Part shown: piece by piece, positions 1 through 37,057 of the stretch
How positions within the stretch are numbered: position 1 is the stretch's first letter
Layout: each line of letters starts with the position of its first letter
Assembly (NCBI GenBank): GCA_016871015.1
Contig: VFZX01000030.1
Span: 1 to 37,057 of the forward strand
Source of the DNA: Acidobacteriota bacterium
Lineage (GTDB): Bacteria; Acidobacteriota; Terriglobia; Bryobacterales; Bryobacteraceae
DNA: 37,057 nucleotides
Reading direction: 5' to 3'
Position numbers and translations under genes: made by a program
The notes under the pieces: generated by a model
Databases searched by the model: none
What the model was told of the DNA's origin: nothing
The model's input: only the letters and a program-made list of their open reading frames with translations

Positions 1-40
1 TTGTTGTCCTTCCTTCACCCTCCCAGCCTGGAGGTTGTCA

Positions 41-87
41 AGGGGACATTTCTACTTTGCTCAAAGGGGACATTTTCACCTTGCTGT
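41..87. repeat. Two direct copies of an insertion-sequence-end-like motif
   Basis: Two similar copies of about 23 bases lie at 41-63 and 65-87, with a period of 24 bases. Each begins AGGGGACATTT and continues with a CTACTTTGCT or CACCTTGCT type tail. From general knowledge, GGGGACATTT-type repeats occur at the ends of IS21- and IS481-like elements, which often carry several end copies. No transposase is visible inside the window, so this may be the edge of an element lying to the left, or a remnant. The repeats sit just upstream of the Uma2-type gene. Confidence 0.5.
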
Positions 88-127
88 TACAGAGTTTTTT
101 CGTGGCGGCCCGCCCTATACTGGGTGC

Positions 128-730
128 ATGGCGTTCCTGATTGACCAAGCGTACTTGCCCGCTCGGTTAACGATCGGGCCAATGAACGACGACGAGTTCG
201 GCAGGTTCTGCAACGAGCATCCCGACCTGTCGTTTGAGATCACGGCGGATGGGGAGCTGATCGTAACGCCTCAGACTTTCACGCTGACCGGGGCTCGAAA
301 CAACAAGATCGCTTACCAGCTCGAAGGCTGGTCGGAACGGGACAACCGGGGATTAACGTTTGATTCGTCCACCGGTTGGGTATTGCCTGATTCTTCCCGC
401 CGGTCTCCGGACGCGGCGTGGATTCTCAAGGCAAGGATCCGCCAGATTGACGCCCAGAGCCGTGAACGCTTTTGGCACATTTGCCCGGACTTCGTGATCG
501 AGCTACGGTCCTCGACTGACCGTCTGCGCATTCTGCGCGAGAAGATGTTGATGTGGCTCAGCAACGGTGTCCAACTGGGTTGGCTGATTGATCCGGAGCG
601 CCACGCGGTTGAGATATACCGGCCTGGAACGGCTCCCCAGATCCTGGAGCCAGTGGACTCAGTCACCGGCGGCGACCCGGTTGCCGGATTCACTCTGGAC
701 CTGCGGCGGGTGTGGGATCCGATGGCTTAG
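128..730 (+). CDS. Uma2-family endonuclease-like protein
   Basis: A 200-residue protein matching the Uma2 (DUF820) family, predicted PD-(D/E)XK-fold nucleases of unknown physiological role. Visible signatures are the early FEITADGELIV segment, the SPDAAW motif with the first acidic residue, the strand CPDFVIELRS with the catalytic-type Glu, and the following helix-strand KMLMWLSNGVQLGWLID. The frame is open upstream to position 35, but that stretch runs through the GGGGACATTT repeats. The ATG at 128, where family similarity begins, is therefore the likely start. The last 72 bases overlap, tail to tail, the 3' end of the sensor kinase gene on the other strand. Uma2 genes are often solitary and spread near mobile DNA, which fits the repeats just upstream. 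The family call is fairly sure; any cleavage target is unknown. Confidence 0.8.
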   Translation: MAFLIDQAYLPARLTIGPMNDDEFGRFCNEHPDLSFEITADGELIVTPQTFTLTGARNNKIAYQLEGWSERDNRGLTFDSSTGWVLPDSSRRSPDAAWILKARIRQIDAQSRERFWHICPDFVIELRSSTDRLRILREKMLMWLSNGVQLGWLIDPERHAVEIYRPGTAPQILEPVDSVTGGDPVAGFTLDLRRVWDPMA

Positions 731-2752
731 GCACGCGTCCGCGATGGTGGCGAGGAGTTCCTCGCGCCGGACCGGTTTGGCCAGGAACCTGTCCATGCCG
801 GCCTCAACGCAACGGTCGCGGTCAGAGTCAAAGGCAGCCGCGGTAAGGGCGACAACCGGCGTGTTCTTGCCAGCGGCGCGAATCTTCCGGGTTGCGGCGA
901 TTCCGTCAAGCTCGGGCATGTGAACATCCATCAGGATCAGGTCGAAAGTCCGGGACAACGCCAACTCCACCGCCTCTTCTCCATTGATGGCTGTGGTCAC
1001 CTGATGTCCCGCTTTTTCGAGGAGCGCTGTCACCACTTTGCTGCTGACCGGATTATCCTCCGCCACCAGGATCGAAAGAGATCCTAGTGGGGTGGCTGCT
1101 TTGGCTGGAGCCGGCGCCACAGGACCCTCGCAAGCCGCGAGCAGCACCGTGAAGTGGAACGCACTGCCGGTGCGCGGCTTGCCGGTAACCGGATCGATCC
1201 AAGGGCTGTCCACCCAGATGGCGCCTCCCATCATGTGAACCAGGTTCAGCGAAATTGAGAGCCCTAACCCGGTTCCTCCATGCCGGCGGGTGGCTGAAGT
1301 GTCGGCCTGTTCGAACGGGCGGAAGATCTGGCTTTGCTGTTCCGGTGCGACTCCGATTCCCGTGTCGTAGATGACGAAATGGATCCGGTTGCGGCCGAGG
1401 TCGGCGCCGTCGTTGGTGACGAAAACGCGCACCGAGCCGGAGGCGGTGAACTTCACGGCATTCCCCGCGAGATTCAACAGGACCTGGCGGATGCGGCCCG
1501 CGTCGCCGAGGACGTGATCCGGGACCCCGGGATCGATGTCGAGCGACAGTTCCAGTTCCTTCTGCCGGGCGGCGAAAGCCAGAGTGTCGACCATACCCTG
1601 CACGCACCGGCGCAGATCTAACGGCGTCTCCGAGAGCTCCAATTTCCCGGCCTCGATCTTCGAAAAGTCGAGAATGTCGTTCAGGATCTGGAGGAGTGCC
1701 TCGGCTGAACTGTGGACATACGTCAAGTACTCGCGCTGAACAGGCTTAAGCGGAGTGCCGAGCACGAGCTCGGTCATACCAAGAACACCGTTCATGGGAG
1801 TCCGGATCTCGTGGCTCATGTTGGCCAGGAATTGGCCTTTGGCCGCCGCGGCGCGCAACGCTTCGACCCGGGCGGTCCGCAGCCTCCAAGCCATCCAGAC
1901 GAGTGCCATGGCGACAGTGAAGATCGCGATCACCGCCCGGCCCCGCCATTCAGCCGAATGTTGAGCGTTGAGAGCGTACTCAACCATCAAGGCGTCCTGC
2001 GAGATGTTGGAATGCCAACGGAAGCTGATGGTGATGAAGGTTCCGTCGCGAATCATGTCCGAGATGGCCAGGCGAATCAGGTCCGCCACTTTCTGGGCAT
2101 CCCGGTCGTGTCCGGTCGCCCCGATCCCAGACAATAGGCGGGCGTCCGGGATCGGTTCCAGACGCACCCGGCAGCCTGCGGCAAGTGGTAACGGCGCGCT
2201 TTGCTGCATGCTGCTTCCGACAACGGCACCGTCAATCTCACCCGCACAAACCGCGCCCATCAGCGCGGGCATCCTTGGATACCGCCTGATCTTGACTCCT
2301 GGCAGGTGGCTGCGGACGATAGTATCACCCGCCGGATTTGCCGTACCCGCGACTCCGCCCCAGCCGCGCAGCGCACGGGGCGGCGTTTCTTCCAACACGA
2401 CCAGGAAATACGTGGATGCCAGGTACGGCTCCGACACATAGATCCCGGTGCGTCCGGGAATGTCATTGATCATCGGCCAAAGGTCAATCGCTCCCGATGC
2501 AACAGCGGTTTCCGGGCTCTCGGAGTACTCCACCCAGTGGAGCTTAACCCCGGCCCGCCGCGCGGCCTCGGCGGCGATTTCAACGATCGGCCCGCCCGGC
2601 CGCCCGGTTGCTGCATGTTCAGAGCGCGGGCGCAGATGGCCGATCTTGTACGTCCGGTTCAGGTCCGGGCCGCGCATGCGCCACCACCCCGCCGCCGCCG
2701 AAACGAGGATCACCCCGGACACAAAGACCGCTATCGTTCGGGCCGAGGGCAT
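659..2752 (-). CDS. Hybrid sensor histidine kinase with periplasmic solute-binding domain
   Basis: Numbering counts from a TTG at 2758; the ATG at 2752 lies two codons later and is preferred because GAGGGG sits about 8 bases upstream of it. A membrane segment (about 7-25) is followed by a periplasmic bacterial solute-binding family 3 domain (about 35-245), a second membrane segment (273-292), and a HisKA domain with SHEIRTP (phospho-acceptor His316). The ATPase domain has an N box around Asn433, DTGIG at 465-469 and GGTGLGL at 494-500. The C-terminal receiver has Asp568, phospho-acceptor Asp611 and Lys661. Such kinases sense a small ligand such as an amino acid or organic acid and pass phosphate to an internal receiver. 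No output regulator or separate phosphotransfer protein is nearby. It lies 36 bases after the oxidoreductase gene and is probably the last gene of the aminotransferase operon. The ligand is unknown. Confidence 0.9.
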   Translation of the reverse strand: MPSARTIAVFVSGVILVSAAAGWWRMRGPDLNRTYKIGHLRPRSEHAATGRPGGPIVEIAAEAARRAGVKLHWVEYSESPETAVASGAIDLWPMINDIPGRTGIYVSEPYLASTYFLVVLEETPPRALRGWGGVAGTANPAGDTIVRSHLPGVKIRRYPRMPALMGAVCAGEIDGAVVGSSMQQSAPLPLAAGCRVRLEPIPDARLLSGIGATGHDRDAQKVADLIRLAISDMIRDGTFITISFRWHSNISQDALMVEYALNAQHSAEWRGRAVIAIFTVAMALVWMAWRLRTARVEALRAAAAKGQFLANMSHEIRTPMNGVLGMTELVLGTPLKPVQREYLTYVHSSAEALLQILNDILDFSKIEAGKLELSETPLDLRRCVQGMVDTLAFAARQKELELSLDIDPGVPDHVLGDAGRIRQVLLNLAGNAVKFTASGSVRVFVTNDGADLGRNRIHFVIYDTGIGVAPEQQSQIFRPFEQADTSATRRHGGTGLGLSISLNLVHMMGGAIWVDSPWIDPVTGKPRTGSAFHFTVLLAACEGPVAPAPAKAATPLGSLSILVAEDNPVSSKVVTALLEKAGHQVTTAINGEEAVELALSRTFDLILMDVHMPELDGIAATRKIRAAGKNTPVVALTAAAFDSDRDRCVEAGMDRFLAKPVRREELLATIADACLSHRIPHPPQVQSESGNRVAAGD

Positions 2753-2788
2753 TTCCAAATCCCCTCTTCGGCGGGGATGGTCTTTATC

Positions 2789-3994
2789 TTAATCCAAACG
2801 GACGGATGGCGGGGATCCGGGTTCTATAACTACTAGTCGCCCGCCATTTTGGATCGACAGCCGGCCCGCTTCGATCACCATTTCGTTGAAGTTCGAGTTG
2901 GCGGGAGTCGCCAGTACTCCCACGTCATCAATCTCTTGCAGGACCACGGCCCGGTCCATGGCGGGCGCGGATTCAACCCGGATGGCGGCGCGGATCAGGT
3001 AGTCGATGCTGCGGAATCCGTATCCGGTGCAGGTGAGCCCGGGAACTCCGGTGTCGATGTACTGAAAGTACTCAGTGCTCGGCTCATGGAATACGGTGCC
3101 GCCGTCGGAGTCCATGCGCCGGGTGTAGCAATAACGGATGCCGCGGTACTGGTCGGAATGTTCGAGCCAGGCTCCCCGCTCTCCGTCGGAGAAGTACATC
3201 ATGATCCCCTGGGTGTTGGATCCGGGGGCCTCATCGGGGAAGCTGAGCGTGTTCTGGACATTCAGACACGCGCCGTTGTTCCAGATCACGCGGGCGTCGG
3301 TCCACAGATAGCCTTCCTTGCCGTTGGGGAAGCGGTCCATGATGCCGTACACCGAAACCGCCGTGGGACGGAGCCCAGTGACAAACGCCACGAAATCGAC
3401 GTAGTGGCAGCCGATGTAGGTAAAGGCGTCGGAGTTCTCGGGTGTGAACCAGTTCTGGAAATTCGAGCGGCGATAATACCACTTCTCCATCAGACGGGCG
3501 GTTCCCAGCTTGAACTCGCCGAACATTCCCTCCCGGAACCGGCGGCGCGCCAGCAGCGTCCGGTCGTCGAACCGCTTGTGGTACTCGATGCCGACGAACA
3601 GATTCCGCGATTTGGCGAAGCGCTCAATCTCCAGCGCATGGGCGATGGTCAATACCAGCGGCTTGACCGCGATCACGTGCTGATCGTGCCGGAGCGCGGT
3701 CATCACCACGTCGTAATGGATCTGATCCGGCACTGCGGCGATCACAATTTGACGCGGAGGCATGGCGGCGATCACATCGGCGTAGGGATCGAGCGCCGGA
3801 GTGAACGAATGTCCGGGGAAGGCGCGCTGATGGATCATCGCGTTGTCGGCGAGCGACCGCAGGGTTTCGGGACTCCGCGCGCAGACCGTGACCGGGCCAA
3901 TCAGGTCCATCCTCTGCAATTGATAAAGAGATGGCAATATCTGATCGTGGGCGATCATGCCGCCGCCGATCATCGTGACCGCGGGTTTCAGCAT
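2789..3994 (-). CDS. Gfo/Idh/MocA-family NAD(P)-dependent oxidoreductase
   Basis: A 401-residue protein. The N-terminal Rossmann fold has the dinucleotide-binding turn GGGMIA at 10-15. A VKP motif at 110-112 replaces the usual EKP that carries the active-site lysine, so the Glu is lost but the Lys is kept. GCHYVD at 195-200 matches the His-containing catalytic segment of the C-terminal domain. The family oxidises sugars, inositols or related polyols, or reduces ketones, using NAD(P); the substrate cannot be read from sequence. No signal peptide is seen, so it is probably cytoplasmic. Its start overlaps the end of the haloacid-dehalogenase-like gene by 7 bases, suggesting coupled translation. 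Confidence 0.85.
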   Translation of the reverse strand: MLKPAVTMIGGGMIAHDQILPSLYQLQRMDLIGPVTVCARSPETLRSLADNAMIHQRAFPGHSFTPALDPYADVIAAMPPRQIVIAAVPDQIHYDVVMTALRHDQHVIAVKPLVLTIAHALEIERFAKSRNLFVGIEYHKRFDDRTLLARRRFREGMFGEFKLGTARLMEKWYYRRSNFQNWFTPENSDAFTYIGCHYVDFVAFVTGLRPTAVSVYGIMDRFPNGKEGYLWTDARVIWNNGACLNVQNTLSFPDEAPGSNTQGIMMYFSDGERGAWLEHSDQYRGIRYCYTRRMDSDGGTVFHEPSTEYFQYIDTGVPGLTCTGYGFRSIDYLIRAAIRVESAPAMDRAVVLQEIDDVGVLATPANSNFNEMVIEAGRLSIQNGGRLVVIEPGSPPSVRLD

Positions 3995-4698
3995 CCGAGC
4001 TTCTCCGCCAGCTCAACGAACGACCGCGTATTGTGCGTGAATTCCGGCTCCGGCGAGACATCCATTTTCGCGCCCGGGCCCCGCTCGAGGGGCCGCGCGA
4101 CAAACGCAGTCTGGAGTCCGGCCCGGGCCGCCGCGCGCAGGTCGTTCTTGTGCGCGGCCACCATCATTACCTCGGCGGGAGGCAGATCGAGCAGCCGGCA
4201 AGCGCCGAGGTAGGCTTCCGGATCCGGCTTGTAGTGCTTGACCAGCTCGGCCGAGAGGATCACGTCCCACGGAAGGCCGCCAAACTTGGCCATGTTGGTG
4301 AGCAGCGCGACATTTCCATTGGAAAGGGTCGCGATGATGTGCTTCGTCTTGAGCCGCGTGAGACCGGCGACTGCATCCGGCCATGGATGCAGCCGGTGCC
4401 AGACCTTGTTCAGCCGCTGCTTGTCGGTCTCGGAAAGCCCGGATATCTTGAATTTTTCGAGCAGACCGTCCAGGATCCGGCGATGAAGCTGGTCAATGTT
4501 CATCCAGGGAAGCTTTCCAGTGCGGACCAGATCCATTGAGGGTCCGTAGCCGCCGCGCCAGGCATCGGCGAGCGCTGCCCAGTCGGCCTGAATGTGGTGG
4601 GAGCGGGTCCACTCGGCGCCTTCTTTGATGATCGAGCCGCGCCAGTCTACCACGGTTCCGAACACATCGAATGTCAGTGCACGGACCGGAGCGGGCAT
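3988..4698 (-). CDS. Haloacid dehalogenase type II-like hydrolase
   Basis: A 236-residue HAD-superfamily protein. Motif I is FDVFGTVVD with nucleophile Asp11. Motif II is LSNGN with Ser126-Asn127, motif III is HYKPDP with Lys157, and motif IV is the region around His183-Lys184-Asp186. The SNGN and YKPDP pattern and the length match the L-2-haloacid dehalogenase subgroup, which hydrolyses 2-halo acids by an Asp ester. Motif IV (AAHKNDL) differs from the SSNAWD of characterised dehalogenases, so another small organic acid or phosphate substrate is possible. It starts 2 bases after the aminotransferase stop and overlaps the following oxidoreductase gene, so the three are very likely co-transcribed. 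Confidence 0.8.
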   Translation of the reverse strand: MPAPVRALTFDVFGTVVDWRGSIIKEGAEWTRSHHIQADWAALADAWRGGYGPSMDLVRTGKLPWMNIDQLHRRILDGLLEKFKISGLSETDKQRLNKVWHRLHPWPDAVAGLTRLKTKHIIATLSNGNVALLTNMAKFGGLPWDVILSAELVKHYKPDPEAYLGACRLLDLPPAEVMMVAAHKNDLRAAARAGLQTAFVARPLERGPGAKMDVSPEPEFTHNTRSFVELAEKLGC

Positions 4699-4700
4699 CG

Positions 4701-6083
4701 CTACGCCGCCATCCTACGCCGCGCGAGTACGGCGTGGAACGCATCCTCGAACACGTCCAGGCTGTCGTTCATCGCTTCTTCGGTAATGCACAGCGGCGGA
4801 CAGATCTTGATCGTTCCGCCGCCGTATCCTACTGGTGAAAACATGAGCACACCACGGTCGGCTGCCGCTTCAATCACGTCCCACGCCAAGTCGGCGTCCG
4901 GCTCCTTGCTCCCCGGACGGATGCAGGCGACACCAGCGACCAGCCCCTTGCCATCCACGCACCCAATTTCCGGGTGGCGCTGCTTCATTGTCCGCAGACG
5001 GCCGTGCATCAGGTTCCCTACGCTGGCCGCGTTGCCCGTCAGATCCTCCCGCAGGATCAAATCGATGTTGGCGAGCGCGGCGGCGCAGCAGACCGGATTC
5101 CCGGTGTGGGTGGAGGTCATGCTGCCCGGAGGATGCAGGTCCATCAGATGCGACCAGCCGATCACGCAGGATATCGGCAATGAACTTGAAATTCCCTTGC
5201 CCCAGGTGCTCAGGTCGGGCAGAATCCCGTAATGCTGGTATCCGGCGAGTTTCCCGGTACGGCCGAATCCCGCCTGGACTTCGTCGCAGACCAGCAGCGC
5301 CCTGTGCGCGGTGCACCAGGCCCGCAGATTCCGCATGAATTCGACCGGTGCGAAGGAGCCAGATCCCCCTTGGTAGGTCTCAAGCATCACCCCGCACACT
5401 TCCGCCGGCTGGACGTTCTGCTCCTGGAGCGCTCGCAGGAAGAAATCGAAGCTCGTATCCGGCGTCCGGAAACCGTCGGGGAAGGGGACTTGGACGAAGC
5501 CTGGATCAAGGTTTACGATCCATTCCTTCAACGAGGGGATGCCACCCGCTTGTTGCGAGCCCAGAGTCCGCCCGTGGAATGACTTCTCGAACGAGACGAC
5601 CACGTTCTTGCGGCGCCCACCGGCCTTTACTCCGTGGGTGCGGCAAATCTTGATGGAGCACTCGACGGCTTCCGAACCGGTCGTCAGCAGAAACACCTTC
5701 CGGTTTTCCTCACCGAACATGGTGGCGAGCTTCTCGACCAGCCGCATCCGGGGATGATTCGGGAAACAGTAGTTCGTGAGCAGCTTGTGCTGGGCCTGCG
5801 CGACCACGGCATCAATGATCTCCTGCCGGCCGTGTCCGGCGTTAGTGATCAGGACACCGCTGGTCCAGTCGATCCAGCAGTTGCCCGCGCCGTCCCACAC
5901 CTGGAATCCCTCCGCGTGGTCCCACAGGATCGGCGGCTGCCCCTGCATGGCAACCGGCTCGTACCTGTGAAGCGCCTCAAGCACAGCGACCGTCTGCGGC
6001 GCAGGGATGTCTGTCGCGATGCGGCGGTATTTGGACTCCACCCGGGGAACCGGCCGGGGCGTCAACGAATACGATCTAGCCAT
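4701..6083 (-). CDS. Class III PLP-dependent aminotransferase
   Basis: A 460-residue protein of the 4-aminobutyrate/ornithine aminotransferase (class III) type. Seen are GSEA at 136-139 (phosphate-binding turn), FHGRTLGS near 169-176, CDEVQAGFGRTGK with the cofactor-binding Asp267, and WGKG with the PLP Schiff-base Lys296. The T-x-T-GNP-x-C segment near 325-333 completes the fold. It transfers an amino group, usually from an omega- or alpha-amino acid to 2-oxoglutarate or pyruvate; the donor is not evident. It is probably the first gene of the minus-strand set aminotransferase, HAD hydrolase, oxidoreductase, sensor kinase. Its start lies only 36 bases from the start of the divergent mannonate-dehydratase-like gene. 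Confidence 0.9.
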   Translation of the reverse strand: MARSYSLTPRPVPRVESKYRRIATDIPAPQTVAVLEALHRYEPVAMQGQPPILWDHAEGFQVWDGAGNCWIDWTSGVLITNAGHGRQEIIDAVVAQAQHKLLTNYCFPNHPRMRLVEKLATMFGEENRKVFLLTTGSEAVECSIKICRTHGVKAGGRRKNVVVSFEKSFHGRTLGSQQAGGIPSLKEWIVNLDPGFVQVPFPDGFRTPDTSFDFFLRALQEQNVQPAEVCGVMLETYQGGSGSFAPVEFMRNLRAWCTAHRALLVCDEVQAGFGRTGKLAGYQHYGILPDLSTWGKGISSSLPISCVIGWSHLMDLHPPGSMTSTHTGNPVCCAAALANIDLILREDLTGNAASVGNLMHGRLRTMKQRHPEIGCVDGKGLVAGVACIRPGSKEPDADLAWDVIEAAADRGVLMFSPVGYGGGTIKICPPLCITEEAMNDSLDVFEDAFHAVLARRRMAA

Positions 6084-6119
6084 GTACTGGAGAGGTCAGA
6101 ATGCTCTAGTCTATCAAGT
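6084..6119. promoter_or_regulatory. Short divergent intergenic region
   Basis: Only 36 bases separate the divergent starts of the aminotransferase and the enolase-superfamily gene, so the promoters of both must lie here or inside the opposite gene. I see no clear ribosome-binding site for either start and no consensus -35/-10 pair. The TAGTCTAT stretch near 6107-6114 could hold a weak -10 element for the plus-strand gene. The arrangement would allow shared regulation of both operons, which is inference. Confidence 0.4.
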
Positions 6120-7421
6120 ATGCTGCGCCGAGATTTGCTTGCCACACTGGCCGCTCCGCTGGCCGCCACCGCACAGGAAGTGAACCGCACGCGCGGCCTT
6201 CCGCCGCTGACCATCAAAAACGTCAGGATCATCCCGACGAGCGGCGGAGGCCGCTATCAATGGGTCTTTGTCAAAATCGAGACCAGCGAGCCCGGACTCT
6301 ACGGACTGGGGTCGGCCAGCAACGTGAACAACGCGTTCTCCGTGGTTTCAGCGATCGAGAAACACTACGCGCCGTTCTGGATCGGCAAGGATGTCGCGCG
6401 CATCGAGGACAACTGGCAGAACACGCATGTCCGAAGCTACTGGCGGAACGGGACCATCCACAACAATGTCCTCTCGGCGCTCGACATGGCGCTGTGGGAC
6501 ATCAAGGGCAAGCGCGCTGGAATGCCCGTGTACGATCTGCTCGGTGGAAAAGCGCGGGATGCCGTTCCGATGTACGCACACGCCGACGGCCGCGACCTGA
6601 ACGCACTCACCGAAAGCGCGCGCAAGTACATCGAGGAAGGCTACCGCCATGTGCGCGTGCAGTTGGGCGGATACGGCGGTGGCGGAATGATCGCACCGGG
6701 ACAAGGCAGCCGCCCCGCCACCGGCTTCCGGGGCGTGGCATTCGACGAAGAGTTGTACGTCGACGTGATCCCGAAGATGTTCGAGCATCTGCGGGTCAAG
6801 CTCGGCAACGACGTGAAGCTGTGCCACGACGTTCACGAGCACCTGACCCCGATCATGGCGGTGGAGCTGTCCAAGCGCTGCGAGCCTTACAGGCTGTTCT
6901 TCCTCGAAGACGTGCTCGCGCCGGAACAGATCCAGTGGTTCCGCAACATCCGGCAGGTGTGCACCACGCCCATGGCCATGGGCGAGCTGTTCACGCATCC
7001 GCTCGAGTGGGTTCCGCTGATCAGCGAGCGGTTGATCGATTTCTTCCGCGGGCGCGTGTCCCAGATCGGTGGAATTACGGCGGCGAAGAAGGTCGCGGCG
7101 CTGTGCGAGACGTTCGGTTGCCGCACCGCGTTCCAGGAGGGTGGCGACAACGATCCGGTGAACCAGCTCGCGGCCTACCACGTGGACCTCTCGATCTCGA
7201 GCTTCGGGATTCAGGAAGAGAATCACTTCCCCAGGATCGTGCACGACATGCTGCCAGGCACGGCGGTGCTCAAGGGCGGCTACTTGTACGGCAGCGACAA
7301 GCCGGGCCTCGGGATCGAGATCAACGAAGCCCTCGCCGCCAAGCACCCGCTGGTTCCGCCGCCGGGCGGTGATAGCTGGACCACTGTGCGCGGGATGGAC
7401 GGGAGCCTGGTCAAGCCGTGA
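6120..7421 (+). CDS. Enolase-superfamily, D-mannonate dehydratase-like protein with export signal
   Basis: A 433-residue protein of the mandelate racemase/muconate lactonising group. Metal ligands fall at Asp237 (in HDVHEHLTP), Glu263 (in FLEDVLAP) and Glu289 (in MGELFTHP). The 26-residue spacings are the same as in characterised D-mannonate dehydratase ManD, as is the His two residues after the Asp. ManD uses Mg2+ to dehydrate D-mannonate to 2-keto-3-deoxygluconate. The N-terminus MLRRDLLATLAAPLAATAQ has a twin-arginine, a hydrophobic stretch and an Ala-x-Ala site, so export (Tat or Sec) is predicted, which is unusual for this cytoplasmic family. The reading frame is open further upstream through the aminotransferase region, but similarity starts at ATG 6120. 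It is followed, with overlapping stop and start, by a cupin gene. The sugar acid substrate is uncertain. Confidence 0.85.
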   Translation: MLRRDLLATLAAPLAATAQEVNRTRGLPPLTIKNVRIIPTSGGGRYQWVFVKIETSEPGLYGLGSASNVNNAFSVVSAIEKHYAPFWIGKDVARIEDNWQNTHVRSYWRNGTIHNNVLSALDMALWDIKGKRAGMPVYDLLGGKARDAVPMYAHADGRDLNALTESARKYIEEGYRHVRVQLGGYGGGGMIAPGQGSRPATGFRGVAFDEELYVDVIPKMFEHLRVKLGNDVKLCHDVHEHLTPIMAVELSKRCEPYRLFFLEDVLAPEQIQWFRNIRQVCTTPMAMGELFTHPLEWVPLISERLIDFFRGRVSQIGGITAAKKVAALCETFGCRTAFQEGGDNDPVNQLAAYHVDLSISSFGIQEENHFPRIVHDMLPGTAVLKGGYLYGSDKPGLGIEINEALAAKHPLVPPPGGDSWTTVRGMDGSLVKP

Positions 7422-8338
7422 TGCGCGCGGCCGGCCTGTTCATCGCTTGCTCCGCGGTCCTCGCACAGCGGAGCCTGCCTCCGACGGATGCGGCGTGGGC
7501 GCCCAAGCCCGCGAGTCCACCGGCATACACCACGCCGCACAAGCCGCACGTGAAGCTCGCCGAATTGCGCAAGAAGCATGCTGGCGAGCGGGAATGGCGC
7601 GAGCAGGTGGTGGACGACGCGTACCTGTCCGCCGCATACGTGCAGGCCGCGGCGGCGGCCGCGACCCCGAAGCGCTTCCATCCGGAAACGCGAGCCTGGT
7701 GGGTGGTGCTCGGCGGCGGGGTCCGGTTCGAGATCGAAGGAGTCGAGGCGTTCGTTGCGCGCAAGGGGTCGTTTGTCCAGGTCCCGTTGCAGACGGTGTA
7801 CGCGATGACGGTGGAGGCCGGTGGACCGGCACTATGGCTGGAGGTCCACGTTGCGGGCGCGAAGACTCTCTATCCGCGCGAGACCAAGCCACCCGCGGGG
7901 TCCGATTGGATTCCCGTCAAGCTCGGCCGGCGGAAAGGGCTATGGGGCGAGGGCAACCGCCCGCACGTGACATTCGATCACTTCGTACGGTCCGCCAAGC
8001 CCGACGAGCGCGGATTGAGCGTCCAGCAGATCGTCAAGGACGACCGTGGCGCGGTCAATTTCATCTACGGGTCGGAAAAGGACCTGGCGCCGCTCAACCC
8101 CAAAGACAAGGGCCACTACCACCCGGAAGCGCCGGAGTTCTGGATTATCATGGGCGGCCAGCTGCGGTACGCCATCGAAGGCCAGCCGCTCATCATCGGG
8201 GGTTGGGGCGACCTGGTCTACGTGCCGCCGTACACATTCCACGCCCCGCGGTTCCATGGTCCCGAGCCCGCGTGCCGGGTGTCGATGAACGGATACCCGT
8301 ACATCTCGCACCTGTTCGAGGACCGGGCGGGTCAGTAG
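7421..8338 (+). CDS. Double cupin-domain protein, probably exported
   Basis: A 305-residue protein. A short hydrophobic N-terminus (MRAAGLFIACSAVLAQ) looks like a Sec signal. Two cupin barrels follow. The first, around 85-145, has H87-x-E89 and a WVVLGGGVRFEIEG strand. The second, around 225-285, has the metal-binding set GHYHPEAPEFW (His232, His234, Glu239) and His274 in TFHAPRFH. The second barrel therefore looks metal-bound while the first is partly degenerate. The ATG at 7421 overlaps the TGA of the preceding gene; a GTG one codon earlier is the alternative. Such cupins are isomerases, dioxygenases or sugar-binding proteins; the exact role is unknown. Its end overlaps the minus-strand isomerase-like gene by 7 bases. 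Confidence 0.75.
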   Translation: MRAAGLFIACSAVLAQRSLPPTDAAWAPKPASPPAYTTPHKPHVKLAELRKKHAGEREWREQVVDDAYLSAAYVQAAAAAATPKRFHPETRAWWVVLGGGVRFEIEGVEAFVARKGSFVQVPLQTVYAMTVEAGGPALWLEVHVAGAKTLYPRETKPPAGSDWIPVKLGRRKGLWGEGNRPHVTFDHFVRSAKPDERGLSVQQIVKDDRGAVNFIYGSEKDLAPLNPKDKGHYHPEAPEFWIIMGGQLRYAIEGQPLIIGGWGDLVYVPPYTFHAPRFHGPEPACRVSMNGYPYISHLFEDRAGQ

Positions 8339-9204
8339 GTCTTAAGCGCGGAGTCCTCGCGCATGACGCCCAACAGCGACTTCAAACCGTTGAGGTTCAG
8401 CGACAGGCTTTCCTCGGCGTCGAGCTCTTCGCGGTGTCCGAGGATCCCGATGGGACCGCGGTAGCCGCTGTCCCGGATGGCGCGCAGCATCGCCAGTTCA
8501 TCTACGCCTGCGCCGACCGGCAGGATCTTGGTCCCTTGCTTCATCCCGTTGATGTTGATGGCGAGCAGGTGGGGCATCATGGCTTTCAGCAGAGCGGGCC
8601 ATCGCGCGATGTGATCGTGGCCATGGTGGAAGTTGTACACGATCCCGACGTTGGGAAGTTTGAGCTTCTTGATGATGTCGATCTGGTTTTCGGGCTCGCC
8701 GAACCAGCCGCCGTGGTTGTAGAGTCCGACCTTGGCGCCCACTGTCTGCGCTTCCTTGGCGACCTTGGCGACAGCCGCCGATGCCGCGGCGAGCTTTTGC
8801 TCATGCGGAAGCGCGTTGAACTCCTTGTCCTGGCCGAGAGACAGCCACAGCTCGGTCGGGATGTTCCGGCGCTTCAGCAGACCGATGATGGCTGGCAGTT
8901 GATTGGGCCGCGCGGGATCGGCTGGGTAGGGAGTCCAGAAGCCTTGCAGCCGGATGCCGTGCCGGTTGAGCGCGTCGATCTCCTGGTCGAAGGTGGGGAT
9001 GTCCTTTTCGCGCCAGTCATACACGAACCGGGTGATGCCGAGCTTCTTGAGCATGGCCGCGCGTTCCTCGGGTCCGCGCTTTTTGGCGTCGAAGGGCACG
9101 ATGCACCAGGCGACGAGATTGTCCTTGACGAATGGGCTGGCGGCGTCCTTGGCGGCGCACCAGAGGAGTCCGGCGGCAGCGGCGGAAATGAGAATGCGCT
9201 TCAT
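8332..9204 (-). CDS. Sugar phosphate isomerase/epimerase-like TIM barrel protein
   Basis: A 290-residue protein of the xylose isomerase-like/AP endonuclease 2 fold. The N-terminus MKRILISAAAAGLLWCAA is a likely Sec signal; Trp before the Cys makes a lipoprotein site unlikely. Barrel-type strands include GLYNHGGWFGEP, VGIVYNFHHGHDH and LLAININGMKQG, which carry His, Asn and Glu residues typical of metal sites in this family. The substrate is unknown, probably a sugar derivative. The frame is open further upstream to 9306, but ATG 9204 gives a clean signal peptide and lies 11 bases after a TATACT element, so it is preferred. The promoter and first codons are partly duplicated about 178 bases away. 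It converges on the cupin gene. Confidence 0.75.
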   Translation of the reverse strand: MKRILISAAAAGLLWCAAKDAASPFVKDNLVAWCIVPFDAKKRGPEERAAMLKKLGITRFVYDWREKDIPTFDQEIDALNRHGIRLQGFWTPYPADPARPNQLPAIIGLLKRRNIPTELWLSLGQDKEFNALPHEQKLAAASAAVAKVAKEAQTVGAKVGLYNHGGWFGEPENQIDIIKKLKLPNVGIVYNFHHGHDHIARWPALLKAMMPHLLAININGMKQGTKILPVGAGVDELAMLRAIRDSGYRGPIGILGHREELDAEESLSLNLNGLKSLLGVMREDSALKTY

Positions 9205-9231
9205 CGGTGCTTCCAGTATACTGTCCGATTC
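9163..9231. repeat. Promoter/5'-gene direct repeat, copy 1
   Basis: About 69 bases spanning the first codons and promoter of the isomerase-like gene. They recur imperfectly at 9341-9408 in the same orientation. The last 21 bases of the two copies are identical and contain the palindrome CAGTATACTG (9214-9223). This places a TATACT -10-like element on the minus strand (9220 to 9215), 11 bases before the ATG at 9204, predicting a very short leader. Confidence 0.75.
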
Positions 9232-9340
9232 CCACCGGGGCACCGGGAACTCGTGGCGTGGAGTCGAATCCCGAAACGAAACGGTTGGAAGAGTCTTCAC
9301 CAGCACATAGTAGGAACGTTGGCTCTCGACGTTCTCGCTG

Positions 9341-9380
9341 GAGGACCCACAGCAGCGGCGCGAATCAGGATGCGTTCCAA
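9341..9380 (-). pseudogene. Fragment of a duplicated isomerase-like gene start
   Basis: Inside repeat copy 2, the minus strand reads LERILIRAAAVGP, against MKRILISAAAAGL at the start of the isomerase-like gene, with TTG in place of ATG. Similarity stops after about 13 codons. It is best read as the remnant of a local duplication of the 5' end of that gene, not as an active gene. Confidence 0.65.
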
Positions 9381-9408
9381 CGGTGCTTTCCAGTATACTG
9401 TCCGATTC
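9341..9408. repeat. Promoter/5'-gene direct repeat, copy 2
   Basis: Copy 2 of the repeat at 9163-9231. Its identical 21-base end (9388-9408) carries the palindrome CAGTATACTG at 9391-9400. Here TATACT reads on the plus strand at 9394-9399, 12 bases before the ATG of the alpha/beta hydrolase at 9411. The copied promoter thus appears to drive the opposite-strand neighbour with a nearly leaderless message. No consensus -35 was seen for either copy. Confidence 0.7.
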
Positions 9409-9410
9409 GC

Positions 9411-10190
9411 ATGCCGCCGCTCGTCTTTCTCCACGGCGTCCTCCGGAACGGTTCCTGCATCACTCCGCTGGTTCCAGCGCTGAGCAGCCGGTGGCGGATC
9501 CATACGCCGGACGCGCGCGGACACGGGTCGGCTCCGCGCGGAGAGTCCTATCTGGTGGTGGACTACATTCCCGGCACCATCCACTACCTGCAACAACAGA
9601 TCCGCGAACCCGCCATCCTGTACGGCCACTCGATGGGCGCGATGGTCGCCGCCGCAGTGGCAGCGCAAGAGCCGGAACTCGTCCGGGCCGTGGTCTTGGA
9701 GGATCCCCCGTTCCAGGAAATGGGTGAGCGGATCCTCACGAACCGTCCGCGGCTGAGCTACTTCACTGCGATCCGCCAGTTCGCGGGCGCGCAGGACCCG
9801 GTGGACCAGTTGGCCGCCAGGATCGCGCGCGAGCCCGTGCTGGCTCCGGACGGCGTCTCGGAAACAACCATCGGCCACATCCGGGACGCCACCACGATCC
9901 GCTACCTCGCGCGCTGCTTACGTTCGGTCGATCCCGCGGTGCTCGATCCGATCCTCGCCGGGCGGTGGCTGGACGGCTACGAAATGGACCGCGTCTTCGC
10001 GGGTCTGCAATGTCCGGCGTTGTTGTTCCGCTGCGACCCCGCGGCCGGCGGACTGCTGACCGCGGAAGATGCGGAAGCCGCTTCCACCTGTACCCATGTG
10101 TTCCTGCGGGGCGTTGGACATCAGGCGCACTGGACAGCCACGGAAACAGTCGCGCGCTACACCTTGGAATTCCTGCTCTCGTTGGAGTAA
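9411..10190 (+). CDS. Alpha/beta hydrolase
   Basis: A 259-residue alpha/beta-hydrolase-fold protein without a signal peptide. Seen are the oxyanion segment LHGV near 7-10, DARGHG near 34-39, the nucleophile elbow GHSMG with Ser74, a likely acid Asp209 in LLFRCD, and His237 in GVGHQAHW. Family members are esterases, lipases, C-C hydrolases or haloalkane dehalogenases; the substrate is not evident. The ATG at 9411 lies 12 bases after the TATACT element of the copied promoter, so the message may be almost leaderless. It is the first gene of a plus-strand set with an amidohydrolase and the PQQ dehydrogenase module; the next gene starts 5 bases after its stop. Confidence 0.85.
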   Translation: MPPLVFLHGVLRNGSCITPLVPALSSRWRIHTPDARGHGSAPRGESYLVVDYIPGTIHYLQQQIREPAILYGHSMGAMVAAAVAAQEPELVRAVVLEDPPFQEMGERILTNRPRLSYFTAIRQFAGAQDPVDQLAARIAREPVLAPDGVSETTIGHIRDATTIRYLARCLRSVDPAVLDPILAGRWLDGYEMDRVFAGLQCPALLFRCDPAAGGLLTAEDAEAASTCTHVFLRGVGHQAHWTATETVARYTLEFLLSLE

Positions 10191-10195
10191 CCGGA

Positions 10196-11461
10196 ATGAA
10201 GCCAGCTTTCCTCATCCGCAACGGCCGCCTGGTGGACGGGACGGGCGCGCCGCCAGTCGATCATGCCGCCGTCGCCGTCCAGGACGGCAGGATCACCTAC
10301 GCCGGTCCGGAAGCGGGTGCGCCGCCCATGCCGGAAGCGCAGGTCATTGATGCACGCAACGGCACCATCCTCCCTGGACTGGTGGAGGCTCACTACCATC
10401 CCACCTACTTCAACGTCGCCGCGCTGGAGGACCTCGACATCAAGTATCCGGTCGAGTACGTCACGCTGCTGGCCGCGTCCAATTGCCGGCTGGCGCTCCA
10501 GTGCGGATACACCGCGGCGCGCAGCGGCGGGAGCCTGTTCAACATCGATGTCTGGCTCAAGAAGGCGCTCGAGGAGGGCGTGGCGGACGGTCCGCGCCTG
10601 GCCCCCAGCGGACGCGAGATCTGCGGCGTGGGCGGGCTGATGGACTGGAATCCCGATTTCCGGAAGATCGGCATGGAAGGGCTGGTGCTGCTGGTGAATG
10701 GTCCTAATGACGCCCGCGCGGCGGTGCGCAAGCTGGTCAAGGACGGTGTGGAGTGGGTCAAGACGTATCCCACCGGGGACGCCGCGGCGCCGGACACCAA
10801 CGATCACCACACGCTGTGCATGACGTTTGAGGAGATGCACGCAGTGGTGTCGGCGGCACACAACCACAAGCTGAAGGTCACCGGCCACTGCCGGGCCACG
10901 CAAGGGATCAAGAATGCGCTCCGGGCCGGATACGACTGCGTGGAGCACGCGACGTTTCTCGATGACGAAGCGCTGGACCTGTTGATCGAAAAGCAGGTGC
11001 CCGTGGTCCCGGCGCTGCAGTTCGAGTGGGCAAGCATCGAGTACGGCAAGGATTGGGGAATGTCCCAGCGCGTCATCGACGGCCATAAGGAAACGCTCGA
11101 AGGTGGCGCCGAGAGTGCCCGCCGCATTCTGAAGGCGGGCGGCAGACTGGGCCTCGGCGGCGACTACGGATTCGCCTGGACGCCTCACGGCACCTACGCC
11201 AAGGAACTTTCCTTCTTCGTCAACCACGTCGGGTTCTCTCCGCTCGAGACCATCACCTGCGCCACTCGCAACGGTGCGGGAATCATGGGGCGCGAGCATG
11301 AGTTCGGCACGGCCGAGCCCGGAAAGCTTGCCGACCTGCTGGTGGTGGATGGCGACGTGCTCAGCGATATCTCGATTCTCGAGGACCGCTCGCGCTTCAT
11401 TGCCGTGATGCAGGGCGGGGTGATCAAGTCGGGCTATCCTACGGTGTGGAGTTCATCATGA
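10196..11461 (+). CDS. Amidohydrolase-family metal-dependent hydrolase (imidazolonepropionase/prolidase-like)
   Basis: A 421-residue amidohydrolase-superfamily protein. After the N-terminal beta-sandwich strand (FLIRNGRLVDGTG) and PGLVEAHYH come the metal ligands His66 and His68. Lys190 (VKTYPTG) is the candidate carboxylated bridging lysine, with His232 (GHCRA), His252 (VEHATF) and Asp324 (GGDYGF). The C-terminal AEPGKLADLLVVDGD strand is typical of the imidazolonepropionase/prolidase-like branch. It probably hydrolyses a cyclic or linear amide or a dipeptide; the substrate is unknown. No signal peptide is seen. Its TGA overlaps the ATG of the PQQ dehydrogenase gene (ATGA), so the genes are translationally linked. 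Confidence 0.85.
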   Translation: MKPAFLIRNGRLVDGTGAPPVDHAAVAVQDGRITYAGPEAGAPPMPEAQVIDARNGTILPGLVEAHYHPTYFNVAALEDLDIKYPVEYVTLLAASNCRLALQCGYTAARSGGSLFNIDVWLKKALEEGVADGPRLAPSGREICGVGGLMDWNPDFRKIGMEGLVLLVNGPNDARAAVRKLVKDGVEWVKTYPTGDAAAPDTNDHHTLCMTFEEMHAVVSAAHNHKLKVTGHCRATQGIKNALRAGYDCVEHATFLDDEALDLLIEKQVPVVPALQFEWASIEYGKDWGMSQRVIDGHKETLEGGAESARRILKAGGRLGLGGDYGFAWTPHGTYAKELSFFVNHVGFSPLETITCATRNGAGIMGREHEFGTAEPGKLADLLVVDGDVLSDISILEDRSRFIAVMQGGVIKSGYPTVWSSS

Positions 11462-13104
11462 AGAGAGTTTTCGGGTTGCTGGCCGCCGCGTTGACGTGCC
11501 CGGCAGCCGACACGGGCGCGACCGGCGCCGACTGGCAGCATTACGGCGGAACCTACCGGTCGTGGCGCTACTCGTCGCTCAACCAGATCAACACGTCGAA
11601 TGTCCGCAAGATCACACCGGCGTGGGCGTTCCAGACCGGCGACTACGACGGCGGCTTGCAAGTGACACCGTTGGTGATCGACGGGATCATGTACCTGTCG
11701 ACGTCACGGAACCACATCTACGCGCTGGACGCAGCGACGGGACGCGAGCTGTGGAAGTACACCTACAATCTTCCGAAAGGCTACACGGTGTTCTACGGCC
11801 CGTGGAACCGCGGGGTCGCCGTGGGGCACGGCCGCGTCTACATTGGAACGCTCGACAACTACGTCGTCGCGGTCGACCAGAAGACGGGCAAGGAGATCTG
11901 GAAGACCAACGTCGAAGACGCCCAGCAGTGCGGGTGCGACATCACGGGCGCGCCGCTGGTGGTGAAGGACAAAGTCGTCGTGGGAACCACCGGTGGCGAC
12001 TCGGCGCACCGCGGCTACATTGTCGCGTTCGACGCGCGCACGGGCCGGCAGGCCTGGAAATTCTGGACCATTCCGGGTCCAGGAGAGAAGGGCAACGAGA
12101 CGTGGTCCGGCGACTCGTGGAAGTACGGAGGCGGCTCCTCGTGGATGACCGGGTCCTATGACGAGGCGCTCAACCTGATCTACTGGTCGGTCGGGAATCC
12201 GGCGGCGGACTTCTACGGAGGCTCACGCAAGGGCGACAACCTGTACACGGATTCCGTGGTCGCGCTGGAGGCGGACTCTGGCAAGCTCAAGTGGCACTTC
12301 CAGCAGGTCCCGCACGATGTATGGGACTTCGATACGGCGTATGAGAATATCCTGCTCGACCTCGACGTCAAGGGCCGCGCGCGCAAGCTGCTGCTCAACG
12401 TGAACAAGGGCGGATACGTGTTCGTGAATGACCGCGCCACGGGCGAGTTCGTTTCCGGATATCCGATCGTCAAGCATATCAACTGGATCACGGGGACCGA
12501 CGCCAAGGGCAACCTGGTGGGGCGCAACGAACCCAAGGTCGGCGAGACCACCTTCATCTGTCCGGCGATCGGCGGGGGCCGGAGTTGGAACCAGGCGGCC
12601 TATTCGCCGCGCACCGGTCTGCTGTACACCACGGCGATCGAGTGGTGCCAGGACGTGAAATCGATGCCCGAGGATCCGGTGGAGGGCAAGGTGTTCTTCG
12701 GCGGGACGTTCGAGCCAAAGCACCCGCGGGGCGAGAACGCATACAGCCATCTGGACGCGGTAGACCCGGTGACGGGAAAGAACAAATGGACCGTGAAGTA
12801 CAAGTATCCGATGCTCGCCTCGGTCTTGGCGACGGCCGGTGATCTGGTGTTGACCGGAGATCCGGAGGGTTTCTTCTTCGCGCTCGACGCCCGGAGCGGC
12901 AACAAGCTTTGGAGCTTCCAGACGGGTTCGGGTCACCGTGGCGGTCCGATCGCTTATTCGGTCAAAGGACGGCAGTACATCGCGACACCTTCGGGTTGGG
13001 GATCGGCGGTGGCCGGATTGATCGCTCAACTGTGGCCTGAGGCGGAGAGGTTCCGTGGCGGATCGATGCTGTGGGTGTTCGCGCTGCCCGAGGAGGGAAA
13101 GTGA
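11458..13104 (+). CDS. PQQ-dependent alcohol dehydrogenase (soluble quinoprotein)
   Basis: A 548-residue quinoprotein with an N-terminal export signal (MKRVFGLLAAALTCPAA) and repeated tryptophan-docking blades such as ATGRELW, KTGKEIW, RTGRQAW, VTGKNKW and RSGNKLW. It forms the eight-bladed propeller that binds PQQ and a metal in the periplasm and oxidises alcohols or aldehydes. The active site reads VWDFD with catalytic Asp290 and a second Asp292; the extra Asp is the known marker of lanthanide-using enzymes. Asn247 (VGNP) is a metal ligand. The usual adjacent Cys pair is C-G-C at 158-160, and the usual ligand Glu appears as Asp181. No haem motif is present, so electrons must leave through a partner, presumably the dihaem cytochrome encoded next. 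The substrate is unknown, and no PQQ synthesis genes are seen here. Confidence 0.9.
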   Translation: MKRVFGLLAAALTCPAADTGATGADWQHYGGTYRSWRYSSLNQINTSNVRKITPAWAFQTGDYDGGLQVTPLVIDGIMYLSTSRNHIYALDAATGRELWKYTYNLPKGYTVFYGPWNRGVAVGHGRVYIGTLDNYVVAVDQKTGKEIWKTNVEDAQQCGCDITGAPLVVKDKVVVGTTGGDSAHRGYIVAFDARTGRQAWKFWTIPGPGEKGNETWSGDSWKYGGGSSWMTGSYDEALNLIYWSVGNPAADFYGGSRKGDNLYTDSVVALEADSGKLKWHFQQVPHDVWDFDTAYENILLDLDVKGRARKLLLNVNKGGYVFVNDRATGEFVSGYPIVKHINWITGTDAKGNLVGRNEPKVGETTFICPAIGGGRSWNQAAYSPRTGLLYTTAIEWCQDVKSMPEDPVEGKVFFGGTFEPKHPRGENAYSHLDAVDPVTGKNKWTVKYKYPMLASVLATAGDLVLTGDPEGFFFALDARSGNKLWSFQTGSGHRGGPIAYSVKGRQYIATPSGWGSAVAGLIAQLWPEAERFRGGSMLWVFALPEEGK

Positions 13105-13847
13105 TGAGGGCTGTCTGGATCGGGCTGATATTTGCGGCCACCGCGGCGGCGCAGGATGAGGCGCTTGGCGCGTCGGTGTTCAATAAGAGCTGCGCGGTGG
13201 GGTACTGTCACGGATCCGGTGGCACGGCGGGACGGGCTCCCAAGCTCACCGGGCGGAACTTCGAGCACGGCTATGTTCATAAAGTCACGCTCGACGGGAT
13301 TCCGAACACGGGCATGCCGGGCTGGAAGGACCGGCTGAACTCGCAGGAGCTCAACGCCGTGATCGCCTGGGTGGTGAAGGCCTCGGGCGGCGTGCTCGAC
13401 CCCAAGATCGCGGGCGCCGCCGCGGCGGGCCCTCCGATGCCGGCCGATGCCAAGCGCGGCAAGGACCTGTTCTTTGACGCCGTGCGTGGAGAGTTCCGGT
13501 GCTCTACCTGCCATGCGGTGGATGGCATGGGAATCGCTGTGGGTCCAAACCTGTTGACGGCTTCGAACCTCGATCCGGCCGTGATCCGCGCCGGGAAGCC
13601 GGCTACGGTGAGACAGGGACGGACCCGGGGCGGAGAGACGTTCGCGGCACTGGTGGTGGATCAGAAACCCGATTCCATCGTGCTCTTCGATCTCGCGCTG
13701 CCGTTACCCGTGCTGAGGACTTTTGGGAAGGGCGAAGTCACGTTCTCGAGTGGGCCAAGCTGGCGGCATTCGGATGCCGTGGCCAAATACGGGGACCCGG
13801 AACTGGCGGCCATCTCGGCGTACTTGCAGTGGCTCGCGAATCGATAG
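13104..13847 (+). CDS. Dihaem cytochrome c with a CX4CH first haem site
   Basis: A 247-residue exported protein (signal [17 protein letters not shown]). The first cytochrome domain has Cys30, Cys35 and His36 in SCAVGYCHG, a CX4CH spacing in place of CXXCH, with Met71 (TGMPGW) as likely axial ligand. The second domain has a normal FRCSTCH (Cys133, Cys136, His137) and a [10 protein letters not shown] loop. It probably accepts electrons from the preceding soluble quinoprotein in the periplasm. The start ATG overlaps the previous stop (TGATG) and has AGGAGG at 13091-13096. The C-terminal half after the second haem is rich in beta-type segments and ends with an AISAYLQWL helix like that of other c-type cytochromes. 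Confidence 0.85.
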
Positions 13848-13852
13848 GATGG

Positions 13853-15973
13853 ATGCGCATGCTCCTTCCTCGCGCCGCGCGGCTTCCCTTGCTGACTCTC
13901 GCCTCCGCTGCGATCCTGTCCGCGCAGACCTACACCACTGATCAAGCTCTCTCCGGGCGCGCCGCCTACCTCGGCAACTGCGCAAGCTGCCACCTCCCGA
14001 ATCTGGCCGGACGCAACGAAGCGCATCCGCTCACGGGCGGCAACTTCCAGAACACGTGGCGCAACCGCACTGTCTATCAGCTCACCCGGTACATGCAGCA
14101 GACCATGCCGCCCGGCAATCCAGGCGGACTCGGCGAGGAGACCTACGTAGCGCTTTCCGCCTTCATCCTCGAAGCCAATGGAGCGTCCCCGGGCAATGAG
14201 CCACTGACACCCGGCAACCGCCGCCGCATTGGCGACATCTCCACCGGACAGATGCCCGCGGCACTGCTCGCCGCCCTGAACGACCGGTCGAGCGACCAGG
14301 CCGGACTCTCCACGCGCGCCCGGCCGAAAGGCCACACCGTGCGTGGCGTAGTGAAGAACTTCCGCCCCGTCACCGCGGCCATGCTCCGCAATCCCGATCC
14401 AGCGGATTGGCTCATGATCCGGCGCAATTACCAGGCGTGGAGCTACAGCCCGCTGTCGCAGGTCACTGCCGCGAACGTCAAGAACCTGCGCCTGAAGTGG
14501 GCCTGGGCCATGAACGATGGCGGCGCCAACCAGCCGACCCCAATCGTGCACGACGGCATCATCTACCTGTCGAACACGAGCCACACCATGCAGGCGCTCG
14601 ACGGACTGACGGGCGACCTCATCTGGGAGCACAATATTGGTCCGGAATCGACCCGCGCCTACGGCGCCACCCGCGGCATCTCGATCTGGGGCGACAAGGT
14701 GTACCTTTCGGGAACCGACGCACGCCTGACCGCACTCGATGCGCGCACCGGCCGGATCGTGTGGCAACGCGAAATCGCGCCGCCCAAGGTTGGATTCAGC
14801 AGCACCTCCGGCACGATCGCCTTCGACGGCAAGGTGGTGCAAGGCCTCACCGGGTGCGGATCCTTCAAGGAGGAGCGGTGCGCCATCAGCGCCTGGGACG
14901 CCGAGACGGGCGACCCGGCCTGGAAGTTCCACACGATTGCCCGCGATGGCGAGCCGGGCGGCGACACTTGGGGTCCGCTGGGTAATCTCTTCCGGGCGGG
15001 CGGCGACACCTGGATCTCGGGCAGCTACGATCCTGAGCTGAACCTGACCTACTGGGGTGTCGCGCAGGCCAAGCCCTGGATGCGCGTGAGCCGCGGGTCG
15101 AGACTGGGAGACAAAGGGCTCTACACGAATTCTACCGTCGCGCTCAACGCCGCTACGGGCCAATTGAGCTGGTACTTTCAACATGTGCCGCAGGAGTCCT
15201 TCGACCTGGACGAAGTCTTCGAGCGCGTCCTGGTTGACGTGGACGGCCGCAAGCTCGTGTTCTCCGTCGGGAAGGCGGGGATCCTATGGAAGCTCGACCG
15301 CGTGACCGGCAAGTTCCTCGGCCTTACGGAGACCGTGTTCCAGAGCGTGTTCTCGCACATCGACCGCACGACCGGAGCGCTGACCTACCGGGCCGACATC
15401 CTCGAACAGAAGATCGGCGAATGGCTCCACGTGTGTCCAAGCACGCAAGGCGGACACAATTGGCAGCCGATGAGCTACCATCCGCCGACGTCGCAACTGA
15501 TCATCCCCCTGAGCCAGAGCTGCATGGAGATGTCGGCGCGCGAAGTCGAGATGAAGGCCGGATCCGGCGGTGGCGGGGGCAACCGGCACTTCCTCGAGAT
15601 GCCGGGCAAGAAGGGAATGATCGGAAAGCTGGCGGCCTACGATGTCCGGACGCTCAAGGAGCTGTGGGCGGTGGAGCAGCGGGCGCCGTTTTTGACCGGA
15701 GTCTTGTCGACGGCGGGCGGGGTCGCGTTCGCCGGGGACCTCGACCGCTACTTCAAGGCGTTCGACGTCAAGACCGGCGGGGTGCTGTGGCAGACCCGTC
15801 TTGGCACGTCGGTGCAGGGCCATCCGGTGTCGTTTGCGATTGGTGGCAAGCAGTACGTCGCGGTGACGGCGGGCCTTGGGGGCGGGAGTCCGCGGGATGT
15901 CCCGCATGTGATCGCACCGGAGATCCGGCATCCGGGGAATGGGAACGCATTGTATGTTTTCGAGCTGCCGTAA
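13853..15973 (+). CDS. Quinohaemoprotein: N-terminal cytochrome c fused to PQQ dehydrogenase
   Basis: A 706-residue protein. The signal peptide (about 1-24) is followed by a cytochrome c domain with CASCH (43-47) and axial Met85 (TMPPG). A PQQ propeller then starts near 186, with blades such as LTGDLIW, RTGRIVW, ETGDPAW, ATGQLSW and KTGGVLW. The active-site pair is Asp451-x-Asp453 in SFDLDE. The Cys pair of classical enzymes is absent, and the Asn ligand position reads VAQAKPW, so metal binding may differ. The haem domain precedes the propeller, whereas most type II quinohaemoproteins carry it at the C-terminus. The start is ATG 13853, 5 bases after the previous stop (ATG 13859 is an alternative); the open frame further upstream is antisense-like noise. 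It probably oxidises an alcohol or aldehyde in the periplasm and passes electrons internally to haem. Confidence 0.85.
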
Positions 15974-16029
15974 AGCGGCTCCTTTCCTGCGCACTGCTGC
16001 ATGCCACAATGTACAAGCGAAAGGACCAC

Positions 16030-16359
16030 ATGCCATCCGAAACCACTGTGATCGTCAATCTGACGCCAGACCTGCTCCGCTACGTCAAAGCCCGTGCGTC
16101 CGGCGGCGGTAACGCCGGAGTGAGCGAGTTCGTGCGCGAAGCGCTGAGAGAAAAGCGGCTGCGGGAGCAAGGAGAGGGTGTGAATCTTTCGCAGGAAACG
16201 GCGGAGGAGCATCGCCGCTTGGTAGAGCAGGGAGTCGCTGCGTTCAACCAAGGCGACTACACGGAATTCGACGCGGCCGGACTCCAATCTTTCATGGCCG
16301 GCGTGTCGACACGTGGTAAAAAGCGCCTGGCGCGACAGCGGAAGAAACCGGCTTCATGA
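16030..16359 (+). CDS. ParD/CopG-like antitoxin
   Basis: A 109-residue protein with a ribbon-helix-helix N-terminus: strand TVIVNLTPDLLRYVKARA, then SEFVREALREKRLRE as the second helix. The C-terminal part (AFNQGDYTEFD and a basic tail) matches the toxin-wrapping region of ParD-type antitoxins. The ATG at 16030 has AAAGGA about 6 bases upstream; an ATG at 16009 is in frame but lacks a site. Its stop overlaps the ATG of a ParE-like toxin gene that survives for only about 12 codons. In intact pairs the antitoxin binds and represses its own promoter; here it may be an orphan. Confidence 0.75.
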   Translation: MPSETTVIVNLTPDLLRYVKARASGGGNAGVSEFVREALREKRLREQGEGVNLSQETAEEHRRLVEQGVAAFNQGDYTEFDAAGLQSFMAGVSTRGKKRLARQRKKPAS

Positions 16360-16391
16360 AGCTGATTCTTACTCGTCCTGCCCAACGTGAC
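16356..16391 (+). pseudogene. Truncated ParE-like toxin start
   Basis: An ATG overlapping the antitoxin stop (ATGA) begins MKLILTRPAQRD, the first strand of a RelE/ParE-family toxin. Similarity then ends abruptly: the continuing frame reads THSSGLREG and has no toxin features. The 3' end of a DUF5829-like gene on the other strand begins at 16432. The toxin is therefore decapitated and presumably inactive. The 40 bases between hold nothing recognisable. Confidence 0.65.
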
Positions 16392-16431
16392 ACCCACAGC
16401 AGTGGCCTCCGTGAAGGCCAACAGCATGACC

Positions 16432-17238
16432 TCAGAAAGTCCATACCGCTTCTCCTCTCGGGCTCACAATCATTTTCGAGCGCGCTCCAAATCGCTGGGC
16501 AATCTCCCCGGCCACGCCCCGCTGCAGGGAAAACGTCACACGGCGAATGCCGGACCCGGATGCATCGGAGGGAACCACATGGATGCGGATCTCAGGACCG
16601 GTCGCCGTCACATTTGCACCGCCGCCGGAGGCCTGGTAGCCGAGTTTGACGAGCATCTCCGGAAACGCGGCGTGTTGGGGTCCATCAAGAGCCAGCTCGA
16701 TCGCCGTTACGTCTTTGAAAAGAAACTCGGAACGCCGGGTGTCCTGGCCGATCTTCGCCACGTAGCGATCCAGTACATTGCGGCGGCGCAGTGAGTTCGC
16801 CCCTACCGGCGGCAGTTCCGGATACCAGTTCGCCAGGAAATCGGCATGGTACTCCATCACCCAGGTGCGGAACCGTTCGCTGCGCGCCACGTCGCCGGCC
16901 ACCGAGAGTGAATGAAACCACGGGGGCTCGGCAGCCCCGGTCCGGCGGGTGATTGTCCTCCGGACGGGCAGCACAGCGGAAAGGTCAGCCGGGCGTTCGA
17001 TGCCCAACGCGATCCCCGAAGCCCCCACCGGGCGGCCCTCGGCGCCGTCCTCGAAAAACTCGAAGTAGGTGTTTCGGCCGTAGAAGTAGATGCCGGTATA
17101 GGCCGCGTCGTTGCGCTGAGTGGTGCGTTCCTCGTAGGGAGCGAACACCGTCTTCAGCCAGGCGGAGTCGCGGACGGCGGCGAAAGTGTCCCGGTCCAAC
17201 GTCAAGAAGAAGTGGTTGAGAAAGACCGGTGGCGTCAT
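16432..17238 (-). CDS. DUF5829-like protein of unknown function
   Basis: A 268-residue protein that starts PPVFLNHFFLTLD and has YTGIYFYGRNTYFEFFE near 46-62, the pattern I associate with DUF5829. Glyoxalase-like strands (EFFEDG, GASGIALGIE) and conserved Trp and His residues (PWFHS, MEYHADFLANWYPE) suggest an enzyme or ligand-binding fold, but I do not recognise a reaction. No signal peptide is seen. It lies 37 bases downstream of nuoN on the same strand and may be transcribed with the complex I operon. The 3' end adjoins the truncated toxin. Confidence 0.7.
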   Translation of the reverse strand: MTPPVFLNHFFLTLDRDTFAAVRDSAWLKTVFAPYEERTTQRNDAAYTGIYFYGRNTYFEFFEDGAEGRPVGASGIALGIERPADLSAVLPVRRTITRRTGAAEPPWFHSLSVAGDVARSERFRTWVMEYHADFLANWYPELPPVGANSLRRRNVLDRYVAKIGQDTRRSEFLFKDVTAIELALDGPQHAAFPEMLVKLGYQASGGGANVTATGPEIRIHVVPSDASGSGIRRVTFSLQRGVAGEIAQRFGARSKMIVSPRGEAVWTF

Positions 17239-17275
17239 CCCCCTATGCTACATGGCGGCGGTCCTAGAGGTTCAA

Positions 17276-18742
17276 CTACCGCCCAATCGCCGACGAACGC
17301 GATGCGACGTTCAACAACAATGATGGCGCCACCCCCAACACCACCACCGCCAGCGCCGCAACCAGCGACGCCACCCGGATCCCAGCCGCCGGCTCCTCCA
17401 GCGACTCCGTCGCGTGCCCCGGCTCGTGGAAGTACATCACCACGATGATCCGCAGGTAGTAGTATGCCGCCACCGCAGAGTTCAAAAGCCCCAGCACCGT
17501 CAGCCAGTACAACTGCGAATCGAGCGCCGCCTTAAAGATGTAGAACTTCCCGAAGAAGCCGCCCGTCAGCGGGACCCCAATCAGCGACAACAGGAAGATC
17601 GCAAACAGAGCCGCCGTCACCGGCTGCCGCTGCGACAGTCCGGCGAGATCGTTCACCTGGACGTACCGCTCGCCCTGCCGCGACAGGTGGCTGATCAGCG
17701 CGAACGCGCCGATGTTCATGAACACGTAACTCGCCAGATAGAACATCGCCGCCGCCGTGCCGATCTGTGAATGCGCGGCCACTGCCACCAGCACGTATCC
17801 CGCATGCGCGATCGAGGAATAGGCGAGGACGCGCTTGATGTTGGTCTGCGTCAGCGCCGCAAAATTGCCGATCACCATCGTCGCCAAGGCCGACACCCAG
17901 ACCACCGGGAGCCACGTTTCCGCGATCCCGTCGAATGCCGTGATATAGACCCGGATGAACACTGCGAACGCCGCCGCCTTCGGACCCGCCGACATGAACG
18001 CCGTCACCGGCGCGGGCGCGCCTTGATAGACATCCGGGGTCCAGGCCTGGAACGGCGCTGCCGACACCTTGAACGCGAACCCGACGAACATCAGTCCCGC
18101 GGCCAGCCCTACCAGCGCCGGATCCGCGGTGGCGCTCGTTTGCAGATACTGCCGGATCACCGCCAGATTCGTCGATCCGGTGAGCCCGTAGATCCACGCC
18201 ACGCCATACAGCAGGAACGCCGTGGCGAACGAGCCCAGCAGGAAATACTTGATCGCCGACTCGTTGTTGCGCTTGTCGTCCCGGAGGTAGCCCGCCAGGA
18301 CATAGGTTGCGATCGAGGAGATCTCCAGTCCGATAAACACCATGATCAGCTCGTTGGCGGTCGCCAGGATGCACTGGCCCACCAGCGAGTACAGGATCAA
18401 CGCGTAGTATTCGCCGGAATCAGCCCGCTCCCGGCTCAAGTACGACGGCGAACACAGCACCGCCAGGATTCCGACCGTGAGCACCAGCATCCGGAAGAAC
18501 GTGCCAAACCCGTCCACCAGCAGGAAATCCGAGAACGCGGGACCGGGATTCGAGCCTGCATAGCACGCCGCCGCCATCGCCAGAAACAGCCCGAACAGCG
18601 CGACCTTGTGGGTCCCCTTCCGATGTCCATCCCCCGCGAACCCTTCCAGCACCATGATCAGCGTGCCCATCAGGATGAGGATCGTCTCCGGAAGGAACCG
18701 GATATATTCAGCTTCGGTGGGGAAAGCGAAGTTAGCGGGCAT
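17276..18742 (-). CDS. nuoN: NADH-quinone oxidoreductase subunit N
   Basis: A 488-residue polytopic antiporter-like subunit of complex I, part of the membrane proton-pumping arm. The conserved pair is present: Glu140 in MVFIGLEISS and Lys225 in GFAFKVSAAPF, followed by QAWTPDVYQGAP. Length is normal for the family. Its start overlaps the end of nuoM by 11 bases, the usual final gene order L-M-N. Confidence 0.95.
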   Translation of the reverse strand: MPANFAFPTEAEYIRFLPETILILMGTLIMVLEGFAGDGHRKGTHKVALFGLFLAMAAACYAGSNPGPAFSDFLLVDGFGTFFRMLVLTVGILAVLCSPSYLSRERADSGEYYALILYSLVGQCILATANELIMVFIGLEISSIATYVLAGYLRDDKRNNESAIKYFLLGSFATAFLLYGVAWIYGLTGSTNLAVIRQYLQTSATADPALVGLAAGLMFVGFAFKVSAAPFQAWTPDVYQGAPAPVTAFMSAGPKAAAFAVFIRVYITAFDGIAETWLPVVWVSALATMVIGNFAALTQTNIKRVLAYSSIAHAGYVLVAVAAHSQIGTAAAMFYLASYVFMNIGAFALISHLSRQGERYVQVNDLAGLSQRQPVTAALFAIFLLSLIGVPLTGGFFGKFYIFKAALDSQLYWLTVLGLLNSAVAAYYYLRIIVVMYFHEPGHATESLEEPAAGIRVASLVAALAVVVLGVAPSLLLNVASRSSAIGR

Positions 18743-20228
18743 TGGCGGCTCTCATCTCCACGCGAGCTTTCGACTGTTCGAGGATCTTGGCATTGGCGGC
18801 CGAGATCGGATTCAGGAATCCGCCCGCCGCCGTGCCCATCCAGACCATCAGGATCACCAGCGGCGCAACCGCCACCAGCTCGCGTGTGTTGATATCGGTC
18901 ACGTGGTGCTCCACGTCGTGGGGCGTCTTGCCCAGGAAGGTCCGCTGGTACATCCACAGCATGTAGCAGGCGGAGAAGATCACGCCCAGCGCGGCGAACA
19001 CGGCCCAGCGGAAATTGGCGATCGCGGCGCCTTGCAGCACCAGGAACTCGCCGACGAAATTGTTGAGCAGCGGAAGTCCGATCGAGGCGAGCGTGGTGAT
19101 CATGAAGATCACCGCGAGCTTGGGAGCAACCGTGGCCACGCCGCCATAGGCTTTGATCTCCAGCGAATGCTGGCGCTCGTACAGGAATCCGACCAGCATG
19201 AACAGCGCACCAGTCGACACGCCGTGGTTCAACATCTGGTAGACCGCCCCGTCCAGGCCCTGCTGGTTAAACGCGAACGTCCCGAGCACCACGAAACCCA
19301 AGTGGCTCACCGAGGAGTAGGCCACCAGCTTCTTCATGTTTGGCTGGACCATCGCTACCAGCGCACCCACCGAAATCCCAACCAGCGCGAATCCAGCGAT
19401 CCAGGGCGCCAGCTCCCGCGCCGCGCCCGGGAACATCGGCAGACAGAACCGGACGATGCCATAGCACCCCATCTTCAGCATCACCGAGGCCAGCATCACC
19501 GATCCTGCCGTCGGCGCCTCGACGTGGGCGTCGGGCAGCCACGTATGCAGCGGCCACAACGGGACCTTGATCGCGAACGCGATGAAGAACGCCAGGAACA
19601 GATAGATCTCGGCGTTGTGGCTCAGGTTGATGCGGCCCTCCTGCAGCAGCTTCGTCAGGACCGTGTAGTCGAACGTTCCGCCCTGCGTGTACAGGTACAG
19701 GATCGCGGCGAGCATCAGCACCGAGCCGGCCATCGTGTACAGGAAGAACTTCACCGTCGCGTAGATCCGCCGGTCGTGTCCCCAGATGCCGATCAGGAAG
19801 TACATCGGAACCAGCGTGACTTCCCAGAAAACGTAGAACAGGAACAGGTCGAGCGCCGCGAACACGCCCACCACTCCGAACTCGAGCAGCAGCAGGAAGG
19901 CGTAGAATTCCTTCACCCGGTGGCTGATGTAGTTCCACGAGATCAGCACGCACAGCGGTGTCAACAGCGTCGACAGGATGATCAGCCACAGACTGAGCCC
20001 GTCGATCCCGGTGTGGTAGCGGATGTTCGGCGTCTCGATCCACGGGATGTTGTTCTCAAACGAGTAGGCCGCCGGATTCGCGGTGACCGGCCCGATCAAT
20101 CCGAGTGAGGCCAGGAAGATCACGATCGACAGCGCCAGCGCCGCCTGCCGGGAGCTCGCCGCCGGGATCAACAACAGTAACAGGAAGGCCACCGCCGGAA
20201 GGAAGATGACGAGGTCGAGCAGGTTCAC
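18732..20228 (-). CDS. nuoM: NADH-quinone oxidoreductase subunit M
   Basis: A 498-residue antiporter-like membrane subunit of complex I. Key residues are Glu136 (FWEVTLVPMY) and Lys221 (IKVPLWPLHTWLPDAH). The start chosen is GTG at 20228 (VNLLDLVIFLP), which overlaps the nuoL TGA; the longer open frame upstream is hydrophilic and overlaps nuoL, so it was rejected. Membrane segments run through almost the whole protein. Confidence 0.95.
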   Translation of the reverse strand: MNLLDLVIFLPAVAFLLLLLIPAASSRQAALALSIVIFLASLGLIGPVTANPAAYSFENNIPWIETPNIRYHTGIDGLSLWLIILSTLLTPLCVLISWNYISHRVKEFYAFLLLLEFGVVGVFAALDLFLFYVFWEVTLVPMYFLIGIWGHDRRIYATVKFFLYTMAGSVLMLAAILYLYTQGGTFDYTVLTKLLQEGRINLSHNAEIYLFLAFFIAFAIKVPLWPLHTWLPDAHVEAPTAGSVMLASVMLKMGCYGIVRFCLPMFPGAARELAPWIAGFALVGISVGALVAMVQPNMKKLVAYSSVSHLGFVVLGTFAFNQQGLDGAVYQMLNHGVSTGALFMLVGFLYERQHSLEIKAYGGVATVAPKLAVIFMITTLASIGLPLLNNFVGEFLVLQGAAIANFRWAVFAALGVIFSACYMLWMYQRTFLGKTPHDVEHHVTDINTRELVAVAPLVILMVWMGTAAGGFLNPISAANAKILEQSKARVEMRAANAR

Positions 20229-22096
20229 AGTGAGCTTCCTCCCATCGCCGTCATGGCTGCCAGCACCAGCAGCGATCCGAGCACCACCCAGGCCGCATAG
20301 CTGCGGATGTTGCCCGTTTGGAACCGGCGCGTGATCCCGCCGATCATCCTGGCCAGCGTCCCTGCCCCGTTCACTGCCCCGTCCACGATCCCTGCGTCCA
20401 ACCCCTTCCACAGGATCGACTTCGATCCATCCACCAGCGGGTGCACGATCGTGCCGTAGTAGACCTCATCCACGTAGTACTTGTTATAAACCGCGCGGTA
20501 GAGCCCACCCAGCGCCGACGCAATGGACTTGGGCGTCTCCGGGCTGAGCACGTACAGGAACCAAGCGAGCGCGATACCCGCCAGTCCCGCGGCCACCGAA
20601 ATCGCCACGAGCGTCGAATCATGCTCGCCGCCCTTCAGCGGGAACACCGGTTCCAGGAATTGCGGAATGTGCGTGTAGCCACCCGCCAGCGACAGGACCG
20701 CCAGCACGGCCAGCGGACCCGTCATCACCCAGGGCGACTCGTGCGGATGATGATGTCCGCGGTACTCGCCGAAGAACGTCATGAACATGCAGCGCGAAAC
20801 GTAGAACGCGGTCATTCCCGCCGTAATCACGCCCACCCAATACATCCAGGGATGATGATGATGCGCTGCCAGCAGGATCTCGTCCTTGCTGTGGAATCCG
20901 GAAAATGGCGGGACTCCGGCGATCGCCACCCAGGCGCAGGCCAGCGTCAGGAACGTCACCGGGATCTTCGAGCGCAATCCGCCCATGTGGCGGATATCCT
21001 GCTCGCCTTCGAGCGCATGGATCACCGACCCGGCTCCGAGGAACAGCAGCGCTTTGAAGAACGCGTGCGTCACCACGTGGAAGATCCCCGCCGAGAACGC
21101 GCCGCACCCGAGCGCCAGGAACATGTAGCCCAACTGCGACACGGTCGAGTAGGCAAACACCTTCTTGATATCGAACTGCGTGATGCCGATCGTGGCGGCC
21201 AGCACCGCGGTGATCAACCCCACGTAGGCCACCACTTCCATCGCGATCGGAGCATTCACAAACAGCGCCGCCGACCGGGCCACCATGTAGACACCGGCGG
21301 TCACCATCGTCGCCGCGTGGATCAGGGCGGACACCGGCGTCGGGCCCTCCATCGCGTCCGGCAGCCAGACATATAGCGGAACCTGAGCGGACTTACCGGT
21401 GGCGCCCACCAGCAGCAGCAGGCAGATCGCCGTCAACCATCCGAATCCCGATTCCGGCGAAAGGGCCTTGGCCTTCTCAAACACCGCCGGGAAGCTCAGC
21501 GAGCCGAAGTGGACGAAGATCAGGAACATCGCGAGCGAGAATCCAAAGTCGCCGATGCGGTTCACGATGAACGCCTTGTTGCCGGCGTTGGTCGCGCTGA
21601 GCTTGAGGTAGTAGAAGCCGATCAGCAGGTACGAGCACAGCCCCACGCCCTCCCAACCAACGAACAAGAGCAGGTAGTTGTTGGCCAGCACGAGCGTGAG
21701 CATGAAGAACATGAACAGGTTCAGGTAGGCGAAGAACCGTTCGTAGCCCTCTTCATGCGACATGTATCCGGTCGCATAGATATGGATCAAGGATCCGATT
21801 CCAGTGACAACCAGGAGCATCACCGCCGTCAGCCGGTCGATCGCCAGCTCCACCGGGATATTCAGCGCCCCAGAAGCGATCCAGGTCCCGTAGGTTTCAA
21901 TGTGGGAGTGCTCAAGCGGCATCAGCGCCGAGATGCACTTCAACACCCAGGCGAATGAAGCCGCCACCGTACCCACGGCCACCAGGCTCACGGCGCCCTT
22001 GCCCAGCCGCTTGCCGAGCAGTCCGTTGATGAGGAATCCCAGCAAAGGCAGGACCGGGATTAGCCAGAGAGATTGCGAGGAGTGCAAGGAATGCAT
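20225..22096 (-). CDS. nuoL: NADH-quinone oxidoreductase subunit L
   Basis: A 623-residue antiporter-like subunit that forms the distal end of the complex I membrane arm, with the long lateral helix at the C-terminus. Seen are Glu149 (FVGWEGVGLCSYLLIGF), Asp183 (NRIGDFGF), Lys235 (GKSAQVPLYVWLPDAM) and His260. A His-rich loop (HHHHPW, GHHHPHES) lies near 440-490. It starts 1 base after the nuoK stop. Confidence 0.95.
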   Translation of the reverse strand: MHSLHSSQSLWLIPVLPLLGFLINGLLGKRLGKGAVSLVAVGTVAASFAWVLKCISALMPLEHSHIETYGTWIASGALNIPVELAIDRLTAVMLLVVTGIGSLIHIYATGYMSHEEGYERFFAYLNLFMFFMLTLVLANNYLLLFVGWEGVGLCSYLLIGFYYLKLSATNAGNKAFIVNRIGDFGFSLAMFLIFVHFGSLSFPAVFEKAKALSPESGFGWLTAICLLLLVGATGKSAQVPLYVWLPDAMEGPTPVSALIHAATMVTAGVYMVARSAALFVNAPIAMEVVAYVGLITAVLAATIGITQFDIKKVFAYSTVSQLGYMFLALGCGAFSAGIFHVVTHAFFKALLFLGAGSVIHALEGEQDIRHMGGLRSKIPVTFLTLACAWVAIAGVPPFSGFHSKDEILLAAHHHHPWMYWVGVITAGMTAFYVSRCMFMTFFGEYRGHHHPHESPWVMTGPLAVLAVLSLAGGYTHIPQFLEPVFPLKGGEHDSTLVAISVAAGLAGIALAWFLYVLSPETPKSIASALGGLYRAVYNKYYVDEVYYGTIVHPLVDGSKSILWKGLDAGIVDGAVNGAGTLARMIGGITRRFQTGNIRSYAAWVVLGSLLVLAAMTAMGGSSL

Positions 22097-22097
22097 G

Positions 22098-22415
22098 CTA
22101 GAGTTTCAGCGAATCCACTTCGTCCACCATCAGCGTGGCGCGGTTCTTGAACACGGTGAGGATGATGGCCAGGCCCACCGCGGCCTCAGCCGCCGCCACC
22201 ACCATGACGAAGAACGTGAACAGGTGGCCGTCGGTCTGCTTCAGGTGATAGGAAAACGACACAAAGCTCAGGTTCACCGCGTTGAGCATCAACTCGATGG
22301 ACATGAACATCGTGATCAGGTTCTTACGGATCAGGAAGCCCGCCACGCCGAGCACGAACAGGATCGCGCTCAGGGTGAGATAGGCGACAAGAGGTACCGG
22401 AGGAGGAGGAGGCAA
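22098..22415 (-). CDS. nuoK: NADH-quinone oxidoreductase subunit K
   Basis: A 105-residue, three-helix membrane subunit of complex I. The two buried glutamates of the proton path are present: Glu41 ([12 protein letters not shown]) and Glu77 ([13 protein letters not shown]). The N-terminus MPPPPPVP is an unusual proline run, probably a slight extension before the first helix. It starts 1 base before the nuoJ stop codon region and is followed directly by nuoL. Confidence 0.95.
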
Positions 22416-22416
22416 G

Positions 22417-22920
<504 letters not shown>

Positions 22921-22926
22921 GTCAGT

Positions 22927-24117
22927 CTATTTCCACACCGCCACAAGCAGTCCGGTCGCAAACAGCGTGCCGATCGAGACCGGGAACATCCAGCCCCACG
23001 CAAAGTGCATGAGCTGGTCATAACGGAAGCGCGGCAGGGTCGCGCGCACCCAAATATAGAGGAAGAGCAGGAACAGCGTCTTTGAGAGGAACCAGAACAG
23101 CGGCGTCGTGATCGGCATCAAGACCGGAATCCAGTGCAGCACGCCGATCCCGCAGAAGATCACGCCGAACAGCGGCAGCGAGATCCGGTCTCGCGCACGC
23201 GCCAGGTTCACCGTACCGTGATAGAGCATCAGTACACCACTGGCGAAGAACACAGCGCCGGGCACCCAGTCGAGCCCGGGGGTGGGAGGCAGCCAGCCGC
23301 CGAGGAACAGGATCACCGCCAGGCAGCAGATGGTGGTCATATTCGCGTACTCGGCCATGAAGAACGCCGCGAACTTCATCGACGAGTACTCGGTATGGAA
23401 TCCCGCCACCAGCTCGTTCTCGGCTTCCGGCAAATCAAAGGGAATCCGGTTGGTCTCCGCGAACGCGCAAATCAGAAAGATGATGAACGCGACAAACGGA
23501 ATCCCGAAGTAGGAAAAGATCGACCAGTTGTAGAGGAAGCCCCACTTGACTACGTTCTGCGACTCGACAATCTCGCGCATCGACAGCGAATTGTGCATGA
23601 GCAGGGGCGCGGCGATGGCCACGGCCAGCGGAAGCTCGTAGCTCACCATCTGGGCCGAGGCGCGCAGTCCGCCGAGCAGCGCGTATTTGTTGTTCGACGA
23701 CCACCCGGCCAAGGCCACCGCATAGACGCCGATCCCCGAACATGCCAGCGGGACCAGGACGCCGATATTCAGATCCGTGAGCCCCAGGTACGTCTCGATC
23801 GAGGTGAATGGCACCGTGATCTTGGGTCCAAACGGGATCACTGAAATCGAGATCAGCGCCATGGCGACGCCGATCACCGGTGCCAGCAGATAGAAGAACT
23901 TGTTGACGTGGGCCGGAATCAGGTCCTCTTTCGTCAGCAGCTTGATCGTATCGGTGAGCGGCTGCAGCAGCCCGTGCGGACCCACGCGGTTCGGACCCAC
24001 GCGCACCTGCACGTGCGCGATCACTTTTCTCTCGATCCACTGCAGGTAGGCAAGCGCGGTGAGGAAGACGAAGGCGACCAGTCCGGTCTTGATGAGACTG
24101 AGGAGGAGGAAATCCAT
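22927..24117 (-). CDS. nuoH: NADH-quinone oxidoreductase subunit H
   Basis: A 396-residue membrane subunit of complex I that forms part of the quinone chamber and links the peripheral and membrane arms. Family signatures are WIERKVIAHVQVRVGPNRVGP near 27-47 and the loop ETNRIPFDLPEAENELVAGF with its conserved acidic residues. Eight or nine membrane segments are visible. It begins 11 bases after the nuoG stop. Confidence 0.95.
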   Translation of the reverse strand: MDFLLLSLIKTGLVAFVFLTALAYLQWIERKVIAHVQVRVGPNRVGPHGLLQPLTDTIKLLTKEDLIPAHVNKFFYLLAPVIGVAMALISISVIPFGPKITVPFTSIETYLGLTDLNIGVLVPLACSGIGVYAVALAGWSSNNKYALLGGLRASAQMVSYELPLAVAIAAPLLMHNSLSMREIVESQNVVKWGFLYNWSIFSYFGIPFVAFIIFLICAFAETNRIPFDLPEAENELVAGFHTEYSSMKFAAFFMAEYANMTTICCLAVILFLGGWLPPTPGLDWVPGAVFFASGVLMLYHGTVNLARARDRISLPLFGVIFCGIGVLHWIPVLMPITTPLFWFLSKTLFLLFLYIWVRATLPRFRYDQLMHFAWGWMFPVSIGTLFATGLLVAVWK

Positions 24118-24128
24118 CTGGTAAAGAT

Positions 24129-26207
24129 CTAGCCTTTATACAAAGCGCCCGGCGCTTCCATGACCGAGCCGAGAATCTTGGAGTAGCGGCCGAGACTGCC
24201 CGAGGTGAACAGCGTGTCGCCCGCCGAGCGAACCAGTTCCGGGTCGGGCAGCACGTCCACCCTTCCGTTGACCGGCTGCGCCTGCGCCGCGCCGCCCGTG
24301 GCGAGCACCGGCAAAGGAACATTATAACCACGCACTGACTTCCGGATCTCTTCGAACACCGCTTCATTTTGCGCGCGTCCGGCATCGACGCCCATCGCGC
24401 GCGCGATCAGTCCGAAGATCTCCAGGTCGGGCTTTGCGCCCATGATGTTCAGCCCCTTCTTCAGTCGCTGAATCTGCCCGGTCACGTTGGTCACCGTGCC
24501 GGACTTCTCATACGCCGAAGCCGAGGGGAGCACCACGTCGGCTTGTTTGGCGGTGTCGGTGAGGAACAGATCCTGCACCACCACGAACGCTTTTCCGGAT
24601 GCCAGCCGCTTGCCGCCCGCGAGCGGATCAGCGCCCACCACCCACAGCGCCGCCAGGTCCTGCGACGCCGCCATCTGGGGCAGACTCATGCCGCGCACCG
24701 CCGCCGGATGGTATCCCGGACCAAGCTCGGGCAGCAGGCCCATGTCCATCGCGCCGCGTGAATTCGAATAATCCACCAGGCAGACGTACCGCACTGGGAT
24801 CCCCAACGAATCGCCAAAAGCCACCAGCTCACCTACCGCCGCGCCCTTGATTCCGTCACCGAACACGATCACCAGATCCGCGTGCTTCTTCAGATCCTCG
24901 CCGAGCCCCCGCACTCCGGCCAGGTAGTCCGCCGTGTGGACCGCCTTGGCCGCGGTCTGCTCTTCCCGCACCGGACCACGCGTCACCGTGTAGACCGCCG
25001 CCTGGTGATGCCGGACATTGGCGCGAACCTGGAACGCCAGGAACGGATGTTGCTGCGAAAGATCCGCGTCCACCACCAGCACCGCCTTGGCATGATAGAG
25101 CGAATCCGCCGTCGCCAGCGCATCCGTCTTGCCCGCCAGGGCATGAATCAATGCCGGAACGTCGCCTGACCGCGCATGGTCGATATGCGGCGTCCCCAGC
25201 CCTTGCCGGGCGAACTTCTGCAGGAAGTAGCTTTCTTCGTTGGTCGAATGGACCGAGCCGGCGACGCCGATTGCCCCGCCCGCCGCCTTGATCTCAGCGA
25301 ACCGTGCCGCGACCGCTTTCACAGCCTCGGCCCAACTCACTTCCTCGAGCTTGCCGTTTCTTCGCACCATCGGCGACTGGAGCCGGTCCTCGTGTTTGAT
25401 GAAGTCAAACGCGTACCGGCCCTTGATGCACAGGAATTCCCCGTTGATGCCGGTGGAGTCGCGGTTGTTGCCACGGACGATCTCGTTGTTGCGGACGCCC
25501 AGCGTGGTCTTGCATCCGTCCGAGCAGTGCGTGCAGATCGTGCCCACGTGCTCCATTTCCCACGGACGCGTTTGATACCGGTAGATTCCGCTCGTCAGCG
25601 CGCCCACCGGACAGATGTCGATGCAGGCTCCGCACTGGTCGCAGTTCAGGTGATCGCCTTTGTTGGGCGTGATTTCGGAGTAGGCGCCGCGATGCGTGAT
25701 CCCGAGCGCGGTGACTCCCATGCCCTCGTCGCACACCCGGACGCAGCGGTAGCAAAGAATGCAGCGCGGCGCGTCATAGTAGACCACCGGCGACCACTGC
25801 TTCTCGTCCACATGATGCTTCACCTCGGTGAAGCGGCTCTCGCCCGCGCCATAACGGAACACCATGTCCTGCAACTCGCACTCGCCGCCCTTGTCGCACA
25901 CCGGACAATCGAGCGGATGGTTGGTGAGCAGGAACTCGAGCGTCGTCTTGCGCGCCTGGACGGCCGAAGCCGCCTCGGTCCGAACGACCATGCCTTCGGC
26001 CACCGGCAGCGTGCACGCGGCCTGGAGCTTGGGGAACTTCTCGACCTCGACCAGGCACATCCGGCACGCGGCCTGGAGCGAATACCCTTCGTAGTAGCAG
26101 AACGCGGGAATCAGGATCCCCGATTGTTTGGCGGCGTCGATCAGCAGGGTCCCGGGCGCCGCCTGGACCGCCTTGCCGTCGATCGTCAGATTCACCGGGT
26201 TAGACAT
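24129..26207 (-). CDS. nuoG: NADH-quinone oxidoreductase subunit G with an extra [4Fe-4S] motif
   Basis: A 692-residue peripheral-arm subunit carrying most of the iron-sulfur wire from FMN. Ligands seen: [2Fe-2S] N1b at Cys37, 48, 51 and 65; His-ligated N5 at His97, Cys101, 104 and 110. A ferredoxin-like part has two full CX2CX2CX3C runs (Cys149, 152, 155, 159 and Cys189, 192, 195, 199). An N7-type site lies at Cys225, 228, 232 and 260. Typical NuoG has only one cluster (N4) in the ferredoxin part, so an additional cluster is predicted, as in FdhF- and NADP-hydrogenase-like proteins. The molybdopterin-oxidoreductase-like domain follows from about 220 to 600. It is shorter than E. coli NuoG. 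Its start overlaps nuoF by 8 bases. Confidence 0.93.
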   Translation of the reverse strand: MSNPVNLTIDGKAVQAAPGTLLIDAAKQSGILIPAFCYYEGYSLQAACRMCLVEVEKFPKLQAACTLPVAEGMVVRTEAASAVQARKTTLEFLLTNHPLDCPVCDKGGECELQDMVFRYGAGESRFTEVKHHVDEKQWSPVVYYDAPRCILCYRCVRVCDEGMGVTALGITHRGAYSEITPNKGDHLNCDQCGACIDICPVGALTSGIYRYQTRPWEMEHVGTICTHCSDGCKTTLGVRNNEIVRGNNRDSTGINGEFLCIKGRYAFDFIKHEDRLQSPMVRRNGKLEEVSWAEAVKAVAARFAEIKAAGGAIGVAGSVHSTNEESYFLQKFARQGLGTPHIDHARSGDVPALIHALAGKTDALATADSLYHAKAVLVVDADLSQQHPFLAFQVRANVRHHQAAVYTVTRGPVREEQTAAKAVHTADYLAGVRGLGEDLKKHADLVIVFGDGIKGAAVGELVAFGDSLGIPVRYVCLVDYSNSRGAMDMGLLPELGPGYHPAAVRGMSLPQMAASQDLAALWVVGADPLAGGKRLASGKAFVVVQDLFLTDTAKQADVVLPSASAYEKSGTVTNVTGQIQRLKKGLNIMGAKPDLEIFGLIARAMGVDAGRAQNEAVFEEIRKSVRGYNVPLPVLATGGAAQAQPVNGRVDVLPDPELVRSAGDTLFTSGSLGRYSKILGSVMEAPGALYKG

Positions 26208-27516
26208 GGATTCTCACCAGGGATTCCGAAACTCCCGCTGGCACCTGAACCTGCGCCAGACGGGCCTCGAACTCAGCTCTAAATTTCTTGACAATCGAAA
26301 TCGTGGGCAGCGCCGCCGCGTCTCCCAGCGGACAGAACGTACGCCCAAGCATGTTCTCCGCCAGCTCACCCACCAGGTCGATGTCGCTCCTCACGCCGAT
26401 CCCGTCGTCGAGCCGCGTGAGAATCTTCTTCAGCCACAGCGTGCCCTCGCGGCACGGGATGCACCACCCACAGCTTTCGTGCTGGTAGAACTTGATGATC
26501 CGGAGAGCCGCCTTCACCATATCCGTGGAGTCGTCCATGATCACCATGCCGCCCGATCCGAGCATCGATCCAGCCTTGGCCAGCGAATCGTAGTCCATTG
26601 GGAGGTCGCACTCGTCCGCCTTCAACACCGGACACGACGACCCGCCGGGAATCACCGCCTTAAGCTTCCGCCCCGGCCTCAGTCCACCCGCCATTTCGTT
26701 GATCGCCCGCATCATCGGGAATCCGATGGGCACCTCAAACACTCCGGGACTCTGCACATGCCCGGAAATGCACAACAGCCGCGTCCCTCCGGCCCTCGGC
26801 ACGCCGAGGCTCGCATACCAGTCGCCGCCGTTCAGAATAATGTCGGGAACCGCGCAGAACGTTTCGACGTTATTCAAAATCGTGGGACACTGGAACGCAC
26901 CCGACACCGCCGGAAACGGCGGCCGGATCCTCGGCTGCCCGCGCTTGCCCTCAAGCGACTCAAGCAGCGCCGACTCCTCGCCGCACTCGTACGCACCGGC
27001 GCCTGTATGCGTCGACAAGTCGAAATCGAATCCTGTCCCCTGGACGTTCTTGCCCAGCCAGTTCGCCTTGTATGCCTCGGCGATGGCCTTGTCCATGATG
27101 TCGATCAGGTAGCGGTACTCACCGCGGATGTACACCCAACCTTGGTGCGCTCCGACCGCCTTGGCCGCAATCAGGCAGCCCTCGATCAGCCGGTGCGGAT
27201 CAAACTCCATCAGCAGCCGGTCCTTGCACGTTCCGGGCTCGGATTCGTCCGCGTTCACCACGATGTACTTGGGCTTGGGCGACTGCCGGGGAACGAAGCC
27301 CCACTTCATCCCGGTCGGAAACCCCGCGCCTCCGCGGCCGCGAAGGTTGGACTTCTTCACCTCGTTGATGATGTCGTCCTGGCTCATGTCGAGCGCTTTT
27401 CGCGCGGCCTTATATCCGTCGTGCGCGAGGAACGTGTCGATCGAAGCGGAATTGGGGAGATGGAACCTGCGGGAGATGATGATCGTTTCCGCCGGATGCG
27501 GCTTGTTGTAGGGCAT
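26200..27516 (-). CDS. nuoF: NADH-quinone oxidoreductase subunit F
   Basis: A 438-residue NADH- and FMN-binding subunit of complex I. The glycine-rich NADH/FMN loop GRGGAGFPTG is at 60-69, with further FMN contacts in NADESEPGT and ECGEESALL. The [4Fe-4S] N3 ligands are Cys349, 352 and 355 (SCGWCIPCREG) and Cys395 (TFCPLGDA). It is where hydride from NADH enters. It starts 3 bases after nuoE ends and overlaps nuoG by 8 bases. Confidence 0.95.
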   Translation of the reverse strand: MPYNKPHPAETIIISRRFHLPNSASIDTFLAHDGYKAARKALDMSQDDIINEVKKSNLRGRGGAGFPTGMKWGFVPRQSPKPKYIVVNADESEPGTCKDRLLMEFDPHRLIEGCLIAAKAVGAHQGWVYIRGEYRYLIDIMDKAIAEAYKANWLGKNVQGTGFDFDLSTHTGAGAYECGEESALLESLEGKRGQPRIRPPFPAVSGAFQCPTILNNVETFCAVPDIILNGGDWYASLGVPRAGGTRLLCISGHVQSPGVFEVPIGFPMMRAINEMAGGLRPGRKLKAVIPGGSSCPVLKADECDLPMDYDSLAKAGSMLGSGGMVIMDDSTDMVKAALRIIKFYQHESCGWCIPCREGTLWLKKILTRLDDGIGVRSDIDLVGELAENMLGRTFCPLGDAAALPTISIVKKFRAEFEARLAQVQVPAGVSESLVRIHV

Positions 27517-27519
27517 GCG

Positions 27520-28002
27520 CTACTGGATCCTCCGCAGGTCGTCGATGAGCTTGTCCAACTGGTCGAGGGTGACGTAGTGGTGGAAATCGTAGTTGGTTTG
27601 GATGGCCGGCGCCCACGAGCAGGCGCCGATACACTCGACTTCCTCAAGTGAAATGCTGCCGTCAGCGGTCACTTGGTTATGACCGATCCCGAGCTTTTTG
27701 CTGGCGTGCTGCCACAACTCATCTCCGCCCACCAGCAGGCACGAAATGTTGGTGCAGATCTGAAGGTGGGTCTTGCCCATCTTCTTCGTCCGCAGCATCG
27801 TGTAGAACCCAACCACCTCCTCCACCTGAAGCGTGGTCACGCCGCATCGCTTGGCGACCTCTTCGGCCAGTTCCTTGCTGATATGGCCGACCTCGTCCTG
27901 CGTGTACATCAGCATCGGGATCAGCGCCGCGCGCTCACGGCCCTTGGGATAGCTTTCGAGCATCTTGGCAAGGCGCGCTTCCAGTTCCGGCGAGAAGGTC
28001 AT
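27520..28002 (-). CDS. nuoE: NADH-quinone oxidoreductase subunit E
   Basis: A 160-residue thioredoxin-fold subunit carrying the [2Fe-2S] cluster N1a. Ligands are Cys83 and Cys88 (CTNISC) and Cys124 and Cys128 (CIGAC). It pairs with NuoF in the NADH-oxidising module. Its ATG overlaps the nuoD stop by 4 bases. Confidence 0.95.
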   Translation of the reverse strand: MTFSPELEARLAKMLESYPKGRERAALIPMLMYTQDEVGHISKELAEEVAKRCGVTTLQVEEVVGFYTMLRTKKMGKTHLQICTNISCLLVGGDELWQHASKKLGIGHNQVTADGSISLEEVECIGACSWAPAIQTNYDFHHYVTLDQLDKLIDDLRRIQ

Positions 28003-29216
28003 CGGTCGGTGTCTCCGAGTACAAAGTCCATCGAGCCCAGGGCGGCGATGGAATCGGCGATCAAGGTGTTCTCCAGCATCGGCGCGAGAATTTGCAGATT
28101 GGCGAAGCTCGGCGTCCGCATGTGGACCCGGTAGGGCTTCGTGGTTCCGTCGCTCACCACGTAGTAGCCCAGTTCGCCACGCGGCGCTTCGACACAGGCG
28201 TAGGCTTCACCGGCCGGCACCGAAAAGCCTTCGGTGACGATCTTGAAATGGCAGATGAGCGCCTCCATCTCGGTCTTCATCTTCTCCCGCTCCGGCAGCA
28301 GGATCTTCGGAGCATCCGCCTGGAACGGACCCGGGGGCATCCCGTCGAGCGCCTGCTTGGCGATCTTGTGCGACTGGCGCAGTTCCTCGATCCGCACCTG
28401 GTACCGCGCGAACACGTCGCTCTCGGTCCGGGTTGGGACTTCGAAATCGAACTTGTCGTAGCCCGAATACGGCTCATCCTTGCGGATGTCCCACTTGAGC
28501 CCGGCGGCGCGGATCATCGGACCCGTGACGCCCCAGTCGAGCAGGTCCTCGAGCGACATGTAGCCGACGCCCTTGGTCCGGATCGTCCAGATCGGATTCC
28601 CGGTGAGGAGGTTCTCGTACATGTCGATCCGCGAGGGAAACTCGCTCAGGAACTTGCCGACCACCTTCTCCCACCCGCGCGGTGCGTCCAGCGCCACGCC
28701 ACCGATCCGCAGGTAGCTGGTCATCATCCGCTGGCCGGAGAACATCTCCAGGATCTTGAGGATGTCCTCGCGCTCGCGGAAGCAGTACATGAACATCGAC
28801 ATGGCGCCGATGTCCAGCGCGTGGGTCCCGAGCCAGACCAGGTGCGACGCGATGCGCGACAGCTCGGTGAGCATCACGCGAAGGTACTGGGCACGCGGCG
28901 GGATCTCCAGTTGCAGCAGCCGTTCCACCGCCAGGCAGTAGGCTAGATTGTTGGCCAGGTTGGACAGGTAGTCGACGCGGTCGGTCAGCGGGACCACCTG
29001 CTGCCACGTCTTGGTCTCACACTGCTTCTCGATCCCGGTGTGGAGGAAGCCGATGTCGGCCACCGCCTTGAGAATCACCTCGCCGTCCAGGTCCAGGACC
29101 ACGCGCAGCACGCCGTGCGTCGACGGATGCTGTGGACCCATGTTCAGCGTCATCGTGCGGCGGCGCGAAGGCTCGGCCGCGGCCGTGGGTGTGTGCTCCA
29201 GGGTTCCGGCTGCCAT
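27999..29216 (-). CDS. nuoD: NADH-quinone oxidoreductase subunit D
   Basis: A 405-residue, 49-kDa-type subunit that shapes the quinone-reduction site together with NuoB. The GPQHPSTHG loop holds His30 and His34, and the C-terminal RTPSFANLQ and DFVLGDTDR segments are diagnostic. Normally NuoB's N2 cluster sits against this subunit; no nuoB is encoded in the window. It starts 3 bases after the nuoC stop and overlaps nuoE. Confidence 0.95.
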   Translation of the reverse strand: MAAGTLEHTPTAAAEPSRRRTMTLNMGPQHPSTHGVLRVVLDLDGEVILKAVADIGFLHTGIEKQCETKTWQQVVPLTDRVDYLSNLANNLAYCLAVERLLQLEIPPRAQYLRVMLTELSRIASHLVWLGTHALDIGAMSMFMYCFREREDILKILEMFSGQRMMTSYLRIGGVALDAPRGWEKVVGKFLSEFPSRIDMYENLLTGNPIWTIRTKGVGYMSLEDLLDWGVTGPMIRAAGLKWDIRKDEPYSGYDKFDFEVPTRTESDVFARYQVRIEELRQSHKIAKQALDGMPPGPFQADAPKILLPEREKMKTEMEALICHFKIVTEGFSVPAGEAYACVEAPRGELGYYVVSDGTTKPYRVHMRTPSFANLQILAPMLENTLIADSIAALGSMDFVLGDTDR

Positions 29217-29219
29217 CTA

Positions 29220-29705
29220 TTACTCCTGAGGGTAGCTGTACTTGTAGCCGTGCACGGGGAAATCCTTCCGCAACGGGTGGCCTTCCCAATCCTCCGGCAT
29301 CAGGATCCGGGTCATGTTGCCGTGATTGCGGAAGTGGACTCCGAACAGATCAAACACCTCGCGCTCGAACCAGTCGGCTCCGCGCCAGACGCCGATCACC
29401 GAGTCGATCTCGGGTTGCGTGCCGGACACCCGGCACTTCAGCCGCAACCGCTCGTTCCGCGAGATCGAGTGGAGGTGGTAGATCACCTCAAACCGCGGTT
29501 CCATCGGATATTGGTCAACGCAGGTGACCGCCGCGAGCCGCAGGTACCCGTCAGCCTTCAACGCCCGGCAGACTTCAACGATGCGCGCTGGATCGATGTC
29601 GATCGTCAGTTCCCCGCGGTCGAGCTTTCCGCCCACGGCCGCGCCGGGCAGATTGCCTTCGAGCGCCTGCGTCACACGCATCCCGAGTACTTGTTCAGAC
29701 AACAT
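29220..29705 (-). CDS. nuoC: NADH-quinone oxidoreductase subunit C
   Basis: A 161-residue, 30-kDa-type subunit of the complex I peripheral arm. Diagnostic segments are GADWFEREVFDLFGV and ILMPEDWEGHPLRKDFPV near the C-terminus. It is a separate gene, not fused to nuoD as in E. coli. Only 25 bases separate it from nuoA, leaving no room for the nuoB gene that normally stands there. Confidence 0.95.
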   Translation of the reverse strand: MLSEQVLGMRVTQALEGNLPGAAVGGKLDRGELTIDIDPARIVEVCRALKADGYLRLAAVTCVDQYPMEPRFEVIYHLHSISRNERLRLKCRVSGTQPEIDSVIGVWRGADWFEREVFDLFGVHFRNHGNMTRILMPEDWEGHPLRKDFPVHGYKYSYPQE

Positions 29706-29730
29706 TGTTTCGATGAGGTTTGAGGGTGGG

Positions 29731-30132
29731 TTACTTGCGTTGGATCCGGCTGATCTGAGACCAGTCCAGAACTCCCTTCTTCCAAATGTAGAAGAAGCCG
29801 GAGAGAATCAGGATAACGAAAATCGCCATTTCGACGAATGCGATCATGCCCAAATCCTTGTAGACCACGACCCAGGGGTACAGGAACACAGCTTCGATGT
29901 CGAACAAGATGAACAGCATCGCAACCAGATAGAACTTGACGGAGAACCGTTCTTCCGCCGAGCCCTGCGGAGCCATTCCGCATTCATACGGGCTGTCCTT
30001 AATTTTGTTCTTGAGCTTCTTTCCGAGGAGGGAGGAGGCACCGACGAGACCTAGCGCCAGGCCAACACCCAACAGCGCTTGAACGAGAACTGGAAAGTAG
30101 ACTTCGAGCGGAGTGGTGGGCACTTCCTTCAA
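29731..30132 (-). CDS. nuoA: NADH-quinone oxidoreductase subunit A
   Basis: A subunit of up to 133 residues with three membrane helices. The SPYECGMAP loop with its conserved Glu and Cys next to the quinone chamber, and FDIEAVFLYPW in helix 2, are diagnostic. The first possible start is TTG at 30132, which has no ribosome-binding site. A GTG at 30123 lies 10 bases after a TATAGT element (30138 to 30133) and may be the real start of a nearly leaderless message. It heads the complex I genes, 24 bases after the broken gene. Confidence 0.93.
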   Translation of the reverse strand: MKEVPTTPLEVYFPVLVQALLGVGLALGLVGASSLLGKKLKNKIKDSPYECGMAPQGSAEERFSVKFYLVAMLFILFDIEAVFLYPWVVVYKDLGMIAFVEMAIFVILILSGFFYIWKKGVLDWSQISRIQRK

Positions 30133-30156
30133 ACTATACCACGGAGCGCCGGAACC

Positions 30157-32603
30157 TCACCCCGCCTCGAGCGCTCCCGCCCGGATCCAGTCCGGTATCG
30201 AGGAATTCGCCGTCCAATCCGCGACACTGTGGTAGGTTGCCATCGCGCCAGTCATCATCGTGTAGTGCTGCATGAAATGCTGGAGCAGCATGAACCGGTC
30301 AAGTTCAGTCTTGGATATTCCGAAGTTCTCCGCTGCCGCTCCGCCCGTCGCGGCGTTCGCCGCCGCGATGTAGAGCTGCATGGGATCCACCCCGGTCGGA
30401 GTCAGCCACGGCGGCACCAGCGCGCGGAAATATTGCGTGAACTGGCCCGCATAACCGAGCGAAAGCGTGTTAATCGCGCGGAAGGCGATCCCCATCGGAT
30501 CGTAGGGGATGTTCATCACCTTTTCCGGGCGGTTCACCGCGAACGCGAGCGTTGCCCGCACGGCGCCACCCGGAGTCACGCGGAAGCCGATCGTCTGGAA
30601 GCCCGCGGTAAAGTGCCCCGGCCCGTAGGCCAGCACGCTCCCCGCGCCGGTGTTGCCGCCGGTAAGGATCGCGTAGCCGAGTCCGTACGCGCCAGCCTGG
30701 TTGGTGATGAAGTCCTTGCTCAGCACCACCAGCGTGGTCTCCTGCAGCGGAATCAGCACCTGGGGCAGATTGTCCCCGAGCGGCTTGAACGCAACCTGGA
30801 AATTGAACAACTGCACGCTGAGCACGATCCACTCAAACGTCCGCCCCAGTTCGCGGAGGTCGGTAATCGCGTACTGGTCCTCGGGAGCGAATGCACCGAT
30901 GTTGCCTTGGAGCGTCTTATAGTAGAGCTGCCTGAAACCTAGTAGAGCTGCCTGAAACCGAACCCTCGCAACGAGGACGCGGGCGCATTCCGGAAGAACA
31001 GCCCTTCCAACACGGCCGGCAGCTCATTGAATCCCCGGCCCCCGGCCGCTACCGGCGCGGCGAAAGACGTGCTGCGCAAGAAATAGCGCAGCGCGTACTC
31101 CCGGACCTGCCGTTCGCCTCCACCCGCACCCGCGGTCTTGGGACAGTCAAACAGCATCTCCTGCTTCAACCCCATCACGTTGATCGGGCCCTGTTTCAAA
31201 GGCGCCTGGTCGAAGAATCCGTACGCGGTGTCCGCGGGATTGTGGGACCGCACGAGGTCAAACCGCTCACCAAAGCTGTTGTGTGCGTCCTTGTCCTGCC
31301 ACCACTGGCGCAGCGCAAGCCCCACCGCCAGCGAATCCTCCACCGCGCCCACGATCGACTCGTCCTGCGCCGACAGCGTTGTGGCAGGGAAAGTGCGCGT
31401 CTCCCGGCCCCAGGAGTCCTTCATCAACGTCCGGATGGATCCATCCGGATCAAAGAACCGGAACACGTGCAGCGAAGACACGGCGTGCGGCTCGATGGAG
31501 AAGGCCCCGTTCACCGACATGATTCCCATCGCGCCCTTGAAGATCCCGTCCGCGGAGTTGATCGGACCGGCTCCGCCCAGCCGGTAAAGCGGAACTGGTG
31601 CGCCCGCCAGCGGCTGGTCAAACGCATTGGCGACCTCGATGTCCACGTGCATGGTGCCAATCGGATTTCCTTTGAGGTCCTGGAACCGCAGCAGTCCGCC
31701 GGTGGTTGACGCCACATAGGCGACGTAGCTCGAATCCTGGCTCTTGAGCGCAACCCGGAACTTGGCGGTGAACCGCGCCACAACCGGTCCTTCCGCCATC
31801 TCACTGCGCAGTCCGTTGGGTCCGGAGGAATCCCAGTTGGTCGAGATCAGCCGCAGGATGTGGTTCATCTCCCACTCGGCCACGGTGCCGTTCTCGAAGC
31901 GCTCGACGGCCGCCACGGGCGCACTAGGATCCACTTCGGCCAGCAGCATCAGGGTCCCGTAGGAGGGGTCGGGGTTCGGAAAACTTTGAACCGGGGTCAA
32001 CGCGCCGGACAGCGCGAACTTGCGATCGGGATCCACAAAGCGCGCGAGCACCGACAGCGAGAGATCGGTGGGCGGCTTGATGTGGCCGTTGACCAGGACC
32101 GTGCCGTGCATTCCGTCGAGATGCCCGAGTCCGCTGAGCATGTTGACGATCGCGCCGATGTAGAGGACATTGCTGCCGCCGGTCTGCTGTGCGAATGTGC
32201 GCCCGTGTCCGAACCCATGCATGACGCTTGTCCCGCCCCCGAACGTCAGGGCACCGTCCATCGTGACGAACGGCTGTCCACTGGCGACCGACAGCGCGGT
32301 CAGCGGCGGCATCACGTCCGGAATGGGCACGAAGTTTTCGGGCGTGGGGGTCCACTTCATCGCCACCGTGGCGATCGGCTCGCCCACTTGGGTGCCGGCG
32401 GCCAGGTCGATCGGGAACCGGTGAAGCTGCTCATTCACCGCCACCTGGACGATGCCCGGTGGATTGAGCGAAATCCGCGGCACATTGGGGTTGGCCGGAT
32501 TCGGCATCGAATAAAGGGAAAAATACGCGGCTTTTTTGAGAAGCGCGTGAATCTGTGCGGTGGACGCGCTGGCCGCCGCCGGCGCTGGTGCAGTGAGTGG
32601 CAA
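30157..32603 (-). pseudogene. Broken gene of about 808 codons, unknown function
   Basis: Two minus-strand reading frames, 32603-30939 (554 codons) and a downstream part ending at 30157, become one frame of 808 codons if one copy of an exact 20-bp tandem repeat (30920-30959) is removed. The junction then reads on through YYKTLQGNIGAFAPEDQ into VLSVQLFNFQ. The start is TTG at 32603 with AGGAGG at 32608-32613. The protein has an Ala/Pro-rich N-terminus, no signal peptide, many beta-type segments (GHIKPPTDLSLS, SYGTLMLLAEVDPS) and a helical C-terminus with FMLLQHFMQHYTMMTGAM. I do not recognise the family. The internal GTG at 30825 could still start the C-terminal 222 residues. A sequencing or assembly error is possible but less likely, as the insertion is an exact 20-base copy. 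Confidence 0.75.
30920..30959. repeat. Exact tandem duplication, two 20-bp units
   Basis: The unit tagtagagctgcctgaaacc occurs twice in direct succession, at 30920-30939 and 30940-30959. Twenty is not a multiple of three, so the second unit shifts the minus-strand frame and brings a TAG stop at 30941-30939. The two copies are identical, which suggests a recent slippage event. Confidence 0.9.
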
Positions 32604-32633
32604 ATCGCCTCCTAAGGGAATGGGGCGATTATA

Positions 32634-33524
32634 TCATCCTGCCATAGATCTCCAAACCTTCGCCGCGGTGATGCGCACGGTGCGGTCTTTGCTCGCGAGC
32701 TTGGGATGGATTGCGGCTGCCGCGTCACCCGTCCGCATCGCCCCCAGACCAACGATCGCCGCGCATTGGAGATGCGGCTCGGCACGGTCCAGGTACGCCC
32801 GGTAGATCCGCAATGCCTCGGCGTGATTGCCTTGTTCGCGCTGGGCGTCGGCGAAGCGGAGCTCCGCATCTTCCCGGTCCACCCGGTCCCATGAGTCCCA
32901 GGACGCTGGATCCGGGAAGCGCACATTTCCCGCGCCCCGTTTGCCAATCCGCCCGTAGGCGCGCGCGCCGGCCAGCGCGAGGTCCTTGTTGCCCGACCGC
33001 ATCGCGTCGGCCGCTAGCGCCACACCTTCCTCGGCCCGGCGGTGTCCCAGCGCGGCAAGCAGCCGCGGCTTGAACTCGGGCGCGGCGGACCGGTACGCTG
33101 CCGCGATCGCCTTCACCGATGCCGGTCCCGGAATGCGTTCCAGGCAGTAGACGGCCTCCTCCCGTAGCGCGCCGTCCGCCAGCAGCCGCGCGACCGGCGT
33201 CACCGCGCTCTCCGGCGCGATCCCCGAGAGCAGCCGCAGCAGGTGCGCTTTCACCGCCGGATCCGCCGGACCCGCAATCGCCGCCAACAGCTCCTGCACC
33301 ACCTGCGCGTGCCGGGGTTGCGAAGGATCCTTGCCCACGCCGTGCACCATCGTGGTCAACGCCTCGCGCGCCGCTTTCGCCGGTCCGGGCTGCGCCCCGC
33401 CGGCCATGCGCGACAGTTGCACGATCGACGCCGGATCCTGCTCACCGGCCGACCGCCACGCGGCGAACCGCGTGTCCTTGTCATTGCTTCCCAAATCGGT
33501 GAGGAATTTCTGTGTGTCTGCCAT
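32634..33524 (-). CDS. HEAT-repeat protein
   Basis: A 296-residue, alanine-rich protein of repeated helix pairs: VKAHLLRLLSGIAPESAVTPVARLLADG, LREEAVYCLERIPGPASVKAIAAAYRS, and the C-terminal LQCAAIVGLGAMRTGDAAAAIHPKLAS. These match HEAT/PBS-lyase-type repeats that act as protein-interaction scaffolds. A TPR-like helix pair (AELRFADAQREQGNHAEALRIYRAYLDRA) lies near 217-245. No catalytic residues or signal peptide are seen. AAGGA precedes the ATG at 33524. It lies 9 bases after the Tat-type oxidoreductase and 30 before the broken gene, so the three probably form one unit. Confidence 0.8.
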   Translation of the reverse strand: MADTQKFLTDLGSNDKDTRFAAWRSAGEQDPASIVQLSRMAGGAQPGPAKAAREALTTMVHGVGKDPSQPRHAQVVQELLAAIAGPADPAVKAHLLRLLSGIAPESAVTPVARLLADGALREEAVYCLERIPGPASVKAIAAAYRSAAPEFKPRLLAALGHRRAEEGVALAADAMRSGNKDLALAGARAYGRIGKRGAGNVRFPDPASWDSWDRVDREDAELRFADAQREQGNHAEALRIYRAYLDRAEPHLQCAAIVGLGAMRTGDAAAAIHPKLASKDRTVRITAAKVWRSMAG

Positions 33525-33533
33525 GGCCGTTCC

Positions 33534-34880
33534 TTATAGATGCCAGCCCGCGCGCCCGGGACGGCTGAGCAGGCGGTTTGCTTCCTCGTCGTTCCGGACC
33601 CGTTCGTTCACGGGGTCCCAGTCGAGCTTGCGTTGAAGCTGAAACGCGATATTGCCCAGGATGCACAGCGACGCCACGCGATGCGCGGCTTCCATGTGCA
33701 TGATGGGCTTCTCGCGTGTCCGGATGCAGTCCTCGAAATTCTCGATGTGGCCGGGACTGCGGAACACGTCGATGCCGCCGTGGGGCACGGCGAAGTCCTT
33801 GGCGCGCTGGTCGGTGTCGGTGCCCTGGCCGTCACCAAGGGTCACCGAGATCCGGCCCGCGTCGCCATGATAGACCGCGCCGTAACGCGCGTTGAGCTCG
33901 GTGGACGGCTCGCCCGGTTGCGCCCAAACCAACGTCCAATCGGGAAACTGATACGTGATTGTCATCGTGACCGCCGAGTCATACATGCCGTCGTGCGGCG
34001 GCTCACCAGATCCGTCGATCGACACTGGGCCCGTCGCGTCGCAGTTCATGATCCAGTTGGCGATCGACATCACGTGCGCGCCGCGGTCGCGGATCTGCCC
34101 TCCGCCCCAGTCGATCATCCAGCGGAAGGCGCCGTGCGTGCGCTTGACGTTGTAGGGTACGAAACGCGACGGCCCCAGCCACATGTCGTAGTCCATGCCT
34201 TCGGGCGCTGGACTGTCGGGAGTCCAGTCGCCGTCGGGCGAGGCGTAGTGCCAGCAGGCGACGCGCTTCACGCGGCCGATTCCACCGTTGCGGATGTACT
34301 TTGCGGCGTGCCAGGCAGCCGGTTGCGACCGTCCCTGCGATCCCACCTGGACCACGCGCGCGTAGCGGTCGGTGGCGCGGACCATCGCACGGCCTTCTTC
34401 GATCGTGTTGCAGGCGGGCTTTTCGACGTAGACGTCCTTGCCTGCCTGGCACGCCATGATGGTCATGAGTGCGTGCCAGTGGTCCGGACTGGCGATCACC
34501 ACGGCGTCGACGTCCTTGTCTTCGAGCAGCCGGCGGAAATCCTTGTACATCTTGGGACGCCCGCCAACGCGCGTCGCCGCTTCGTCCAGGCGCTTGGGGT
34601 CGACATCGCACAGCGCCACTGACCGGGCGGGCCTGAGAACACGGCTTCCGTCGCCACCGAGATTGAGCGGGGCGGGGACGCGTTGTCCCACGTTGGTCTC
34701 GGGACGCAGGAACTGGCGTCCGCGTCCGCCGATTCCGATGTGGCCGTAGTGGAGGGTGTCGCTGGGCGGCGCCTGGCCCTGGAGTCCGAGGGCGCGCGCG
34801 GGCACGATGTCGAACAGCGTGGCGGTTGCGGCAGCCGCGGTTCCGGTCCGTTCGATGAACTGGCGGCGTGAAGGTTTCAT
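33534..34880 (-). CDS. Tat-exported Gfo/Idh/MocA-family oxidoreductase
   Basis: A 448-residue protein. The N-terminus MKPSRRQFIERTG with a following hydrophobic region (TAAAATATLFDIVPARA) is a twin-arginine signal, expected for a protein exported already folded with its nicotinamide cofactor. The Rossmann turn GIGGRGR is at 49-55, CDVDPKRL holds the acidic residue after strand 2, and VEKP at 152-155 carries the active-site Lys. The frame is open 12 codons further upstream, but ATG 34880 places the Tat motif correctly. Similar exported members are common in Acidobacteriota and Planctomycetes, where they modify sugars or glycans by tight NAD cycling; the substrate here is unknown. Confidence 0.88.
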   Translation of the reverse strand: MKPSRRQFIERTGTAAAATATLFDIVPARALGLQGQAPPSDTLHYGHIGIGGRGRQFLRPETNVGQRVPAPLNLGGDGSRVLRPARSVALCDVDPKRLDEAATRVGGRPKMYKDFRRLLEDKDVDAVVIASPDHWHALMTIMACQAGKDVYVEKPACNTIEEGRAMVRATDRYARVVQVGSQGRSQPAAWHAAKYIRNGGIGRVKRVACWHYASPDGDWTPDSPAPEGMDYDMWLGPSRFVPYNVKRTHGAFRWMIDWGGGQIRDRGAHVMSIANWIMNCDATGPVSIDGSGEPPHDGMYDSAVTMTITYQFPDWTLVWAQPGEPSTELNARYGAVYHGDAGRISVTLGDGQGTDTDQRAKDFAVPHGGIDVFRSPGHIENFEDCIRTREKPIMHMEAAHRVASLCILGNIAFQLQRKLDWDPVNERVRNDEEANRLLSRPGRAGWHL

Positions 34881-34949
34881 CCGCCTAAGGATATTCCGGT
34901 AGGCGGACGATTTCAACCTACCCCCAGCCGCCTGCCCCCAGCCGCGCGC

Positions 34950-35348
34950 CTATGAACTGGCGGCGGCCGCGGTCACCGTGACGGGTGCGGGATGGGCCTG
35001 CGAGACCTTGAGCACCAGGATGACTTCGCTGACCGGGACCGCGAGCGTGGCGGCGATCCGGTCGGGCGGATCTCCCTGGCGCGCCATGCGCAAGATGCGC
35101 GCGCGCCGGGCCATCGCGCTGCCGGGGTCGATCACGGAGGCAGGAGCCGGTGGTTGAACCGTGCGGAGTTCACGGATGCCCGCTTCGATGCGCTGGCAGG
35201 CATCCAGGATCAGACGCTGCTCGTTCGGCAGGTCCGCGGCCGGTGCCGCCCGCACGCTTCGGCGCAGGAGTTTGACCGCGACGCCCGCCAGAGCAAACGT
35301 GGTAGCGATCAGGGCAGCCAGAAATGGGAGAGCTTGCAAAAGGGTCAT
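34950..35348 (-). CDS. Small membrane-anchored protein, DUF6115/DUF2802-like
   Basis: A 132-residue protein with one N-terminal membrane helix (about 5-27), a basic stretch, a helical middle and a helix-turn-helix-like end (MARQGDPPDRIAATLAVPVSEVILVLK). This layout resembles small DUF6115/DUF2802 proteins found beside flagellar and chemotaxis genes (SwrB-like). It lies 24 bases after the FliN-like gene, with GAGG before its ATG, supporting a flagella-linked role. The assignment is by layout only. The 69 bases downstream (34881-34949) hold nothing clear apart from a short CCCCCAGCCGC direct repeat. Confidence 0.6.
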   Translation of the reverse strand: MTLLQALPFLAALIATTFALAGVAVKLLRRSVRAAPAADLPNEQRLILDACQRIEAGIRELRTVQPPAPASVIDPGSAMARRARILRMARQGDPPDRIAATLAVPVSEVILVLKVSQAHPAPVTVTAAAASS

Positions 35349-35372
35349 GGTTTACCTCTTCATCATGGGTGT

Positions 35373-36230
35373 CTAGTGCAGAGTCCGCAGCCTTTCATGT
35401 CGACTGATGATTTGTTGGATCCGGACGCCGTAGTTGCCCTCGACGACCACCACCTCACCCCGTGCGATCACGCAGTTGTTGACGATGATCTCGACGGGCT
35501 CGGCTACGGTCCGGTTGAGTTCGACGATTGAGCCTGAGGCGAGCTTGAGGACTTCCTTGAGCGGGAGGTGTGCCCGCCCAAACGACACGCTGACTGGAAG
35601 CTCGACATCGTAGAGCAGGTCCAGTGTGCGCGTGGTGGGACCTTCAGGGACGGTCTCGCAGGCTGTTTCCTTGGGGGTTGTTGGACTGGCTGCTGGACTG
35701 GACTCGCCCCTCTTTGGCGCCGCCGCCGGGCTTCCCGCAGGCGTCAGCGCCCGGGCGATTTGCTCGCTCCACTCGAGGAACACCGGACAGGGTCCCGAAC
35801 CAATCGAGAGGTGGAAAACAGTCACACTTCGGCCGGGCGGCGAGTCTTCTTTGCCGGTTCCCGCGTTCACTTCGCGACCCGCAAACCCGGTCAGGCCATG
35901 AGCGAGTCCGGCGAACGCCTGCTGGAGGATTTCTTGATAGGTGCTGCGCTGATCCTCGGGAGTCGAGTCGTCGATGCCCGCTCCACTGAGCACTTTCGCG
36001 CCGATCGCACTCCAAACCTGCGGCGGCGCGCCCACCCAAACGGCACACCCCGGCGCCAAATCGAACCCCTGCATCCACCAAAGGGTGTCGGGGGGGACCT
36101 CCGCGCCTTCCACCACGTGCTGGACTTGGGCGGCCTCCCCGGTCATGGCCTCTACCGACTGCTTGAGCCGGAGCGCCCACTCCTTGACGAACCATTGTTG
36201 TACGGTGCTCGATTCCGCGCCCGAGGGCAT
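35373..36230 (-). CDS. fliN: Flagellar motor switch protein FliN-like, with N-terminal extra domain
   Basis: A 285-residue protein. The C-terminal part (about 200-280) is the SpoA/FliN domain: LYDVELPVSVSFGRAHLPL, LKLASGSIVELNRTVAEPV and VIARGEVVVVEGNYGVRI. FliN stacks in the C-ring and takes part in rotation switching and export docking. The N-terminal 160 residues form a separate domain with QEILQQAFAGLAHGL, resembling the CheC-like middle domain of FliY/FliM, joined by a Pro/Ser/Ala/Thr-rich linker. FliN alone is usually about 100-140 residues, so this is a FliY-like long form. It begins 3 bases after the sigma factor stop. Confidence 0.85.
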   Translation of the reverse strand: MPSGAESSTVQQWFVKEWALRLKQSVEAMTGEAAQVQHVVEGAEVPPDTLWWMQGFDLAPGCAVWVGAPPQVWSAIGAKVLSGAGIDDSTPEDQRSTYQEILQQAFAGLAHGLTGFAGREVNAGTGKEDSPPGRSVTVFHLSIGSGPCPVFLEWSEQIARALTPAGSPAAAPKRGESSPAASPTTPKETACETVPEGPTTRTLDLLYDVELPVSVSFGRAHLPLKEVLKLASGSIVELNRTVAEPVEIIVNNCVIARGEVVVVEGNYGVRIQQIISRHERLRTLH

Positions 36231-36233
36231 AGC

Positions 36234-36968
36234 TTAGCGTCCCCGTTTCGGCGGCCATTTCTTTTCAATGAATGCCCGCAAGCGCAGGATTGCCTGCGAT
36301 TTGAGCTGCGACACCCGGCTCTCGTGCAGCTTGACGATGCGGGAGATCTCGCGCAGCGTCAACTCCTCGTGGTAGTAGAGAGCGAGAATCGTCTTTTCGA
36401 CGTACGGCATGCGACTGATTGCCTGGCTGAGCAGCCGCTCGAGTTCTGCCCGTTCGAGGATCCGGTTCGGCCACCCCTCCTCGTCGTCGGAGATGTACTT
36501 GAGCAGGTCCCGTCCCTCTTCGTCGGGCGAGTTTCCCTCGAGCCGCCCGATGTTGAGACCGCGAACATCCACCAGCCATTCGCGGTACTCCTCCATGGTG
36601 AGCCCCAACTCGCGCGCGATTTCTTCTTCGGAAGGAGCCCGTTGCTCGCGCTGTTCGATTGCCGCGATCGCAGCTTCAATCTGCTTGGACTTGCGCCGCT
36701 GCTGGCGCGGAGCCCAGTCCAGACCCCGCAGGCTGTCCAGGATCGCCCCGCGGATCTTATACTCAGCGTAGGTTTTCAGCTTGACATTATGGGACGGGTC
36801 GAAGTGATCGATCGCCGATATCAGACCCACTGTGCCGGTCGACACCAGGTCCTCCAGGCTTACGCTCTCCGGGAGCCTCTCGTGGATCCGGCGGGCGATC
36901 AATCGCACCTGCGGCAGGTGCTCGAGTATCAAACGCTCCCGCTCCTCCTGTGTGCGAACCGGAGACAT
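36234..36968 (-). CDS. fliA: RNA polymerase sigma factor, FliA/WhiG (sigma-28) type
   Basis: A 244-residue group 3 sigma factor from ATG 36968; TTG 36977 is an alternative start three codons earlier. Region 2 is EDLVSTGTVGLISAIDHFDP followed by TYAEYKIRGAILDSLRGLDW, which melts and reads the -10 element. Region 3 follows (APSEEEIARELGLTMEEY). Region 4 carries the -35-reading helix-turn-helix (LTLREISRIVKLHESRVSQL). This form directs late flagellar and chemotaxis genes. The next gene, a FliN-like motor protein, fits such a locus. No strong ribosome-binding site is seen for either start. Confidence 0.92.
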   Translation of the reverse strand: MSPVRTQEERERLILEHLPQVRLIARRIHERLPESVSLEDLVSTGTVGLISAIDHFDPSHNVKLKTYAEYKIRGAILDSLRGLDWAPRQQRRKSKQIEAAIAAIEQREQRAPSEEEIARELGLTMEEYREWLVDVRGLNIGRLEGNSPDEEGRDLLKYISDDEEGWPNRILERAELERLLSQAISRMPYVEKTILALYYHEELTLREISRIVKLHESRVSQLKSQAILRLRAFIEKKWPPKRGR

Positions 36969-37057
36969 CCTTGACAAGTGTGCCGGTGGGCGGTTGACAC
37001 AAACGAAGGGTAACCGGGGGACAGCGGTTAAGCTGGGGGATGCCCTGGCGAGAGGTG
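36969..37057. other. Upstream edge of the sigma factor gene
   Basis: The last 89 bases of the window contain no gene I can support. A preceding flagellar gene could end here on the minus strand, but its frame cannot be chosen. Two TTGACA strings on the plus strand lack a matching -10 within range. Confidence 0.3.

Follow-up and report, generated by a model that had tools for sequence, protein, structure and literature searches.

Canonical complex I is represented by the 14-subunit enzymes of Thermus (Nqo1-14) and Escherichia coli (Nuo), and the acidobacterial genome studied here encodes the same subunit set in a colinear arrangement save for NuoB and NuoI. By comparison with the canonical nuoA-N operon, nuoB and nuoI lie here on contigs other than that of the operon and other than each other's. 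Dispersal of complex I genes is already known. The ndh genes of cyanobacteria and chloroplasts are distributed among several transcription units, with an enzyme type lacking NuoEFG and another gene grouping, and the likeness to the present case lies in complex I-type subunits being encoded in dispersed units. The nearest precedent is NUO-2 of Nitrospina gracilis, whose complex I genes are scattered over the genome with nuoB2 and nuoF2 outside the nuo clusters (PMC3578206). NUO-2 belongs to a single organism, in which it forms a second complex whose cofactor sites are altered, whereas the complex reported here is the sole one found, has ordinary ligands and is split in 20 of the 22 loci of its class in our tree set. 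The 11-subunit complex I-like enzymes without the NADH module are related to complex I (PMC11238625), and they differ from the operon analysed here, which contains nuoE, nuoF and nuoG. In Acidobacteriota, complex I has been described as mostly complete by a study that clusters subunit genes within 250 bp, the sections consulted containing no remark that we could find on dispersal of B or I (PMC12361115); those of a further article, which has O2-shift transcriptomes of three acidobacterial strains, treat complexes III and IV (PMC8407424). No description of a nuoB/nuoI split was found in the open-access literature searched, and the new element here is an apparently repeated exit of nuoI and nuoB from the operon in one phylum, with intermediates.

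The window, that is, the whole stretch of 37,057 nucleotides that was analysed, is a complete contig (C30) of a genome of 8,658,050 bases in 720 contigs, 99.74% complete. A complex I operon occupies positions 17276-30132 on the minus strand, in the order A-C-D-E-F-G-H-J-K-L-M-N according to NCBIfam and Pfam profile identities. Its first gene, nuoA (29731-30132), was assigned by position and order, its best family (NF005922 NuoA, E 2.4e-35) being under its cut-off. The usual site of nuoB is taken by 25 bases (29706-29730), too short for any nuoB remnant, which lead to nuoC (29220-29705; TIGR01961, 138.4 bits, cut-off 122.45) and nuoD (27999-29216; TIGR01962, 568.9 bits, cut-off 459.35), the latter giving the single PF00346 match in the genome. 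The NADH-input module is complete in the operon, with nuoE (27520-28002; TIGR01958, 157.8 bits), nuoF (26200-27516; TIGR01959, 612 bits) and nuoG (24129-26207; TIGR01973, 486.7 bits) each over their cut-offs of 142.4, 558.65 and 470.05, respectively. For nuoH (22927-24117), NF004741 reached 307.1 bits (cut-off 305), and NF004743 and NF004745 scored higher but under their own cut-offs. Six bases (22921-22926) stand at the usual site of nuoI, followed by nuoJ (22417-22920; NF005165, 112.9 bits, every J model being under its cut-off), nuoK (22098-22415; PF00420, 93.2 bits), nuoL (20225-22096; TIGR01974, 729.6 bits, cut-off 407.5), nuoM (18732-20411; TIGR01972, 569.7 bits, cut-off 263.8) and nuoN (17276-18742), identified by order and by a Proton_antipo_M domain (PF00361, 272.6 bits). 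No NuoB was detected in the window, the sole PF01058 match of the genome at a threshold of E 0.001 being located on contig C304, and the profile search with NuoI models gave no NuoI over cut-off in the window; its only NuoI-model match (21.7 bits, 25587-25769) falls inside nuoG. The window shows neither nuoB between A and C nor nuoI between H and J, the places that they occupy in the canonical order. In agreement with the sequence-only reading, profile identities and sequence confirmed the gene order with its gaps of 25 and 6 bases, and a closer search of the window found neither of the two genes that this reading had reported as absent from the operon. A gene for a DUF5829 protein (16432-17238) follows nuoN directly on its strand, and genes for a FliN-type protein and for a sigma factor are found at 35373-36977 of the window.

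The same reading had stated that nuoB and nuoI must be encoded elsewhere, or that electron transfer is rewired, and the whole-genome search bore out the former by revealing full-length, single-copy genes for both. The nuoB gene is located at 9265-9819 of contig C304 (plus strand), encodes 184 amino acids, scores 225.6 bits with TIGR01957 (cut-off 142.7) and is the sole PF01058 gene found in the genome; it lies 267 bases from the contig end and has as neighbour a minus-strand frame with 4-alpha-glucanotransferase (MalQ) domains. The nuoI gene, at 6268-6837 of contig C196 (minus strand), scores 138.6 bits (cut-off 113.05), which makes it the one NuoI of the genome over the cut-off, and is preceded on the same strand by a frame with an AhpC/TSA (thioredoxin-like) domain. 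A tblastn search with the 14 own subunits as queries revealed no further complex I genes on C304 or C196. The tally of the genome thus comprises all 14 core subunits of complex I, 12 in the operon and B and I on other contigs, with A and J under their NCBIfam cut-offs, N and K assigned by Pfam and order, and B and I over cut-off. Among solved structures, the closest to NuoB and NuoI of this genome are the Thermus complex I chains 2fug_6 and 2fug_9. NuoB contains Cys 58, 59, 124 and 152, the ligands of cluster N2, and the same columns are filled in 36 of 36 orphan NuoB proteins across the phylum. The NuoI frame contains Cys 84, 87, 90, 94, 129, 132, 135 and 139, the ligands of clusters N6a and N6b, with the same columns filled in all 46 orphan NuoI proteins of the phylum. 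The cysteine count covers the orphan genes other than L397 and the second-type B genes (L398, L370, L377, L383, L399 and the first B of L363).

Because NuoD is present in single copy (one complex I seen), the orphan NuoB and NuoI most likely serve this operon. The missing linkage by itself could also be read as a functional loss of B and I, leaving a 12-subunit or rewired complex with another acceptor and orphan proteins that serve something else. We rejected this alternative, which appears very improbable, on account of the single-copy, ligand-complete B and I: NuoB, NuoD and the over-cut-off NuoI each occur once in the genome, no other complex I is seen that they could belong to, every cluster ligand is kept, and the orphan distances track those of the operon (see below). 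The terms loss and rewired electron transfer used in the sequence-only reading are consequently not sustained, all 4 + 8 cluster cysteines being conserved as described. We favour instead, with a probability of about 0.9, an ordinary acidobacterial complex I operon from which nuoI and nuoB were relocated by descent, and whose 14-subunit enzyme is completed in trans. As judged from the genes, a normal 14-subunit NADH:quinone oxidoreductase is the most likely product of this genome, and its assembly in trans and enzymatic activity would be expected.

In a genome of 720 contigs, an assembly deletion or chimera at both junctions of this contig might also create such an arrangement. Related genomes, whose comparison had been proposed as a check in the sequence-only reading, display the same split. 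The nearest named NuoD relatives, taken as the best 80 of 579 relatives, are nearly all labelled acidobacterial and mostly Bryobacterales/Bryobacteraceae, with the best at 89%. Among these best 80 of 579, none has NuoB or NuoI inside the fetched operon stretch, A is followed directly by C in 76 (no A was found in the remaining 4), and H directly by J in 55, with 21 loci ending at a contig edge and 4 broken after F or H. An operon without B was also observed in 36 of the 63 scorable loci of the tree set, the window included, and the one-contig chromosome AP025252.1 (G216; 6,182,012 bases) has D at 5.67, I at 5.12 and B at 6.05 Mb, so that operon, I and B are 0.4-0.9 Mb apart. Because independent assemblies (the 80 named loci, the tree set and the one-contig chromosome) show the same split, the possibility of an assembly fault was rejected and hardly deserves any credence. 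The sole NuoI-like match among the best 80 of 579, located upstream of the operon of L087, is a small ferredoxin and was discarded. Four of the relatives (L057, L071, L074 and L088) and L241 show a further break of the operon, behind H, F or D, and in each the sequence past the break contains no nuo gene over at least 2.4 kb.

Within the class, a sample of 121 genomes, with counts that pool all complex I types, yielded NuoB in 119 (E 1e-35), NuoI in 120 (E 1e-20) and NuoD in 119 (E 1e-60) genomes. The order A-C-D without B was present in the 30 best-scoring NuoD loci of the class (30/30) and in 20 of the 22 tree-set loci from this class, H and J being adjacent in 17 of 17 scorable loci among these 20; the remaining two (L245 and L246) represent other operon types. 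Other arrangements also occur in the class. In family f69, NuoD is carried together with B and C by open frames of some 770-890 residues. Part of f70 has an E. coli-like operon in which a single frame covers C and D and I is linked, and five loci of f73 display A-B-C-D and a distant D.

For a view of the whole phylum, 60 operon loci were fetched, 20 from the own class (10 family codes) and 40 from 34 other family codes, and these, five more operon loci and the window constitute the 66 rows of the tree set; L400, a second complex, was dropped from the operon trees. Three states were observed in the sampled Acidobacteriota, i.e., a complete operon, I out, and both I and B out. Both genes are inside the operon in f14, f19, f31, the four loci of E. 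coli-like type and a B-C-D-I arrangement shared by several families, and the loci with I in number 14. B is in and I out in eight loci (f7 G005, f15, f21, f24, f33, f46, f58 and f60), and in the f46 locus L285 I is out and B unscorable. In all, B is out in the 36 of 63 loci mentioned above and I in 40 of 54 scorable ones. An operon tree computed by quick search from 1670 columns of seven concatenated subunits, with SH-aLRT support values, requires 2 changes of the B state and 3 of the I state. The 20 own-class loci form a clade with support 100, B being out in 20 of 20 and I in 17 of 17 scorable loci. Its sister group (f60, f21 and f32; support 98) has B in. I is outside the operon in f60 and f21, and f32 (G165) has it 1.3 Mb from D. 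A second clade, elsewhere in the tree, contains 16 loci (support 82), with B out in 16 of 16 and I out in 14 of 14 scorable loci.

These trees suggest that the exit of I and B from the operon seems to have occurred more than once in the phylum, the order and the number of exits being readings of the tree topology. In favour of a single ancestral exit of B and I followed by later re-insertions speak the uncertain root of the phylum and the 3 changes of B asked for by the nuoD-only tree; nevertheless, this scenario would need B to be re-inserted exactly between A and C, and a single clade of all B-out rows, a group defined by the trait and not picked from the tree, was rejected (p_AU 0.000468, operon tree), which leaves this scenario unlikely. 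A careful tree of nuoD alone retained the placement of the sister group (99/94) but required 3 changes of the B state, because f31, which has a complete operon, and f11 are nested in the second clade at moderate support (91/88). Similarly, G101 (f51, second clade) has an orphan B that joins the in-operon B of f31 in the B tree (support 90), and the in-operon I of f31 is placed among the second-clade orphans in the I tree. Because of these placements in the nuoD-only, B and I trees, the second clade may have experienced several exits, or a return.

The orphan genes could have moved away from the operon or, alternatively, the original B and I could have been deleted and copies from another lineage taken up. 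In the B tree (165 columns, from which the B of L397, the same gene as that of L260, was dropped) and the I tree (159 columns), the orphan proteins of this genome group with those of its own family, and the orphans in general largely follow the families of the operon, with many weak forks. The distances of operon and orphans were compared by Mantel tests with one row per genome. The rows entered included no second-type B gene and no genome with an E. coli-like operon, and neither L400, L251 (one of the two operons of G283) nor the first B of L363. The correlation was 0.789 for B and 0.819 for I in the own class (19 genomes) and 0.674 for B and 0.896 for I in the second clade (16 genomes), with 0 of 999 permutations reaching the observed value in each of the four tests, a result that reflects shared descent, as expected for any vertically inherited gene, and is no proof of physical partnership. 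Because the B and I trees agree in large part with the operon tree, nuoB and nuoI appear to have been moved rather than replaced, and relocation rather than foreign replacement is well supported by these phylogenies. Xenologous replacement could draw on the short B and I alignments, with their many weak forks, and on the position of the G101 orphan B next to the f31 in-operon B. This explanation is nonetheless quite improbable in view of the Mantel values of 0.67-0.90 across both clades, the grouping of own-class orphan B and I into the families seen for the operon, and the position of the class orphan I beside the orphan I of f21, f32 and f60, i.e., the sister group of the operon tree. Neighbouring B and I genes found in L096, L097, L099, L105, L108, L116 and L118 were considered as a source of the orphans and set aside, because the I encoded there is only 31-38% like that of this genome and because the operons of G116, G143 and G054 (the three fetched) keep their own B.

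The position of the two relocated genes relative to each other differs between the clades. B and I were located in 17 second-clade genomes (16 of the tree and G177), and in 10 of them (G101, G092, G137, G177, G128, G169, G019, G153, G110 and G071) the two are direct neighbours on one strand, I first, with 8 to 101 bases between matched segments. Two others have B first and not adjacent to I (3.2 kb apart in G033 and 9.3 kb in G145), and the remaining 5 of the 17 have them on different contigs. At L363 (G071:C23:82142-83616) the order is B-I-B, the first B grouping with own-class second-type B genes and the second with other second-clade orphans. In the own class, B and I are adjacent in none of 19 genomes, lie on different contigs in 14 and share one contig in 5, where they are 61 to about 930 kb apart. 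The spacing is only 61-185 kb in G288, G094, G179 and G202 (about 930 kb in G216), possibly a trace of former linkage in a measure biased by contig limits. A scan of up to 5 kb on each side of 38 own-class orphan loci, three second-type B included, revealed as complex I genes only two weak A-like matches (L329, 35%; L376, 43%), and clustering of the flanking frames, many of them antisense, gave no conserved neighbour that could be trusted among the clusters listed.

Taken together, these results outline a stepwise process. On the line leading to the own class, NuoI would have left the operon before NuoB, as the sister group with B in and I out suggests, and NuoB would have left later, both genes settling at separate, unrelated places of the genome; in the second clade both genes would have left, often to sit together as an I-B pair. 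NuoB, carrying N2, and NuoI, carrying N6a/N6b, would then be supplied by distant loci and join the other twelve subunits in trans. The title of a study by Oppermann et al. on E. coli complex I, listed among the references of PMC12361115, agrees with two subunits being supplied in trans. Such a relocation would need no special selection. Alternatively, the repeated exit of NuoI and NuoB might be adaptive, with a separate control that restrains the connecting module's assembly while the twelve-gene operon stays active, and with the I-B pair as a separately arisen control unit, an idea that we regard as speculative and rather unlikely; if it held, control of the N6a/N6b and N2 carriers could answer, e.g., iron or oxygen changes. 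A search for shared upstream words of nuoA, nuoB and nuoI in 19 class genomes gave no clear excess, the mean longest common word in same-genome and cross-genome comparisons being 9.05 and 8.59 for A-B, 8.74 and 8.64 for A-I, and 9.37 and 8.75 for B-I. With or without selection, a well conserved bacterial operon would have undergone a stepwise and repeated break-up in one phylum whose intermediates survive to this day (the complete operon, I alone outside, a displaced I-B pair, and I and B at separate places), which would make Acidobacteriota a natural test of whether complex I gene order matters for assembly. Searches demanding linked subunits would call such a complex I incomplete although all 14 genes exist.

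Other subunits have also departed from the operon. At six loci (L266, L271, L278, L284, L285 and L290) of the f15, f24, f33, f46 and f58 clade, nuoG is missing between F and H as well, and NuoG-like genes under the family cut-off are found elsewhere, e.g., at G125:C1:7321649-7322692, the operon of G125 being near 5.85 Mb. In seven second-clade loci (L258, L259, L288, L289, L297, L402 and L403) nuoM was not found between L and N, the space between these genes being only about 145-325 bases in five of them, and the notion that only iron-sulphur subunits leave is thereby weakened. The absence of just B and I, which the sequence-only reading had called a specific pattern, accordingly holds for 20 of the 22 own-class tree-set loci and for the second clade of 16 loci, but elsewhere in the phylum NuoI alone or NuoI and NuoG are out, and for some second-clade loci NuoM was not found in place either; B and I are therefore not the sole subunits to leave. 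In G082 (f5), no NuoB was detected at E 1e-20 (a weak match reached 2e-7) though NuoD and a contig-end NuoI are present, which may reflect an assembly gap. Finally, G288 harbors at L400 (G288:C1:836053-852053) a second complex I set in the order C-D-I-J-K-L-M-N-H with no A or B beside it, and a second-type B (L370) of the same genome is located at 4.33 Mb, unlinked to L400.
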